A DNA stretch of 64,000 nucleotides. It comes from Salinibacter sp. 10B (GTDB lineage: Bacteria > Bacteroidota > Rhodothermia > Rhodothermales > Salinibacteraceae). A program made the translations under genes and the position numbers. Shown here piece after piece: positions 1-64,000 of the stretch (position 1 is its first letter; every line of letters begins with the position of its first letter). The notes below the pieces were generated by a model. It was not told the DNA's origin. It did no database searches and saw nothing but the letters and a program-made list of their open reading frames with translations. Where the stretch lies: NCBI RefSeq assembly GCF_002954405.1, contig NZ_MQWC01000004.1, forward strand, positions 322,318-386,317, written 5' to 3'.

Positions 1-35
1 GCCAGACAACGAGCAACGGGACCCTCCAGTCGGCC

Positions 36-1520
36 ATGGATCGAAAAATCAAGGCCGAGGGGCTGACGTACGATGACGTACTTTTGGTGCCGGCCCGGTC
101 GTCGGTGATGCCGCGCCAGGTAGATACGTCCTCGTGGCTCACCCCTCGCATTAAGTTGAATGTTCCCATCCTCTCAGCGGCGATGGATACCGTCACGGAG
201 GCCGACATGGCCATCGCCCTGGCGCGAGAAGGAGGGGTTGGCGTACTGCACAAGAACATGTCCATTGAGGAGCAGGCTGCCGAGGTGCGCCGTGTAAAGC
301 GGTCGGAGAATGGCATGATTCTAGACCCGATTACGATTTCTCCGCACGACACCGTGGCGGACGCTCGGGACAAGATGAGTCACTATTCGATCGGCGGCAT
401 TCCGGTCGTAGATGAGTCCGATAAGCTGGTTGGGATTGTCACCAATCGAGATGTTCGGTTTGAACTCAACGGGGACACTCCCATCCGGGAGATGATGACA
501 GAAGAAGACCTTGTTACTGTCCCAGTGGGGACGACGCTTGATGAGGCGGAGCGCATACTCCAGCAGCACAAAATTGAGAAGCTTCCGGTCGTCGACGACG
601 AGGGGTACCTGAAGGGACTCATTACCTTTAAGGATATACGTAAGCGTCGCAAGCATCCGAACGCATGCAAGGACGATCATGGGCGGCTTCGCGTCGGGGC
701 GGCAGTCGGTGTGACGCCGCAGGTGGAAGATCGTGTTTCTGCGCTCGTCGAGGTGGGGGTCGATTTTGTCGTCGTCGATACCGCGCACGGGCATGCGGAA
801 GGGGTTCTAGAGACGGTGGATGAGGTCTCGTCGCGATTCGGAGACGAAGTTGAGGTCATTGCCGGTAATGTTGGCACGGCCGAAGGCACCCGAGATCTCA
901 TTGAGGCTGGGGTTGATTGTGTCAAGGTGGGCATCGGGCCGGGCTCGATTTGCACGACGCGCGTGGTGGCTGGCGTTGGGGTGCCACAGCTTACGGCAAT
1001 CATGGAGTGTGCAGAGGTGGCGCACGAGGAGGGGATTCCATTGATTGCGGACGGGGGCATCAAGCAAACGGGCGACATCTCGAAGGCCCTTGCAGCTGGT
1101 GCTAGCGCAGTAATGATTGGCGGCTTGTTTGCAAGTGTCGAGGAGAGTCCGGGCGAAACGATTATTTACGAGGGGCGAAAGTACAAATCATATCGAGGAA
1201 TGGGCTCTGTCGGGGCAATGGGAGCCGGTAGCAAAGACCGCTACTTCCAGGATGCGGAAGATGAATTGGAAAAGCTCGTGCCGGAGGGCGTCGAAGGACG
1301 CGTGCCTTACAGCGGAACCCTCAGTGAAGTGATTCACCAAATGTCGGGCGGGTTGCGTGCTGCCATGGGGTACTGCGGCTGTGAGTCTGTTCAGGAACTC
1401 TACGAAGACGGTCAGTTCGTTCGTACCACAGCGTCCGGGATCCGCGAGAGCCACCCCCACGATGTCGAGATTACGCAGGAATCGCCCAATTACTATTCGG
1501 GGCGTAACTCAAAGGAATAG
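36..1520 (+). CDS. guaB: IMP dehydrogenase
   Basis: Oxidises IMP to XMP with NAD+, the committed step of GTP synthesis in the cytosol. The 494 residues match the usual bacterial length. Visible parts are the N-terminal barrel half ([10 protein letters not shown], about 47-56), two CBS domains (about 95-205), the catalytic-cysteine loop [15 protein letters not shown] with Cys306, and the flap region [10 protein letters not shown]. The ATG is the first in frame and gives the canonical N-terminus ([12 protein letters not shown]). It lies 35 bp upstream of the peptidase gene on the same strand. Nothing is missing. Confidence 0.97.
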
Positions 1521-1555
1521 CACTTCACGCTTCGCCACACCCCTCGTTTGCACTC

Positions 1556-2626
1556 ATGCCGAATCGATTCGACCGTATTCGCCGGCGCCTTGAGGAGCAA
1601 GGCGCCGACGCGCTACTTCTTTCATTTCTCCCCAATATTCGATGGGCGTGTGGATTCACGGGCTCAAACGGCCTCCTTCTCGTAGGGCCGGAGCAGGCGA
1701 CATTTGTCACCGATGGACGGTACACGGAGCAAGCGCGTCAGGAGGTGAGTGGCGCCGACGTTATAATCGCGAGAAATGGGCTCATGACCCGTCTGATGGA
1801 AGGGGGGCATTTGGAAGGATACAGCCAGGTGATTTTTGAGGCCGATGACGTTACGGTCTCCAAACGACAACAGCTGGAAGAAGAGTGCAGCACGATTGAG
1901 TGGCAACCAATCTCTGGACTTCTCACACGCGATGTTGCGGTGAAGGAAGATCCAGAGATTCGCCAGATTCGTCGTGCGCAGGCGGTGACGGAGGCCGTGT
2001 TCGACTATATTCTTACTCAGGTGGAGCCCGGCCGCAGTGAGCGCGAAATTGCGGCGGAAATCATTTACGACCATCTCCGCCGTGGGGCAGAGAAGATGGC
2101 GTTTGACCCCATCGTAGCATCGGGGCCTAACGCCGCACGGCCCCATGCACGACCCACTGATCGCACGTTGCAGGAGGGAGATCTTGTTGTCTTGGACATG
2201 GGGTGCATCCTTGACGGATATGCCTCCGATATGACCCGAACCGTGGCCATTGGGGATCCCGGCTCCGCAGCACGGGAGGGATATGAGCTCGTGCGCCGTG
2301 CACAGAAACAGGCGTTGGAGCATGCCCGCGCTGGGCTGAAAGCGAAGGAAATAGATGCTATGGCGCGGGATGTAATTGCCGAGGAGGGCATGGAGGAGTA
2401 CTTTTCGCACGGCTTAGGCCACGGCATCGGTCTGCAGGTACATGAATGGCCCCGTGTGTCGCATGCATCGGAGGATGAGCTTCCATCCGGGGTTTGTGTC
2501 ACGATTGAACCGGGCATCTACGTGCCGGAGGAGCAGTACGGGGTTCGAATTGAAGACATTGTCGTTTTGCAGTCGGGAGGGATTGAGAATCTGACGACAA
2601 CCTCAAAGGAGTTAAGAGTCCTATAG
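1556..2626 (+). CDS. Xaa-Pro aminopeptidase/dipeptidase, M24 family
   Basis: A cytosolic metallopeptidase predicted to cleave N-terminal residues preceding proline. The 356 residues consist of a creatinase-like N-terminal domain (1-125) followed by the pita-bread catalytic domain. All five metal ligands can be read: Asp214 and Asp225 (LDMGCILDGYASDMTRT), His289 (HGLGHGIGLQVHE), Glu318 (IEPGIY) and Glu333 (VRIED). The length fits bacterial PepQ/YpdF-type enzymes better than the longer PepP. It starts 35 bp after guaB and may be cotranscribed with it. The exact substrate class cannot be fixed from sequence. Confidence 0.92.
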   Translation: MPNRFDRIRRRLEEQGADALLLSFLPNIRWACGFTGSNGLLLVGPEQATFVTDGRYTEQARQEVSGADVIIARNGLMTRLMEGGHLEGYSQVIFEADDVTVSKRQQLEEECSTIEWQPISGLLTRDVAVKEDPEIRQIRRAQAVTEAVFDYILTQVEPGRSEREIAAEIIYDHLRRGAEKMAFDPIVASGPNAARPHARPTDRTLQEGDLVVLDMGCILDGYASDMTRTVAIGDPGSAAREGYELVRRAQKQALEHARAGLKAKEIDAMARDVIAEEGMEEYFSHGLGHGIGLQVHEWPRVSHASEDELPSGVCVTIEPGIYVPEEQYGVRIEDIVVLQSGGIENLTTTSKELRVL

Positions 2627-2760
2627 CCTTAGAGAGGGAAGGTCGGAGCCTTTGTATCCTCCGAGTTCGTAGATCTCGAGCCAAAAGTGATTTTTTTGTT
2701 GCCCGGTAGGCTCTACTACAAGACTCATTTGAGTGCTATTCTACTTTCCAGGGTTTTTGA

Positions 2761-2774
2761 TTTCCGTTATTGCA
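2761..2774 (+). repeat. 14-bp intergenic motif TTTCYGTTATTGCA, copy 1
   Basis: TTTCCGTTATTGCA ends 8 bp before the proposed TTG start of the subtilase gene. The same 14-mer with one Y position recurs at 25855-25868, 30285-30298 and 59765-59778, always between genes. It may be a promoter or regulator-binding element. Confidence 0.55.
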
Positions 2775-2782
2775 TAAGAGCT

Positions 2783-5700
2783 TTGAAAACAAAAAAAGCA
2801 CTATCACTGGTCCTCCTACTGGCCCTCCTCTTTCCGCAGGGAGGATTTGGACAAAGCCAGCCCGCTCCCGAGCTGATCGTCCGTCTCACATCTCCCTCGA
2901 CTGACCTCGTTCAGACGCTGGATGCGGGTCCTCCCTCTAAATCACGTGACGACTCTCTCTTTGCGGGCGTTGCGGCCGTTCAGTCTCTTTTTCCTTCCTC
3001 GACTGCCAAAGCCAGAAGGGGATCGGCAGAATCGCCATCGATATACACTCTCCGCGCTCGGGACTCGACTGTCTTTCGGCTCCTCCTGCGCCGCTGGCGA
3101 TCTCGGCCGGACGTTGCGTACGCCCACCCGAACTACACCTTTCGCGTCCATTCGGCTCAGCGCGACATCCCATCCAATCCGATCTTGGCGCCGAACAATC
3201 CCCGCGCTGATAGTCTCGACCACCTCGGGGTTGTTCAGGCTTTCGAAGGATGGGATTTCACCACCGGAGCATCGGATGTCACTATAGGGATCGTAGACAC
3301 CGGATTTTACCTCGAGCACCCGGACCTCCGCGACGAGTTTTGGATCAACGAACCGGAAGACATTAACAACAATGGACGGTTCGACCCGGGGGACCTAAAT
3401 GGGATTGATGATGACGGAAACGGGTTCGTCGATGACGTCATCGGATATGACTTTGTAGATCGCCCATCTCCCCTTCAGGAAGGGGAGTACGAAACGCGCG
3501 ATCCGGATCCCTCGGCGGATCCAAAGGCGCAGGGAAGCGGCCACGGATCGTCAGTTGCCGCCGTTGCGGGGGCTTCTCCCCAAGATCCGGAGATCGGAAT
3601 TGCCGGAGTTGCTCCAGGAGCGAAACTCGTAGGACTTCGAGCATTTGGTGGCGACGGCGTGGGCCGTTCCGACGACATTGCCGCGGCTATTGTGTACGCG
3701 GCCACTATGGGTGTGGATGTCCTGAATCTTTCCTTCGGCCGCAGTCGTCCAGCGCCCGTGATCCACGATGCCGTCCAATTTGCGCACGACCAGGGGACGA
3801 TCATTGTTGGGTCCGCGGGAAATGAATTGACGGATGATCCCCACTACCCCTCCGACTATCCCGAAGTTCTCTCGGTGGTGTGGCTAGCGGAAGACGGGGA
3901 GGGATTGCCCCAGTTCAATCGCAGTCAGTACGGAATTGGGGTCGACATCGGAGCACCGGGGTCGGGGGTTTATACCGCTGACTTTCCGGCTCAGGCCGTT
4001 TCGCAAGGCATGGACCCGGAGACAACGGACCTTTATCGGTCGATCAATGGATCTTCGTTCTCGGCGCCGCAGGTCGCCGGGGCTGCGGCGCTTCTTCGAT
4101 CTGCGGATTCGTCGCTTTCCCCTGCGTCGGTTCGGAGTATTTTGACGGCGACGGCCGACGACCTCGAGGCAGAGAGTTGGGATCATCAAACGGGGGCTGG
4201 CCTGCTCAACGTAGACCAGGGCCTGTCACGGGCATATCCGGCCCGCACCGAAATCGTGCATCCATCTCATAATCAGGGCATTTCTGGGACGGATGCCCTT
4301 CCGATCGTCGGGACTGCACTGAATCCCGCCTTCGAAGAGTACGCAGTGTACGTAGCGAAGGGGACCTCGAACTTGGATGAGCGGACCGATCCCTGGATGG
4401 AGCTCACCGGGCCGACGAGCACGCAGGTTTTACGGGACACGATTGCCACGTGGCCCCTTGCCAACGTGGAGGAAGGGGAATACACTCTTCGGCTCGTAAC
4501 GAGGCTTCAGGATGGAGGAACCATTGAGGATCGTCGACGGATCATTGTCGATCGAACTCCACCGAGTCTCCGAGTTGAGTTATTGGGAGATGGGCGAATC
4601 AATGGGGAGCATGGGATTGTGGGAGATTTGGTAACGGACGATCGTACCCGACTCACTACCACGATCCGGCTTTTCGGAGTGGAGGCCGTCGTTCAGAGTG
4701 AGCAGGTGGCCCGACGCCACGGTTTGGCGTGGGCCAATGAATCGGGACGAACAGGAACCGCGGAGGTGCAAATCCGCGCACGGAATACGAGTGGCCTCAC
4801 AACGACTCTCGACACAACGCTCCAGCTTCCCGGCGACCAGGAAAATACGGCTCTACTCCACCGCAACTCTACATCGGTGCCGCGGGGACGCCTTTTATCG
4901 AAGGCCACGGATTTTGATGGGGATGGCCTCCACGAGATCGTGCTTAATCAGTCGACGGAGGGGGGACTCTCTGATAGCCTTCGCTCCTTTGAGTGGAGAG
5001 GGGATGGATTCGTATCGGCTGATACGCTCATCGCCACTCTTTTTCCGAAAGACGTGGGGGATACAGACGGCGATGGCCTACAAGAGATTCTGTTACAGGT
5101 TCGGGCCGGGACGCTGCTTCTCGAACAGCGATCCGAAACTGCCTTCCCTGATGACCTCATCTTTGCCGATACGACCAGTACGGACGAGAAGCCGCTGCTC
5201 AATGGCACGCGGCTTACGGATTTCGATGGAGATGGCAACGGGGAGATCCTCGCTACGACCGGCCGCCAGTGGACGGTCCTTGAGCATACCAACAGCGGGT
5301 TCGTCCCAAGATTTCGTCTCGACAACCCGACCGCTCAGACGGGCAGAGACTCGGCACTGGGCAATGCCTTTGACACCCCTGCCGCACAAACGGGGGATTT
5401 TGATGGAGATGGCCGGCGAGATCTGCTCGTCGGCGATCGAGACGGGGATGTGATTGTCTACGAGGCGACGGGCACTGAAGATATGACCGTGGCCTGGACT
5501 CACGAGACGGATCGCGTAGATGCGGGCAATCGGTTCGCGGCTGGTGATATAATGTCGGGGGGCGGACGCGAGTTCGTGACTATGACCACGTATCCGCCGT
5601 TTCCCAACGAGAACGGAGAATCCGCTCCCCAGCTCTCAGTATATTCCATCTGGACGAGTACCGGAGATAACTCGTATGAGCGCGTGTACACGCTCCCCGT

Positions 5701-7093
5701 AGCTGGGCCGTATACGGACTACGGTTCGATGACTACGGCCGACCTGGATGGAGACGATTTGCAAGAGGTTGCGATTGCACATGCTCCTTCTCTGCTTGTT
5801 TTGGACTGGAAGCAGGGACAATGGCAGGTGCTTCATGAACACACTCGTGCGCCTCCGCTCCAGAGTCGGGGACTTGTGGCCGCCGACTTTTCGGGGTCTG
5901 GAAGGCCCTCGCTCGTGGCCGAAACCGCGGGGGATTCCCTCGCCCGGTTTTCGGTGGATCCTGCTTCTCTTCCGGTTTCTCCTCCACGGTGGACTCGGGC
6001 CCGTCCTACCGGCGCTAATGAGGTTGTTCTCGAATGGCGAGCCCCGGGCGCCGACTCTGTCTCGATTTTTGCCGGCCCGCCCAACGGCCCCCTCAATCAC
6101 ATTCGCGGCACGGTGGACTCTACGGTCCGTATTGGAGGCACAGCAGAACGGCGCTTTGCCCTGCGTGCCTGGGAGAACGGAACCTCCTCGCCGCTTTCGT
6201 CTCACCGGCGTCTTCGTCCTCACGCCGCAGCGACTGTAACTGAGGTGGGCTATCCGAGCCCTCACGCCGTCAAGCTTCGGTTTACCGAGCGTCTCGCCTC
6301 CTCTACCCGATCGGAGCAGTTCCAGTTTGGGCCAGCGTCAGTTCATCCGACCACCCTCATACAGAGCAATGACCAGACGGGGGTGGTGCTGCGCTTTCCG
6401 GCGCGAGTAGCGGGGCAGTCCGGACGTTTGCAGTGGGCTCACGTAGTGGATACGGATGGCCTACCCGTCGGCCAGACGGACCAGAAGATTGTGTTTCCGG
6501 CCTCGGAGCAGCGCTCGCTCTACGTTGAGTCGACCGAAATTCTGGATCAGCGTCGAGTACGACTCTCCTTCAACGAACCCCTCTCTGCAGGAGCGGCCAC
6601 CGACCGTGATCGTTACAAGATTCGCCCTCGGGGCCGGGTTGCTTCGGTCGAGTTCTCGACGGAGGCCCCCACGACCGTGACCCTTCGCGTAGAGGGCCTC
6701 GTGATCGGAGCAAAGGGGAGGGAGTCCTCCCTAACGGTTACGGAGATGATAAGCTTAAACGGGCACCGGCTCACAAAGGAGGGAGGAACGGTGCGTCTCA
6801 CCACGCCTGCCGATGACCTTTCAAACGTTTATGTGTACCCGAATCCGTACCGTGCACAGCAACATGACGGGAGTGTGACCATCGCGGGCCTTCCGACGGA
6901 GGCATCGATACGCATCTTTTCGCCCGACGGGCGACTTGTCCGTCGACTTTCGGTGGAGGCCAATCGAGACGGAGGGGTGCGCTGGGATCTACGGAATCGT
7001 CGCGGAGAGCGCGTTCCGGCCGGGATCTATTTGTTCCGGGTAAACGCGCCAGATCATTCTCCCGTGCTTGAAAAGGCAGCCGTCATTCGCTAG
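2783..7093 (+). CDS. Secreted subtilisin-like serine protease with FG-GAP repeats and FlgD-like tail
   Basis: A predicted exported S8 endopeptidase of 1436 residues. A TTG start at 2783 is chosen because the next residues (KTKKALSLVLLLALLFPQ) form a textbook signal peptide; the upstream in-frame ATG at 2687 would bury it. The catalytic triad is visible as Asp172 (GIVDTGF), His254 (GSGHGSS) and Ser425 (NGSSFSAP), with oxyanion Asn347 (SAGNE). An Asp-rich loop (DINNNGRFDPGDLNGIDDDG) probably binds calcium. After an Ig-like region, at least five FG-GAP/VCBS-type units follow (DFDGDGLHEI, DTDGDGLQEI, DFDGDGNGEI, DFDGDGRRDL, DLDGDDLQEV). The C-terminus (YPNPYR to the end) resembles FlgD-Ig/type IX secretion tails. 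Substrate unknown. Confidence 0.9.
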   Translation: MKTKKALSLVLLLALLFPQGGFGQSQPAPELIVRLTSPSTDLVQTLDAGPPSKSRDDSLFAGVAAVQSLFPSSTAKARRGSAESPSIYTLRARDSTVFRLLLRRWRSRPDVAYAHPNYTFRVHSAQRDIPSNPILAPNNPRADSLDHLGVVQAFEGWDFTTGASDVTIGIVDTGFYLEHPDLRDEFWINEPEDINNNGRFDPGDLNGIDDDGNGFVDDVIGYDFVDRPSPLQEGEYETRDPDPSADPKAQGSGHGSSVAAVAGASPQDPEIGIAGVAPGAKLVGLRAFGGDGVGRSDDIAAAIVYAATMGVDVLNLSFGRSRPAPVIHDAVQFAHDQGTIIVGSAGNELTDDPHYPSDYPEVLSVVWLAEDGEGLPQFNRSQYGIGVDIGAPGSGVYTADFPAQAVSQGMDPETTDLYRSINGSSFSAPQVAGAAALLRSADSSLSPASVRSILTATADDLEAESWDHQTGAGLLNVDQGLSRAYPARTEIVHPSHNQGISGTDALPIVGTALNPAFEEYAVYVAKGTSNLDERTDPWMELTGPTSTQVLRDTIATWPLANVEEGEYTLRLVTRLQDGGTIEDRRRIIVDRTPPSLRVELLGDGRINGEHGIVGDLVTDDRTRLTTTIRLFGVEAVVQSEQVARRHGLAWANESGRTGTAEVQIRARNTSGLTTTLDTTLQLPGDQENTALLHRNSTSVPRGRLLSKATDFDGDGLHEIVLNQSTEGGLSDSLRSFEWRGDGFVSADTLIATLFPKDVGDTDGDGLQEILLQVRAGTLLLEQRSETAFPDDLIFADTTSTDEKPLLNGTRLTDFDGDGNGEILATTGRQWTVLEHTNSGFVPRFRLDNPTAQTGRDSALGNAFDTPAAQTGDFDGDGRRDLLVGDRDGDVIVYEATGTEDMTVAWTHETDRVDAGNRFAAGDIMSGGGREFVTMTTYPPFPNENGESAPQLSVYSIWTSTGDNSYERVYTLPVAGPYTDYGSMTTADLDGDDLQEVAIAHAPSLLVLDWKQGQWQVLHEHTRAPPLQSRGLVAADFSGSGRPSLVAETAGDSLARFSVDPASLPVSPPRWTRARPTGANEVVLEWRAPGADSVSIFAGPPNGPLNHIRGTVDSTVRIGGTAERRFALRAWENGTSSPLSSHRRLRPHAAATVTEVGYPSPHAVKLRFTERLASSTRSEQFQFGPASVHPTTLIQSNDQTGVVLRFPARVAGQSGRLQWAHVVDTDGLPVGQTDQKIVFPASEQRSLYVESTEILDQRRVRLSFNEPLSAGAATDRDRYKIRPRGRVASVEFSTEAPTTVTLRVEGLVIGAKGRESSLTVTEMISLNGHRLTKEGGTVRLTTPADDLSNVYVYPNPYRAQQHDGSVTIAGLPTEASIRIFSPDGRLVRRLSVEANRDGGVRWDLRNRRGERVPAGIYLFRVNAPDHSPVLEKAAVIR

Positions 7094-7156
7094 CACTCCG
7101 GTCCCTTGTTGTTGGGGACGACGCTTGTGGGTGGTCAACAGTCGATTGCGGACGAA

Positions 7157-8482
7157 ATGCAAACTCTTCTCAGCTTCGGTCCCCGCGCAGGCTATGGGAC
7201 AGCCGGTGGCACCGGTCTTTTGTTGTTCAGCCTTCCGCTGATGGCTGCTCAGGCATGGGCGTGGCCGGGATTGGTGGCCGCGTCGTTTGCGGCTATGCTT
7301 GGGCTGGTCGTTCTCTGGCAGCGAGATCCGCTGTCGAAACGCCAAATTCTCTGGGGGGCGCTTCTGCTCCGAATTGCGTTCCTTCCCCTGTTGCCCGGAC
7401 TGACGGACGATTTATACCGGTACATTTGGGATGGATGGCTGCAGATGGAGGGCGTAAACCCCTACCGGTATGTCCCCGAGCATGAGGCGCTCTCGAACTA
7501 TCAGTCGAGTCAAATCTACCCGCGGCTGAATTCTAAGCCGTACTACAGCGTTTATCCGCCCCTCAGTCAGATTTTCTTTGCCGTTGGGGGATGGTTTTAC
7601 CCGTACGGCTGGACGGTAAGCTACTACGTTCTGAAGGGCCTCTTTGCGGCCGCTGAGTTTGGCGGGGTCGTTTTATTGAGTCGCCTGACCTCGGCCCGCA
7701 ATCTCCTACTCTACGCCTGGAATCCTCTGGTGCTCATCGAGACTGCGGGCCAGGGACACACAGAGGCGCTTTTGCTTCCGCTAATCGTGGGCGGGGTATG
7801 GGCCGTCCGAAAAGGAAGGGGGCGACTCGCTTCCCTGGCGGTGACTGGTGCCGGACTCGTAAAAATCTATCCGTTCGTACTTGCACCTTTTCTGGTGCGC
7901 CGGTATGGATGGACGGCCGTTTGGCCCGGCGCAGTGCTTGCCGTGGGTCTTAGTCTTCCGTACGCTGCCCCGTATACGCTTCCGCACCTCAAGGCGTCGG
8001 TCGACCTCTTTGCGGAGCTGCTGGAATTCAATGCGGGACTGTACTACCTCGTGAAGTATGTCTTCTGGCTCCTCACAGGGGCAGACTGGAGCAAGCAAAT
8101 TGGCCCTGCGTTCCGCTACCTCTTTTTGGCGTCCCTTCCGCTGCTCTATGTCCTGGACTGGAGGTGGAACTGGTCGTTCCGGTGGGCTTGCCTACTGACG
8201 ATTGGTCTCTTCTTGGTTCTTAGCACGACGGTTCACCCATGGTATTTTCTTCCGGTGCTCGCCCTGAGCGTTCTTCATGAGCGTCCGGCCTGGCCCTGGT
8301 TTTGGGTGGGAACGTGTGCGATTGGCACTTACCTCTTCTACATCGATGGACCGTACTGGCTCTGGGTCAACCTAGGGTGGGGTGGGGCAGCTGTCTTTGG
8401 ACTCTGGTGGTACCGCATCCCCTTACGAACGCTCATGGAAGACGGCGTCCATGCCGTTCGAAATCGGATTCCGTCGCCGTGA
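7157..8482 (+). CDS. Polytopic membrane glycosyltransferase, GT87/mannosyltransferase-like
   Basis: An integral membrane protein of about 441 residues with roughly ten hydrophobic segments. The diagnostic stretch is LTDDLYRYIWDGWLQMEGVN followed by PYRY, which matches the DD-YRY-WDG-G-NPY signature of polyprenol-phosphate-sugar-dependent mannosyltransferases (MptB/GT87/DUF2029 group); the DD pair would be the catalytic carboxylates. It probably transfers mannose or a similar sugar on the outer face of the membrane. The ATG at 7157 is preferred, but a TTG at 7106, 12 bp after the subtilase stop, is also possible. Donor and acceptor are unknown. Confidence 0.8.
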   Translation: MQTLLSFGPRAGYGTAGGTGLLLFSLPLMAAQAWAWPGLVAASFAAMLGLVVLWQRDPLSKRQILWGALLLRIAFLPLLPGLTDDLYRYIWDGWLQMEGVNPYRYVPEHEALSNYQSSQIYPRLNSKPYYSVYPPLSQIFFAVGGWFYPYGWTVSYYVLKGLFAAAEFGGVVLLSRLTSARNLLLYAWNPLVLIETAGQGHTEALLLPLIVGGVWAVRKGRGRLASLAVTGAGLVKIYPFVLAPFLVRRYGWTAVWPGAVLAVGLSLPYAAPYTLPHLKASVDLFAELLEFNAGLYYLVKYVFWLLTGADWSKQIGPAFRYLFLASLPLLYVLDWRWNWSFRWACLLTIGLFLVLSTTVHPWYFLPVLALSVLHERPAWPWFWVGTCAIGTYLFYIDGPYWLWVNLGWGGAAVFGLWWYRIPLRTLMEDGVHAVRNRIPSP

Positions 8483-8522
8483 GTCTCGCGGGGGCGTGCA
8501 CAAATGACCTGGCCATTTGGTA

Positions 8523-9467
8523 TTAGTCCGACGCAAAGTAGTCAAGCACATCGTCTGGCGTGGTGGTAGACGCGTCCATCCACGTGTACTCGTCGTATCG
8601 ACGAAACCAGGTCAGTTGACGTTTGGCATAGCGCCGGGTATTGCGCTTTACCAGACGGACCATTTCATCATAGTCGTCGATCTCGCCCTGCAAGTACTGG
8701 ATGGGCTCTCGGTACCCAATGGTACTCAGAGGCGGCTCATCGAGTTGAACGCCGTCAATTTCCATCACGGTGCGCACTTCGTTCATAAGGCCGTCCTCCA
8801 GCATCCGGTCTACACGGCGATTAATGCGATCGTAGAGCGCTTTGCGTTCCCGATTCAGTACAATTGTGTCGTACGTGAAGGGAGGCTCCGGCTGATTCTC
8901 ATAGTAGTGGGTCAGGGGCTTCCCCGTGCCGTGGTACACCTCCAGGGCACGAATCACCCGCTGGGTCTTCGTTGGATCTGCTTTTTCTGCCTGCGTCGGG
9001 TCCACTCGTTGCAACTCCTCGTACAAGGCTTCTTTCCCCTCCGTCTCCATGCGATCCTCCAATCGTTCCCGCACGTCATCGTCCACGTCGGGAATATCCG
9101 CAAGGCCGTACTGTAAAGCGTGAAGGTACAGTGTCGCTCCCCCAACAATGAGAGGACGGCGTCCTCGGTCGAGAATCTCTCGAATCCGAGCATTGGCCTC
9201 CTCCGCGTATGTTCCGGCCGAGAACGGCTCGTGCAGGGATCGCTCACCAATAAAGTGGTGGGGCACTCGGTCGAGAGCGTCGGCGTCGGGCTTCGCCGTA
9301 CCGATAGTAAGTTCGCGATAGACCTGTCGGCTATCAGCGGAGATGATTTCTGCGTTGAGGGCCTCCGCCACGTCGAGGCTTATTTCGGTTTTGCCGACGG
9401 CCGTAGGCCCGGCAATCGTGAGGAAGGGACCGGAGGCTTCTTGTGAGGAGGGCGTAGGAGCAGTCAT
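8523..9467 (-). CDS. miaA: tRNA dimethylallyltransferase
   Basis: Transfers an isopentenyl group to A37 of tRNAs that read UNN codons. The 314 residues have the usual length. The P-loop GPTAVGKTEISL is at about 20-31, followed by DSRQVYRELTIGTAKP (tRNA/substrate binding), HHFIGERSLHEPFSAG, and VGGATLYLHALQYG. The C-terminal TIGYREPIQYLQG and RRYAKRQLTWFR are standard. It converges with the mannosyltransferase gene across 40 bp that hold only a weak 6-bp hairpin (CAAATG/CATTTG). Confidence 0.97.
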   Translation of the reverse strand: MTAPTPSSQEASGPFLTIAGPTAVGKTEISLDVAEALNAEIISADSRQVYRELTIGTAKPDADALDRVPHHFIGERSLHEPFSAGTYAEEANARIREILDRGRRPLIVGGATLYLHALQYGLADIPDVDDDVRERLEDRMETEGKEALYEELQRVDPTQAEKADPTKTQRVIRALEVYHGTGKPLTHYYENQPEPPFTYDTIVLNRERKALYDRINRRVDRMLEDGLMNEVRTVMEIDGVQLDEPPLSTIGYREPIQYLQGEIDDYDEMVRLVKRNTRRYAKRQLTWFRRYDEYTWMDASTTTPDDVLDYFASD

Positions 9468-9624
9468 TCAGCGGAATGGAGCGTCGTCTTGAGTATTGCA
9501 TCGGCCCTCACACACGGATAGAAACCGTCACCGTTCAGCAGCGACGGCCGTGAAGGCCGCACCATGATGACGTGCGCCTACGGGCACCTCCATATCGTGA
9601 TGTCGGGATCACCTGCGTACATAT

Positions 9625-9658
9625 AAAAAAGCCCACCGTCGGCGAACCGACGGTGGGC
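9625..9658 (-). terminator. Rho-independent terminator of the rhodopsin operon
   Basis: A perfect 12-bp stem (GCCCACCGTCGG / CCGACGGTGGGC) with a 4-nt loop lies at 9631-9658. On the minus strand it is followed by six T (9625-9630). It lies 37 bp after the rhodopsin stop codon. Confidence 0.92.
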
Positions 9659-9695
9659 AAACGGGAGCAACTGTCCCGAGGGAGCGGTTTTCCTG

Positions 9696-10520
9696 TTAAG
9701 CACCAGCAGTCACCGGCTCCGCATATTCATCCACGTCAAAGCCTTCTTCGATGGACTTCGCGCGGGCGATGTTGTAAATCAGAACTCCGTATCCGGCCTT
9801 CGCCAGGACATCAGCAATGGTGTATCCGACCTGGATGGCAACGATGGTGCCCGGCGTTTCCGTCGGGTATCCACTGAAGGCCATCGGGACCATGTACACG
9901 ATGGGGTAAAAGCCCCAGGTGAAGAGCAGGAGCAGGCGGGCATTGCCAAGGAGAGTGGCCACCTCGCTCGACTGCTTTTGGATCGTGTCCCCTAGCTCAG
10001 TGAACAACACGTAGAGCAAATAGAGGAACGGAAGCGTGCTGAGAAATCCCCAAAAACCGCGGGTGCCGAAGAAGCTGGCGTCGCCGCTGATCTCGCCCGG
10101 ATAGCCGAGCGCGATCATTAGCGCAGCCGCAAAGCCGAGCTTGAAGGCGGTCCAGCCACTTTCTCCCTTTGGTAGGTCCATTACGAGTACCAACTCTACC
10201 ACTAGAAGGGGGACGGTAAGCAGCCAGTCCACGTAGCGGTAGGCATCGTTAAAGGGATCCCCAGAGGGCTCATAAGCCCCCATCGATTGGTTGAGCGCGT
10301 ACGCGCCTTCCCAACTGTTGAAAATGCGGAAGTAGTGATACCCAGCAATGAAGACAACAAGCGCCGACACCATCATCGAAATTCGATACTTCGGCGCGAG
10401 ATTCTTCTGGGCCATCACGAAGAAGACGAACGCCGCTGCCATCGTCGCAACGGTAAACGAAAACATATTGTACACCAGCGAAAACTGCGCTGGAGACAGA
10501 GTAGGAAGTTCCTGTAGCAT
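9696..10520 (-). CDS. Xanthorhodopsin-type light-driven proton pump
   Basis: A seven-helix retinal protein of 274 residues that pumps protons outward in light. Helix C (YRYVDWLLTVPLLVVEL) has Asp98, Thr102 and Glu109, the DTE triplet of outward H+ pumps. His62 (GYHYFR) matches the His of the xanthorhodopsin/proteorhodopsin Asp-His pair. Lys241 (DVLAKAGYG) is the Schiff-base lysine. Gly158 (GFWGFLST) occupies the place of the bulky Trp found in bacteriorhodopsin; this opening is what lets a ketocarotenoid antenna bind in xanthorhodopsin. It is the last gene of an operon with two carotenoid genes, which supports antenna use. A strong Shine-Dalgarno precedes the ATG. Confidence 0.95.
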   Translation of the reverse strand: MLQELPTLSPAQFSLVYNMFSFTVATMAAAFVFFVMAQKNLAPKYRISMMVSALVVFIAGYHYFRIFNSWEGAYALNQSMGAYEPSGDPFNDAYRYVDWLLTVPLLVVELVLVMDLPKGESGWTAFKLGFAAALMIALGYPGEISGDASFFGTRGFWGFLSTLPFLYLLYVLFTELGDTIQKQSSEVATLLGNARLLLLFTWGFYPIVYMVPMAFSGYPTETPGTIVAIQVGYTIADVLAKAGYGVLIYNIARAKSIEEGFDVDEYAEPVTAGA

Positions 10521-10527
10521 GGTTAAG

Positions 10528-10532
10528 CCTCC
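10528..10532 (-). promoter_or_regulatory. Strong ribosome binding site of the rhodopsin gene
   Basis: GGAGG on the minus strand lies 7 nt from the rhodopsin ATG. Most genes in this window lack so clear a site, so it suggests high translation of the pump. Confidence 0.75.
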
Positions 10533-10783
10533 GGTTTGTGTGGGTGATTATCGCGGGGAATTACGACAGGCCCTCTGTGAGAGATGCTTCCTCTACGAGA
10601 GAACCTGAGATCATTCCACCAAGGGGTCTTGCAGATTGGCCTAATGTGTCCTTGGGTGAGAGTGAAAAACCTGACCTGCAAGCCCTTATCTCATTCCCCA
10701 ATATAATTCGTGGCGGAGACGGCACCAATCAGAAGCCCCCGGATTTGGCCTCAGAATTGTAAGCAAGGGGTTATAAGTCGCTC

Positions 10784-11548
10784 TCATCCATCCAAAGGAG
10801 CAGCGGACTCGATTTTCTGGAGATGGTGGAGGGTATCGTGCTCCCCAAAGAGAAGCAAAAGGATTCCTTTCACGACCAGGCAGTTCGTCACGAGAAAAAA
10901 GGTGGCCTCCTCTAGGGGAAGTCCAACTGGGGCAATGCCCAGGGTAAAGGCATCCGCGATTGTCCAGATGCCCGACGCAATGGCCGTTGCATCCGCGATC
11001 CACAGGTAGAGCGTTGGGCCGCCAATGGCGTACAGGAGCACACGTCGGTGCGCCCACAAGGTCTCTCCGTCGTAGAGCCACATGCCAGTCAGGAGTGGAC
11101 AGGCCCAAGCAAGGATGAGACCGAGGTACAGCCCGCGCGCCGCTCCTGATATTAGTAGACCGACGCCTAGCAGAGAAAGTCCTCCAAAGAGAACGACGCC
11201 TGCCCACATTCCGCGTGAGGATCGGGTCGTCGGATTCCCACTCGCGCGCGCCAAATACTGAAAGGTGAACAGCCCTGTTAGGATGGGTTGAAGAAGGAAG
11301 AAGAGGTATTCTTCAACCGGCACATACCCGATGGTTGCGAGCACCCGATCGGGACCGTACCACCAGACTTCTCGTGCCACGAGGTAGTTGTCCCACGGCG
11401 TTGTATACGTGAAGGCAATGGCCGCCACGAGAGGGATTGCCCACTGCGCCCGCCATCCTCCCAGGGAGGATAGCGACTGGGGGAGCGTTGCCCAGAGCAG
11501 AATGATTGGTGGGGCTAAAAAAAGGAGGTGGAATGTGGCGTACGACAT
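10784..11548 (-). CDS. Lycopene cyclase, CrtYc-CrtYd fused (CarRA-type) membrane protein
   Basis: Predicted to close the beta-ionone ring(s) of lycopene in the membrane. A start at 11548 gives 254 residues (MSYATFHLLFLAPPI) and lies 10 bp after the stop of the upstream gene; a longer frame reading back into that gene is rejected. Two copies of the lycopene-cyclase domain are visible: the first with TTPWDNYLVAREVWWYG and VPVEEYLFFLLQ, the second with WTIADAFTLGIAPVGLPLEE. Both keep the paired Glu. About seven membrane segments are predicted. The gene sits between the CrtO-like gene and the rhodopsin gene. Confidence 0.88.
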   Translation of the reverse strand: MSYATFHLLFLAPPIILLWATLPQSLSSLGGWRAQWAIPLVAAIAFTYTTPWDNYLVAREVWWYGPDRVLATIGYVPVEEYLFFLLQPILTGLFTFQYLARASGNPTTRSSRGMWAGVVLFGGLSLLGVGLLISGAARGLYLGLILAWACPLLTGMWLYDGETLWAHRRVLLYAIGGPTLYLWIADATAIASGIWTIADAFTLGIAPVGLPLEEATFFLVTNCLVVKGILLLLFGEHDTLHHLQKIESAAPLDG

Positions 11549-11558
11549 TCGGAAGATA

Positions 11559-13082
11559 CTAAGCCAAGTCGGAAAGGATGACGCGTGCGGCATTCCGGCC
11601 GGAGGCTCCCATGATTCCCCCACCCGGATGTGTGCTTGCGCCTGTAAGGTACATCTGGTCGATCGGCCCTTTGTAGGAGGACAACCCGAGGGCCGGACGA
11701 GCGGCAAACATCTGGTCCAGGCTCATCTCGAGGTGCATGACGTTTCCCCGAAAGAGCCCCAGGTTGTTCTCAAGCCACACCGGGTGCTGGAATAGCTGTC
11801 CCACGATGTGGTCGCGAATGCCCGGTGCATACGTTTCAAACTGTGAAATGAGGTTGTCCGCAACCGTATCGGCAATTTCCGACCACGACTGCTCTCCGGC
11901 AAGCTCGTACGGAAAGTATTGCCCCCAGAGCCACAGCACCTCTCCGCCGGCCGGGGCAAGAGAGTCATCCGCCGCGCTGAACGTCATGGCCACAATGGGG
12001 GGATCGCTCGCCGGACGGTTGCTCAGGTAGTCGCCGTAGGCCGTGTGCAGTTGGTCGAGGTCGCGGCAGAGCAGCTGCAATCCCATCCGGGCTTCATCGC
12101 CGGAATGGGCAGCATACTCGACCGGTTGGTCGAGAGCGAGGCGGAGCATGATGCCGAACCCATTGCCGATACGGAGGCCGTCCGCACTATTCGGCCGGTG
12201 CTCGGCAGGGAGGAGATGGTCAAACGTTTCCTTTGCATGGGTGGCGGCGCACACCGCGCGGCTCGTGTACAACTCGCTGTTCACCCGAACCCCCCGTGCA
12301 ACTCCATTCTCGACGAGGATTTCCTGAACAGGGGCCTCTGTGAAGACCTCTCCGCCGTGGGCCTCCAGATGTGTGCGAAGAGCCTGGGTCAGCATTCCGG
12401 ACCCACCCTTGGGGCGGGCAACGCCCCCTTCATGATAGAGCGCATGCCACAGGGCAAAGGGCCCGGTCAACGGTTCCGTTGGAGGGGGGCCCGATTGGGC
12501 TGCCATCCAGGCAATGAGGGTTTGCAGTTTTTCTTCGCTGAAGTAGGAGCGCACTACATGCTCGTAGGGACGCAAAATGTGGCGAAGCTCTTCGTGCCAG
12601 GGAAGAGGCGTAGATTCTCCCATGACCATTCGTTTGCCAATTTGCCAGGGAGTGGGGCTGGCCAGGAAGAGGTCGCGCATCGTACGGGCAAAGCCCTGCC
12701 AGTCCGTTACGAACCGCTGATACGCTTCTCCTTCGCCTGGAAACTTCGATTCGAGATGATGAATGGTGCGGTCGAGGTCGCGGTGAATAAAGACGGTATC
12801 TCCGTCGGGAAACGGCGCCACGAACATCGGATCCAGATCGATGTAGGTGAGCCCGTACTGTTCCAGTTCTAGCTCCTGGACGACGGGGGTCTGGCGAATG
12901 AGGATATGTGCACTGCCGCCGAGATCGATCTGGTAGCCGGGGATCAACTCCTTCGTGGAGACCGCGCCTCCCACGATGTCGCGGCGCTCGAACACAGCCA
13001 CTCGGTATCCTGCTTGCGCCAAATACGCTGCGGTAATCAATCCATTGTGTCCCGCACCGATTGTGATTACGTCGTAGTCCAT
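11559..13082 (-). CDS. CrtI/CrtO-family FAD carotenoid oxidoreductase, probable 4-ketolase
   Basis: A 507-residue phytoene-desaturase superfamily flavoprotein. The Rossmann motif [14 protein letters not shown] lies at 8-21, followed by [14 protein letters not shown]; the C-terminal flavin loop [20 protein letters not shown] is intact. The IGAGHNG form and the 507-residue length resemble CrtO ketolases more than classical CrtI. Because the salinixanthin antenna of xanthorhodopsin is a 4-keto carotenoid, a ketolase role fits the operon, but a desaturase role cannot be excluded. It is the first gene of the operon, starting downstream of a large inverted repeat. Confidence 0.8.
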
Positions 13083-13166
13083 AAGAGGCGGGGATTGGGA
13101 GAAAGAGGACAGGTCGAAACGTCGAAGACGGCGCAGACGGTCCTCTGTTAAAAAGGGGGAACGTCA

Positions 13167-13223
13167 TTTTCACGGTCCTCAACAGAGATATTCCGAAACC
13201 GTTGAGGACGTCAGGCGTGAAAA
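13167..13223. promoter_or_regulatory. Nested inverted repeat upstream of the carotenoid-rhodopsin operon
   Basis: The inner arms GTCCTCAAC (13175-13183) and GTTGAGGAC (13201-13209) are perfect over 9 bp with a 17-nt gap. The outer arms TTTTCACG (13167-13174) and CGTGAAAA (13216-13223) are perfect over 8 bp, with a 6-nt bulge on one side. It lies 85-141 bp upstream of the CrtO-like start in a gap of about 300 bp (13083-13387) that otherwise shows no gene. No T-run follows, so an operator or RNA structure is more likely than a terminator. Confidence 0.55.
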
Positions 13224-13387
13224 ATTAAGCGATGGTGAAGTACCGTCGTTTCCCTTGGTCGTCACCGTACTTCGCCGTTGCAGCGTTGCTCAATCTTGTT
13301 GTACGCCCGCTTCGTTGTAGAGGGGCAGGGGAGATTGGGGTGAGCACCGCCATTCCTTACATGAGACACGACGGCAGGCACTCCATT

Positions 13388-13618
13388 ATGAATTGGATCT
13401 ACCAAGTACTGAGTTTCTTCGTGGCCTTCGGGCCTGTCATCCTCGGGACGTTGCTCTGGCATTTCATCTGGAGTGACGACTCCGACTCCTCAGGGGGCCC
13501 TCCCGGGGGCCCTCGATGGCAGCCGGCGCCTCCGTCGCCGTCGATATCGGGCGATCGTCTTCCTCGACATGATCGTCCTGTCCGTACGCCGGACGTTCCC
13601 ACCCGCGATCACGCGTAA
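13388..13618 (+). CDS. Small single-pass membrane protein, unknown
   Basis: Not recognised. The 76 residues begin with one membrane segment (WIYQVLSFFVAFGPVILGTL) followed by a Ser/Asp, Gly/Pro and Arg-rich tail. The frame also extends upstream to 13232, but ATG 13388 gives a clean N-terminus. The tail is encoded by a GC-rich stretch with an internal repeat of GGGGGCCCT (around 13494-13521). The stop is 17 bp before kynB. Its reality rests only on position and the hydrophobic segment. Confidence 0.45.
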   Translation: MNWIYQVLSFFVAFGPVILGTLLWHFIWSDDSDSSGGPPGGPRWQPAPPSPSISGDRLPRHDRPVRTPDVPTRDHA

Positions 13619-13635
13619 CGAGGTTGTCTCGCTCC

Positions 13636-14262
13636 ATGCGGTTGATTGATATTTCCCGTGGGCTCTCGCCAGCGACGGCCGTTTGGCCCGGCGACCAGAC
13701 CTTCGAGTGGACTTGGACGACTCGGTTGAAGGAGGGAGGGTCGGTAAATCTCGGGTCCATCACGCTTAGTACGCATACCGGCTCTCACGTCGATGCGCCC
13801 CTTCATACTCGGTCGGACGGGGCGAACACAAGTGCCCTTGAACTGGAGTCGTTCGTTGGAGCGGCCGAGGTAGTGGACGTGCGGGAAGCCGACACGATCC
13901 GGCCCAGCCACGTCCCGAACAATCCTCCCGCTCGGGTGCTGTTTAAAACGTCGGCCAGTACCCTTTCCAAAACCGAGTGGCCCACCCGCATTGCGCCGAT
14001 CGCGCCGGCCACCGTCGAGGTGCTCACAGAGCGAAATGTCGACCTCATCGGAACCGATGCACCTTCCGTCGATCCACTCGACAGTACGACCCTTCCGGCC
14101 CATCACGCCCTGATCGAGGCCGGAATTCTCAACATCGAAGGCCTTGTCCTTGCCGATGTGTCGCCGGGACGGTATAGTCTTTTGGCCCTTCCCCTCAAGC
14201 TGGAAAAAGCAGATGCCGCTCCCGTCCGGGCTGTTCTTGGAGAGGTGTCCCTTTTGGGGTAG
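13636..14262 (+). CDS. kynB: Kynurenine formamidase / cyclase-family metal hydrolase
   Basis: Predicted to hydrolyse N-formylkynurenine in tryptophan breakdown. The ATG at 13636 gives 208 residues, the normal KynB length, and has CGAGG about 12 nt upstream. The metal-binding signature STHTGSHVDAPLH and the downstream GTDAPSVDPLDS and LPAHHALIEAGI match the bacterial arylformamidase family (cyclase superfamily). No other kynurenine-pathway gene is in the window, so a different amide or lactone substrate remains possible. Confidence 0.83.
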   Translation: MRLIDISRGLSPATAVWPGDQTFEWTWTTRLKEGGSVNLGSITLSTHTGSHVDAPLHTRSDGANTSALELESFVGAAEVVDVREADTIRPSHVPNNPPARVLFKTSASTLSKTEWPTRIAPIAPATVEVLTERNVDLIGTDAPSVDPLDSTTLPAHHALIEAGILNIEGLVLADVSPGRYSLLALPLKLEKADAAPVRAVLGEVSLLG

Positions 14263-14264
14263 CT

Positions 14265-14290
14265 TGCCGGGAACGCGGCATTATTTTCAT
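14265..14290 (+). terminator. Weak possible terminator after kynB
   Basis: A 5-bp stem TGCCG/CGGCA (14265-14269 and 14276-14280) is followed by an interrupted T-rich run (TTATTTTCAT). The stem is short, so the call is tentative. Confidence 0.3.
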
Positions 14291-14337
14291 TTTGGTTTTC
14301 CTGATCACTGTTCACCATCACTAGGACTACGCCCTTT

Positions 14338-15558
14338 ATGGATCTCTTCAATCGTGATGAACTGCGACGCCTCGCGGAGTTGCAGGACGACGTTTGCATT
14401 TCTCTGTATCTGCCGACGTACCGCAACGAGTCGGACTGGTCGCAGAACACGACTCGACTGAAGAATTTGCTCGGGGAAGCCCGAGACCAGCTCCGCAATC
14501 AGGACTACCGAGAGGACCTGATCGACGAGATCCTCGCGGATGCACGGCAGCTCCTCGATCGTCCCGGGTTTTGGCGACAAAGTATTGGGGACGGGCTCGC
14601 AGTCTTCATCACGCCGGAGACGACCGAGCGCTTCCGACTACCGCTCTCGTTTGATGAAATTGCTATTGTCGGCGACCGATTTCATCTAAAACCGCTGTTT
14701 CCCCTCATCGCAGCAAACAATCGATTTTACCTGCTCGGCCTCAGCCAGAACGATGTCCGGCTGTATCAGGGCACGCACCAGTCGATCAGCGAGATTCGGC
14801 GGTCAGAAATTCCCTCTAACATCGTCGAAGCAATTCGGCAGTACGAGGAGTCGGAGCAGCAGATTCAGTCGCACGTTCAGAACCGTGCATCCGAACCCGA
14901 TGGACAACGGATGGATGCGGCCTTTCATGGGCACGGGGGGGGAGACGCTGACGACATGAGTGCAGAACCGCAGGATGAATTGAAGCGATTCTTTCGCGAG
15001 GTAGACGAAAGTGTCAGTGACTACATCAGTGGGGAGGAGGTGCCACTTGTGTTGGCCGGCGTATCAGAATACTTGCCGCTATACCGAGAGGTGAACAGCT
15101 ATTCGCACCTTATTGAGGACGACCTTGTGTCCGGCAACCCGGAGTCTCTTGATGTTCAAGAGCTCCACGGCAAAGCATGGTCCATTGTGGAGCCGGTCTT
15201 CCAGGAGCAGGAACGTGACGAGCTGGAGCGATTTGAGCAGCTCTACTACCAGAATGAGGACATGGCCTCCGACGACTTCCACGAAATCATTCCGGGGTGT
15301 GCCTACAGCCGTGTGGACACGCTCTTCGTGCCCGTGGGAGAATACCGGTGGGGCCGGTTCGATGCAGACACCAATACCGTAGAGGTCCACGAATCCCAGC
15401 AGCCGGGTGATGGGGACTTGCTCAATTATGCGGCTGTCTCTGCGTACCTAAATGGTGCAACCGTGCACGCACTCAACCCAGAGAATATGCCGGGAGGACG
15501 GAGCATTGCCGCCACGTTTCGGTATCGTGCGGACGTCTCTGCTGCTGAAAGTGGCTGA
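14338..15558 (+). CDS. Bacterial archaeo-eukaryotic release-factor-like protein (baeRF family)
   Basis: The 406 residues resemble the eRF1-like baeRF proteins predicted to act at the ribosome. The N-terminal half (LFNRDELRRLAELQ, ISLYLPTYRNESDWSQN, RFHLKPLFPLIAANNRFYLL) is characteristic. A glycine-rich loop FHGHGGGDADD, near residues 198-208, sits where release factors carry the GGQ loop, but no GGQ is present. The last third (GVSEYLPLYREVNSY, VPVGEYRWGRFD) fits the C-terminal domain. It has its own terminator and stands alone between kynB and the recombinase region. Family assignment is good; biochemical role is not established. Confidence 0.7.
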   Translation: MDLFNRDELRRLAELQDDVCISLYLPTYRNESDWSQNTTRLKNLLGEARDQLRNQDYREDLIDEILADARQLLDRPGFWRQSIGDGLAVFITPETTERFRLPLSFDEIAIVGDRFHLKPLFPLIAANNRFYLLGLSQNDVRLYQGTHQSISEIRRSEIPSNIVEAIRQYEESEQQIQSHVQNRASEPDGQRMDAAFHGHGGGDADDMSAEPQDELKRFFREVDESVSDYISGEEVPLVLAGVSEYLPLYREVNSYSHLIEDDLVSGNPESLDVQELHGKAWSIVEPVFQEQERDELERFEQLYYQNEDMASDDFHEIIPGCAYSRVDTLFVPVGEYRWGRFDADTNTVEVHESQQPGDGDLLNYAAVSAYLNGATVHALNPENMPGGRSIAATFRYRADVSAAESG

Positions 15559-15588
15559 GCTTCGGGTCCTAAAACAGTCGACAATCCG

Positions 15589-15623
15589 GCCTCCTCTGTG
15601 TACAAACAGGGGAGGCTTTTTTT
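15589..15623 (+). terminator. Rho-independent terminator after the baeRF gene
   Basis: An 11-bp stem (15589-15599 with 15606-15616, one G-T pair) and 6-nt loop are followed by seven T (15617-15623). Confidence 0.9.
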
Positions 15624-15650
15624 GGAGCAAGGTATACCAACCAATTCTCT

Positions 15651-15678
15651 ATTCATGATAAAACACGTTATCGTAGTT
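15651..15678. repeat. dif-like inverted repeat, site 1 (GATAA-N6-TTATC)
   Basis: Left arm ATTCATGATAA and right arm TTATCGTAGTT flank the 6-bp centre AACACG. The inner five positions are perfectly symmetric and 7 of 11 match overall. The 11-6-11 layout and the inner ATAA/TTAT resemble Xer/dif sites. Confidence 0.45.
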
Positions 15679-15690
15679 CAAGTGACTTGA
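15678..15690. repeat. 13-bp perfect palindrome between the two dif-like sites
   Basis: TCAAGT-G-ACTTGA lies between sites 1 and 2. It could be an operator or an accessory binding site for the recombinase. Confidence 0.4.
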
Positions 15691-15709
15691 CCAGGATGGT
15701 CGTATCTGT

Positions 15710-15737
15710 TTTATTGATAAAAGAGGTTATCAATAGA
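15710..15737. repeat. dif-like inverted repeat, site 2
   Basis: Left arm TTTATTGATAA and right arm TTATCAATAGA are complementary at 10 of 11 positions around the 6-bp centre AAGAGG. The site ends 3 bp before the start codon of the first recombinase and has the same inner GATAA/TTATC as site 1, 59 bp away. Confidence 0.6.
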
Positions 15738-15740
15738 TAG

Positions 15741-16646
15741 ATGGTGCGCGCCATGCCCACTCTCAGCAATTTTTTGAGTGAGTTCGACTCCAAGCATACG
15801 CGACGAGCCTATCGAACGGATCTCCATCGGTTTTTGCGGGAAATGGAGATGGAGGCCGATGCGGCCGATTTCGCGCAGATCGACACCAAAGAGATTGAGG
15901 CGTTTCTTGGCACACTTAAGGAGGAGGGCTTGTCAACCTCGACAATTCGGCGACGAATGGCGGCCGTGCGTCGCTTTTTCGACTGGCTCGTCTCGATGGG
16001 GCATTTGTCTAATAACCCGTGTCGGGCGGCCTCCCTGACTGTATCAGCGTCCGAGGAGAAGGCACAGTCGCCCGCTGTTCTGACAAAAGAGGATCTCCGC
16101 GCGCTTCAACGCGCTGCGGACGACAATACACGGACTGGGACGCGCGATCGAGCGCTCGTTCTGCTGATTGTGTACGGGGCCCTTCGCCGAAGCGAGGTTG
16201 CCTCGCTTCACCTGGAGGATGTCCGACCGTTAGGTCGACACTGGGTCATCGATTTGCCTCGACGAGGCCAAGTGCCGGGAGGCTACATCAAAATTCCGGA
16301 GCGAGGAGCCGAGGCTGTACAGGATCTGGTTGAGGTCTACGGCGAAGAAACCGGTCCTCTCTGGCGATCCTTCAGCAATCGAAATTGGGGAGAACAGATG
16401 AGCCCGGATGCGTTGTACAAACGGGTTCGACAGTTAGGCAAAAAGGCAAACCTCGAGAACGTGGACATCCAGACGCTTCGCCGCTCCGCGTTACATTTAG
16501 CGTCGGATGCAGGAGCATCTCTCGAACAAATTCGCGACCATGCCCGACTCCAACGCGGGACGTCAGCGGTAGCGTATACTGGTGACACCTCGGAAGCCTC
16601 TCGACTACAGTCAACCGCAGTGGACTTCCTGGAAATAGATGTTTAG
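15741..16646 (+). CDS. Tyrosine recombinase, XerC/D-like, with atypical active site
   Basis: A site-specific recombinase of 301 residues, the length of XerC/D. The SAM-like core-binding domain spans about 5-100 (TRRAYRTDLHRFL, STSTIRRRMAAVRRFFDWL) and the catalytic domain 110-301. Arg149 (GALRRSEVASL), Arg247 (QTLRRSALHL), His267 (IRDHARLQ) and nucleophile Tyr279 (AVAYTG) are visible. The usual His of H-x-x-R is Gln244, so the active site is altered. The start codon lies directly behind dif-like site 2, and a perfect 11-6-11 repeat follows the gene. A second recombinase is encoded 152 bp downstream. It may be a partner subunit or an accessory protein. Confidence 0.85.
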   Translation: MVRAMPTLSNFLSEFDSKHTRRAYRTDLHRFLREMEMEADAADFAQIDTKEIEAFLGTLKEEGLSTSTIRRRMAAVRRFFDWLVSMGHLSNNPCRAASLTVSASEEKAQSPAVLTKEDLRALQRAADDNTRTGTRDRALVLLIVYGALRRSEVASLHLEDVRPLGRHWVIDLPRRGQVPGGYIKIPERGAEAVQDLVEVYGEETGPLWRSFSNRNWGEQMSPDALYKRVRQLGKKANLENVDIQTLRRSALHLASDAGASLEQIRDHARLQRGTSAVAYTGDTSEASRLQSTAVDFLEIDV

Positions 16647-16682
16647 ACACACAACCTGGTTCCTCTATCCGGCGTCTTGGCG

Positions 16683-16710
16683 ACGAAACAAAATAAACGT
16701 TTTGTTTCGT
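16683..16710. repeat. dif-like perfect inverted repeat, site 3 (11-6-11)
   Basis: Arms ACGAAACAAAA (16683-16693) and TTTTGTTTCGT (16700-16710) are perfectly complementary around the centre TAAACG. The 28-bp geometry equals that of Xer recombination sites. It lies in the gap between the two recombinase genes. The AT-rich stem with no trailing T-run argues against a terminator. Confidence 0.65.
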
Positions 16711-16798
16711 TCTCTCTTAGAGACTGCTTGCTCGTTATGGTCGTCCACGCACACGGCCTCCGTCTCTCTTTTCCGTCTTCTTTACGTGAATCCTCGTC

Positions 16799-17887
16799 AT
16801 GCCTGACCCTGATTCCCAAAATACGAAGGTGCCCACCTCGCCGGGGTCCACTGACAAAATCACTACGACGGAAGATGCTCATCGCGACCCTGAGCGTCTT
16901 CCATACAATGCTCCGGACGATGGGCAAAGTGCGATTACGTCCGACCAAACCCTCGTGCGCCGATGGCTTGCCGAAAAAAGTTCGGGCACGCAGGAAGAGT
17001 ATGCGCGCGACCTTGAGCGATTCGTAGACTTTGTCGACCTGCCACTTCGGTACGTCACGCTCGGCCATCTCCAGGAGTACCGGGAGCATCTTGCAGATCA
17101 GGGATATGCTCCCTCCACCCAAAAACGAAAGCTTTCGTCAATCAAGAGCATCTTTACGTTTGGTACGAAGCTCCGATATTTTGCTCATAACGTAGGAGCT
17201 GCTCTTTCGACTCCGCAGGCTCGAGAAAAACGGGCAGAGCGAATCCTCTCCGAGGCGGACCTGTGGGCGATCCTTCGTGATGAGAAAGACCTTCGCAATC
17301 ACGTTCTGCTTCGGCTGTTTTACGCGTCTGGCGGACGCGTTTCGGATGTTGTAGATCTTCGATGGCGGGATTTAAAGGATCGCCCCGATCTGGAAGGCCC
17401 AGATGGACGCCCGGGTGGACAAATCACATTTTACGGCAAGGGCGACAAAACACGATCCGTGACCTTGTACAGTAAGGTATGGGCACTCATCGTGCGGCTT
17501 CACGAAGAAGAGTCCGAAGATGGGTATGGAGCGGCCGACGATCCCGTCTTTCGCTCTCAAAAAGGTGGAGGGCTTTCTCGAACACAGATCTGGCGAATTG
17601 TGAAGAAGGCAGCGACCCGTGCCAGCGTGAAACTGACAGAAAAGACGCGTTCGGACGGCGTCGTCAAGCGGGATGAAGACGGGAATCCAATTATGACCTC
17701 TCAGGTGTCTCCCCACTGGTTTCGGCATGCTCACGCCTCGCATGCTCTCCAGAAGGGTGCGGATCTGGAACTAGTACGTGAGACCCTTGGACATGAGAGC
17801 ATCGAGACCACCAAAACCTATCTCCACGCTCACCCCGGCAAGTCGTCCTCCTATTATGTGGACGATGCTCCAGACTATGATGGGTAA
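16799..17887 (+). CDS. Tyrosine recombinase/integrase, complete active site
   Basis: A 362-residue tyrosine recombinase. The N-terminal 45 residues are a polar extension; the core-binding domain covers about 48-140 (TQEEYARDLERFVDF, STQKRKLSSIKSIFTFG). The catalytic domain carries Arg180 (GGRVSDVVDLRW), the beta-hairpin lysine region GKGDKTR (214-217), His306 and Arg309 (SPHWFRHAHASHAL), His332 (LGHESIETT) and nucleophile Tyr341 (KTYLH). An insertion of about 20 residues (VKLTEKTRSDGVVKRDEDGN) precedes box II. It follows another recombinase and a perfect 11-6-11 repeat. No tRNA or att-type direct repeat was seen beside it, so a resident inversion or resolution role is as plausible as integration. 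Confidence 0.92.
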   Translation: MPDPDSQNTKVPTSPGSTDKITTTEDAHRDPERLPYNAPDDGQSAITSDQTLVRRWLAEKSSGTQEEYARDLERFVDFVDLPLRYVTLGHLQEYREHLADQGYAPSTQKRKLSSIKSIFTFGTKLRYFAHNVGAALSTPQAREKRAERILSEADLWAILRDEKDLRNHVLLRLFYASGGRVSDVVDLRWRDLKDRPDLEGPDGRPGGQITFYGKGDKTRSVTLYSKVWALIVRLHEEESEDGYGAADDPVFRSQKGGGLSRTQIWRIVKKAATRASVKLTEKTRSDGVVKRDEDGNPIMTSQVSPHWFRHAHASHALQKGADLELVRETLGHESIETTKTYLHAHPGKSSSYYVDDAPDYDG

Positions 17888-17894
17888 GATCGAC

Positions 17895-18815
17895 TCACTT
17901 CTTCTTTGCTAATACATCCATTTGGTGAGCGATATATATGAGCTCACGATGATCGATTTGCTGACGCCGGGTCTCGATCCAGCGTCGAAAATCATTCGAA
18001 TCGATTTCTGAATGACCAGATAGCTCTTCTTCAATAAAGTGTATAATATGATGCAAAAAATAAGCCTCTTCACTTGGGTATGCGTTGCCTCGTGGAAACA
18101 CGACCCAGTCCGAAGATCCGGCCGATAGCACCTCATTATCCATTTGGCGGAGAGTTGTAAGCAGTCGACGACCCGTATAGGCGCGAGGTCCTTCCTCGCT
18201 GCTGTCGGGCGTCATGCTATTATGGTAGAGTCGCTCGATTTTCTCGTCGAGTTGGGGGGAAACCACAGGTTCAAATCCGGTGACTCCATCGAAGTGAATT
18301 GGCAAATACCAGAGCCCCCTGGGTGTCAGTAGTGGACGAAGAGACGACAATATATTCGACAAGTCAAAAAGGTCGAGGACAGCTTGAGCAATGACGACAT
18401 CGAATAAGGCTATCTTAGAATCCTCTGCGTACCTGTAGATGTCGTCTTTGACGAGCGTGAGTCGGACGTCGAAGTGTGCATCAGACAGGCGAACCCCATC
18501 CTCCGTCGAGGAGATCTGGTATCCCTGCTCCCGCCCCCACTTGGATACGTTTTGACGGGTCGCTTGGATATTGTCCTGTTCCCGATCGACAAGCGTGTAT
18601 CGGAGAGAATGGAACCTAGTCTCGTCGAGCGCCTCAACGACCCGCTCAAAGGTGGCCCCGACGCCCCCTCCCACCTCCAAAATTCGGAGCGATGAAGAAT
18701 CATCAGGAAGAGCCTCCAAAAAGTCGGTCCAGACCTGGCGATTTAACGCCCGGGCGTCAATGGACCGCTTTGCATTGAGGTATCGAGGATATGAATACGA
18801 GTCAGGTTCAATCAC
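17895..18815 (-). CDS. Class I SAM-dependent methyltransferase in pterin-like operon
   Basis: A 306-residue predicted methyltransferase. Motif I is LRILEVGGGVGATFERVVE; LFDVVIAQAVLDLFDL fits motif IV, and a post-core region (HHIIHFIEEELSGH) follows. The GTG start at 18815 is chosen because AAGGAG precedes it by 6 nt and the start overlaps the stop of the PTPS-like gene by 8 bp, a typical coupled junction; a longer frame would overlap that gene by much more. It is the last gene of a four-gene operon. The substrate is unknown; by context it may methylate a GTP-derived heterocycle. Confidence 0.8.
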   Translation of the reverse strand: MIEPDSYSYPRYLNAKRSIDARALNRQVWTDFLEALPDDSSSLRILEVGGGVGATFERVVEALDETRFHSLRYTLVDREQDNIQATRQNVSKWGREQGYQISSTEDGVRLSDAHFDVRLTLVKDDIYRYAEDSKIALFDVVIAQAVLDLFDLSNILSSLRPLLTPRGLWYLPIHFDGVTGFEPVVSPQLDEKIERLYHNSMTPDSSEEGPRAYTGRRLLTTLRQMDNEVLSAGSSDWVVFPRGNAYPSEEAYFLHHIIHFIEEELSGHSEIDSNDFRRWIETRRQQIDHRELIYIAHQMDVLAKKK

Positions 18816-19197
18816 TGTGGACTCCTTCGGTGGAATACGATGCCCAGGCTTCCTCATCCTCCCAAATCCGAACCGTGATTCCGGTTGTTGCGTCGAGAGA
18901 CAAGCGGTCCTGGAGCGAGATACAAACGATTCGAGAGAAGTGTTCGATGCTGGGATTTCGGCCCTCAAACTCTGGGAGATCATTCAGGGTCGAATCTCGA
19001 TAACGGGCAACGATCTGGTCCAGGGCCTCCTCCACGTCAACAATATCAACAAGATATCCATGGTCATTTAGCTCTTTTCCTTTTAGAAGAACTTCGACCC
19101 CAAAATGATGGGAATGCCACTCATTCTCAGGGCCGCAATCAGGAACCGTGAGGTAGTGTTGCGCGACAAAGTCGCGATGTACACGGAGGGTATACAT
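18808..19197 (-). CDS. 6-pyruvoyl-tetrahydropterin synthase/QueD-like protein, altered catalytic dyad
   Basis: A 129-residue T-fold protein of the PTPS/QueD family. The zinc histidines are recognisable: His14 (FVAQHYL) and the HSH at 28-30, with the family Cys at 21. The conserved Asn-Pro and Glu of the substrate pocket appear in RNPSIEHFSR and VRIWEDEEAW. However, the stretch where QueD has the catalytic Asp-His pair (LDHxxLN) reads YRDSTLND here, so the dyad is changed. It lies 6 bp after the dehydrogenase gene and overlaps the methyltransferase start. A canonical QueD reaction is therefore doubtful; a related pterin-type step is inferred. Confidence 0.78.
   Translation of the reverse strand: MYTLRVHRDFVAQHYLTVPDCGPENEWHSHHFGVEVLLKGKELNDHGYLVDIVDVEEALDQIVARYRDSTLNDLPEFEGRNPSIEHFSRIVCISLQDRLSLDATTGITVRIWEDEEAWASYSTEGVHSD
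18822..18827 (-). promoter_or_regulatory. Ribosome binding site that sets the methyltransferase start
   Basis: AAGGAG on the minus strand, inside the end of the PTPS-like gene, lies 6 nt from the GTG start at 18815. Confidence 0.65.
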
Positions 19198-19203
19198 AAT
19201 GTG

Positions 19204-20256
19204 CTATTTATACCGAAAAACAGGCTGTAATATTTTTTGCTCTTTCATATCCAGTCGGCGATATATTGATGGGGCCTCTTCCACTGGACGTGATTCTGTG
19301 ACGAGATCTCCGGGCTGAAGAGAGGCCAGAACATTCAAAACAACAGACATGCGGCGACTCTTTGTCCACCGTCCCTGATAGTTGGGATCTACGGTACTGA
19401 CCTGGCTAGACTTCAACTGGATGCGCGAGCGATGAAATCGGCCGCCGAGTTGAAGTGAAGCGTCTTTTTTTCCATACCAGGACCCGATGACGACCCGGCC
19501 ATCGAAGCCTGTGACTGAGATTGCGTCATCTAGTACGGAAGGGGTCCCCGTGAGCTCATAGACGAGATCGGCCCCTTCGAAGTCGTTGTTTTCAATCTGC
19601 GAGGCACTCGCGGAGACGTTAAGCACATCAAGCAAGAGATCCCAGTCCTCCGCTGGATCAAACGAGCGGTCTGCCCCCCACTCCGCTGACAAGCGACGAC
19701 GGGCCGAGAGGGGCTCGATTGTGTAGCATGCAACTGGATGACGGCTCAAAAGAGCTGTTGTGAGAAGTCCTACTACGCCTTGTCCAAAAACAGCAACTCG
19801 TTCTCCCATCATGGGACGGCCGTCCATCACGAGGTTAACGGCCGTTTCAACATTCGGAATCATGGCTCCGTCCGCTACCGACACCTCTTCTGGTAGAGGG
19901 ATGAGTTGCGCCGGCGTCGTAATGAAATGTGATGTATGCGGCTGGAAAGCAAACACACGCTGGCCCGTCCACCGATGAGCAACTCCCGTCCCACACTTTT
20001 CCACCCGTCCAACGGCCGAGTAGCCGTAGGTGAGCGGGAATTCCAAGTCTCCAGAAAGTGAGTCAATCTCCGTATCGGCTTGCAGAGTAGAAGGAGCATC
20101 CCCCTGATAAAGTAGACGTTCAGTCCCCGGACTCACGGCCGTCATCAGGGTGCGAACGCGCACTTCCCCGGCGCCCGGATCGGGAACCGAATCTGACACG
20201 ACCTCAACCGTGCGTGGGGCCTGGAACGTAACCGTGCGGCGACTGCCCTCACTCAT
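19204..20256 (-). CDS. MDR-superfamily (zinc-type) dehydrogenase in pterin-like operon
   Basis: A 350-residue medium-chain dehydrogenase/reductase. The N-terminal GroES-like domain shows VSPGTERLLYQGDAP and LTYGYSAVGRV; the Rossmann motif is VAVFGQGVVGLLTTALL. The pattern SPGTE...YGYSAVG resembles the BchC-like branch and lacks the usual GHE catalytic-zinc signature of alcohol dehydrogenases. It follows the RibA-RibD fusion by 47 bp and precedes the PTPS-like gene by 6 bp. It presumably oxidises or reduces a side chain of the pathway intermediate. Substrate not known. Confidence 0.82.
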   Translation of the reverse strand: MSEGSRRTVTFQAPRTVEVVSDSVPDPGAGEVRVRTLMTAVSPGTERLLYQGDAPSTLQADTEIDSLSGDLEFPLTYGYSAVGRVEKCGTGVAHRWTGQRVFAFQPHTSHFITTPAQLIPLPEEVSVADGAMIPNVETAVNLVMDGRPMMGERVAVFGQGVVGLLTTALLSRHPVACYTIEPLSARRRLSAEWGADRSFDPAEDWDLLLDVLNVSASASQIENNDFEGADLVYELTGTPSVLDDAISVTGFDGRVVIGSWYGKKDASLQLGGRFHRSRIQLKSSQVSTVDPNYQGRWTKSRRMSVVLNVLASLQPGDLVTESRPVEEAPSIYRRLDMKEQKILQPVFRYK

Positions 20257-20303
20257 AACGCATACACCAAACTACAGAGGAGATCAACGACTCCCATTAC
20301 GGC

Positions 20304-21656
20304 TTATTCGGGCCACACCGGCATGCCCTCAAGCACAAGATCCTTTCCCAACCATCGGTACCGAACGTGGTCAAGCTCCGGAAACGAAGAGGCCTCCGCG
20401 TCGTCAGTGTCGGAAGCGAGAGTCGAAAGTGCCCTCTGACCGCCCACAAACATTGGCGCGACAGTCAAGATAAGATGGTCGACCATCTGTTGGCGCATGA
20501 AGCTGGAGATCACCTCTGTCCCCCCTTCAACCATAACACTCTCCACGCCCCGTTCAGCAAGATCTTCCATGAGTGGATCGAGACAAATCCCCCGGGGATC
20601 ACACGAGAGACGAACCACAGTCGCTCCCTCCGCTTCGAGAGCGTGCTTACGGTCATCCGGTGCTTTGTCATTGGTGGCTATGATCGGCTTTGGGCCCTCC
20701 CGGGAAAGCAGACGCGCATCCGTTGGGAATCGCAACTGCGAGTCGAGTACAACTGGGGTCGGATGCTTCCCAGACGAGTGCCGAACATTCAAACGAGGAT
20801 CATCGGACAGAACCGTGCCGATACCGACCAGAATTGCGTCGTGTGTCGCGCGGAGTTGGTGCGTGAACGACATCGACTCGGATCCGCTAATCGCCAAGGG
20901 GGATCCGTCGTCCGTAGCAATTGACCCATCCAGACTCTGGGCGTATGTAAGCGTGACGAAGGGGCGACCCGTCGTTTGAAAGTGCTCCGTCGCCCGTTGC
21001 TGTAGGGCCTGCACGTCCGTTCCATGTGCGTTATCCCGCTTGCCGTCGTGGAGCGGACCGAGTTCCAGAAGATGCCGCATTCGGTCCACCTTCGTCTGGA
21101 GGTACTCGGTGTTATGTTGATTCAGATGCGGCTGCAGGGGAACGCGATCGGAGACGTCAATTCCATGTGCCTCAAGGCTCTCAATCTTTTCCGGGTTATT
21201 GGTCAAGAGTCGAATCGACGGGATTTCGAGATCCTGGAGAATGTGGGCACCGATCGAATAATCGCGCTCATCGGCCCCATGGCCCAGCAATCGATTGGCC
21301 TCGACCGTGTCGTATCCTTCATCTTGAAGGTCGTATGCCCGAAGCTTATTAAGAAGTCCGATGCCCCGTCCCTCCTGGCGGAGGTATAAAAGCACCCCGC
21401 CTCCCTCCTCCGCAATGCGTCGCATCGACGCATTCAGTTGTTCGCCGCAGTCACAGCGGAGAGATCCCAGCACGTCTCCTGTGAAGCACTCAGAATGGAC
21501 GCGGACGAGAACATTCTCTTGTCCTTCGACCTCCCCATAAATGAGCGCGAGGTGATCTTTATCGTCGGCACTGTTTTCGTACAGTGACAGCGTAAATTCC
21601 CCATCGATGGTGGGAATCCGGGTGCTCGTCAACCGGTGAACAGACAACGTTTCCAT
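20304..21656 (-). CDS. GTP cyclohydrolase II fused to a RibD C-terminal (pyrimidine reductase) domain
   Basis: A two-domain protein of 450 residues from ATG 21656. The first domain (about 1-200) is GTP cyclohydrolase II: the zinc cysteines in CFTGDVLGSLRCDCGEQL, the GTP loop LRQEGRGIGLLNKLRAY, and LLTNNPEKIESL are intact, so it should make the diamino-ribosylaminopyrimidinone from GTP. The second (about 230-450) is RibD_C-like: TLTYAQSLDGSIATDDG, DAILVGIGTVLSDDPRLNVR, VESVMVEGGTEVISSF and VAPMFVGGQRAL. No DHBP-synthase and no RibD deaminase domain is present, which is unusual for a riboflavin enzyme. It leads the operon with the MDR, PTPS-like and methyltransferase genes. A longer upstream frame has no family match. 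Confidence 0.88.
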   Translation of the reverse strand: METLSVHRLTSTRIPTIDGEFTLSLYENSADDKDHLALIYGEVEGQENVLVRVHSECFTGDVLGSLRCDCGEQLNASMRRIAEEGGGVLLYLRQEGRGIGLLNKLRAYDLQDEGYDTVEANRLLGHGADERDYSIGAHILQDLEIPSIRLLTNNPEKIESLEAHGIDVSDRVPLQPHLNQHNTEYLQTKVDRMRHLLELGPLHDGKRDNAHGTDVQALQQRATEHFQTTGRPFVTLTYAQSLDGSIATDDGSPLAISGSESMSFTHQLRATHDAILVGIGTVLSDDPRLNVRHSSGKHPTPVVLDSQLRFPTDARLLSREGPKPIIATNDKAPDDRKHALEAEGATVVRLSCDPRGICLDPLMEDLAERGVESVMVEGGTEVISSFMRQQMVDHLILTVAPMFVGGQRALSTLASDTDDAEASSFPELDHVRYRWLGKDLVLEGMPVWPE

Positions 21657-21859
21657 GAGGGGACGGCCGTGTGCTTGAGAACCGTAACGTCTCCCACAAT
21701 TTTGGGGGACTGAAGGGACAGCGCTCAATGTGAGAACACTGTTGCTTGTTTCTACTGGGCGTGCCCCAGAAGGGTTTGTTTCTGAACCGTCCATTTTCGA
21801 GTTTAGAGAAAGCAATAACAGCATCCTGGAGGGTCATAGCACTGCGGCGATCTCCAAAC

Positions 21860-21875
21860 GGGAAAACGTTTCGCC
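21860..21875. promoter_or_regulatory. LacI-family operator-like palindrome
   Basis: GGGAAAACGTTTCGCC contains a perfect AAACGTTT core and further symmetric G/C positions, like CG-centred LacI/PurR operators. It lies about 65 bp upstream of the ThiD-like gene, whose operon encodes a LacI-type regulator, and 200 bp upstream of the divergent RibA-RibD gene. Confidence 0.4.
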
Positions 21876-21938
21876 CCCCCCAAGGGTATAGCTGTTCTCC
21901 GGTTGTTTTCTTTCCCAGTGGATTTTGAATACCATAGA

Positions 21939-22808
21939 ATGAGCTTCCACCCCATCGTTGTCGGAGCGCTCTACCCTGGTATCACTCGTGGGTTGAGTGC
22001 AGATCTTCTCGTCTCACAAGCGCTTGGCGGTCAGGGGCTTCCGGTATGCACGGCACACGTCGTGGCTGGCCGAGGTGTCGTGACCGACGTACTGAATGTG
22101 CCGACGGATACGGTCTCTGCACAGCTCGAGCATCTTGCCAATACAGAATCGCCAACCGCCGCGAAAGTCGGGATTGTGGGTGATGCCCCGACGGTTGAGA
22201 CTACCTTTGATCATTTGGAAACGCTAGACGGTCCGGTGCTTCTTGATCTCACCCTGAGCGGGCCGAGTGGGGAAGACGTTCTCGGGCAGCGGGGATTGGA
22301 AGCCCTCGTCAACCATCTCCACGCCCCGGATCTCGTTACGCTTCGAAAGACCGATGCATCGCTCGTCGCAGGAATGGAAATTCCCAGTCTCGACGACGCT
22401 CAGGTGGCTGTCCAACGTATTGCCCAGCAGGGTGCCGACCGCGTCCTCCTGCGGTGTGGTCAGCTCTCCACACACCACTTCGACACGAAGTCGGAGCCGC
22501 CCGAATACGCTGTTGACTTATACTATGATGGCGACGATATTGCTCTATTCGAAGCCCCGTTTCTGGATCATTTGGGTTCGCTCCACGGCGCCTCAAGTGG
22601 ATTGACCCTCTCCCTGCTTCAAATGCTTCAGGAGAAGACCTCGTTGTCCGAGGCGCTTCAGAAAGCAAAGGGACAAGTAACGGAAGCGCTTCGAGCGGCT
22701 CAGGATGTAGACGAGCCGTCCCAGCCCCAAGCCTTCTTTGATGCATTTCATCCGCACTACGAACTGCCGACGCCGAAGACGGATGAGGATGAGGCGGTGA
22801 ACTCCTGA
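21939..22808 (+). CDS. Divergent ThiD-like (HMP-P kinase family) protein
   Basis: The 289 residues from ATG 21939 align by pattern with hydroxymethylpyrimidine/phosphomethylpyrimidine kinase: ITRGLSADLLVSQALGGQGLP corresponds to the DSSGGAGIQADLKT region, AQLEHLANTESPTAAKVGIVG to the KiGM segment, and GADRVLLRCG to the strand before the kinase loop. The usual GTGC anion hole reads HGASSGLTLSLLQ, and the N-terminal substrate loop is also altered. Kinase activity is doubtful. It lies 59 bp upstream of a LacI regulator and diverges from the RibA-RibD operon. Confidence 0.62.
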   Translation: MSFHPIVVGALYPGITRGLSADLLVSQALGGQGLPVCTAHVVAGRGVVTDVLNVPTDTVSAQLEHLANTESPTAAKVGIVGDAPTVETTFDHLETLDGPVLLDLTLSGPSGEDVLGQRGLEALVNHLHAPDLVTLRKTDASLVAGMEIPSLDDAQVAVQRIAQQGADRVLLRCGQLSTHHFDTKSEPPEYAVDLYYDGDDIALFEAPFLDHLGSLHGASSGLTLSLLQMLQEKTSLSEALQKAKGQVTEALRAAQDVDEPSQPQAFFDAFHPHYELPTPKTDEDEAVNS

Positions 22809-22867
22809 ATCGATTTGCCTCCTTCCTTCCCCGTACGCGCGATTCTTTCAGACTTGCATCCATTCCT

Positions 22868-23905
22868 ATGCCCCAAGACGAGCGGGATCAGGATAAGACC
22901 ACAATTTACGATGTAGCCGAGCACGCCGGGGTCGCAATTTCGACCGTGTCTCGAGTGCTTAACAACTCTCAGGATGTCTCGGATGCAACCCGAGAGAAGG
23001 TGATGAAAGCCATCCGAGAACTTCAGTTTCGCCCGAACCGAACAGCCAAATCTCTCGCCCAGCGGGCGACGCGCACCATTGCCGTGGCGGTCCCAACGTT
23101 CACCACCCCCTTTCACAACGAGTTTCTGAAGGGCGTTCGGGACCGGTTGGATGATGCCGATATCGACCTGCTTCTTTGCGATCTGGATTGGGAGGCCCCA
23201 CGGGCAACGCTGTTGAATTTCCTCGAACGAGGAGCAATGGATGGGCTGATTGTCGCAGGCCTTCCCATCAACGAGGAAACGGCCGAGGATCTCCTTACGC
23301 TCGGTGCCCCAGTGGTTCTGATTGGAAGCTCGTGGCCTCCGCTCGACTCCTTCTACTGGGACGAAGAGCCCGGGGCTCGCCTCGCGGTGAATCACCTGAT
23401 CGAGCAGGGACATACGCGGATCGGGATGATTACAACCCCTCATGATAACCGCCTTCGGAATGCTCGTGTGAATGGATACAAGCAGGCCCTCGAACAGGCT
23501 GGCATCGAGTACGATGAACGTCTCGTCGTGCACGGACAAACCCGAAAACACGACGGGTTTAGTGAAGAGTCTGGGTACGAAGCTATGACAGAACTGCTTT
23601 CCCTCGACGAGCCGGTGACGGCCGTCTTTGCGAGCAGCGACGTCCAGGCCATTGGGGCCTGGCAGGCAATCCGCAAGGCGGGCTACGAAGTGCCCGACGA
23701 CTTCAGCCTCGTAGGATATGATGACATCAAGGTGAGCCGCTTTATTGGCCTCACCAGCGTTGCGCAAAACATGCACTATGTCGGGGAACGTGCGACCGAC
23801 GTTCTGCTGAACCGCCTGGACAACACCGGCTCCGACGAACCGGTTTCCGAACTGGTCGAACCAGAACTGAAGGTTCGAAAATCGAGCCAACGCCCCGACG
23901 ACTAA
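22868..23905 (+). CDS. LacI-family transcriptional regulator
   Basis: A DNA-binding repressor of 345 residues. The HTH is at about 12-35 (TIYDVAEHAGVAISTVSRVLNN), with hinge helix RTAKSLAQ and a periplasmic-binding-like ligand domain (IAVAVPTFTTPFHNEFLKGV to the C-terminus), including VTAVFASSDVQAIGAW and VGYDDIKVSRF. It lies between the ThiD-like gene and purC (45 bp downstream), so control of purine or cofactor genes is possible; the effector is unknown. A CG-centred palindrome at 21860 is a candidate operator. Confidence 0.93.
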   Translation: MPQDERDQDKTTIYDVAEHAGVAISTVSRVLNNSQDVSDATREKVMKAIRELQFRPNRTAKSLAQRATRTIAVAVPTFTTPFHNEFLKGVRDRLDDADIDLLLCDLDWEAPRATLLNFLERGAMDGLIVAGLPINEETAEDLLTLGAPVVLIGSSWPPLDSFYWDEEPGARLAVNHLIEQGHTRIGMITTPHDNRLRNARVNGYKQALEQAGIEYDERLVVHGQTRKHDGFSEESGYEAMTELLSLDEPVTAVFASSDVQAIGAWQAIRKAGYEVPDDFSLVGYDDIKVSRFIGLTSVAQNMHYVGERATDVLLNRLDNTGSDEPVSELVEPELKVRKSSQRPDD

Positions 23906-23950
23906 TTCTCGTCTCTCTTGCACCGCTGTTTTTGACTGACTGCCTTCCTC

Positions 23951-24922
23951 ATGGACCGCGACCTCATTCGTCAGCAACTCGACCATACCCTCACCGCCAC
24001 CCATTTCGACGACTTAGGAACCCGATACCAGGGCAAAGTTCGGGACACCTATCGCCAGGACGACCGGTTGATTCTGGTTACGAGTGATCGAATTTCGGCC
24101 TTCGATCACATTCTCGCCCAAACAATCCCTTTTAAGGGCCAAGTGCTGAATCAAACGGCGGCCTACTTCTTCGATGCAACCGACGACCTCGTGCCGAACC
24201 ACGTGATCGAGGTTCCGGATCCAAACGTGACAATTGCCCGGGCGTGTGAACCGATTCCGATCGAGTTCGTGGTGCGCGGATACCTTGAGGGACACGCCTG
24301 GCGCGAATACGATAGCGGGGCCCGGTCGCTCTGTGGCCAGTCCCTTCCGGATGGGCTTCAGCAGAGCGAAAAACTTCCCTCTCCCATTGTGACACCGACC
24401 ACCAAGGCGGAAGAGGGCCACGATCAGGATGTGACCCGAGAAGAGGCCATTGCGAGCACCGACGTTTCTGCGGCTGAATACGACCAGTTGGAAGAGTGGG
24501 CCCTCGCCTTGTTTGATCGAGGAAGCGAAATGGCCGCGGAGCAGGGGCTGCTTCTCGTAGATACCAAGTACGAGTTTGGGCGTGCTTCCGACGGCTCCTT
24601 TGTCTTAATTGACGAGGTACATACACCCGATTCCTCGCGCTACTACTACAAGGACGGGTACGAGGACCGCCTCGAAGACGGCATTCCTCAACAGCAGCTT
24701 TCCAAGGAGTTTGTACGAGAGTGGCTCATGGATCACGACTTTCAGGGACGCGAGGGCGAAGAGATGCCCGACCTTCCCGATGCGTTCCGCGTCAAGGTTG
24801 CGGAGCGATACATTGAACTGTACGAGACCGTGACCGGACTCACGTTCAAGCCGGACCCCCATGAGGATCCCGAGCGTCGCATCCACGAAGCTCTCGGAGC
24901 GTACGTTCAGTCGGCGGAATAG
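23951..24922 (+). CDS. purC: Phosphoribosylaminoimidazole-succinocarboxamide synthase
   Basis: SAICAR synthetase, step 8 of IMP synthesis: ATP-dependent joining of CAIR and aspartate. The 323 residues fit the longer bacterial/yeast-like type. Visible motifs are YQGKVRDTYRQDDRLILVTS (ATP loop), RISAFDHILAQTIPFKGQVL, CEPIPIEFVVRGYLEGHAW, LLVDTKYEFGR and LIDEVHTPDSSRYYYKDGYE. A bidirectional terminator follows. It is downstream of a LacI-type regulator. Confidence 0.97.
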   Translation: MDRDLIRQQLDHTLTATHFDDLGTRYQGKVRDTYRQDDRLILVTSDRISAFDHILAQTIPFKGQVLNQTAAYFFDATDDLVPNHVIEVPDPNVTIARACEPIPIEFVVRGYLEGHAWREYDSGARSLCGQSLPDGLQQSEKLPSPIVTPTTKAEEGHDQDVTREEAIASTDVSAAEYDQLEEWALALFDRGSEMAAEQGLLLVDTKYEFGRASDGSFVLIDEVHTPDSSRYYYKDGYEDRLEDGIPQQQLSKEFVREWLMDHDFQGREGEEMPDLPDAFRVKVAERYIELYETVTGLTFKPDPHEDPERRIHEALGAYVQSAE

Positions 24923-24951
24923 CCCTCTTTTTGCCGCTTTCCTTCTTCAAG

Positions 24952-24982
24952 AAAAGCGCCGTGAAAGCAACGGCGCTTTTTT
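24952..24982. terminator. Bidirectional terminator between purC and the nitrilase gene
   Basis: Stem AAAAGCGCCGT (24952-24962) and ACGGCGCTTTT (24970-24980) is perfect over 11 bp, with A- and T-runs on the two sides. It can serve purC on plus and the convergent nitrilase gene on minus. Confidence 0.9.
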
Positions 24983-24985
24983 ATT

Positions 24986-25828
24986 TTAATGGGTTGTGCG
25001 TCGCTCCGGCCCGGATGCAGTTTGCTCCGTGACGTACGTTTCCGGTCGACGATCCCCAAGAGTATCGTTGTAACGGTTAATGTCGCGGCTGCGCGCCTCA
25101 TGCGGATCAAACGATTCGATTGCGATCTCCACCTCGTCACGAGGGCCACGGTGCAGAATATCGCCCGTGGGGGCACAGATTTCGCTCATCCCGATAAAGG
25201 TCAACGACTCCGTCTCATTCGTCTCCGTCCCGAATCGATTGGCCGTGATGGTGTAGACGTGATTCTCACGGGCTCGTACCGGCATAGAATCCGGGCAATG
25301 AGGCAGGACTAGATTGGACGGGTGAGCGATCACATCTGCCCCTTGCAGGGCTAAGCTCCGCGCAGCCTCTGGAAAGTACCAGTCGAAGCACACCATCATG
25401 CCTAGCATGTAGGACGTCCCATCTCGGGTGGATGCCTCGAAGACAGGGAAGCCGAGATTGCCAGGCTCAAATCGCTCTGTTTCCTCGTAAAAGAGATGGA
25501 CCTTTCGGTACGTTTCCGTGGATCCATCCGGCCGAACGAGTACAGCACTGTTGTAGAACACCTCCCCATCCCGCTCGGCAAGCCCCGCTACGAGTGTAGT
25601 ACCGGTTGCAGAGGCCCATTCTCGTAGAGCCTGGGTCGTCGTCCCATCTGGAATCGGCTCCGCTACCTCCTGCAAATGTGCCTGAGACTGAAAAAAGTAC
25701 CCCGACGTGAAAAGCTCCGGCAACACGAGAAGGTCCGCGTCGAGAGTAGATATGTGATCAGCGACGGCATCACGGTTCTCAGTGGGCCGAAGATACTGGG
25801 GGGCAAACTGAAGGTATCCTGCCTTCAT
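24986..25828 (-). CDS. Carbon-nitrogen hydrolase (nitrilase superfamily)
   Basis: A cytosolic amidase or related C-N hydrolase of 280 residues. The Glu-Lys-Cys triad is readable in LLVLPELFTSGYF (Glu), ETYRKVHLFYE (Lys) and GMMVCFDWYFPEAAR (Cys). The overall pattern matches bacterial omega-amidase/N-carbamoyl-putrescine-amidase-like proteins, but the substrate cannot be told. It is monocistronic, ends at the shared terminator, and carries the TTTCYGTTATTGCA motif 26 bp upstream of its ATG. Confidence 0.9.
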   Translation of the reverse strand: MKAGYLQFAPQYLRPTENRDAVADHISTLDADLLVLPELFTSGYFFQSQAHLQEVAEPIPDGTTTQALREWASATGTTLVAGLAERDGEVFYNSAVLVRPDGSTETYRKVHLFYEETERFEPGNLGFPVFEASTRDGTSYMLGMMVCFDWYFPEAARSLALQGADVIAHPSNLVLPHCPDSMPVRARENHVYTITANRFGTETNETESLTFIGMSEICAPTGDILHRGPRDEVEIAIESFDPHEARSRDINRYNDTLGDRRPETYVTEQTASGPERRTTH

Positions 25829-25854
25829 GACTGACTGTGGTATTACGAGGAGAT

Positions 25855-25868
25855 TGCAATAACAGAAA
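25855..25868 (-). repeat. 14-bp intergenic motif TTTCYGTTATTGCA, copy 2
   Basis: TTTCTGTTATTGCA on the minus strand, 26 bp upstream of the nitrilase-family ATG. Confidence 0.55.
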
Positions 25869-25906
25869 TAAAATAGGAGAGTGCTCGGACACGCAGAGCC
25901 CCTCCC

Positions 25907-26398
25907 TTATAGGCCTTCTATTACGGCAAGGATCTGATCAAAATCCGGCTGCTTTCCGGCATTCTCAAGGACTTCCTGGTAACGTAACACTCCCTCCCCG
26001 TCCACAACGAACGCTGCACGCTTCGAAATGCGATCGAGGTTCATCGGAGTAAAGTTGGAGTCGTACTTTGCCCCGTACATCTCACTCACCATCGCATTGT
26101 GATCACTCAAAAGCGGAAAGTCGAACGCCTCCACCGAACGGAACTCGTCAAGCACAAACGGTGAGTCCGTAGAGATGCCCACGACCGTTGTCTCCCCAAA
26201 CTGATCGAGGCCATTGTTTACCCTGTTGAGTTCGGTCGTACAGACGCTAGTGAAGGCCCCCGGAAAAAAGAGCAGTACGACCGGGTGCCCGCGATGCTCC
26301 GAAAGCTGCCACCGCTCACCGTCGTGCGTAAAGAGTTCAAAATCCGGTGCCGTACGTCCCACCTCTACCGGAACGGGATCATCGGGAACTGGGCTCAT
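25907..26398 (-). CDS. Peroxiredoxin (AhpC/TSA family, AhpE/Prx-like)
   Basis: Reduces peroxides in the cytosol. The 163 residues include VGRTAPDFELFTHDGE, the peroxidatic motif FPGAFTSVCTTEL and TVVGISTDSPF. The Thr/Ser-x-x-Cys arrangement is complete. A second cysteine is not obvious in the sequence, pointing to a 1-Cys type that relies on an external thiol. It stands 51 bp upstream of the end of the permease gene, in the same direction. Confidence 0.93.
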   Translation of the reverse strand: MSPVPDDPVPVEVGRTAPDFELFTHDGERWQLSEHRGHPVVLLFFPGAFTSVCTTELNRVNNGLDQFGETTVVGISTDSPFVLDEFRSVEAFDFPLLSDHNAMVSEMYGAKYDSNFTPMNLDRISKRAAFVVDGEGVLRYQEVLENAGKQPDFDQILAVIEGL

Positions 26399-26449
26399 CG
26401 TAATAGTCAGGTCGTTCGAAAGAACGAGAGAGAAATCGTATGAATCCGA

Positions 26450-27703
26450 TTACTGGAATCGGATGGCGCGGACCGGTTCCACCTGAGCAGCCACTCGAGC
26501 GGGAATGTACGCCGCCACCCCACAGAGGATCAACGTAAGCGTACCCACAATCAGGTAGTCCATGGGATTCAACTCGATGGGAGCAGTTGTCATGTAGTAC
26601 GCCTCGGCCGGAAGCGGAATCAACTCAAATCGCAACTGAATGTAGCCGAGTGTGAGGGCCAGAGCCGACCCGATGAGCGTCCCCACTCCGCCGATCAGCA
26701 CGCCGAAGGAAAGAAACAACCGCTTCAGGGTCCGCCCCGACGTGCCTAAGCTTTGGAGAACTCCGATCTCACGGGTCTTCTCGAGAATAAGCATGAGCAG
26801 CGTGCCGACGATATTGAACGCCGCTACGAGCACGATGACTCCAATCACCAGCGGGATGATACTCTGCTGAAGATCCACCCAGGCAAAGAGGGATGAGTAG
26901 GGCTGAATCTGATGGATGGTGCGTGCCGTAGCGGGAAATCCGGCCCGCCGTTCAATTTGTGCAGCTACGGAGTCGACCGTTGAGAAATCCCGCACCGTTA
27001 CGTCGAAGCGACTCACGCCCCCCTTCGGCATGCCCACAAGACGACGCGCAGTTCCTAGATCCGTGAAAACAAAATGGTCGTCGATGTTTGATAGCGAAGT
27101 TTCATAAAGGCCGGCCACGACGAACTGCTTCACCCGAGGCCGGCGGAGCTGTACCCCCCCGCCGTTCTGGCCCTCATTCCGCAATGAAAACGCCGTCACA
27201 ACCTGCCCCAAATCAAGCCCGAGCCGATTGGCAAGTGCAGCCCCCACCACGAGCGGCGGGTGCTCATGCGTTCCCTGCTCCAACTCAAACGTCCCGCGCT
27301 TCACGTGCTCCCGGAGATATGACGGCGGAGCGTCGGTCCCCAAGAGCCGAACCCCATCAATAGACTTTGCTGACTGTCGGAGCAGGACGATGCCTTCCAC
27401 CATGGGCGCTGCACGGGTCACGCCTTCAGTGGACAATAGAGTATCTTGAAGCGCTCCTGCCTCTGTTAGTGGACGATCTCGAAAGTAGCTCTGCACCTGA
27501 ACGTGCGCTCCAAACCCGATAATTTTCTCGGTAATCTCTTGGCTGAAACCGCGCACGATGGAGAGGGAAAGCAGTAGGGCGGCCACTCCAAGCGCGACCC
27601 CGCCAATGGCTACGTAGGTCACAAAGCGCAGAAAGCTCCGTCCTTCAGCTCGTCCCTCTGCCCCACGCAGATACCGGAGAGCCATGAAATGTTCAAAGCG
27701 CAC
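26450..27703 (-). CDS. ABC transporter permease, LolC/LolE (FtsX-like) family
   Basis: An inner-membrane permease resembling the lipoprotein-releasing subunits LolC/E. The N-terminus VRFEHFMALRYLRG, one membrane helix (YVAIGGVALGVAALLLSLSI), a long periplasmic domain and three C-terminal helices form the standard 4-TM layout; EKTREIGVLQSLGTSGRTL is the conserved coupling-helix motif. A GTG start at 27703 is preferred; a TTG two codons upstream is possible. No LolD ATPase is adjacent. About 417 residues, normal length. Confidence 0.88.
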   Translation of the reverse strand: MRFEHFMALRYLRGAEGRAEGRSFLRFVTYVAIGGVALGVAALLLSLSIVRGFSQEITEKIIGFGAHVQVQSYFRDRPLTEAGALQDTLLSTEGVTRAAPMVEGIVLLRQSAKSIDGVRLLGTDAPPSYLREHVKRGTFELEQGTHEHPPLVVGAALANRLGLDLGQVVTAFSLRNEGQNGGGVQLRRPRVKQFVVAGLYETSLSNIDDHFVFTDLGTARRLVGMPKGGVSRFDVTVRDFSTVDSVAAQIERRAGFPATARTIHQIQPYSSLFAWVDLQQSIIPLVIGVIVLVAAFNIVGTLLMLILEKTREIGVLQSLGTSGRTLKRLFLSFGVLIGGVGTLIGSALALTLGYIQLRFELIPLPAEAYYMTTAPIELNPMDYLIVGTLTLILCGVAAYIPARVAAQVEPVRAIRFQ

Positions 27704-28042
27704 ACTCAAGACAGCAAATCAATTATCAGAACAAGGCGATCGCATCCCCCGAAAGGATTCCATGGGTTGTACATTTTCGGGACAACCTGTATGAGTGCCC
27801 CAACGGGTGTACGGTACCTGAGTTGCGGACCCCGTCGTGGGGATCGACCGAGGCCCGGAAGCGTTTCCGAACATGGACAAACACCGGTCCGTATCGAAAA
27901 TAGCGTTACTGATCCGTATCGATCTCCATCCTCCCTGTTCTAGGGAAGAATGCAGTTTTGAATTCAGTGGGCCTCACGAAGGGCCCAGGTAACGCTTGTC
28001 TTCGATGCATCGTCGAACAGCACGTCTATTCCCGTACCGACT
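27704..28042. other. Intergenic region upstream of pruA with a 10-bp direct repeat
   Basis: About 340 bp without a convincing gene. It holds a perfect direct repeat TCCGTATCGA (27888-27897 and 27913-27922, 25 bp apart) and a short inverted repeat GGTTGT/ACAACC near 27765-27787. The repeats are candidate regulator sites for pruA; no riboswitch was recognised. Confidence 0.35.
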
Positions 28043-29731
28043 ATGAAGAATGCCATTGCGAGTGTACCGACGCCCCAAAACGAACCGACGCTGTCGTATG
28101 CCCCCGGCTCCGAGGAGCGCCGCTCCGTAAAAGCGCGCCTGCAAGAAATGCGCAACGACACCGTTGAAGTTCCAGCCTTCATTGGCGGGGAGGCCGTCCA
28201 TACCAACGAGACAAGTCGTATTTCTCCCCCACACGACCATCAGCACACCCTGGGACACGTGCACCAATCTGGGGGCGACGAGGTCGATCGTGCAATTGAT
28301 GCGGCCCTCGAAGCGAAAGCCGAATGGGCCGGAATGGACTTTTCGGATCGGGCCGCGATTTTCCTTCGCGCCGCCGACCTGATTGCCGGTCCGTACCGGG
28401 ATACGCTCAACGCGGCCACTATGCTCGGGCAGGGCAAAAGTATCCACCAGGCCGAGATCGATGCCGCCTGCGAGTTGATTGATTTCCTGCGCTTCAACGT
28501 CCACTTCGCAGAGCAAATCTACCGCCGTCAGCCGAACAGCTCGGAGGGCGTGTGGAATCAATTGCAGTATCGTCCGCTGGAAGGCTTTGTTCTCGCCGTT
28601 ACCCCCTTCAACTTCACCGCCATTCAGGCGAACCTCCCGACGGCCCCGGCTCTGATGGGGAACACGGTGCTCTGGAAGCCGGCCTCCCGCTCGGTCTACT
28701 CTGCATACTATACCTACAAAATTCTGGAAGAAGCCGGACTGCCGCCGGGCGTCATTAACATGCTTCCCGCCGATGAGGGAAGTGCGGTAGGCACCCCCGC
28801 CTTGGAGTCTGAACACTTTAGTGGCCTTCACTTCACAGGCTCCCAGAAAACGTTCAATCACCTTTGGTCAACAATCGGGGAGAATCTGGGACGATACCGG
28901 ACGTACCCCACGATTGTAGGAGAAACCGGCGGCAAAGACTTCATTGTCGCACACCCCTCCGCTGACGTCTCGCAACTGTCGACCGCAATTGTTCGAGGAG
29001 CCTACGAGTATCAGGGTCAGAAATGCTCTGCCTCGTCCCGGCTCTACGTTCCCCGCTCTCTTTGGCCAGAGGTGCGCGATGAAGTCGGTACACACCTGGA
29101 CGACATCAGCATGGGACCACCGGAGGACTTCACCAACTTCGTCAATGCTGTTATCGACCAGCGGGCATACGACAAGATTGTTGGCTACATCGAAGACGCC
29201 CGAGAAGACGAGAATGCTGAGATTGTGTTCGGGGGCAACTACGACGACTCGACCGGCTACTTCATCGAGCCCACACTCATCCGAGCGCTCGACCCGAAGC
29301 AAACGACCATGAAGGAGGAAATCTTCGGACCGGTCACCACCGTGTACGTTTACCCCGACGAGGAGTACGCCTCCACCCTTTCCCTCGTCGACGAGACCTC
29401 GCCGTACGGCCTCACCGGATCGATCTTCGCCTCCAACCGAACCGCAATCAAACTCGCAAGCGATGTCCTCGAACAGGCTGCCGGCAACTTCTATATCAAC
29501 GACAAGCCGACTGGCGCCGTAGTGGGGCAGCAGCCCTTTGGTGGCGCACGACGCTCCGGCACGAACGACAAGGCCGGCTCCATCTTCAATCTGGAGCGCT
29601 GGGTCTCCCCCCGGGCGATAAAGGAAAACCTCAATCCGCCCACCAATTATGAGTACGAGTGGAATCAGCCGGACGCAGCTGACGAACCGGCGATTCGCAC
29701 CGAGGCTGGAGACGGATCAATCGCCTCCTAA
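28043..29731 (+). CDS. pruA: 1-pyrroline-5-carboxylate dehydrogenase
   Basis: Oxidises glutamate-gamma-semialdehyde to glutamate, the last step of proline catabolism. The 562 residues match stand-alone P5C dehydrogenases. The NAD-binding and catalytic elements are present: NFTAIQANLPTAPALMGNTV, LHFTGSQKTF, catalytic Glu294 in VGETGGKDF and Cys328 in GQKCSASSRLY, plus EEIFGPVTTVYVY. No proline dehydrogenase gene is adjacent. The start gives the expected N-terminus. Confidence 0.95.
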   Translation: MKNAIASVPTPQNEPTLSYAPGSEERRSVKARLQEMRNDTVEVPAFIGGEAVHTNETSRISPPHDHQHTLGHVHQSGGDEVDRAIDAALEAKAEWAGMDFSDRAAIFLRAADLIAGPYRDTLNAATMLGQGKSIHQAEIDAACELIDFLRFNVHFAEQIYRRQPNSSEGVWNQLQYRPLEGFVLAVTPFNFTAIQANLPTAPALMGNTVLWKPASRSVYSAYYTYKILEEAGLPPGVINMLPADEGSAVGTPALESEHFSGLHFTGSQKTFNHLWSTIGENLGRYRTYPTIVGETGGKDFIVAHPSADVSQLSTAIVRGAYEYQGQKCSASSRLYVPRSLWPEVRDEVGTHLDDISMGPPEDFTNFVNAVIDQRAYDKIVGYIEDAREDENAEIVFGGNYDDSTGYFIEPTLIRALDPKQTTMKEEIFGPVTTVYVYPDEEYASTLSLVDETSPYGLTGSIFASNRTAIKLASDVLEQAAGNFYINDKPTGAVVGQQPFGGARRSGTNDKAGSIFNLERWVSPRAIKENLNPPTNYEYEWNQPDAADEPAIRTEAGDGSIAS

Positions 29732-29783
29732 CTGTTCATCGGGGGGAATTCCCCCGTGCATTCTGCTGCTGAGCCTTTTTGCT

Positions 29784-30257
29784 GTGCACACTGTCTTTCA
29801 GAGCATTCACCATCCGGAAGACACCCCCAGCAGCCTAGTGTATGCCCGCGCCCTGGTTGCCCCAATTGGGGCCTGCACAACGCCCGTAATGATTGGGGCC
29901 GCTGCTACTGCCCTTCAGGGGCAACCGGTGTGGGCATACTTGGTCTGGGGCTTTCCTGCGGCGCTCCTCGTCGCGTCCGTTTGGACCCAGTTTGCGTTGT
30001 CCACGACGGCCGCCGAGGTGCATCTAAAACCAGGACAATGTGCCATTCGAAGTGTCCAGGAGGTCCTACGGGACGCACCACCTGAATTCCATCCTCTGTT
30101 CAACGTTCGGACGACGCCCTCGCGCATTGAAATTGCCTTGGGATGGGATACACAAATCTGTGCACGCTCAGACTGGCCGGAATATGGGAAACTCCGCGAC
30201 GCTGCACAGCACGCTGTTGATAGTCATTCCGACCCTGTGGATACTACTCCTGGTTGA
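29784..30257 (+). CDS. Hypothetical protein with two membrane helices
   Basis: Not recognised. The frame runs through two hydrophobic segments (ALVAPIGACTTPVMIGAAAT and VWAYLVWGFPAALLVASVW) into a soluble C-terminal part of about 85 residues (TTAAEVHLKPGQCAIRSVQ). The start is uncertain: GTG at 29784 is used, while the frame continues upstream into the end of pruA. It may be cotranscribed with pruA. Confidence 0.5.
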   Translation: MHTVFQSIHHPEDTPSSLVYARALVAPIGACTTPVMIGAAATALQGQPVWAYLVWGFPAALLVASVWTQFALSTTAAEVHLKPGQCAIRSVQEVLRDAPPEFHPLFNVRTTPSRIEIALGWDTQICARSDWPEYGKLRDAAQHAVDSHSDPVDTTPG

Positions 30258-30284
30258 GGTGTTTGGTGTTTTAATTTGCTAACT

Positions 30285-30298
30285 TGCAATAACGGAAA
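30285..30298 (-). repeat. 14-bp intergenic motif TTTCYGTTATTGCA, copy 3
   Basis: TTTCCGTTATTGCA on the minus strand, 60 bp upstream of the GntR gene that is read on the plus strand, so its orientation is opposite to that of the other copies relative to the nearest gene. Confidence 0.5.
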
Positions 30299-30358
30299 CA
30301 GACCGGCACTTCACAGTTTCCGCTCTTTTCTTTCGGTCAGGCGACCCCACTCCTGCCA

Positions 30359-31291
30359 ATGCCTCGTATTGAATTGGACTCTACGTCAAAACGGCCTGTT
30401 CGCGAACAGTTGATCGAGCAGCTGCGCTACCTCATCGCTACAGGCCACTACCAGGTAAACGACACTCTTCCGTCCACTCGGACCTTGGGGGATCAGCTTG
30501 ATATCTCCTTCCATACCGTCCGAAAAGCCTACCAGGAGCTGGAAGAAGAAGGTCTCCTCGAAGCGAAAGTCGGAAGCGGATACACCGTCCAGGAACGAAC
30601 GCCCCTCGCGAAGAGCGAACGCATCGAACGCGGCGCAAAAGTCGTGAATGAGACGCTCCAAACGCTGGTGGGACTGGGCCTGAGTGAAGCAGAGATCGAG
30701 GCCCTTTTCCAGGAACAAGCCAATCTGCTGGATCACAGTAATTTAGAGCGCAAGCTCGTGGTGGTGGGCCCTCATCCGGAGCTGAATGCCATGTATGCTG
30801 AGCAGCTCCGTTCGGCTCTGCAGCAGTCCGTACGTCCCATCTCCCTCTCACAGCTAGAGCGACACCAAGACGCAGATTACGCCTTTGCTCCGTACCCGTT
30901 CTTATCAGAAGTGCTCCGAAATCTACCGCGGGGAGACACCCTGGGATTCGTCACACACGTGCCGTCTCGTGTACTGGAGCGAACGGCCCGTCTCTTGGAC
31001 CGGGAAGCACTGGGGCTCGTGACCCGATACCGTGACACCATTCCTCCTCTTTCTGAAGAGCTCCGAACCGACACTGCGTATGGGGGCCAGGTGATTGCCG
31101 CCTCCATCGAAGAAGGTGTCGAACATCTCCCCAACGTAATAGAACAGACGGACCTTCTACTGTACACGCCCGAAAGCAAGCGACGCCTGCTTCCGTTCCT
31201 CGGAGACAATGAAGACCTGGATGCCGTCGAGCTCGAGATGATCGTCAGTTCGGACTCGATAGACGCAATTGGCGAGTCGGTCCCTGCATAG
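30359..31291 (+). CDS. GntR-family transcriptional regulator
   Basis: The 310 residues begin with a GntR winged helix (VREQLIEQLRYLIATGHYQ, LPSTRTLGDQLDISFHTVRK, LEAKVGSGYTV). The C-terminal 230 residues are not an aminotransferase or a UTRA domain; they show LVVVGPHPELNAMYAEQL and GFVTHVPSRVLERTARLL, possibly a ligand-binding fold. The ligand and targets are unknown. It converges with the 7TM-HD gene, stop to stop, 32 bp apart. Confidence 0.88.
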   Translation: MPRIELDSTSKRPVREQLIEQLRYLIATGHYQVNDTLPSTRTLGDQLDISFHTVRKAYQELEEEGLLEAKVGSGYTVQERTPLAKSERIERGAKVVNETLQTLVGLGLSEAEIEALFQEQANLLDHSNLERKLVVVGPHPELNAMYAEQLRSALQQSVRPISLSQLERHQDADYAFAPYPFLSEVLRNLPRGDTLGFVTHVPSRVLERTARLLDREALGLVTRYRDTIPPLSEELRTDTAYGGQVIAASIEEGVEHLPNVIEQTDLLLYTPESKRRLLPFLGDNEDLDAVELEMIVSSDSIDAIGESVPA

Positions 31292-31323
31292 AGGCGAGAG
31301 AATACAGCGACAGAACGGCCGTA

Positions 31324-34026
31324 TCAGGATTGGTTCTCGGTCGCAGACGACTCGTCCTCCTCTTCTGCTCGGGCCTGTGCATCTTCCTTGGGCTCCTCGG
31401 TCTGCTCAGGGTCGGACCCCCCCTGTCCATTCCCCACCGCAGACGGCGACATGTCGTGCGTAATCGTCCCCTCCGTCGCCTCCGCGTGCTCGGCACGGTA
31501 GTGGGGAGACGCTTCGGCCAATTCGGGCCGGGGCTCACGGGGATCGCGAAGGCCCGGCGTTCGATCAAGATTCTCAGTCTCGGGCTCTTCTTCCTCTCCC
31601 CAGGGTCCGTCTTCTACCTCCACCGATACCCCGTCGTACGGTTCTTCCCCGACCACGGAGACAACGGTTGGGGACTCTTCCTCTTCCTGTTCGTCCTCCT
31701 GATCGGGATACTTGACCCGCACGTGATAAATCCCGAGCAGCATCTTCAGGAAGGTATCCTTTATCTGACGAAGGTCCCGGAAGGTCAGATCCGTATTGTC
31801 GAGTTGCCCGTCCTCGATCCGCTCCTGGAAGATAAGATCGATGAGCGATTTCAGGCGGTTGTGCGTCGGGTCATCGAGACTCCGGCTCGCAGCCTCTACC
31901 GAGTCGGCTAGCATGAGAATTCCGGTTTCCTTCGAATCCGGCTTCGGACCCGGATATCGGAACTCCGACTCCAACACTGGGGAGTCGTTCTCGTCTGCAT
32001 TTCCAACCGCCTTTCGGTAAAAGTATTCAATCCGGGCCGTCCCGTGGTGCATCGGAATGAATTTTAGCACGCGCTCCGGAAGATTGTACTCTTTCCCCAT
32101 CTCAAGCCCCTCTTTAACGTGGCTCGCGATGATGAGCGCGCTCATGCGCGGCTTCAGCCGATCGTGGGGGTTAACGCCGGCACGCTGATTTTCCACGAAG
32201 TACTCCGCCTTCTGCTTTTTGCCGATGTCATGGTAGAGGGCTCCTACCCGTGTGAGCAACGTGTGGGCTCCAATCCGATCGGCAGCCGCTTCCGCCAAGT
32301 TGGCCACCTGGAGGGAGTGGTTAAAGGATCCGGGTGCCCGCAAACTCAGATCTTTTAGGAGCGTGTTGTTCGTATCCGAAAGCTCCAGGAGCGTCAGGTC
32401 CGTCGTGATGTCGAACGTTCGCTCCAGCGCCCAGAGGAAGAGTGAGGCCGTAATGGTGAACGAGGACCCAATGGCCGCAAAAATAAGCTCACGGCCGTAC
32501 AACATACTGGGCGTTCCCAGGTACAGCCAACTCGCTGTTAGAACCAGCAGGTACCCAAAAAAGACCAGTCCGGCACTCACAAAGAACTGCCCGCGATTCT
32601 TGATGTCCCGTACACTAAAGATGCCGAATGCCCCGGCAAAGAAGCTGGCAAGCGTATACTCCAGGTCCAAGCCCAGCATTTGTCCCCCGGTGAAGGCAAG
32701 AACCAGAGTCCCGAATAGCCCAATGCGTGAATTGAAAACAATGGTCAGGAGAACCGACGCCAGTGCGACCGGAACCGCATAGAGATTCACCCAAGACACA
32801 CGCACCCCCACCCCGAAGAGAACGACAATGAACCCCAGGAGCAAGGTAATCAGGATCATGTCCCGATCCTCGCGCCAGATGTCAAGGCGAAGCAAGTAGA
32901 GATAAAAGAAGAAGAAGCAGAAGCCCAGCAGAGCAAACAAGCCCTCCCCGAGGATCTGCTTCCACACAATGGCCGAAGCCATACGCTCATTTCGAACCCG
33001 TTCCAGGGAGGTGAGCTGGCGCTTAATTTCGGCCGTGACACGTCCTCCCTTTTGAACAATCACCTCTCCCTTTTCCACACCGCCTTGAATTGACGTAACA
33101 TTGCGGGCCCGACGGTTGCGCTCTTGCAGCGTCTCGGCGCGCATGTACTGCAAGGAGGGCTGGAAAATGCCCCGAAAAAAGGAAAACGCAATGTCCGCGT
33201 ATGCCGGATTGTCCTGGAAGGTCTCCTGAAGCTGCTTCTCGACGTACTCGTACGCCTCATTCAACCCGTAGACGTTGTCCTTGTCGACCGATCGCTGAAT
33301 TCGTTCTTCTTGGTTGCGGACGATAATAACATCCGTGGAGACCGAATCGCGAGAGCGGTCCATCACCCCAACATTGAGAAGCTGTGTGGCAAGCTGAAAG
33401 GCCTCTCCCAACAGCTCGTCATCAAGGGCTTGGTCGGAAGCCCCCGTATCGGCTCGCGATCCTTCACTCAAGCCCTGTACTCTCCTCACGTGCTGTTGGG
33501 TAAGCGTTTCCCACTGGTTGGGGGGGAGAGCCACGACCGCATTGCGGCGATACTGCACGTATCGGGCTGAATCTTCCCGGGCCGCCGCGATCTCCCCCTG
33601 TGATCGGTGGTAGCGGGCACTGGCATACGCATCGAGGATGCGGTCGAGCTGCCGTTCCAGAACGTCCCGATTCTCGACGACTTTCTGTCGCGCATTGCTC
33701 AGCTCTCGAAAGTACGGGGGCGTATTTTGCCGCACTGTGTCCCGCTTTGCCTCCACCCGCTCCTGATCCACATAGACCGGAAAGTCGAACGGGGCCTCCA
33801 GCGTCGACTGGCGCCACGTATCTCCCACCTGTACAGTGTACTCGTAGACCTCGCCCCGGGGAAAGGCCGCCGCCGTAATCCCGATAAGAAAGAGAAGCAA
33901 CCCCGCCCGAAGGGCCCAAAATTGCCACCGAGAGGAGTCCTCTCCCGAACGACCGCTAGTCTCGAGCTCGTGGCCCACAGGCTGTGCAGTGCGACGGCCC
34001 CAGCCAAGTTGGTCAAAAAGTCCCAT
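31324..34026 (-). CDS. 7TM-HD phosphodiesterase, PgpH-like (probable c-di-AMP hydrolase)
   Basis: A 900-residue membrane enzyme. One N-terminal helix (about 37-55) is followed by a long extracytoplasmic 7TMR-HDED domain (about 60-330), seven helices (about 350-530), and a cytosolic HD domain with HSLQVANLAEAAADRIGAHT, YHDIGKK and IIASHVKEG. This order is that of PgpH, which degrades c-di-AMP in Gram-positive bacteria and many Bacteroidota. The last 120 residues are a Glu/Ser/Pro-rich acidic tail with no homology, longer than usual and consistent with a halophile. c-di-AMP as substrate is inferred from the family. Confidence 0.9.
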   Translation of the reverse strand: MGLFDQLGWGRRTAQPVGHELETSGRSGEDSSRWQFWALRAGLLLFLIGITAAAFPRGEVYEYTVQVGDTWRQSTLEAPFDFPVYVDQERVEAKRDTVRQNTPPYFRELSNARQKVVENRDVLERQLDRILDAYASARYHRSQGEIAAAREDSARYVQYRRNAVVALPPNQWETLTQQHVRRVQGLSEGSRADTGASDQALDDELLGEAFQLATQLLNVGVMDRSRDSVSTDVIIVRNQEERIQRSVDKDNVYGLNEAYEYVEKQLQETFQDNPAYADIAFSFFRGIFQPSLQYMRAETLQERNRRARNVTSIQGGVEKGEVIVQKGGRVTAEIKRQLTSLERVRNERMASAIVWKQILGEGLFALLGFCFFFFYLYLLRLDIWREDRDMILITLLLGFIVVLFGVGVRVSWVNLYAVPVALASVLLTIVFNSRIGLFGTLVLAFTGGQMLGLDLEYTLASFFAGAFGIFSVRDIKNRGQFFVSAGLVFFGYLLVLTASWLYLGTPSMLYGRELIFAAIGSSFTITASLFLWALERTFDITTDLTLLELSDTNNTLLKDLSLRAPGSFNHSLQVANLAEAAADRIGAHTLLTRVGALYHDIGKKQKAEYFVENQRAGVNPHDRLKPRMSALIIASHVKEGLEMGKEYNLPERVLKFIPMHHGTARIEYFYRKAVGNADENDSPVLESEFRYPGPKPDSKETGILMLADSVEAASRSLDDPTHNRLKSLIDLIFQERIEDGQLDNTDLTFRDLRQIKDTFLKMLLGIYHVRVKYPDQEDEQEEEESPTVVSVVGEEPYDGVSVEVEDGPWGEEEEPETENLDRTPGLRDPREPRPELAEASPHYRAEHAEATEGTITHDMSPSAVGNGQGGSDPEQTEEPKEDAQARAEEEDESSATENQS

Positions 34027-34172
34027 AGCGTGGAATCACTCAGTCAAAGCGGTACAGCAGAGAATTGACCTCTCAGTTCGTAAAAGGGTGAATGCCGGCC
34101 CCCATCAAGAGGATCCTCCGGCCGAAATGATCCAACGAGAATGGGGACAGGGACGGCCCGCTGCTGCACCGA

Positions 34173-36296
34173 TCATAATCCGTCGGTCAAGAGACGGTCA
34201 AAGGTGTCCGGACGCTCAACTTCGATGACCTGAGTGCCCTGCTCTTCCGCTTCCTGAAGCTTCGAACCCGGATTGGCCCCGACGAGGAGCAGGTCGGTAT
34301 TGCCGCTTACACTCGACGTCACATTCGCGCCTGCGCGCTCGAGCGCGTCGGAGGCCTCCGCCCGGCTTCGCTCCGGAAGAGAGCCGGTGATAACAACTGT
34401 CACTCCCGCCAGCGGAAGGTCCTGTGACTCCTCGGCGGGCGCCTCGTGAGATTGGCGCTGTACATTCACGCCCTCCGATTCAAGATCAGCAACCAGGTCT
34501 CGATTCTCCGGAACCGCAAACCAGTCGACGATGCTCTCAGCAATCGTCGGACCGATCCCATCGATCGCCCCCAACTCCTCCGCGGTGGTGTCGGCAAGCT
34601 CATGAATCGAAGACACGTGCTTCACTACCGTTTCTGCCACGGTTTTTCCGACGTGCTGAATGCCGAGAGCAAACAACAAACGACTCAGTGGTCGATCCTT
34701 CGAGGCCTCAATGGCCGTCAGCAAATTGTGGGCACTCTTTTCGGCGAACCCTTCAAGCGGAAGCAGATCCTCTTCTCGAAGCCGATAGATATCGGCCAGG
34801 GTCTCAATGAGACCGAGGTCTACGAGACGATAGGAAAGCTTCTCACCGAGACCCTCAATGTCCATCGCGTCCCGCTGGACGAAGTGCTCAACCAGGCGCT
34901 TAAACTGGGCGGGGCACTCACTATTCGGACAGAAGTGATCCGCCTCATCCGGCAGCCGAACGAGGGGCGTCCCACACGCCGGACACTCATCCGGAAAGGT
35001 CCAGGGCTCCTCTTCCCCCGTTCGTGCGTCTGGCACAGTTCGAACCACCTGCGGGATGACGTCTCCTGCCCGTTTTACCACCACGGTATCCCCAACACGG
35101 ATGTCACGGTCGACAATGTAATCTTCGTTGTGGAGCGTGGCCTGCGACACCGTCACTCCGCCGATCTCAACGGGCTCCAGTACAGCCTCAGGATTGACAG
35201 CACCGGTACGCCCCACGTTCACCTCGATGTCCGTGAGCGTAGTGGTCGCCTCACGAGCCGGAAACTTGTACGCCACCGCCCAGCGAGGCGCATCGGCGAT
35301 CGTTCCAAGCTCGTCGCGGTACTCGTGGCGATCGATTTTCACCACCACTCCATCCACCTCATAGTCCAACGAGTCGCGGCGTTCCACCCACCCTTCACAG
35401 AAGTCGAGAAGCGCCTCAAAGTCCTCAAATCGCTTCGTGTGCTCCTCCAATGGAATCCCGAGCCCATTCAGAAGCTGAAGCACATCGTCGTGCGTAGGAG
35501 GAGCTCCGCCACTCACAGGCCCAACGGCAAATGCAAAAAAGCTAAGAGGGCGCTGAGCAACGACCTGCGGGTCAAGTTGGCGAAGCGTTCCGGCCGCGGC
35601 GTTCCTCGGATTCGCAAAAGGCTGCTTTCCCTCGTCGACTAGCCGCTCGTTGAGAGCATCAAACTCACTCTTCCGCATAAAAACCTCCCCTCGTATTTCG
35701 ATCTCATCGGGGGGGGACTGCCCATTGCTGGCCCCTACCGGTATGCGGAGGGGGATGCGGTGAATGGTCCGGACGTTGTGCGTTACATTCTCGCCGACGG
35801 TTCCATTTCCCCGCGTGGCCGCGATTTCCAGCTGTCCATTCTTATAGGTGAGCGCCATCGCCACCCCATCGATCTTCAGTTCAGCGACAACTGCCGGCTC
35901 GACCGCCCCAAACGCATCCGCCAATCCGCGCTTACATCGGTCGTACCACTCGCGAAGTTCGGTCCGATCGAAAGCATTGGAAAGAGACAGGAGCGGCTCC
36001 GGGTGCTCGTGCTTTTCAAAATCATCAATGGGCTCTCCCCCCACCCGCTGCGTTGGCGAATCGGCCGTCTTTAGCTCCGGGAAGGCTTCTTCTAGCTCCT
36101 GTAGACGCCGATACAACTGATCGTACTCTGAATCGGCGATAACGGGGTCGTCCTCTACGTAATATCGGTGATCGTGCTGCCGGACAATCGAACGCAGACG
36201 ATCAACGAGGGAACGTGCTCCTTCAAGCGAAAGCGCATCGGGCTCCAATCCACTGAGGGCGACCTGGAGTTCACGGGTATCCTCGACCAGACTCAT
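34173..36296 (-). CDS. ligA: NAD+-dependent DNA ligase
   Basis: Seals nicks in replication and repair. From ATG 36296 (MSLVEDTREL) it has 707 residues. Order of domains: Ia (YYVEDDPVIADSEYDQLYR), adenylation domain with the nucleophile in AELKIDGVAMA (Lys141), OB fold, four-Cys zinc finger (CPACGTPL and CPNSECPAQ), HhH domain, and a C-terminal BRCT (LPLAGVTVVITGSLPERSR). A TTG two codons upstream is possible. It lies 12 bp after the RodZ-like gene. Confidence 0.97.
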   Translation of the reverse strand: MSLVEDTRELQVALSGLEPDALSLEGARSLVDRLRSIVRQHDHRYYVEDDPVIADSEYDQLYRRLQELEEAFPELKTADSPTQRVGGEPIDDFEKHEHPEPLLSLSNAFDRTELREWYDRCKRGLADAFGAVEPAVVAELKIDGVAMALTYKNGQLEIAATRGNGTVGENVTHNVRTIHRIPLRIPVGASNGQSPPDEIEIRGEVFMRKSEFDALNERLVDEGKQPFANPRNAAAGTLRQLDPQVVAQRPLSFFAFAVGPVSGGAPPTHDDVLQLLNGLGIPLEEHTKRFEDFEALLDFCEGWVERRDSLDYEVDGVVVKIDRHEYRDELGTIADAPRWAVAYKFPAREATTTLTDIEVNVGRTGAVNPEAVLEPVEIGGVTVSQATLHNEDYIVDRDIRVGDTVVVKRAGDVIPQVVRTVPDARTGEEEPWTFPDECPACGTPLVRLPDEADHFCPNSECPAQFKRLVEHFVQRDAMDIEGLGEKLSYRLVDLGLIETLADIYRLREEDLLPLEGFAEKSAHNLLTAIEASKDRPLSRLLFALGIQHVGKTVAETVVKHVSSIHELADTTAEELGAIDGIGPTIAESIVDWFAVPENRDLVADLESEGVNVQRQSHEAPAEESQDLPLAGVTVVITGSLPERSRAEASDALERAGANVTSSVSGNTDLLLVGANPGSKLQEAEEQGTQVIEVERPDTFDRLLTDGL

Positions 36297-36308
36297 GAAC
36301 AAAGGGCG

Positions 36309-37763
36309 TTATTCTGCAGGAGCGCCGACAGGAATCGTATCCGGTACAGCCGAAAGAGACGGAGGAGCGCCTCTGAGGGTGTCAGCAAACGCTTCCGCCT
36401 GTGATCGGGTGATTTCGATGCCTCCCGTCGTGTCGTTGGGCATCGGGTACGGATAGCCCTCCAGAAACAAATCGATGTCATCCAGTTCGTTCTGGAGGGT
36501 CACTTGACGTTCGAAGGGGAAAACATTGGCCTCTCCATCTTCAATCCAATAGGGGCGCCGCAGGTCGTCGTCTCGCTGGACTCGGAGATTGCTTACATTT
36601 GCGGTAGCTCGCACCGTGAGATGAAGCGTCTCTCCAAGTGTAAGATTGGCCGGAGGCGGACGCTCGGGCTGCGTCGCAGCTGTATCGGGAGCAGAAGCGG
36701 CCGCTTCGGTCGTGTCCTCGTTCGCTGGAGACGTCGACTCGGGCACCGGTTCCTCCGAAGAGAAAAACAGAAACGCAAGTCCGACCAGCACGACAGCAAC
36801 TATGGCGATCCCAGCCGCCGCCAGATACATCTCCCGTTCCTGATGCCCCGAGAACGGATTCCAGGACGCAGACCCTGAGGACCGCTGCTGTCTCGACGGA
36901 CGGACCTCTTGAGAACGAGCCCCCGTCGTTCCTTCCTCCTCTGACGAACTGCCTAGGGGTGTAGGTTCGCCTATAACTCCTCCCTCTCCCATGCCTGCCG
37001 AAGGGGCCTCGACATCCGGCTCGGCAGCCGAATCCTGCTGGGGAAACGACGGAGACGGCGCGTCCTCATCCGACCCCTCATCTTCAAGCCAGGATGGATT
37101 ATCACCGTCAGCATCCGACCGGCGCTCTTCATCTGTGTCAGTGCCGTCATCCACCGTGGAGGAAGACGACGGAGACGGAGAATGCTCAGGCTGCGATGGC
37201 TCTTGATCATTGTCGGGGTCCGGGTCCGCCTCCTCGACATCCACCTCCGCTTCGGATTCCTCTCCCTCCTCAGCAGACGCAGCCTCAGCGTCCGATGCCT
37301 CTGAGTCGTCATCCCCTACTGCTCGCGGGGGACCAACAATTCCGCCGCGCCCGTCAGGTCCACCGGCCGACGGTACATTCGAAAACTCCTCCGTCTCTTC
37401 GGACTCGTCCGGACTGGCTCCGGAGTCGGCTTCGCGCTGAGGGCCCTCGTCGGATGCTCGCGGACGGCGTATAAACTCCTCTGCGAGCCGGCCGTCGTAC
37501 GTTCCGTCCAAGGCGTCTTTCAAGCCGTCCAGTGCCTGCTGAACGGAAATGTCAACTGCTTCGGCATACGCCTTCACGAAGGACCGCAGATACACGCGGT
37601 TGTAGCTCTCGTGGTCGTAGAGGTGTCCCTTCTCGAACGACTCGATCAACGTACGAGCGATGCGCGTTTTGCTATGCACCTCGTCGATGGAGATGTCGCG
37701 CTCTTCACGGATTTGCCGTAGATCCTTAGAAAAGCGCTTCGCGGCGGTGGGCTCATCAACCAT
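36309..37763 (-). CDS. RodZ-like membrane protein with cytosolic HTH
   Basis: A 484-residue, likely cytoskeleton-associated protein. The N-terminal helix-turn-helix of the HTH_25 type (FSKDLRQIREERDISIDEVH, SKTRIARTLIESFEKG, YLRSFVKAYAEA) spans about 10-85. It is followed by a long acidic, Ser/Glu/Asp-rich linker (about 95-310), one helix (MYLAAAGIAIVAVVLVGLAF), and a periplasmic domain (LGETLHLTVRATANVSNLRV) like DUF4115. This matches RodZ, which links MreB to cell-wall synthesis, but the linker is unusually long. It probably shares a transcript with ligA. Confidence 0.78.
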   Translation of the reverse strand: MVDEPTAAKRFSKDLRQIREERDISIDEVHSKTRIARTLIESFEKGHLYDHESYNRVYLRSFVKAYAEAVDISVQQALDGLKDALDGTYDGRLAEEFIRRPRASDEGPQREADSGASPDESEETEEFSNVPSAGGPDGRGGIVGPPRAVGDDDSEASDAEAASAEEGEESEAEVDVEEADPDPDNDQEPSQPEHSPSPSSSSTVDDGTDTDEERRSDADGDNPSWLEDEGSDEDAPSPSFPQQDSAAEPDVEAPSAGMGEGGVIGEPTPLGSSSEEEGTTGARSQEVRPSRQQRSSGSASWNPFSGHQEREMYLAAAGIAIVAVVLVGLAFLFFSSEEPVPESTSPANEDTTEAAASAPDTAATQPERPPPANLTLGETLHLTVRATANVSNLRVQRDDDLRRPYWIEDGEANVFPFERQVTLQNELDDIDLFLEGYPYPMPNDTTGGIEITRSQAEAFADTLRGAPPSLSAVPDTIPVGAPAE

Positions 37764-37967
37764 ATCAGCTCCGGCTGGAAATGGAGCGAAGAACTCTCAA
37801 GTGGACAGTCCTCCCTCAGGACCAAGTATACACCGGCACGCTCCGCAAAGCAACCGGGGCGAACGCTTCAGTGCTTCCAGGAGCGAAGGGATGCTTCCCT
37901 ACTCCAAAGCGAAGGCCGCTCCGATCCAAACAGGACGGATGAAGCGGCCGAGACCAATAGAACCAAA

Positions 37968-38044
37968 TGGTCGGGACAGCCGGATTCGAACCGGCGACCT
38001 CCGCTCCCCCAGAGCGGTGCGCTACCGAACTGCGCCATGTCCCG
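37968..38044 (-). tRNA. tRNA-Pro, anticodon GGG
   Basis: The minus strand folds into a full cloverleaf: acceptor CGGGACA/TGTCCCG, D-arm GCGC/GCGC, anticodon stem CCGCT/AGCGG around a loop CTGGGGG (anticodon GGG), and a T-arm with GGTTCGAATCC. The discriminator is A and CCA is encoded. It is 77 nt long. Confidence 0.96.
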
Positions 38045-38249
38045 AAAGCACCCGTCTGTAATGAGGCAGATGACGGCAGGTTCTCCGTCTTCCCTCATTC
38101 AATCGGATCAGATCTATGACTTCTCGACGAATCCAATATCATTGGGACCTAGACACTACACAAATTATTCATCTCCACAGAAATAGTCTCGTATTCTTTT
38201 CGCAAGTTCTCTCTCGTCAACTCTACCTTCCGTAACTTCGGGATGACTT

Positions 38250-40229
38250 ATGCGCACCTCGGTGCTTCTTCTCTTGGCAACCTTCATGCCCACTGCCTTT
38301 TCTCCCGTTGCGGCCCAACCCACAGACTCGTCTCCCTTTACGCCAAGTGCCGTCTGGTCCTCCCCCACCCAGTCGAGTGACTCCTACCGCACCGGCAACG
38401 GACATCCGGGGCCCAATTACTGGCAAAACCACGTTGAATATAGTATTGAAGCCCGCCTCGACACCACTGCCCACAGGATCCGAGGGTCAGTCCAGTACAC
38501 CTATACGAATAACAGTCCCACACCACTTCAGTCCATCTGGTTGCTTACGGGCGGCTCCTCCCCATCTTCGTTGGTTGACTCCTCGAAGGTCTCGTCTTCC
38601 AGTGCGAGTGCGCCAATCCAAATCAGCGACGTATCCGTCGATGGAGCGCAGAACTCCGCAACCACAGTTTCTACGGACACTCGCACGCAGATACGTTTTC
38701 GCTCGCCCGTTGCCCCTCGCGGGGGAACGGTCACATTTACCCTTCAATACCACGTCCCCATCTCGCTAGAGGGAAAGCTTCCTACTCGGATGTACGCCCC
38801 AAGCGGGGTCCTGTACGAGATCGGCCACTGGTACCCTAGAGTGGCCGTCTACAGTGAGCAGCACGGCTGGGCCGAAGTGCCCGCTCGTCGTTCCCTCAAG
38901 GCACTGTCGGAGTACGGATCTTACGACTACTCTCTCACCGTACCGGCAAACTTGATCGTTGCCGGCTCAGGAACGCTCATGAACTCAGACTCCGTGCTCA
39001 CCTCCGATCAACGTCGGCGGTTAATGCGGGCTCGTGATAGCCACCGGAAGGTCGCGATCATCACCCCGGACCAGACAGGACATCCGGACACCCGCCCTCA
39101 GCAAAGTGGGCTCCTGACATGGTCCTACCAGATGAATGGGGTGCGGGACGTGGCGTGGGCCGCCTCGCCGGCCTTCATCTGGAATGCCACACGCATCAAT
39201 CGAAAGGAAAAGCGAGATGGACTCGCAATGTCGTTCTATCCCCGCTCTTCGATGGGAGGGCAGGCCTGGAACCGATCTACCTACCATATCCAGAAAGGAG
39301 TGGAGTTTCTTTCTGACCGTCTCATGACGTACCCCTGGAATACAATGGTAAACGTGGCCGGTCCGGTCAGCCTTCGGTCCTTTCCCGGACTCTCATTTTG
39401 CTCACGATCGGCGGCCGGGTATCGCTTATTTGCCTGTACAATCCAGAACCTGAGCCAAAACTGGTTCTCAGTCATGGCCAGCGCCAACGAAGAGCGGCAT
39501 CCCTGGATGAACAAGGGACTGCGGACTGCCCTGAGCGTACTTGCGCATCGCACTCTGTACGAAGGAGAGTTTTCCCCCAAGCAAGATGCCGCTTTTGCTC
39601 CGAAGGGAAACGCACCCGCAGAGGGACTACTTCCACTCATGACGGCGCCGGACGCGTCCTCCATTACAACTCCACCTGCCCTTCAGGATCAGCAGTGGCG
39701 TTCCACATTGACATCTTACAAGCCTGCGTACGGTCTACTTCTCCTCCGCGAGTACATCCTCTCCCCCAACCGCTTCGATTATGCCCTTCGCCAATACGTC
39801 CAGCGTTGGGCCTACCGTCAGCCCACGCCCGAGGACTTTTTTCATGCGATCAACGACGCCACCGGAACGGATTTGTCTTGGTTTTGGACGGGCTGGTTTC
39901 GGCACTCCTGGGCCGTTGACCAGGCGATAACGAACGTTTCATACGTGAACGACACCCCGAGCGACGGCGCCGTCGTCACGTTCGAACTGAAGCGAAAACT
40001 CCCCATGCCGGTCGAGGCCACGATTACCGAATCAGACGGCGACACCCACCATCTCCGCCTTCCTGTTGAGGTCTGGCAACAGGGGGCAACGTACACAGCC
40101 CGTCTCACGACGGATAGCCGTCTTCGAACAATCCAGCTGGACCCCAACGGTCAACTACCGGACGTCAATCCCCGCAACGACACGTGGTCGTCCCAGCACT
40201 CCCCCGACAGAGCAAATCGCACACCCTGA
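38250..40229 (+). CDS. Secreted M1 aminopeptidase-fold protein lacking zinc and catalytic residues
   Basis: A 659-residue exported protein with signal peptide MRTSVLLLLATFMPTAFSPV. The M1 N-terminal beta domain (EYSIEARLDTTAHRIRGSVQ, GHWYPRVAVYSEQHGW, DYSLTVPANLIVAGSG) and the region around the active site (LSQNWFSVMASANEERHPW) are recognisable. The HExxH motif is replaced by QNLSQ (399-403), the third zinc ligand by Lys422 (WMNKGL), and the exopeptidase GxMEN-type motif by LRSFPGL. It should bind no zinc and have no peptidase activity. The frame is intact over its full length, so it is a pseudoenzyme, not a pseudogene. Role unknown; a binding or scaffold role is inferred. Confidence 0.85.
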   Translation: MRTSVLLLLATFMPTAFSPVAAQPTDSSPFTPSAVWSSPTQSSDSYRTGNGHPGPNYWQNHVEYSIEARLDTTAHRIRGSVQYTYTNNSPTPLQSIWLLTGGSSPSSLVDSSKVSSSSASAPIQISDVSVDGAQNSATTVSTDTRTQIRFRSPVAPRGGTVTFTLQYHVPISLEGKLPTRMYAPSGVLYEIGHWYPRVAVYSEQHGWAEVPARRSLKALSEYGSYDYSLTVPANLIVAGSGTLMNSDSVLTSDQRRRLMRARDSHRKVAIITPDQTGHPDTRPQQSGLLTWSYQMNGVRDVAWAASPAFIWNATRINRKEKRDGLAMSFYPRSSMGGQAWNRSTYHIQKGVEFLSDRLMTYPWNTMVNVAGPVSLRSFPGLSFCSRSAAGYRLFACTIQNLSQNWFSVMASANEERHPWMNKGLRTALSVLAHRTLYEGEFSPKQDAAFAPKGNAPAEGLLPLMTAPDASSITTPPALQDQQWRSTLTSYKPAYGLLLLREYILSPNRFDYALRQYVQRWAYRQPTPEDFFHAINDATGTDLSWFWTGWFRHSWAVDQAITNVSYVNDTPSDGAVVTFELKRKLPMPVEATITESDGDTHHLRLPVEVWQQGATYTARLTTDSRLRTIQLDPNGQLPDVNPRNDTWSSQHSPDRANRTP

Positions 40230-40255
40230 TCGGTGTCTTTCATCTGGGGAACCGC

Positions 40256-41569
40256 TCAGTGAAATTCAGCCTGGTACGCCTGAAACCGACGTTCGAGTTG
40301 CAACCCCTCGCCTTCGTTTCCGCCATTCGACTCCACAAACTGCTCCAGTCTGTTGAGGCGCTTGCGAATGTTCTTTGTCGACAAGTAGTCTTCGTCGAAC
40401 AAGTCCGGGTCACTGCCTCGAAGGACCGCAATGTGTTCGACCGCCCGGACAATGCCCATGGCCGGATAGCCCGCCTCTGCTAAGAGAACCGCCGCAATAC
40501 GGTCGGCATCGGTCTCATATTTTAGAAGCCGATCGTTCACCACGCGCCGATAGCTTTTCCGCATCATAACGGCCAGATCCTCTTCGACCTCCTCATACTT
40601 CTGATCGTCCTCTCCCGTCGCGTCCTCCAACTCCGCAAACGCCGCTTCGGACTCCCGCTTCACTTCCCGTTCGCTCCGCTCCACCATTCCGTGGTGCCGA
40701 ACGATATGCGCAATTTCGTGCGCCAGAAGTCCAGCAAGCTGAGCCTCTGTCTCAAAGTGCGTAAAGAGCCCCTCGGTGATGAAAATCATTCCGCCCGGAC
40801 AGGCAAACGCATCAGGTCCCTCTCCTTCGATAACCACCACATCAAAGCTCCAATCGTGGTACGGCGTGTCCGCCGTGAGTTGCTCCGTAAGCAGCGTCAA
40901 ATACCGCTGCACACGCGGAGTCCGCACCAATCCCTTGCTCACAAGGCGCGTCCCAACGGCCATTCCGACCTGCCGCTCTTGGACGGAGGGATCATAAGGC
41001 GTAAGCTCAACACCAAGGTCTCCAAAGTCGAGGTCGGCCCGATCGGCACTGCGAAACGGACGGCGAAAATGCTCCCAGTCCGCTTCCGTGATGGTCGGGG
41101 TATTGTGAAGATAGGTCATAAGCTCCTCGACCGAACCGTCCTCCAGCCCTTCCGCGTGCATCTGAAATCCTCGAACGGCAGCCGCCACTCCCGTTTGCGT
41201 AGCCTCCGTGCTCGCCCACTCCTGTGCAATGTCCTCCGTCGTCACTGTGTCTTGCGACGCCCCCTGTCGCACACTCGCCTCCGAGATCCATCCGGTCCGG
41301 TCGTCTGGGAGGCGAACACGTATCCATCCCTCCTTCTCTTCCAACACCGCAAGCGGAGTGTCCTTCTTCACCACAACTACCACTTGGTGATAAGAGCCTG
41401 GTCCCTTTCGAACATAGTTGCTCTGCCGAACGGTCACGACTACGTCGTCGGACGCAAGGACCTCCGATAGCGAAACGGGACTTGCTGCTCCGAATGTCCC
41501 TCCCCCTACAAGAAGCACAAGCACCCAGACAGAAACGAGTCCCTTCCGAGCTCCAATGGAGACATGCAT
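40256..41569 (-). CDS. Exported M48-family metalloprotease with SH3 domain
   Basis: A 437-residue protein from ATG 41569. The order is signal peptide (GLVSVWVLVLLVGGGTF), bacterial SH3 domain (VRQSNYVRKGPGSYHQVV, EGWIRVRLPDDRTGWI) and a BepA/LoiP-like M48 protease with HEIAHIVRHH near residue 283 and the later ligand region ETDADRIAA. It is probably periplasmic and acts in envelope quality control or cell-wall binding through SH3. It converges with the M1-like gene 27 bp away. Confidence 0.9.
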   Translation of the reverse strand: MHVSIGARKGLVSVWVLVLLVGGGTFGAASPVSLSEVLASDDVVVTVRQSNYVRKGPGSYHQVVVVVKKDTPLAVLEEKEGWIRVRLPDDRTGWISEASVRQGASQDTVTTEDIAQEWASTEATQTGVAAAVRGFQMHAEGLEDGSVEELMTYLHNTPTITEADWEHFRRPFRSADRADLDFGDLGVELTPYDPSVQERQVGMAVGTRLVSKGLVRTPRVQRYLTLLTEQLTADTPYHDWSFDVVVIEGEGPDAFACPGGMIFITEGLFTHFETEAQLAGLLAHEIAHIVRHHGMVERSEREVKRESEAAFAELEDATGEDDQKYEEVEEDLAVMMRKSYRRVVNDRLLKYETDADRIAAVLLAEAGYPAMGIVRAVEHIAVLRGSDPDLFDEDYLSTKNIRKRLNRLEQFVESNGGNEGEGLQLERRFQAYQAEFH

Positions 41570-41633
41570 AATTAAATTCGTGTACATTCAAGATCTGACT
41601 GGATACTGCAGTCTCCTGAGGCGAGTAGCCGGC

Positions 41634-43823
41634 TTACTTCCCGACCTTCATTTCGTGAATCCCTCTCCAGCTTGACGGCAAGGTCTCTCCGGCTCGCTCC
41701 TCGACGCGTTGCTGATACACGGCGGCTGGTCCGTCGTCGGGATCGATCTCAAGAACATTCATGAAGGCCCGACGGGCGCGAGCCCAGCGCTGGCGCCGAT
41801 AAGCCGACAGGCCCTGCTCAAAGATCTCCCGGCATCGCTCCTGCGCCGGGCTAAGTGCTCCTTTGCGGGCCACCACCTCGAAGATGCGAATGGGGGTCTC
41901 TTTCCCCGTAACCCGAAGCAGATCAATTTCTCGGGCTTCGATGGCGGATTGGGCCTCGTCGTACGTACTTTGACTGATAAGAATACGAGTGCCGTATTGC
42001 TTGTTGGCCTGCTCCAGGCGCGCCGCTACGTTCACGGCGTCCCCAATCGCCGTGTAATCCACCCGTCGCTGGGTCCCGATATTGCCCACAACGATGCGAC
42101 CGGTATGAATCCCAATCCGGGATTGAAACGGCGGCCGATCGGGGTGCGCTTCCTGATCGTAAAACTCTTGGAGCACGGCTTCCATCTCGAGCGCCGCCAG
42201 GCACGCCTGGGCGGGATGATCGGGATCTTGCACAGGTGCCCCAAAGACGGCCATGATCGCATCCCCGATAAACTTATCCACCATGGCACGCCGATCCAGC
42301 ACCACATCGGTCGCCACGCCGAAGTACTCATTGAGCCGCTGTACGACCTCCTGAGGGGCTAACTGCTCGGCAACGGAGGTAAACCCCTTGATGTCTGAGA
42401 AAAAGACCGTGCCCCCTACCTCCGTGCCCCCCAAAGTCAAGGCATCCGGGTTCTGCACCACTTCGTCTACAACCTGGGGACTCACGTAGCGCTGAAACGT
42501 CGACCGCAATTCACGTCGACGTCGGCCTTCGGCGGCATAGCTCACCGCCGAACTGGCAGTGAAGCCTGCTACCAGTGCCCCTCCGGGAGCCACAACCGGA
42601 ATCCACCACCGAAGAAAGTAGAACGCCGCCGCCGCTCCCCCGACGTACAACAAACCGATGCCAACTATCGCGACGGCCGCCCGACCAATCCGATCAGGAC
42701 GAACTGCAACAATGCCTGCCCCCACGAAGGCAAAGAGAAAAATAAATACGTATGCCCATCCGCCGGTAAAATCCCGCAGGAAGTGGCCCTGGAAGGCATT
42801 GCTCAGAAAGGTGGCGAAAATCTCCATGCCCGGGTAGTCTCCCTCTCCCCCAACCGGGGTCGAATGATGATCATGAAGGCCAGCGGCGATGCCCCCGACA
42901 ATGATCGTTTTTCCCTCAAACCGCCCGGGAGGGACAATGGGCTCAGTCCCGATTTGCATCCGGGCAGCCGAGACGATAAGGGATTGAATGGAATAATACT
43001 GATCCTGAAACACCCCATCTACTCCTCCCGGCCCGTACCAGTAGAGCAAGAAGGCCCCAGTGGGCCCCACCGGAAAGTTCGATAGAACGGACGCAGCGTC
43101 CTCATCTTCGCGATTCGTAAGCAACGCCGAGACGCCCAGATTCGGAAGGAGAAGACTGTCTCGAACCTGGTATGCAAGCGGCACGCGACGCACGACTCCG
43201 TCACCATCTGCCTCCATGTTAACAGCGCCGAGGGCTGCAGCTCCGTCCTGAAACGACGGAATGGGCGCCAGAGCCCCTTGGCTGGACCGAAGGCGAAACT
43301 GCCTCTCCCTCCCTGCATCCATCAGGTGTCTCGGCTCAATGGGGTTTGTCGTCGTATCCGATTCGGTAAGCTGTACGGCCAACGTGACATTTCCCGCCGA
43401 ATCGAGCGCTCGTGCAAACCGCTGGTCCGACTGGCGCGCACTGACGTTGGCCCGCGGAAAATCCGGTTCGGGGAAGAGAATATCGAACACTACGGTTTGG
43501 GCTCCCCCCTTGCGAAAATACTCCAAAAGCATCCCGTAGTACTCCCGGGGCCAGGGCCATCCCACCTTCATTTGGCGCCGGGTCCGTGAGATACTGGCGT
43601 CATCAATGGCCGCGAGGACGATGGAGGTGTCCACCCCGGCAGGTCGATTGAGGTGACGAAACCGAGCATCCAGGGTGGTGCGCTCAAAGGATTGGAGTGC
43701 TCCTCCGGCGTGGAGGCCCGCCACGAAAAGAAACGCTCCAATCGCACAACCAATCGCGCGCACACCGCGGCCCCACTCCTCCCCGGTCATGTCTATGAGC
43801 TTCTTCCAGGCCGATCTGCTCAT
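41634..43823 (-). CDS. CHASE2-domain adenylate/guanylate cyclase
   Basis: A 729-residue membrane cyclase. An N-terminal helix precedes an extracytoplasmic CHASE2 domain (about 45-330; AIDDASISRTRR, WPWPREYYGMLLEYFRKGGA, VVFDILFPEPDF), then three helices (about 335-420) and a class III cyclase domain. The metal Asp residues are in FFSDIKGFTSVAEQL and DKFIGDAIMAVFGAPV, and VDYTAIGDAVNVAARLEQ is typical of adenylate cyclases. The C-terminal 60 residues (SAYRRQRWARARRAFMNVLE) form a TPR-like unit. It likely makes cAMP in response to an outside signal. Confidence 0.93.
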   Translation of the reverse strand: MSRSAWKKLIDMTGEEWGRGVRAIGCAIGAFLFVAGLHAGGALQSFERTTLDARFRHLNRPAGVDTSIVLAAIDDASISRTRRQMKVGWPWPREYYGMLLEYFRKGGAQTVVFDILFPEPDFPRANVSARQSDQRFARALDSAGNVTLAVQLTESDTTTNPIEPRHLMDAGRERQFRLRSSQGALAPIPSFQDGAAALGAVNMEADGDGVVRRVPLAYQVRDSLLLPNLGVSALLTNREDEDAASVLSNFPVGPTGAFLLYWYGPGGVDGVFQDQYYSIQSLIVSAARMQIGTEPIVPPGRFEGKTIIVGGIAAGLHDHHSTPVGGEGDYPGMEIFATFLSNAFQGHFLRDFTGGWAYVFIFLFAFVGAGIVAVRPDRIGRAAVAIVGIGLLYVGGAAAAFYFLRWWIPVVAPGGALVAGFTASSAVSYAAEGRRRRELRSTFQRYVSPQVVDEVVQNPDALTLGGTEVGGTVFFSDIKGFTSVAEQLAPQEVVQRLNEYFGVATDVVLDRRAMVDKFIGDAIMAVFGAPVQDPDHPAQACLAALEMEAVLQEFYDQEAHPDRPPFQSRIGIHTGRIVVGNIGTQRRVDYTAIGDAVNVAARLEQANKQYGTRILISQSTYDEAQSAIEAREIDLLRVTGKETPIRIFEVVARKGALSPAQERCREIFEQGLSAYRRQRWARARRAFMNVLEIDPDDGPAAVYQQRVEERAGETLPSSWRGIHEMKVGK

Positions 43824-44095
43824 GAATTGAGGAGTGAACTACACCTGATTGAACTCACAAATCCTTTCAACTCTGCGACGGGAACTGTCTCCCTGACGGC
43901 CAAGACGACTAGCAGTCTGGAAAATCAGCTACAGAGTGCGGGCACGGCAGGAAAAAGCGCGGGAAACGAACGCTCCGGAGCAAAGAAGGCGATTTCTGTA
44001 CGGGACGGTGCTCGGAAATGTAGCGTCTCCTTTACAAAAGAACGTTCAGCCAGCGGGCACGCCAATGAGAGCGAGAGTGGTCCCTACCAAACGAT

Positions 44096-45715
44096 CTAGA
44101 ACGATAGGACCTCAGGCTTTTTGCCTTCGACAAAGGGCATCTCCATCCCGATACTGCTCCCGATGTAGGTTGGATCGGCCAGGATGTAGGTCTCTCCCTT
44201 TACTGTCAGCGTTCGATCGTTCGAGGTTGCCTCCAGTCCCCCTCCCTGCTGTACGGCCGTTGCCACATGGCCCGGCCACTTCACTCCAACGATTGAGCGA
44301 TCCAGAAGGGTGCGTACCAGATAGGCAAAAAGCACGGCCCGGTCCTCACAATCGGATGCCGATTCCGCCAGCGACTCCTCCGGGAAGAGAAACCGTTCTT
44401 CCCCAAAATTATCGCGGTCACGCTTGTACTTGGTCGCAAACTGAACGAACGAGAGAAGGAAGTTGAGGGCGTCGCGGGACGAGCGGTCTTGAATGTGTGG
44501 ACGCAACGCGTTCGCAAGCGACCGCTCCGCCGTCGCCGACATCCCGGACCGGAAAAGCACAGCGAGCTCTACATTCGGATAGGCTCGGAGATACTCTACG
44601 ACCGACGGATTATACTGAAATTCGATCGTGTACCGCTCGTCGTCGTACGAAAAGGACACCGAACGACGTTGGGACGCAGTCTCCAGATTTGGCAACACCG
44701 CCTCATCAAGAGTGAGTACCCGATCAGCCGTTTCGTGCTGTCCCTCATACGTACGAAGTGCGCCCTCCCCCGCCTCTCCCATCAGGTAGTACCGCTGGCC
44801 GTTGATGTGCAATTGGGAACGGTTGAAGATCTTTTCCTCTACCGGCAGCATCAGGAAAATGTTACTGTCCCGATAGCCGACCCGTACGGAATATCCGGAC
44901 TTCATCATCATGAACCACGTCCAGAGCGTGGCCTCGTTCGACCCGGAGCGGAGGCCCTTCTGCTGGTACAACTGATCTCCAAGGTTCCGAATGTAGACAT
45001 AATATCCCCAGTCGCTGAGGCCCAACTGGTCTCGGCGCTGTTGAAGGACCTCAAGAGTCGGGGTGTACTCTTCACTGGCCATCGACTTCCAGAACGACCC
45101 AATGGCTTCTTTACCGGGCGCCCCCTCCACGGCTGGAACGAGGGATGAGGAGTAGGGAACGGTTGTCTGAGTTCCAAAGAACGACAGGCTCGCCTGCGAC
45201 CGGTTCGTGCTCTCTCGCGCTTCGGCCCTCTCAGAAGCCGGGGTCGACGTCGGCGGTGTTGGAGCGGGGCGGGACTGCTGCTCTTCGTCTGCCTTCGGCT
45301 CTTTGGAGACCGACTGCCGCACATTCTCCGCGGATTCTGACGCGGATGCACGCACTTGTCTTGGCGCCGTGGGCGGCTCCGGCGGATTTGCTTCGGACGC
45401 CTGCTCAGACGAACTGGGCGTTCTCGCCCCTCCGACGGAAGGGATTTCTTCCGGCTTATCGTCAATCGGACTCCCGATCCGGCCGTCGACCTCCACATCC
45501 GTCCACTGTTTCTGCAAGAACTTCAGAAAGGCCTTGTCCTGCTCGTTCATGTACTGCTCGTACTGCTGCCGTTGCTTCTCCCGCCACTCTTCGTAGTCTT
45601 TCTGTCCATACGCCACCGGCATCCGAAAAAGCAGACACGCCGAGAGTAGAAACACCACGGAGACGAATCTCCTCACGCACCAGGACAGGGGAAGCGGAGC
45701 CGAGAAATCAGACAT
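44096..45715 (-). CDS. Exported transglutaminase-like (papain-fold) protein
   Basis: A 539-residue protein with a signal peptide (VSVVFLLSACLLFRMPVAYG) and a coiled, Gln/Glu-rich stretch right after it (YEEWREKQRQQYEQYMNEQ). A Pro/Ser/Glu-rich low-complexity linker (about 85-185) leads to a globular part. Near the C-terminus the Cys-His-Asp triad of transglutaminase-like proteases is visible: SDCEDRAVLFAYL, WPGHVATAV and YILADPTYIGSS. It is the last gene of a three-gene envelope operon. It may cleave or cross-link envelope proteins; substrate unknown. Confidence 0.72.
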   Translation of the reverse strand: MSDFSAPLPLSWCVRRFVSVVFLLSACLLFRMPVAYGQKDYEEWREKQRQQYEQYMNEQDKAFLKFLQKQWTDVEVDGRIGSPIDDKPEEIPSVGGARTPSSSEQASEANPPEPPTAPRQVRASASESAENVRQSVSKEPKADEEQQSRPAPTPPTSTPASERAEARESTNRSQASLSFFGTQTTVPYSSSLVPAVEGAPGKEAIGSFWKSMASEEYTPTLEVLQQRRDQLGLSDWGYYVYIRNLGDQLYQQKGLRSGSNEATLWTWFMMMKSGYSVRVGYRDSNIFLMLPVEEKIFNRSQLHINGQRYYLMGEAGEGALRTYEGQHETADRVLTLDEAVLPNLETASQRRSVSFSYDDERYTIEFQYNPSVVEYLRAYPNVELAVLFRSGMSATAERSLANALRPHIQDRSSRDALNFLLSFVQFATKYKRDRDNFGEERFLFPEESLAESASDCEDRAVLFAYLVRTLLDRSIVGVKWPGHVATAVQQGGGLEATSNDRTLTVKGETYILADPTYIGSSIGMEMPFVEGKKPEVLSF

Positions 45716-45741
45716 AGGACCATGGAGACTGTGTGGAAATG

Positions 45742-46509
45742 CTACTGTGTAAACACCGCTTCTACGGTGCCTTCAACAAGAACGTAGCAGGTTTCCTTAT
45801 CGGCCCACCGGGCAACCACCTGCGCTCGCCGAAGAAGCACGCCTGTAAGAATGCTCTTCACGTCGTGTTTCCATTCGTCCGAGCTGGTGTTCAGGCTTCG
45901 GACGTGGCTGGCAGCCTTGAAGGCAAGCCTACGTCGGGCTCGTGTTTCAGCAGTGCGCCAACTACTTTCGAGGTTGTAGTATCGCGGTGCGATGCCGACT
46001 GCTCGACGCGCAGCGTGTCCTCCGTGCAGTTCCTGCTCCACCCAAGAGGGCCGCGTGCTCGAAAAAGGCGATCGACTGGACGACGGTCCCCGAGAAGACC
46101 CCCCATCCGGGGCCCAAGTCGCAAGCACAAGGGTCATGCCACCAGCCCGTACTGAATCGACGTACGAGACCGAATGCAGCGTGTCCGGCAATCCCATACG
46201 GACGAAGCTACGTCCCTCAATGGAAGCCCCATACCCTGGCGCGTCCTCGTACAGCTTCTCACCCAGGATCACCATACGATGAGCCGCACGGAGCGCGTCA
46301 TAGGCGTCCGCCTTCGCCACCGACACCCCATCGCTAAGATTGGAATAGGCCGGCGCATACCCCACGGCCCACAAGGCCGTTCCCCCCGACGGTGAGGTCT
46401 TAAACCACGCGGGGTAGGCAGGCTGCGCGTGTATACACTGACCGCCGTCATATCCGACGACGGCCAGTGCTACAAGAAACGCAATCCCGAAAGGGACACC
46501 GTCAGACAC
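45742..46509 (-). CDS. Exported LPP20-like protein
   Basis: The 255 residues start with GTG and an N-terminal hydrophobic segment (GIAFLVALAVVGYDG). The body has a repeated theme of PAWFKTSP...ALWAVGYAP and RRAVGIAPRYYNLESSWR, with Ala-rich helices (AKADAYDALRAAHRM, ETRARRRLAFKAASHV), as in LPP20/LpoB-like envelope proteins. It starts 6 bp after the LPP20 lipoprotein gene and 27 bp before the transglutaminase-like gene. Function unknown. Confidence 0.6.
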   Translation of the reverse strand: MSDGVPFGIAFLVALAVVGYDGGQCIHAQPAYPAWFKTSPSGGTALWAVGYAPAYSNLSDGVSVAKADAYDALRAAHRMVILGEKLYEDAPGYGASIEGRSFVRMGLPDTLHSVSYVDSVRAGGMTLVLATWAPDGGSSRGPSSSRSPFSSTRPSWVEQELHGGHAARRAVGIAPRYYNLESSWRTAETRARRRLAFKAASHVRSLNTSSDEWKHDVKSILTGVLLRRAQVVARWADKETCYVLVEGTVEAVFTQ

Positions 46510-46515
46510 GAGGCA

Positions 46516-47115
46516 CTACCGATTGCTACCATTCTGAGAAGCCATGCCGCTCTCCTGCTCCTTCTCGTACTCATCAACAGCTTCCTTCATCTCTTTGAAC
46601 GCCTGACTGGACCGGAAGCGCGTGTACATTTCGTCTTCCTTGTTCATGCTGTTCATTTTCGAAAGGAACTCCTGGGCCGCTTCCCCAACCGGTAGCTCCA
46701 TCAGTACGTACGCCCGCCAGGTGCCATTGTCCTGCTGAAAAACCTCCTTCTGCTTTGGGCTCGTGCCCTTCAGCACCTGACTGGTGATTTCCTTCTGTGC
46801 CTCCGTGTACTGCTGCCGCAGGTCATCCCCAATTTCTTCGGTAAAGGACTTCGTCATGCTCTCGATTTTGGTTTCGAGGCTGGCCGCGAGGTCTCCCCGT
46901 GCACCAGTCGTTGCCTTATCGATCGCCACCTGCATGCGTTGGGACGTGGACGTATTGGCAGCATAGACATAATTCGGATCCTCCGGCGTATTCAGATACC
47001 ACTCCGGCACTTCCTGCCCTCCCGCCGACGGCTCTGAGGAGCCGCATCCGGTAAAGACGGCAGCAACAAGAAGAAAACTGAGTACGTGTACGCCGAGTCG
47101 TGCACGCTGAGTCAT
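46516..47115 (-). CDS. LPP20-family outer-membrane lipoprotein
   Basis: A 199-residue lipoprotein from ATG 47115: signal sequence VLSFLLVAAVFTGCGSS with a clear lipobox (FTGC). After the lipid anchor come VPEWYLNTPEDPNYVYAANTS and a helical body (AIDKATTGARGDLAASLETK) typical of LPP20. The C-terminal 40 residues are charged. It is first in an operon with an LPP20-like and a transglutaminase-like protein. The longer frame upstream is rejected because it would mask the signal peptide. Confidence 0.85.
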   Translation of the reverse strand: MTQRARLGVHVLSFLLVAAVFTGCGSSEPSAGGQEVPEWYLNTPEDPNYVYAANTSTSQRMQVAIDKATTGARGDLAASLETKIESMTKSFTEEIGDDLRQQYTEAQKEITSQVLKGTSPKQKEVFQQDNGTWRAYVLMELPVGEAAQEFLSKMNSMNKEDEMYTRFRSSQAFKEMKEAVDEYEKEQESGMASQNGSNR

Positions 47116-47538
47116 GGCTGTAAGCATAGTCGCGGATAGAGGGGGTAATGAACGAGGCAAACGAATTCGGAGCAGTGCACACGAAGAGCCCATGATCAAA
47201 ACTCAGAAGGTCAACGCTTGAAAAGCGCACCCTCGCCATACCGACAGCCGTCGTGTGCCCACCTCCCAACAAAGGGAGCGTCCCCATTCGGGTGGATGGG
47301 CGCCACGTCAAGCGTGAACCTCTCAGATGCTAGCCTTCTAGATGGCCAGGAGCGACGGATGCAAACAGTTTTGCGAGGGACTCGAAGTTACCTGCTCGTA
47401 AAAGACATGAACGTAGTACTCGCTAGACTTTTCTGGGGGTGGCTTGTTTCTGCCGCTTCGCTACAACCCTAACTGGGAAATACTGATCGAGCGGGTTCTT
47501 TCACACCCTGACGGTACGAAGCGGAAAAACAGTCCTCG
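47116..47538. other. Intergenic region without recognised gene
   Basis: About 420 bp between the LPP20 promoter side and the end of the MerR gene. Short open frames occur, but none has a start context, composition or motif that supports a gene; no tRNA-like cloverleaf or terminator was found. Confidence 0.4.
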
Positions 47539-47841
47539 TCATAATTCCTCTCGTAGATCGACGAGGAAGTCGCGCAGTTCTCGAAGTTGTTTTTGCAATT
47601 CGTACCGGCTCTGCGGTTCACGGAGTGCCTGCCGAGCCCCCTCAATGGTGTACTTTTCGTCCTTGAGCAGATACCGAATTCGCTCAATGACTTCAATGTC
47701 ATCCTCCGTGTATACACGCCGACCCGCTCGATTCTTTCGAGGACTGAGTTCTTCAAACTCCTGCTCCCAATACCGAAGCACGTGAGGATCGTACCCGACG
47801 ATGTCACTCACTTCACCAATGGAGTAATAGAGCTTCTCCAT
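47539..47841 (-). CDS. MerR-family transcriptional regulator
   Basis: A 100-residue protein from ATG 47841: winged helix YYSIGEVSDIVGYDPHVLRY and WEQEFEELSPRKNRAGRRVY, TEDDIEVIERIRYLLKDE, then a dimer coiled coil (RYELQKQLRELRDFLVDLRE). There is no effector domain beyond the coil, so it is of the short MerR type common in Bacteroidota. It lies 92 bp downstream of sbcC, same direction. Confidence 0.88.
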   Translation of the reverse strand: MEKLYYSIGEVSDIVGYDPHVLRYWEQEFEELSPRKNRAGRRVYTEDDIEVIERIRYLLKDEKYTIEGARQALREPQSRYELQKQLRELRDFLVDLREEL

Positions 47842-47933
47842 CCTTGGTAATTGGGTAGGACGTGTCCAAAGAGAAGAACGAAAACGCGGACCAAAACCGG
47901 ACAGGCTTCCCCAGAAACGATTCCCGCGAGTTC

Positions 47934-50900
47934 TCATCTCCCCACCACTTCGAACGTTGACCCAATCGCCGGATCTTTCTCCACCTCGATGCGGACAGGA
48001 AATGCTTGCTTGAGTCTCTGAAGATGCGTAATAACGAGGATTTTTGCAAAGTCCTCGCGAATGGCCTGGATAGCCTCCACAAGACGCTCAATTCCCGTTT
48101 CGTCCTGTGTACCAAATCCTTCATCAATAACAAGAGTCCGAACGCGGACGCCACTGCGGTCCGCCAGGAGTTGAGCAAGGGCGACCCGGAGGGCAAAGTT
48201 CACCCGAAAGCTCTCGCCACCGGAAAAGGTCTCGTAGGGGCGCGGCACGCCCTGTTCGTCGGTAATAATGATGTCAAGCGTTTCCTTCGTCCCCCCACTC
48301 TTTTTCTCTTTGAGCGTTTCAAGACGAATGTGCATCCGCCCGTCCGTGAGACGATCGAGGATTCGATTGGCCCGCTCTTCGATCTCTGGGAGGGTCTCCT
48401 CAATAATGAGAGACGGAATGCCGTGCTTCCCAAAGACGGTACGGAGATGCTTGTACAACTGCCGATCTGTCTTACAGTCCTCTAGCTGGTCCTTTGCATC
48501 CGCAAGAGCCTCCTGATCCCGCTGGGCCTGCTCCAGGCGTTCGTTGAGCATGCCAAGGGTTTGTTGCGCCTCATTCAACGCATCTTCTGCCGTGGCAAGC
48601 TCCTCCTCAATGGTACCCACCTCTTCATCGAGAGCCGGCTTTGCCTCCAATGCTTCCTTCAAATCGGAGAGCCGCTCGCGCTCCTTCTGGCGTTCCTCCC
48701 GCAGCGACTCGACGCGATCGGCCGCCTGCGCACGCTGTTCCTCCCATTCGGCTCGGTTATTTTCGGCGTGCTTCAATTCACTCCGCCGATCTGGAACGTC
48801 ACTCAGCGTCTTCAGCGCCTGTCGGACCTCCTGAAACCGATCCGGATCGAAATCAACGTCAGCAAGCTGCTGTTCCAAGGTGCGCCGTCGCTCGTGCAAC
48901 TCCTCGAACGCCGTCCCTTCCTCGAGTTGCGTGCGCAGGGTTTCAATTTCTTCGTCGTGCTGAGCAATCTTGCGCTGTAGCTCTTCGCGTCGACCATCCA
49001 ACTCGTTGAGTTCTCGCAACCGCTCGGTATACCGATCCATTTGGGCCGCCCGGTTCTGCAGGGTCTCAAACCTCTGGGGGTCGAAGTGAAGCTCCGCCCG
49101 GCGCTGGGCGCACCACTGCCAGCGTCGACGGGCGTTTTCTCCGTACGAACGCTGTTGCAAACGATTTTGAATAGCGAGTGCCTGCTGCCGGTGTGCCTCG
49201 AGGGCCTCGGCCCGTTCCTGAAGGGCGCGCCGCTGCTCACGAGCCGTCGCCAGTGCCCCCTCTACTCCCTCCATTTCTTGCACCTGTTCCCGAAGACGAG
49301 CATACTTTTCCCGGAGGGACGCCCGACGCTCGATCAACGTCTCCAGTTGCTCTTCCCCCTCCACAATCGCCTGTTGAAGCGCGTCGATGCTCGACTGAAG
49401 GGTCGTTTCGACCTCCTCCCGGTGCGTTGGTGTTAGCTCAGTGCCGCACGTGGGACAGGTCGGCCCCTCGGCCGCGCGAAAGCGCTCAAGCTCGGCCTGT
49501 TCCTCGTCCCGCTCTTCGCGCCGGGCTTCAAGTTGTCCTTCCAGTTCCTGAATGCGCTGCCCAACCTCTTTTCCGTCTGCCTCAATGTCTTCAAGCTGAT
49601 CTTCGAGCCGGGTTTGCTTCTTCTTTTTTGACGTTAGCGTCTCAATCCGCTTCTCGAGGTCTTCGAGCGAAGAGACCGCCTCGCGCTCGTTTTCGATCTG
49701 TTTCTGCAGCGCATCGAGCTCTCCCTTGAGTTGTCGACGCGTCCCGACGAGTGCGCGTCGGGCCTCTTCTTGTCTCGCCTGAAGGCGCTTCTGGCGATGG
49801 CGGACGGCCTCCCACTCCTGCACCTGTTGACGCGCCGACTGCGCCTGCCGTACCCCCTCTTCAACCGCCGACCGCTTCGCAAGCTGGGTCTCGCACTCAT
49901 TGAGGTCTTGCCTGAAGCTCTTTCGCTCCACGGTTAGACGGTCGAGGCGACGCTCGAGTTTGTTGGTGCGCTCTTGAAGGGTAGACTCGACCTGTTCGAG
50001 TTGCTTCTCCAATCCCCGGTGTAGATCGCGCTTATCGTCGAGCGTATCGCGCTCCTCCTGCAAGGCTTGGTACCGCTCATAGGCCGCCGCAATGTCGTCG
50101 CGTTCTTCCAGAAGCTCGTCGGCCTGAGCGATCTTTTTTTCAAGGGCCTCCAGCGCATCGGTCTGTTCGGCAATCCGCTCATCAAGGTCTTCAATGGCAG
50201 ATTCGGCCGTCTCCCGTTCCCGAGCCTTCGCCTCCAGATCGGCCAGTTGCTGAGTGAGGGCCTTTTCCTTCTCCCGGAGTTCGGACACCGTTTCTTGTTT
50301 GGCCTCGACCTTCGCCTGTACCTCTTCCCGTTGCTCTTTCCATTCCGGCACGTCGGCCACGGCCTCTTGCAACCGCTCCACCTCCGCCTCTATGCGCTGC
50401 TGTCGCTTTTTGGCGTCCCGCCACCGATCCCGGGCCTTCTCTTCGAGGTTCTCGTACCGGCTCAGGTTGAGAATACTGACGAGTATTTCCTTGCGCTGAC
50501 TCGGGCTCTTATCCGTAAACTCGTCGGAGCGTCCCTGAAGGAGGAAGGCCGAGTTGATAAAGGTGTCGTAGTCCAGACCCAGAGTATCCTCAATTCGGCT
50601 CTGAGTTTCGCGCTGGGTAGCCCCGGTGAGCGGGCGATAGTCGTCCTGTTCCGGCGCGTAAAGTTGAAACTCAAGGTCTGACGACGTGGTCTTGCCAGTC
50701 GCGGAGCGTGAAAACGAGCGCGTGACGCGGTATCGTGTCTCCTCCAGATCGAAGGTAAAGGTCACCTCCATATGCCGCGTACCTATGCGGATGAGCTCGT
50801 CGTCGGGCTTCCGCTTCCCGCTCGATTTGCGGGCTTCGCCCCACAGCGCCCACGTCATCGCATCCAGGAGCGCCGACTTGCCCTCTCCATTCCCGCCGGA

Positions 50901-50993
50901 CAAGCACGCCACGTCAAACTCATCGAAGTGAAGAGCCGGGGCTTCTGTGCCGTAGCTAAGAAAGTTCTGGAGCTCAAGACGAACAGGAACCAT
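47934..50993 (-). CDS. sbcC: SbcC/Rad50-type SMC ATPase
   Basis: The ATPase subunit of the SbcCD nuclease, which trims hairpins and DNA ends. 1019 residues: Walker A LSGGNGEGKSALLDAM near 30-45, two long coiled coils, the zinc hook CPTCGTELTP in the middle, ABC signature FSGGESFRVNFALRVALAQL, and Walker B RTLVIDEGFGTQDE. The nuclease partner SbcD is usually adjacent but is not seen downstream or in the 500 bp upstream. Confidence 0.95.
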   Translation of the reverse strand: MVPVRLELQNFLSYGTEAPALHFDEFDVACLSGGNGEGKSALLDAMTWALWGEARKSSGKRKPDDELIRIGTRHMEVTFTFDLEETRYRVTRSFSRSATGKTTSSDLEFQLYAPEQDDYRPLTGATQRETQSRIEDTLGLDYDTFINSAFLLQGRSDEFTDKSPSQRKEILVSILNLSRYENLEEKARDRWRDAKKRQQRIEAEVERLQEAVADVPEWKEQREEVQAKVEAKQETVSELREKEKALTQQLADLEAKARERETAESAIEDLDERIAEQTDALEALEKKIAQADELLEERDDIAAAYERYQALQEERDTLDDKRDLHRGLEKQLEQVESTLQERTNKLERRLDRLTVERKSFRQDLNECETQLAKRSAVEEGVRQAQSARQQVQEWEAVRHRQKRLQARQEEARRALVGTRRQLKGELDALQKQIENEREAVSSLEDLEKRIETLTSKKKKQTRLEDQLEDIEADGKEVGQRIQELEGQLEARREERDEEQAELERFRAAEGPTCPTCGTELTPTHREEVETTLQSSIDALQQAIVEGEEQLETLIERRASLREKYARLREQVQEMEGVEGALATAREQRRALQERAEALEAHRQQALAIQNRLQQRSYGENARRRWQWCAQRRAELHFDPQRFETLQNRAAQMDRYTERLRELNELDGRREELQRKIAQHDEEIETLRTQLEEGTAFEELHERRRTLEQQLADVDFDPDRFQEVRQALKTLSDVPDRRSELKHAENNRAEWEEQRAQAADRVESLREERQKERERLSDLKEALEAKPALDEEVGTIEEELATAEDALNEAQQTLGMLNERLEQAQRDQEALADAKDQLEDCKTDRQLYKHLRTVFGKHGIPSLIIEETLPEIEERANRILDRLTDGRMHIRLETLKEKKSGGTKETLDIIITDEQGVPRPYETFSGGESFRVNFALRVALAQLLADRSGVRVRTLVIDEGFGTQDETGIERLVEAIQAIREDFAKILVITHLQRLKQAFPVRIEVEKDPAIGSTFEVVGR

Positions 50994-51096
50994 GCAAGAC
51001 CGGGGCTACAAACGGGACTTCTCAACTTCCTTTCCCTGCCGGATGCAAATCCATCCAAGTCAACGATTCAGAGTCGGCCCGTTCGAGTACTACTAT

Positions 51097-51528
51097 TTAT
51101 CGAAACTGAATTGGCGTAACGCTAACAATCACATCGACGGCCGAGGCCAAGTCGTACTCCTGCAGGTAGTCATTCATTTCCTCCTCCAGCGCGTCGGCAA
51201 GACGGGCCCGGTCGGGCGGTGTAATGGCATCGTCGACCGCCGCAACCACCGCGTCGTCACCCTCTACGTCCATAGCAACCGAGATGCGCTCCCGGGGCGC
51301 CCCGGGAACCCGATCCTGCTCCACCTCCACGTCCACCGAGAGCGTGTACGAGTCAAGGTCGGCCCCGTTCAGCGCGTCCTCGGCCTGTGCCTGCACCACC
51401 TGTCGAACGCGCTGAGCCACTGTGGGATGCACACGCTCATTGTCGCGCGTCGCACCTCGCACGGAGTCCAGGTCGGCGTCTTCGGTGAGATGGAGATCAA
51501 TCGAGATCGTGCTACCAACAACGGGCAT
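51097..51528 (-). CDS. Hypothetical acidic protein
   Basis: Not recognised. The 143 residues are soluble and very acidic (LHLTEDADLDSVRG, VDVEVEQDRVPGAP, VAAVDDAITPPDRARLADAL). No cysteines and no membrane segment are present. It is read toward sbcC, with a 103-bp gap, and the MITE lies about 110 bp upstream. The composition is like its neighbours, so a real gene is likely. Confidence 0.62.
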   Translation of the reverse strand: MPVVGSTISIDLHLTEDADLDSVRGATRDNERVHPTVAQRVRQVVQAQAEDALNGADLDSYTLSVDVEVEQDRVPGAPRERISVAMDVEGDDAVVAAVDDAITPPDRARLADALEEEMNDYLQEYDLASAVDVIVSVTPIQFR

Positions 51529-51637
51529 GATGAAGTATGGGGGGCAGTGAGCCGTGGACGGACGAAGACACTCTTAGTTGACTAGTGTAACCATTCACGT
51601 CATTTTGATTCAACCCTCAAACCCGATTCCTTTCGTT

Positions 51638-51802
51638 TAAGAGACTGTTTTGATTTCACATGATCACATTTCAGGCTGAGCGTAACGACCGCAGATCGTC
51701 GAGATCCGTCTGTGTTGGGGGCTTCCGAACGATTAACGGTCCTCCAGATCGGCGAAACACCTCTCCGATTTTCAATCCGGCCAAAATCAAAACAGTCTCT
51801 AA
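51638..51802. mobile_element. 159-bp MITE with 16-bp terminal repeats and TAA target duplication
   Basis: Perfect terminal inverted repeats GAGACTGTTTTGATTT (51641-51656) and its complement AAATCAAAACAGTCTC (51784-51799) bound a 159-bp segment with no gene. The element is flanked by the direct repeat TAA (51638-51640 and 51800-51802). A GAG- end plus a 3-bp TNA duplication fits IS5-family (IS1031-group) elements. It lies in the gap between the acidic hypothetical gene and cvpA, ending 14 bp from the cvpA stop. Confidence 0.8.
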
Positions 51803-51815
51803 GAGCGAAAAAGTG

Positions 51816-52391
51816 CTAACGATCGTCCGTTCCGCCACGGGCCTCCTGCACCGACGGTTGCAACCTGGGCTTGATCTGGTGACCAAACGTCTCGGATGCA
51901 CGCTTCGCTGCCGGCAGATAGGGAGAGGTGGCTTCCAACGTCTCGGGCAAAGCACTCGCGACCGGTGAATACAGGACCGATTCTTTTCGGGTTTTCTTGC
52001 TCGGCATCTCCAGACCCGACAGCACCAGAAAGAGGACGCTCAGCAACAGGGCAGCCTTGAATCCCCCGAGTGCTCCCCCAGCCGCCCGATTCACCAGGTT
52101 CAGCGACAACGTCTCTAGGATCTGTTCTAAAAGCCGCGACACTGCCCAAAAGACCAGCTGGACCCCAACGAAGATTGCGATGAACCCGGCGATGGGTGCA
52201 ACCGAGGCCGATAGGCCCAGGCTAGACACGATGAGCGTGCCGACCGGATGCATGAGTTGCACGGATAAGAAAAAGGCCAGGACGAGGCCGAGCAGACTTG
52301 CGATCTGGCGCACGGCTCCCACCATAAAGCCACGAACGAGTCCCCCCGCGAGCACGATCAAAATGAACCAGTCCAGACCGGCAAGTTCCAT
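51816..52391 (-). CDS. cvpA: CvpA-family membrane protein
   Basis: A 191-residue inner-membrane protein from ATG 52391 with four hydrophobic segments (WFILIVLAGGLVRGFMVG, IASLLGLVLAFFLSVQLM, VAPIAGFIAIFVGVQLVFW, AAGGALGGFKAALLLSVLFL). The starting pattern DWFILIVL...GFxxGxxRQ is characteristic of CvpA. The C-terminal 60 residues are soluble. The role in the cell is not well defined. Confidence 0.85.
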   Translation of the reverse strand: MELAGLDWFILIVLAGGLVRGFMVGAVRQIASLLGLVLAFFLSVQLMHPVGTLIVSSLGLSASVAPIAGFIAIFVGVQLVFWAVSRLLEQILETLSLNLVNRAAGGALGGFKAALLLSVLFLVLSGLEMPSKKTRKESVLYSPVASALPETLEATSPYLPAAKRASETFGHQIKPRLQPSVQEARGGTDDR

Positions 52392-52574
52392 GTGAGGGGC
52401 CACGCTTGGGTGTGTGACTGGATAGCCAGACGATGCTGTCTCACCAACGGGACTCCATGCTCGAGGCTCGGCGAAGGGTGCATTCCCAGGACGACGCTGC
52501 ATTCCTTCTCATTGCCTAAGTGATGAGGTGTATCAATTGCCAAACGGCGTGCGCCTCGAAGAGATTGCCCCAGC

Positions 52575-53045
52575 CTATCCGAGAAGCTGCTTCACCATAC
52601 GCTGGACCCGCCCGCCATCCACTTTGCCACGGAGCGCATCCATCGCTCGTCCCATGACAGCGCCCATGTCGGCCATGGACTCCGCTCCCACATCGTCGAT
52701 GATGGACTGTAACTTCTCTTCCAACGCCTCGTCCGAAAGCTGATCGGGCATGTACTCCTCCAGCACGGCCAGTTCCTCCTGCTCTTTCGTCACCAGGTCG
52801 TCCCGTCCGGCCTCCTCATACTGCTCAATCGAGTCCTTCCGCTGGTTGACCTGCTTTCGGAGAACGGCCAGTTGGTCTTGTTCGCCCAGGAGCGTTTCTG
52901 CCCCGTCCTGGCGCTGGTCGATTTCTTTGTTCTTAAGGGCAGCCCGGAGGGAGCGAAGAGTACGCAGGCGCACCTTGTCTTTGTTGCGCATGGCCGCCTT
53001 GAGGTCCTCATTGAGCCGGTCGAGGAGAGAATTGTCGTCAGACAT
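52575..53045 (-). CDS. GatB/YqeY-domain protein
   Basis: A 156-residue protein that matches YqeY by length and motifs: LLDRLNEDLKAAMRNKDKVR, RKDSIEQYEEAGRDDLVTKE, ELAVLEEYMPDQLSDEAL and GKVDGGRVQRMVKQLL. The fold is shared with the C-terminal part of GatB and is thought to contact tRNA, but no reaction is established. It is located 74 bp after ptsI. Confidence 0.93.
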   Translation of the reverse strand: MSDDNSLLDRLNEDLKAAMRNKDKVRLRTLRSLRAALKNKEIDQRQDGAETLLGEQDQLAVLRKQVNQRKDSIEQYEEAGRDDLVTKEQEELAVLEEYMPDQLSDEALEEKLQSIIDDVGAESMADMGAVMGRAMDALRGKVDGGRVQRMVKQLLG

Positions 53046-53119
53046 GGAGGAGAACAAATCACTGTCAGTTCAGAGAATACTGAGGAAGATATGTACGCCT
53101 CGCCTCCCCGAACGGTCCC

Positions 53120-54916
53120 TCATTCGCCCTCGATAGCGGACCGAAACTCCTCCTCATAGTGCCGTGTGCACCACTCGCGCGCCATCCGGCGCACGGTAGG
53201 CGCATCCGCAGCCTCTACAGCCTTACTCGCCAGATCCTGAGCCGCGGAAAGTGAAATTTGAGAGATGCCCCGCCGCACGGCCGGGATGGATCGCGGGACC
53301 ATACTCATACACCGCAGTCCGACCCCCAGCAGAACAGGGAGGGCATACAGGTCGGCGGCCACCTCTCCGCAAAGAGCAACGGGCGTATCGGTACTCCGTC
53401 CCGCATCCACGGTCCGGCGGAGGAGGTAAAGAACGGCGGGATGCAACGCATCATAACGATCCGCTACGCGGTCGTTACCTCGATCAACAGCCAGAACGTA
53501 CTGCGTGAGGTCGTTGGTACCGATCGACAGAAAGTCGGCCGCCTGGGCAAATTGCCGTGCCTGAAGCGCGAGGGCAGGCACTTCCACCATGGCCCCAACC
53601 GGAAGATCTGCGTCATGCTCAACATTTTGCGCTGTAAGCCGCTCTCCTTCCTCTTGCAATAGAGCCTGAACTCGCTTCACTTCGTCCAGCTGAGTTACCA
53701 TAGGCAGAAGGACGCGGAGCGACCCGTGGGCATTGGCCCGGAGCAGAGCCCGAATCTGGGGGCGTAGCAGCGCCTCTTCCCGGTCGAGCAACACGCGAAT
53801 GCCGCGCCAGCCAAGAAAGGGGTTGGCCTCTTCGTCTGCAAAGGGCACCAGCTTGTCGCCTCCTAAATCGAGAAGACGAATGGTCGCTCCATGATCGCCT
53901 GTCGCTTCAGCAGCGCGACGATACACCTCGGTCTGCCTCTGCTCATTCATCCCCATTCCGTCCTCCCCGAAAAATAGCATCTCGGTCCGCATGAGACCGA
54001 TGCCTTCTGCCCCGTACTGATCGAGCCCTCCCAACGTCTCCCCAAACTCCACATTGGCGCGGAGCGTGATCGTTTGCCCGTCGGCGGTTGTCGTGGGAGG
54101 ACGAGCCTCCGCCGTGCAGGCCTGCAGGAGCGTCTGTTGCTCCGACTGGCGACGACGGTACATCTGTACAGTCTCCTCGCCCGGCCGAACGATGAGGTGT
54201 CCGCGTCGCCCATCGAGAATCACGCGGTCGCGATCCGCCACAGCATCGAGAGCCCCCTCGGCTCCGACGACGGCCGGCAACTCCAAAGCCCGCGCGATAA
54301 TCGAAACGTGTGAGGTCTCCCCCCCCTTCGTGGTGACGCACCCGAGCATTCCGTGTCGGTAGAAGCGAATGAGATCGGCAGCCGTGAGCCGGTCTGTCAC
54401 GACGATCGAATTCGGCCGGATCGTGGCCGCCGTTCGATTGCGCTGTAGAATCTGAAGAAGGCGCGTCTCCAGTCCTTCAAGATCGTCGGCTCGCTCGCGA
54501 AGATACTCATCATCACTCGCTTCTAACCGGCGTCGGTACTCTCGAAGCTCCGACGCAAGAGCGTGGGCAGCGGACTGGTGCTCTTCTTCTATGCGACGTC
54601 GGATTTCTCCCAGTACCTCCTCGTCCCGTAGCATCAGGGCCTGGGCCTCCAGCAACGCCGTCGCCTCCCGTCCCACCTGATCCTGAGCAATCGAGCGGAC
54701 GTTCTCCAGCTCTTGTTCTGCACGGTCCAGGGCCTCTTCGAGAAGCGTGAGTTCGGTGTCTACCTCCGCCGGATCGACGTGGGTCTGCCCCACTTCAGGA
54801 GCGTTAAGGTGATATCGGTGCACCGCACCGATTACGATTCCAGGAGCTCCCCCAATCCCATGCACTACCGTTTCAGCGGCTGGGGCCCCATCCGAATCCA
54901 AAACATCATCGCTCAT
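53120..54916 (-). CDS. ptsI: Phosphoenolpyruvate-protein phosphotransferase (PTS enzyme I)
   Basis: Moves phosphate from PEP to HPr. The 598 residues begin at ATG 54916 (MSDDVLDSDG). The phospho-His is His203 in GGETSHVSIIARALELPAV; the PEP-binding domain shows GLMRTEMLFFGEDGMG, LLDLGGDKLVPF, SIGTNDLTQYVLAVDRGN and LCGEVA. It lies 37 bp after ptsH. No sugar-specific EII or EIIA gene is in the window, so a regulatory PTS is plausible. Confidence 0.96.
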   Translation of the reverse strand: MSDDVLDSDGAPAAETVVHGIGGAPGIVIGAVHRYHLNAPEVGQTHVDPAEVDTELTLLEEALDRAEQELENVRSIAQDQVGREATALLEAQALMLRDEEVLGEIRRRIEEEHQSAAHALASELREYRRRLEASDDEYLRERADDLEGLETRLLQILQRNRTAATIRPNSIVVTDRLTAADLIRFYRHGMLGCVTTKGGETSHVSIIARALELPAVVGAEGALDAVADRDRVILDGRRGHLIVRPGEETVQMYRRRQSEQQTLLQACTAEARPPTTTADGQTITLRANVEFGETLGGLDQYGAEGIGLMRTEMLFFGEDGMGMNEQRQTEVYRRAAEATGDHGATIRLLDLGGDKLVPFADEEANPFLGWRGIRVLLDREEALLRPQIRALLRANAHGSLRVLLPMVTQLDEVKRVQALLQEEGERLTAQNVEHDADLPVGAMVEVPALALQARQFAQAADFLSIGTNDLTQYVLAVDRGNDRVADRYDALHPAVLYLLRRTVDAGRSTDTPVALCGEVAADLYALPVLLGVGLRCMSMVPRSIPAVRRGISQISLSAAQDLASKAVEAADAPTVRRMAREWCTRHYEEEFRSAIEGE

Positions 54917-54953
54917 GGCCACACCCGTCCAAGGGGACGTCCTATCGAAAACA

Positions 54954-55223
54954 CTACATCTCTTCTCCAAACCCGTCTTCAAACAACTCGGCAATGGCAT
55001 CGGCCGCCGCCTCTTCATCCTCCCCCTCCACCACGAGCGTGAGCGACGCCCCCTGCTCGGCCGCGAGGGTCATGACCCCGATGACGCTCTTGCCATTAAT
55101 CTCGTAATTGTCGCGCCGCAGGAAGACCTCCGAGTCAAATTTCGAGGCCGTGCGCACAAGCATGGATGCGGGCCGGGTGTGAATCCCAGCCCGATTCCGA
55201 ACGGTCACCTCGCGTTCAATCAT
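54954..55223 (-). CDS. ptsH: Phosphocarrier protein HPr
   Basis: An 89-residue PTS carrier. His15 lies in RAGIHTRPASML, and Ser46 in NGKSVIGVMTL is the residue phosphorylated by HPr kinase in other bacteria. EGEDEEAAADAIAEL is the C-terminal helix. It heads a pair with ptsI. Confidence 0.96.
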   Translation of the reverse strand: MIEREVTVRNRAGIHTRPASMLVRTASKFDSEVFLRRDNYEINGKSVIGVMTLAAEQGASLTLVVEGEDEEAAADAIAELFEDGFGEEM

Positions 55224-55305
55224 ACAGAGCGGACATCATCCAAGGGCAAAGAGTAATCAACGCTAACGCAACGGACACCGCGGCCCACCGTTGCGCAACG
55301 GTCCA

Positions 55306-56304
55306 CTAGTGGCTGCGGGCTTCCATCTCATCAATCAACCAGCCCAGCGTCTCCCGGGCCTGCCCGGAGGGAAGAACGGTAAGATGATTCCGCGCCTGCG
55401 CACTATAGCGCGTTACCTCAGCCCGGGCCTCTTCAAAGACTCCAAGGCGATCCATTCGCGCTCGGGCCTCTTCTACGTCTCCCGGCGGAAGTCCTCCATC
55501 GTGAATGAGACGAGCAAACCAGTCGTACTCCGATCCCTCCGCTCGTTCGAGCGCACGGAGCGTGAGGTATGTCTTTTTTCCAGTGACGAGATCGCCCCCG
55601 ACTGCTTTGCCCCACTCCTCCCCATCAGCAGTGAGGTCAAGGAGGTCGTCCTGAATCTGGAATGCCCGCCCCACCAGCCGTCCAGCGGTGCGAAGTTGGG
55701 TCTGGTGCTCCGGGGCACTCCCCCCGACGACCGCCCCAAGCTCGAAACAAGCCGACAGCAAGGCAGCAGTCTTCCCGTCGATCATGTCGAGGTAGGCATC
55801 AACAGACACCTCTGCCTGCCCTTCGAAGGAGGCATCAAGCGCCTGCCCCGAACAGAGCTTCTCCACCATCGGATGATACACCTCATACAGAGCATCGTCC
55901 GGCACCTCCGGTACGTCCCCCAAGAGCTCGTACGAAAGCCCCATCAGCAGATCCCCCGTAAGGATGGCCGTACCCACGTCCCACTTCTCATGCACCGTGG
56001 GCCGTCCACGACGCTCCTGCGCCTCGTCCATGATGTCATCGTGAACGAGCGTGAAGTTGTGAAAGACCTCCACTGCAAGGGCCGCCGGCAAGGCCGAAGC
56101 AGGCGATCGGCCGTACGCCTCTGCTACAAGCAGGAGCAGCGTAGGTCGCACTCGCTTTCCGCCTCCTTCCAGAACGTACTCTACAGGGTCGTAAAGCACG
56201 GCCGGCTCCCGGTTGGCCACAACCGATCCCAGGGCCTTTTCGACCTGAGATCGGAGCGTAGCAACGTGATCGGACGGCGACACCGTAGAGGAGAACGAAT
56301 CCAT
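55306..56304 (-). CDS. Polyprenyl diphosphate synthase
   Basis: An E-type prenyltransferase of 332 residues (ATG 56304; a TTG four codons upstream is possible). The first Asp-rich motif is VHDDIMDEAQERRGRPTVH and the second is IQDDLLDLTADGEEWGK; EGGGKRVRPTLLLLVAEAYG is also typical. The residues before the first motif (VEVFHNFTLVHDD, with Phe-Thr) suggest a product of GGPP length or longer, which would feed the carotenoid pathway, but chain length is not certain. It lies between adk and ptsH. Confidence 0.9.
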   Translation of the reverse strand: MDSFSSTVSPSDHVATLRSQVEKALGSVVANREPAVLYDPVEYVLEGGGKRVRPTLLLLVAEAYGRSPASALPAALAVEVFHNFTLVHDDIMDEAQERRGRPTVHEKWDVGTAILTGDLLMGLSYELLGDVPEVPDDALYEVYHPMVEKLCSGQALDASFEGQAEVSVDAYLDMIDGKTAALLSACFELGAVVGGSAPEHQTQLRTAGRLVGRAFQIQDDLLDLTADGEEWGKAVGGDLVTGKKTYLTLRALERAEGSEYDWFARLIHDGGLPPGDVEEARARMDRLGVFEEARAEVTRYSAQARNHLTVLPSGQARETLGWLIDEMEARSH

Positions 56305-56354
56305 GCAGCGGGACAATCAGAAGGTTCGCAAACCAATTGGAACGAGCAAATTGA

Positions 56355-56996
56355 CTACGCAGCGACCCGCTCGTCCAACGCCGTTTCGATGCGCGTGTAG
56401 ACCTCTTCGATGTCGCCCTGCCCATCGACAGTTACCAGAGCGTCGCGGTCTGCGTAGTAGTCTTCCAGCGGCTGCGTCTCCTCTCGGTACACCGAAAGCC
56501 GGTTGCGAATCGTCTCGGGCTTATCGTCGTCGCGTTGCACGATGAGATCCGGATCGACACTGTCGGGCGGTGGATCGTGATCGAGATGGTAGGTCTCGCC
56601 CGTTTCAGCGTGGACGCGACGGCGGCTCAGGCGCTCGACAATCACAGCATCCGGCACCTCCAGGCTCAGCACCGCGTCGATCGGAGTATCGTTTTCCTCT
56701 CCAAACTCCGTAAGCCACTCGGCCTGTTGCGTCGTTCGCGGATAGCCGTCGAGCACGTAGTCATCATACCCTTCGTCGGCAATCGCATTTTCCGCAAGCT
56801 TGCGGACCACCGTATCAGGCACGAGTTCTCCCTTCTCCACGTAGGCCTTTGCTTCTTTTCCCACGGGCGTCTCGTTCTTCATTGCCTCGCGGATGATGTC
56901 GCCTGTCGAGATCTGAACGAGACCACGCCGCTGTTCCAATAACCCCGCCTGGGTCCCTTTGCCTGCACCCGGAGGGCCGAAAATAATAAGTCGCAT
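56355..56996 (-). CDS. adk: Adenylate kinase
   Basis: Interconverts ATP + AMP and 2 ADP. The 213 residues from ATG 56996 start directly with the P-loop (MRLIIFGPPGAGKGTQ). Other motifs: ISTGDIIREAM, DGYPRTTQQAEWL, and a long LID (VERLSRRRVHAETGETYHL) without zinc cysteines. Upstream in-frame codons are rejected because they precede the invariant MRLII start. Confidence 0.96.
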   Translation of the reverse strand: MRLIIFGPPGAGKGTQAGLLEQRRGLVQISTGDIIREAMKNETPVGKEAKAYVEKGELVPDTVVRKLAENAIADEGYDDYVLDGYPRTTQQAEWLTEFGEENDTPIDAVLSLEVPDAVIVERLSRRRVHAETGETYHLDHDPPPDSVDPDLIVQRDDDKPETIRNRLSVYREETQPLEDYYADRDALVTVDGQGDIEEVYTRIETALDERVAA

Positions 56997-57106
56997 AACC
57001 GGTGATGGTGTCGCTTGGTGAGTGCGTACAAAAACTGATTTCGAAGCGCCGTTGGGGCTCAATCGCAGCACAAAATCGCCCCGAAAGTCCCCCTTGGAAA
57101 GCAAGA

Positions 57107-57706
57107 TTATGCGTCCGTGTCGACGGGCGATTCGCCGGCCTCTGCTCCCCCGAACGCAGGCCCGTCTGCTGTCTTCTCATCTACGAGCTGCTCCTCGATG
57201 ATGTCCTCCACGTCGAGACTAGCGAGCAACGTCTCGACGGCCTCCCGAGCCAGCAGGCTGAGGCCTGTACTAAAAATGATCTCGATGCCCTCCTGAAAAA
57301 GGCGGCGGCCCCAGCCCCTTCTACTTCTTCCCTCTTCGCGGTGACGATTGTATACCACAAGCGGCACCCGATCGCGAAGGGCCTTGTCCAGGGCGGGGCC
57401 GGGCTCTTCCCCTTGGTCCACGCGTTCCTCCACCTCGTCTCGGAGTGCCTCAAGGTAGGTGTCAATAAGCTCTGCGTGCTCCTTTCGGCGTCGGGACCGG
57501 CGACTGCCCCCGAAGAGCACACCGACCGCCATCCCGGCCGCCAGCATGCCGCCTACGCTCTTGAGCGGATTGCGTACGATCCACTTCTGCAGCGAGGCCC
57601 CTGTGGACGAGACCTCCTCCTGCAGAGACCCAAGACGTTCGGACATGGCCTCGGCAGTCTGGTGCAGACGCGATTCCACGTCGGCTTTGCTCGGCTTCGA
57701 ATCCAT
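57107..57706 (-). CDS. Membrane-anchored coiled-coil protein, unknown
   Basis: The 199 residues contain an N-terminal amphipathic helix (SRLHQTAEAMSERLGSLQEE), a glycine-rich membrane segment (SVGGMLAAGMAVGVLFGGSR) preceded by RNPLK, as in ElaB/DUF883-like proteins, then a charged region and a second hydrophobic segment (GIEIIFSTGLSLLAREAV). It follows the Holin-X-like gene by 29 bp, and the pair probably forms one membrane unit. Role unknown. Confidence 0.68.
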   Translation of the reverse strand: MDSKPSKADVESRLHQTAEAMSERLGSLQEEVSSTGASLQKWIVRNPLKSVGGMLAAGMAVGVLFGGSRRSRRRKEHAELIDTYLEALRDEVEERVDQGEEPGPALDKALRDRVPLVVYNRHREEGRSRRGWGRRLFQEGIEIIFSTGLSLLAREAVETLLASLDVEDIIEEQLVDEKTADGPAFGGAEAGESPVDTDA

Positions 57707-57735
57707 CGGTACGCCAAAACGAATGAGGGAAGCAA

Positions 57736-58245
57736 CTACGATAAAGAGGAAGGATTGTCAGGCGAAGCTGCTGCGTCGTCCGTCTCCACGGTTGCCTGAG
57801 CCTCTCGGCTTGGGCGATCCTCTTCCGCAGGCTCGTCCGTCTCTCCTCGAATCTGCTCGAAAAGATTGGACGGGGGCAGTAACTCCGGACGCGCCTTGGA
57901 CAACGCCGTGAGGGTGAGAACAAGAAGGACCGACACGATCAAGAATCCCCAGAATGGATGCCCCAACAACCACCCCAGGCCCAATGCAATTGTCGTAAAC
58001 ACAAAGAGAGCCGCAAAGAACCCAAGAAAGGCCAGCGTGACCCCAAGGGCCACCTCGTTCCGCAGGTCATCGACTTGCTCTTCTATCTCCAAAATTGCGA
58101 GGTCGATCCTCAAATCGATCCACTGGCGCAGGTCTTCTACCAAGCCACGCGTATGCCCCGCGATTCGACCCATTTTCCCACGCCGGGAGGCCTCTGAGGG
58201 CGGGCTCCCTTCGGAGGAGGACGAGCGGTCCTGGAGCGATTCCAT
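57736..58245 (-). CDS. Holin-X/DUF1469-like membrane protein
   Basis: The 169 residues consist of a polar N-terminus, an amphipathic helix (LVEDLRQWIDLRIDLAILEI), two adjacent membrane helices (ALGVTLAFLGFFAALFVFT and GHPFWGFLIVSVLLVLTLTA) and an acidic tail. The layout matches proteins named 'phage holin family' (DUF1469/Holin-X), which are mostly chromosomal. No phage genes are nearby. Together with the following gene it resembles known DUF1469-DUF883 pairs. Confidence 0.72.
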   Translation of the reverse strand: MESLQDRSSSSEGSPPSEASRRGKMGRIAGHTRGLVEDLRQWIDLRIDLAILEIEEQVDDLRNEVALGVTLAFLGFFAALFVFTTIALGLGWLLGHPFWGFLIVSVLLVLTLTALSKARPELLPPSNLFEQIRGETDEPAEEDRPSREAQATVETDDAAASPDNPSSLS

Positions 58246-58429
58246 GAGCAGAGCCTGCGTCTTTCTAAACAAGATTGGAGGGTAAAAATAGCACAGAGCA
58301 CACCACACTCAAGTGAATTCGGTATCCAACTGTGCCACATGATCACATCGTTGAACTCGCGTTTGTCCCCACCGTACGTGCTGTCCGATTTCGCCTTTAT
58401 TCCAGCCCCGTCCCAGCGCCCTCGCTGCC

Positions 58430-58711
58430 ATGAGCTCCATTCAGTCCGAACGCACCCCAAACCCAAACAGCCTCAAGTTCTCCAGTAGCAACGGTCGGTT
58501 CAGCGAGGCCGTCGTCGCGATGACGTCAACGGATGAGGCCGACCAGCACCCACTGGGGGATCCGCTCTTTGCCATTGACGGCGTCGCTGACGTATTCGTG
58601 ACCCCGGAGTTCGTCACGATTTCCAAAACGGAAACGGCCGACTGGAACGAAATTCAGCCGGACGTGAAAGCAGTCCTAGCGGACTTTCTCGGTTCACAGT
58701 CGTCGGACTAG
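58430..58711 (+). CDS. Nfu/NifU N-terminal domain protein
   Basis: A 93-residue single-domain protein with the Nfu_N signature ERTPNPNSLKFSSSNGRF and the later FAIDGVADVFVTPEFVTISK. It lacks the C-terminal CxxC domain that binds the Fe-S cluster in full Nfu, so a stand-alone accessory role in Fe-S assembly is inferred. Its stop overlaps by 4 bp that of the convergent LuxC-like gene. Confidence 0.88.
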   Translation: MSSIQSERTPNPNSLKFSSSNGRFSEAVVAMTSTDEADQHPLGDPLFAIDGVADVFVTPEFVTISKTETADWNEIQPDVKAVLADFLGSQSSD

Positions 58712-59760
58712 TCCGTGATCGCTCCGGCTTGGAGAAATTGAACGATCGCCCGCCCCTCTTCATCATCCAATGGAGGAACGTGCACACCGCCCGGCGTACG
58801 AACTGACCAGTCGTCCGGCAGCTGATCATGAAGATGGGGCCGGGCCACCACAACGTAGACCTCGTCCGAATGATCACTAAGCCAGTCGTCCACCTCTCCG
58901 AAATCATCGTATTCCGTCCATCGGATGTGTCCGGCTCGCTGAGGCGTAGGATCGCCCCGGCTCACCAAAAACTCCAATCCTTCGGCGTAGGCGTGCGGCT
59001 GGTCTCGGGCCTCTAAGAACGCTTGCTGCATTTGGAGGGTGCCGGGCGTATCCTCATGGGCCGGAAAGAGCCCCCGGAAACGAGCCATGGCCTCCAGATA
59101 CGCGTCCGGCGAGTGATCGCGTGGTGCCCAAAGCAGTGCCAGTCGACGACGCCCCTCCCCCTCAAAAAGCAGCATATCTTCGGCCAGCCGTCCCATCTCG
59201 TCTTCCGATTCATGCCCGTCCACCACTCCCACGCTGTAGACGGGGGATCGAATCAGGCGTTGGGACTCGGGAATGTCGTGCTGATTACAGGCCTCCTGAA
59301 CCGTACCCTCTCCCTCTTCTCCCTCCTCGGCAATAAGGAGATCTGCCTCCTCGCACACTGTATCGGTGGAATCAAACCGAATGGATCCCTCTACTCCCTC
59401 TGCCCGCACAGCCTCCGCAAAGGCCGGAAGGAGCGCTGGGGACGACTCGGGAACCCTCCCCACGTAATCAAGTCCGAGCGCCCATACCACAAGCGCGTCC
59501 CGAAACCCCGACAACGGTCCTGCCTCGCCGTGCAAAACGCCCACGGTGCCGTGCCAAGACGCACCAGCATCTCCAATCCATCGGTCCACGGCCTCCAGCG
59601 TTAGACTCTCCATCCACCGGTCTACGGCATGATCGAGGGCCTGCTCGGTCCAACGATTGGGAGCTTCTACCGTCTCGTTGATGGCACGCTGGCGGGCCGA
59701 CTGCGAGGCGTCTCGCCACTTCGTGGCCGCGTTGATAATTTTTTGAATTGAGGAAGACAC
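58708..59760 (-). CDS. LuxC-like acyl-CoA reductase homologue without catalytic Cys
   Basis: About 350 residues. The N-terminal part (SSIQKIINAATKWRDASQSA) and VGVLHGEAGPLSGFRDALVV resemble acyl-CoA reductases of Bacteroidota. At the place of the catalytic cysteine loop (FGLGCRNV in relatives) the sequence reads FEGEGRRRLALLWAP, with Arg instead of Cys. The protein is therefore unlikely to carry out the thioester reduction. A GTG start at 59760 is used; a TTG three codons upstream lies inside the conserved 14-bp motif. It may be a pseudoenzyme or have a new function. Confidence 0.6.
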   Translation of the reverse strand: MSSSIQKIINAATKWRDASQSARQRAINETVEAPNRWTEQALDHAVDRWMESLTLEAVDRWIGDAGASWHGTVGVLHGEAGPLSGFRDALVVWALGLDYVGRVPESSPALLPAFAEAVRAEGVEGSIRFDSTDTVCEEADLLIAEEGEEGEGTVQEACNQHDIPESQRLIRSPVYSVGVVDGHESEDEMGRLAEDMLLFEGEGRRRLALLWAPRDHSPDAYLEAMARFRGLFPAHEDTPGTLQMQQAFLEARDQPHAYAEGLEFLVSRGDPTPQRAGHIRWTEYDDFGEVDDWLSDHSDEVYVVVARPHLHDQLPDDWSVRTPGGVHVPPLDDEEGRAIVQFLQAGAITD

Positions 59761-59764
59761 TTTA

Positions 59765-59778
59765 TGCAATAACAGAAA
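59765..59778 (-). repeat. 14-bp intergenic motif TTTCYGTTATTGCA, copy 4
   Basis: TTTCTGTTATTGCA on the minus strand, ending 4 bp before the preferred GTG start of the LuxC-like gene. Confidence 0.5.
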
Positions 59779-59793
59779 TTAAAAGGGTGACGT

Positions 59794-60393
59794 TTATGGG
59801 TATCGTAGGGCACAACCGAACGCCTTCTGCCGAGCACGCTCCACCGTCCTCCCCTCCACCAACGCCTGCACGGCTCGCCTCACGTACGGCTCCTCCACAC
59901 GCCCCGGCGCGCTTGGACTATCGTCAATCGCCCCCACGTAGATGAGGGTGCGGGCCGGACCAAACACGTAGGCATGAGGCGTCCGCGTGGCTCCGAGTGC
60001 CCGCGCAAACGTCGCCTCGGGGTCCCGGACGTACGTAACAGTCTCGCCCCATTCTTTCCCCTGTGCCCGGATGGCGTTTATGGTCTCATCCGCGTTGGCG
60101 TTTACAAGGACAAATCGAATGCCCTGTCCCTCGTACTCGGCCACCAGGGCCTGGACTCGGTCCTTATAGCGGTCCACCCAGGGACACTGCGTGCTCCAGA
60201 AGATGAACACCGTTCCGTTCCTCCCGGTCAACTGCTGGGGTGATACGGACGCCCCATTCAGGCGCTGAAGTGCCCCTGTCACGTCCGGAAGCGACGCTCC
60301 TGGCGTCAACGGCGTTTGCGCCCGCACACTCTCCCCCCATCCCATCCCCAAAACAGAGAGAAGTACGAAACCGACGAGATAAGTGCGGGCCAT
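59794..60393 (-). CDS. Exported redoxin (thioredoxin-like) protein
   Basis: A 199-residue protein from ATG 60393 with signal peptide (YLVGFVLLSVLGMGWG). The thioredoxin fold shows VFIFWSTQCPWVDRYKDRVQ with a single Cys at the active site instead of CxxC, RFVLVNANADE, and GATRTPHAYVF with the cis-Pro. Near the C-terminus FGCALRYP carries a second Cys, as seen in a subgroup of secreted redoxins. Its start region lies opposite the NSS transporter gene. Partner unknown. Confidence 0.82.
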   Translation of the reverse strand: MARTYLVGFVLLSVLGMGWGESVRAQTPLTPGASLPDVTGALQRLNGASVSPQQLTGRNGTVFIFWSTQCPWVDRYKDRVQALVAEYEGQGIRFVLVNANADETINAIRAQGKEWGETVTYVRDPEATFARALGATRTPHAYVFGPARTLIYVGAIDDSPSAPGRVEEPYVRRAVQALVEGRTVERARQKAFGCALRYP

Positions 60394-60553
60394 TTCGAAT
60401 AAAGCGGTGCGAACCAATACTTCGAAGCGCCTCTCTCTATCCAGACACAGGACGAACCGTTCCATTTTTTCGCCGTTGCGGTGCAATTCGAAATTTCGGT
60501 CCTGCTTCAATACTTTTGGGGCGTTCAAGTGGACCGCGCAGTGACCGTTACCG

Positions 60554-61996
60554 ATGATGTCTGACTCCAACGTTGAACTTTCTCGTGCCCAGTGGGGATC
60601 GCGCTTCGGATTCTTGATGGCGATGCTCGGAGCCATGGTGGGGGCTGGCAATATCTGGCGCTTCCCTTACATTGCGGGCGAACAGGGCGGCGGGGCGTTC
60701 ATTCTCGCCTATCTTGCTCTCCTCATTATTCTCGCGATTCCCGGACTCATCGCAGAAGTCGCGCTCGGCCGCTACACCGGACGGGGGGTCATTGGCGCTT
60801 TTCGAAAGATTGTGGACTCTCGGGGACTCGTCGGACTGGGCGTTGTGGTCCTACTGGTAAACGTCGTGTTGATGTCCTATTACGCTCCCGTCGTAGGATG
60901 GACACTCTACTACGCGGTCCACTCCCTCCTCCTCACATTCTCCCAGGCCGGATTTTCCCCGGAGGCGTTCTGGCAATCCTTCCAGAACAGCCTCTTTCTA
61001 AACATCGGGATGCACACGACCGTGATGGCGATGGTCGCAGGCGTGCTCTACTTCGGAATCCGGCGCGGAATTGAGCGCCTGGTGGTCTATGCCGTGCCCG
61101 GTCTCATCCTTGCCCTCCTCGCCATCACCATCCGTGCCCTTACGCTCCCGGGAGCAGCCGAAGGACTCATCTTCACCTTCGACATTGACTGGGGCGCTCT
61201 CGCGCGAGGAGAAACCTGGGTGACCGCCCTCGGCCAAGCGCTCTTCTCTACGGGCCTGGGATGGGGCATTGCCCTCACGATTGGCAGCTATCTGCCAAAG
61301 TACGACGACATTCCGATTGGGGGCGGCCTCTTCACCGTCATTGGCAACTCCAGCGTCGGGCTGCTAGCTGCCTTTGCGATTTTTCCGATCGTGTTTGCCT
61401 ATGGCGTGGATCCGGCGTCGGGAAGCGAACTCACCTTCGTGTCGTTGCCACAGGTCTTTCCTCAAATGGCCGGGGGCGCACTGTGGGCCATCCTCTTCTT
61501 CATCGGGTTCTTCCTCGCTACCTTCACGTCGGCGATCCTCATTACGGAGGTGGGGGTGACCACTCTCAACGAGGAAACCAACTGGAGCCGGGAGCAGACC
61601 GTTTTTGGGGTGTGTGGGGGCATCTGGCTGATCGGGCTTGCCAGCGTGTATTCGAGCGCGGTGTTTGGCTTCCTCGATTTTGTCTTTGGCAACTTTGGTC
61701 TCCCCCTCGCTACCCTCTCCATCATCGGCGCCATTGGTTGGTCCCTCACTCCGGAAAAGCTGCGGGTGCTGGAAGTGAACCGGAACGCAGGAATCTACGT
61801 CGGCCCGCTCTGGAACCCGATCATTAAGTACGTTATCCCGGTCGTAATGCTCTTCATTCTCGGCAATTACGCCTGGGCCAACTTCGGATCGATTCAGATG
61901 ATCGGAGGAGTGATTGTTCTCATCACCTTCCCCTTGATCGGGTATGGGCTGATGCATCTGATCGACGACCCTCGCGAATACACGCACTCCCAATAG
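60554..61996 (+). CDS. Sodium-dependent transporter, NSS/SNF family
   Basis: A 480-residue Na+-coupled amino-acid-type symporter with about eleven hydrophobic segments. The TM1 signature GAMVGAGNIWRFPYIAGEQG (unwound helix with the Na+ sites) and GGGAFILAYL are typical of LeuT-fold NSS proteins, and TM6 to TM8 show GWGIALTIGSYLPKYDDIPI and FFLATFTSAILITEVG. A small-subunit gene follows after 114 bp. Substrate not fixed by sequence. Confidence 0.93.
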   Translation: MMSDSNVELSRAQWGSRFGFLMAMLGAMVGAGNIWRFPYIAGEQGGGAFILAYLALLIILAIPGLIAEVALGRYTGRGVIGAFRKIVDSRGLVGLGVVVLLVNVVLMSYYAPVVGWTLYYAVHSLLLTFSQAGFSPEAFWQSFQNSLFLNIGMHTTVMAMVAGVLYFGIRRGIERLVVYAVPGLILALLAITIRALTLPGAAEGLIFTFDIDWGALARGETWVTALGQALFSTGLGWGIALTIGSYLPKYDDIPIGGGLFTVIGNSSVGLLAAFAIFPIVFAYGVDPASGSELTFVSLPQVFPQMAGGALWAILFFIGFFLATFTSAILITEVGVTTLNEETNWSREQTVFGVCGGIWLIGLASVYSSAVFGFLDFVFGNFGLPLATLSIIGAIGWSLTPEKLRVLEVNRNAGIYVGPLWNPIIKYVIPVVMLFILGNYAWANFGSIQMIGGVIVLITFPLIGYGLMHLIDDPREYTHSQ

Positions 61997-62110
61997 AGGA
62001 CGGCGTTGATGGGGCGGCGCTTCCCCGATCCGCCCCGCCCCGTCGAACGATCGTCTGGCACGCGTCCCGTCGTACTACTCACACTCTTCTCAATAGTCGA
62101 CACTCCCTCA

Positions 62111-62431
62111 ATGGCTGGACTTCCCCCTGACGTCTGGGCGATGATGATCTTCAGCATCCTCGCCTTCTTCGGTGTATCGCTTTGGACGCTCGTGTACACT
62201 CTCTTTCAAGAGGAGCGAAAGCTGGACCTCCTTCGCTCTGAAGAAGCCATCGACACCCATGCACCAGCCGCTCTTCGTGATCTTCGGGCGTGGATCGAGG
62301 CTCATCCCAATGACCCTGATCTTGATGAGGCCCAGCGCACGTATCGCGAATGCGTAGAGGCGCTCCAGACCACCGATCGGCACTTCTACGACTGGACGGC
62401 CGAAGACATCGAACGCTTGGAGGCGCTGTAG
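62111..62431 (+). CDS. NSS-transporter small subunit-like membrane protein (MetS-type)
   Basis: The 106 residues from ATG 62111 have one N-terminal helix (VWAMMIFSILAFFGVSLWTL) followed by a helical, acidic soluble part (LYTLFQ-like start, then AALRDLRAWIEAHPNDPDLD). Short single-helix partners of this kind follow NSS transporter genes in several phyla (MetS type). The soluble part is longer than in MetS. Role inferred from position. Confidence 0.6.
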   Translation: MAGLPPDVWAMMIFSILAFFGVSLWTLVYTLFQEERKLDLLRSEEAIDTHAPAALRDLRAWIEAHPNDPDLDEAQRTYRECVEALQTTDRHFYDWTAEDIERLEAL

Positions 62432-62500
62432 TCCTCAGCGGTCCGGGGACAAGCGTCGAACTACAAGTGGAGACCTCTGACCACACAACACACGGCCCCA

Positions 62501-64000
62501 TTACGAATCTGCTGCTTCCAGCCGCAGGGTCGACCGTACGTTCTCATCGGCCAGCCCCGACGGGGAGGCTGGCGTCTCAAGTCGAAAATACTCAAAGTTG
62601 AGATACGCCGGGATCTGCGTATCGTAGAAGTTCGGATCAAGGGGGCGGCCGTTTTGTCCCCCGGGCACTACCCCGTATCCCGTAGGAGGAGACGTGGAGA
62701 AGTCGACAATGACGCGCTGGCTAGCACTGTGGGTCGTCGGACGCCCCCCAGCCGGAGACAGTGTAGAGGCAAACCCCGGATACTCATACGGACCACGATC
62801 AAGCGGACGTAGCAGCTCACTACCGGTCAAATGCCGGAACCGCACCTGATGGTGATCTCCCCACCGCCAGGTGGAGGGGGGCCAGCCGTATTTCGCAGCC
62901 ATTGTGTCGGCAGTCGCCTCCATCACTCGCGCCAATAGGGCCGATGCATCCTCTGTTGCGTCGGTGGCCTGGACGTCGAACCACCGAGCGTTTGGCGCAG
63001 TGCGGAGGAGCTGGACGAGGATAGCATCCGCCGGATTTGGTGCTCCCCCAAAAACCGACTCATCCCACATCTGCCCGCGGAGAATCGACAGCAACTCGTC
63101 AAAGACAAGCGGTTCAGGCCGATCGACGGTCGCCTCGCCGTTCCACTGTTGAAGCAACTGTCGTAGCGTATCGGCCCGTGGAGACAGGCCTTTCGCATCA
63201 GAAAGAAACGGCATTAGGACGCGGTGCTGTTGTACCCGCACATCGGCCTGATAGTGCTTAAAGTCCTCCACGGAGTGAGACGCGGATCCTCGTAGGAGCG
63301 AGTCGATGCGCAGCGACCGATAGCCGTCGCCCCAATCGTGACCTAGATAATAGGGATATCCGGGTCCGGTTGGCTTCTGATTGGTAGAGGTCAGGAATTC
63401 CTGTCTCGGGTTCCGGGCAGCCGGCAGCGAATCGAAGGGGACGCGGTGCGTCCATGCGTACGTGTCGGTGGACCCCGGCAGGAGCCCACGCCCCTCCCCA
63501 GCCCGCCGCACGGGCAGGTGCCCAGTGGCCCGAATGGCAATGTCGCCGCTCTGCCCCGTATAGAGAATGTTTTGCATCGGCGTGTCCCATTTACGGAGCG
63601 CCTCCGTCACGGCCTCGAAACTGTCCGCCCGGTTCATCTTCCAGAGGGCTTGAAGGGTACGGGACGGCTTGTGGGCAGTCCAGCGCTCCGCAATGGCCGT
63701 CCCGTTCCCCTCCTCGCCCGAAAAGCGCACCGGTCCATGGTGAGAAAAATACATCGTATCGAGTACCGCGGGGGCCCCCTTGACACGAATTGTGTCTACA
63801 ACGCGGCGGAGATCGCGCCACTGTCCCTCGTACCGATAGCGCGTGCGAGTGGAGTCCAGCGCAAGGGATAGATGATCGATCTGATCGGCCCCGGTATTGG
63901 TCATCGTCCATCCGACCTGCTGGTTAAAGGCCTGTACGAGCACCGGCGCTCCGGGAAGGGTGAGGCCATACGCGTTCATGGACGGCGTCACGATGTGGGC
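62501..64000 (-). CDS. Penicillin-acylase family Ntn hydrolase (N-terminus outside window)
   Basis: At least 499 residues of a penicillin/AHL-acylase family enzyme; the gene runs on past the right edge. The beta-subunit part shows QAFNQQVGWTMTNTGADQID, DTMYFSHHGPVRF, SGDIAIRATGHLPVRRAGEG, FLTSTNQKPTGPGYPYYLGH (the Asn of the oxyanion region) and WRWGDHHQVRFRH. The catalytic Ser at the start of the beta-chain should lie just outside the window. Usually periplasmic; it may cleave N-acyl amides such as acyl-homoserine lactones. Substrate unknown. Confidence 0.85.
   Translation of the reverse strand, partial: AHIVTPSMNAYGLTLPGAPVLVQAFNQQVGWTMTNTGADQIDHLSLALDSTRTRYRYEGQWRDLRRVVDTIRVKGAPAVLDTMYFSHHGPVRFSGEEGNGTAIAERWTAHKPSRTLQALWKMNRADSFEAVTEALRKWDTPMQNILYTGQSGDIAIRATGHLPVRRAGEGRGLLPGSTDTYAWTHRVPFDSLPAARNPRQEFLTSTNQKPTGPGYPYYLGHDWGDGYRSLRIDSLLRGSASHSVEDFKHYQADVRVQQHRVLMPFLSDAKGLSPRADTLRQLLQQWNGEATVDRPEPLVFDELLSILRGQMWDESVFGGAPNPADAILVQLLRTAPNARWFDVQATDATEDASALLARVMEATADTMAAKYGWPPSTWRWGDHHQVRFRHLTGSELLRPLDRGPYEYPGFASTLSPAGGRPTTHSASQRVIVDFSTSPPTGYGVVPGGQNGRPLDPNFYDTQIPAYLNFEYFRLETPASPSGLADENVRSTLRLEAADS

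Follow-up and report, generated by a model that had tools for sequence, protein, structure and literature searches.

A likely chromosome dimer-resolution module at the replication terminus of Salinibacter, with a plasmid-type recombinase beside a probably inactive Xer-like predecessor

The window, i.e., the whole 64,000-nucleotide stretch of Salinibacter sp. 10B that we analyzed, carries two neighboring genes for Xer-type tyrosine recombinases, R1 (15741..16646, + strand, 301 aa, start possibly at 15753) and R2 (16799..17887, + strand, 362 aa), together with three dif-like inverted repeats, S1, S2, and S3. We found that this locus is the replication terminus of the chromosome. It very likely constitutes a module for chromosome dimer resolution at the terminus, in which an older system based on R1 was superseded by a plasmid-type recombinase, R2, with its site S3, while the dead R1 was kept.

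The distance from dnaA to R1 amounted to 0.46 to 0.53 of a chromosome turn in all eight testable genomes (the present one, G000, and G003, G010, G026, G031, G035, G036, and G040), the value for G036 being approximate because this genome is not closed. When two dnaA genes were present, the copy at the skew minimum (G003 and G000) or its counterpart (G010) served as the origin marker. Such pairs were seen in genomes of the Salinibacter group (G000:C4:414481 and 2391851; also G003, G004, G007, G010, and G016), and one dnaA of each pair lay within about 75 to 410 kb of the terminus locus. In 11 of 14 genomes (G000, G001, G003, G004, G007, G009, G010, G031, G033, G035, and G040), the GC skew switched sign at the locus, going from plus to minus; it was weak and showed no distinct switch in G014, G016, and G036. 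The cumulative skew of the present genome reached its maximum inside R1, between S2 and S3 and less than 1 kb from S2, and that of G035 reached it 23 bp from the site. S2 and S3 are 1 kb apart, so the skew is unable to tell which of them is used.

All three repeats span 28 bp at the coordinates given by the first-pass annotation, and none is assigned a strand. S2 (15710..15737; TTTATTGATAA-AAGAGG-TTATCAATAGA) is a dif-like 11-6-11 palindrome of the R1 type that lies directly before R1, with arms pairing at 10/11 positions. S3 (16683..16710; ACGAAACAAAA-TAAACG-TTTTGTTTCGT), the proposed active dif of the chromosome, is of the R2 type and perfectly palindromic (11/11). S1 (15651..15678; ATTCATGATAA-AACACG-TTATCGTAGTT), 59 bp upstream of S2, is an imperfect site of the R1 type with an exact GATAA-N6-TTATC core, but its arms pair at 7/11 positions only; the annotation's observation is otherwise confirmed. 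A second upstream site was also present in the relatives L018, L019, L022, and L032. An intrinsic terminator (15588..15617, + strand) lies between the preceding gene and the segment with S1/S2 and R1, and a promoter scan found no sigma-70 promoter near S1/S2.

A search of the window for 11-N6-11 palindromes pairing at 10/11 or more positions returned four: S2, S3, one at 15589, which is the intrinsic terminator, and one at 9631, which is G+C-rich and resembles a terminator stem. A rhodopsin-like gene, as judged by sequence, occupies 9696-10520, beside likely carotenoid genes. In a Markov simulation, such palindromes averaged 0.5 per window, and none reached 11/11. A chance origin of the sites is excluded mainly because they are conserved beside orthologues, not by the palindromes alone. 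We failed to find any other copy of S2 on the chromosome (up to 2 mismatches in 14 specified bases) or any further copy of S3 anywhere in the genome (up to 3 mismatches); each site type adjoins its own recombinase gene and is absent elsewhere on the chromosome. Two more R1-type GATAA-N6-TTATC sites occur in the same genome on smaller, probably plasmid, contigs, at L074 (G000:C9:12728) and L073 (G000:C5:275802).

Conservation of the repeats beside orthologues, a check proposed by the first-pass annotation, was borne out, as the core of S2 is kept upstream of R1 across Rhodothermales. An exact GATAA-N6-TTATC was found within 2 kb upstream of R1 in 22 of 34 loci, all drawn from named genome records and each having no less than 1 kb of sequence upstream, some of these records being genomes also included in the R1 survey. 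In all, 383 kb around R1 held 25 such sites, versus zero in 800 kb taken from distant parts of four genomes. The outer arms of the R1 site vary by lineage yet stay complementary (114/192 versus 77.5 ± 6.2 after shuffling); the corresponding values for the R2 site were 93/110 versus 80.1 ± 2.8. The annotation's proposal of a self-contained module with dif-like geometry, in which sites and recombinases are linked, is supported.

R1 itself, on the other hand, is very probably catalytically dead in this window. Its sequence has changed at three catalytic positions (Lys to Arg174, His to Gln244, and His to Leu270); Arg149, Arg247, and Tyr279 are retained, so that residual activity is not strictly excluded. 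Tyr279 is lost in the R1 of L016-L022. An AlphaFold model of R1 (pLDDT 82) showed a normal tyrosine-recombinase fold matching XerA, XerH, and Cre. With a dN/dS of 0.15-0.33, dead R1 is subject to purifying selection, though a less strict one than R2 (0.04-0.055) or intact R1 (0.02-0.10). R1 here is probably an inactive DNA-binding protein. R1 orthologues elsewhere in the order carry the complete catalytic set, and a complete set conserved together with a site was found for R2 and for R1 outside the Salinibacter clade, but not for R1 here. Both tandem genes do encode tyrosine recombinases as annotated, but R1 lacks catalytic residues and R2 is the complete enzyme (Arg180, Lys214, His306, Arg309, His332, and Tyr341, invariant in 12 relatives), which speaks against the two-recombinase system that had been envisaged. 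The dead R1s form a single clade (support 0.97), so their association with R2 may be one event. For the search of R1 relatives, the alignment of the active-R1 subset was usable, the full R1 alignment being too poor in conserved stretches. No R1 relatives were found in viral contigs.

With R1 probably dead, the palindromes could be only operators through which each recombinase autoregulates its own promoter without recombination, and the R1 sites of the Salinibacter clade indeed lie within about 0-60 bp of the R1 start, down to a few bp, sometimes in two tandem copies with different centers. We consider this unlikely. The site is 0.6-0.7 kb from R1 in Roseithermus and G035, 4.0 kb in L240, and 4.8 kb in Rhodothermus G040; given such spacing in several active-R1 genomes, the site in them is more than just an operator for the promoter. 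Moreover, the active site of R2 is complete, and operators would leave the position of the locus at the terminus, where it marks the skew switch, unexplained. Under the dimer-resolution reading, the dead R1 is most likely kept with its site(s) as a DNA-binding autoregulator, and would regulate its own promoter through S1/S2.

Both recombinases scored far below the profile cut-offs for XerC, XerD, XerS, and archaeal XerA. Against the XerC/XerD equivalogs, with cut-offs of 329.6 and 335.15 bits, R1 reached 90-104 bits and R2 146-162 bits; over the canonical Xer profiles as a whole, the two reached 82-162 bits (cut-offs 279-335), and for the XerS equivalog 24.3 and 42.7 bits, respectively (cut-off 267). 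By sequence match, R2 was closer to XerD and XerA than to XerH, and R1 had no match to the XerH sequence at E ≤ 0.001. Chain 14 of PDB entry 9i5v, a protein of 401 residues named RaiA, matched both R1 and R2 over recombinase-like regions. None of 41 genomes had a match above the cut-off of the canonical Xer profile NF001399, a strict threshold that only 5 of 14 controls pass. A canonical dif with XerC/XerD elsewhere in the genome had been named by the first-pass annotation among the findings that would speak against its reading; we searched for them and recognized no intact XerC/XerD in these genomes. The remaining chromosomal recombinases were the integrase-like L002 and L004, which lacks both arginines, and neither provides a canonical dif/XerCD system. 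L004 (G000:C4:3345207-3346037) is an Xer-like paralogue present in nearly all genomes examined; in 14 of 14 sequences of its type, Ser/Ala and Thr replace both catalytic arginines, and the Lys, both His, and usually the Tyr are retained. The NF001399 survey of Rhodothermus (G026 and G040) showed only an L004-type paralogue and R1. Rhodothermales outside the Salinibacter clade have a catalytically complete R1, the sole intact recombinase that we found associated with the terminus. We found the FtsK gamma domain in 6 of 7 genomes, the present one among them. Taken together, the lack of a recognized intact XerC/XerD, the terminus position, and the conserved sites point to an unconventional, gene-linked Xer/dif system with a single recombinase.

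The R2 site has the consensus ACGcAAcaTAA-N6-TTATGTTGCGT, which differs from the R1 site. It precedes R2 in the Salinibacter-clade loci examined and also occurs at the R2-like genes in G027 and G028. A third recombinase type, R3, occupies the R2 position in G001 and G012, and the R3 of G015 lies at the terminus as well (0.497 of a turn from dnaA); the R3 site is a CCGATAA-N7-TTATCGG palindrome. Within the plasmid collection, the closest relatives of R2 were cyanobacterial, Bacillus, and Methylorubrum recombinases, and R3 also has plasmid relatives. The plasmid recombinases of the R2 kind (e.g., on Methylorubrum pCMU02 and Gloeothece pP742403) are 37-43% identical to R2, and 4 of the 6 plasmid records examined, with examples from other phyla (Cyanobacteria and Methylorubrum), have a palindrome of the same ACGCAA type as the R2 site 37-69 bp before the R2-like gene. 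They are plasmid-borne, whereas R2 here is at the chromosome terminus. No close relatives of R2 (at least 60% identity) were found in phages, the best match being 34.5% identical.

R1 and R2 are adjacent and codirectional in most Salinibacter genomes, and S. ruber-type genomes have an asymmetric R2 site (ACGGGATCTAA/TTATGTTGCGT), as dif is. Such features would suit a heteromer like XerC/XerD, with R1 as a noncatalytic partner on S1/S2 or S3. This is an even less probable arrangement than operators, since the consensus arms of the R1 and R2 sites differ, the two genes are convergent in G016 with a palindrome of their own each, a recombinase of the R2 type occurs without any R1 in G027, G028, and G038, and other genera have an intact R1 without R2. 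A single recombinase acting on its own site remains the preferred reading of the module.

Gene order around the locus is conserved throughout the family. A baeRF-family protein gene (14338..15558, + strand) is the conserved upstream neighbor marking the terminus locus, and a methyltransferase-like gene (17895..18983, − strand) is the conserved downstream neighbor, which directly follows R1 in Longimonas and R2 here. Longimonas has the order baeRF gene, site, R1, methyltransferase-like gene, and PTPS, without R2; in Salinibacter, R2 and its site lie between R1 and the methyltransferase-like gene. A dead R1 was always accompanied by R2 or R3 beside it, whereas genomes with an intact R1 had no R2. 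A comparison of G003 with G010 showed 95% identity in the flanks but no more than 46-78% in a block of approximately 1.7 kb between them, which starts at the 3′ end of R1, takes in the R2 site, and stops at the 3′ end of R2. The synonymous divergence of this pair was 1.7 for R2 versus 0.24 for R1, indicating that R2 and its site were exchanged as one unit between sister species. An interrupted HNH endonuclease ORF lies between R1 and R2 in L022 (G010), inside the exchanged cassette, and this endonuclease might have driven the exchange. The plasmid relatives of R2 and R3 and the exchange of R2 with its site would also fit a genetic switch or a small mobile element carrying the pair, as the first-pass annotation had suggested, or an integrated element, but this is the least credible explanation, highly improbable given a locus with family-wide synteny that is fixed at the chromosome terminus, sites found only beside their own genes with no second S2 or S3 on the chromosome, and central 6 bp that differ between S1 and S2 (AACACG versus AAGAGG), which disfavors a crossover between them. 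We failed to find any mobile element integrated at these sites, which counts against the dimer-resolution reading.

In the dimer-resolution module that we propose, an R2 dimer would bind both arms of S3. Once an odd number of crossovers has given rise to a chromosome dimer, R2 would recombine the sister copies of S3 at the terminus and so return the chromosomes to the monomeric state, probably together with FtsK at the septum; S3 would be the functional dif of the chromosome. R1 with GATAA-N6-TTATC may represent the older, order-wide form of dimer resolution. In the Salinibacter clade, a plasmid-type module (R2 with S3, or R3 with its site in some species) would have been inserted beside R1 and would have taken over. 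R1 may then have lost its active site and been retained under selection along with its site(s), which today lie immediately upstream of the start codon.

The module shares with XerC/XerD-dif a 28-bp 11-6-11 site at the terminus and, in this genome, the FtsK gamma domain; it differs in that no XerC/XerD pair was recognized here. The R2 sites of relatives carry CATAA-N6-TTATG, which is also contained in the dif of E. coli. Single-recombinase, gene-linked systems and order-specific palindromic dif sites are already known (PMC5357621, PMC9765430). XerS/difSL of streptococci and lactococci and XerH/difH of Campylobacter and Helicobacter likewise have one recombinase genetically linked to dif; however, difSL, with 31 bp and an 11-bp center, differs from S2 and S3, as does difH, and a succession of recombinases is not described for these systems (PMC5357621). 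XerL of Legionellales is an order-specific single-recombinase system that was missed by homology searches; compared by description, its dif resembles the present sites in being an intergenic palindrome of about the same length, placed at the GC-skew terminus, with long inverted-repeat arms, but more than 400 kb separate dif from the recombinase in L. pneumophila, and no adjoining dead predecessor is described (PMC9765430). Our search of the literature on the XerS, XerH, and XerL systems found no succession of modules with a dead recombinase retained at the terminus (PMC5357621, PMC9765430), and a literature search for published work on dif in Salinibacter or Rhodothermus returned none. Kono et al. 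reported a predicted dif for 19 of 19 Bacteroidetes, in a main text that names neither Salinibacter nor Rhodothermus (PMC3025954).

These results provide a candidate for the system of chromosome dimer resolution that has been missing for an entire class of bacteria. They also present an apparent handover caught midway, with an Xer protein that seems to have no active site, a plasmid-type successor adjoining it, and recombinase-plus-site swaps between sister species, and R1, judged by its residues, would exemplify the conversion of a recombinase into a DNA-binding protein. A broader idea, which we consider as likely as not, is that the terminus of Rhodothermia is a slot where plasmid-derived modules, each a recombinase with its site, take one another's place time and again, the superseded enzyme being kept as a noncatalytic, sequence-specific terminus-binding or regulatory protein. 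With the present locus, the way in which a coadapted recombinase/site pair with a central role in the cell cycle gets replaced becomes directly testable.
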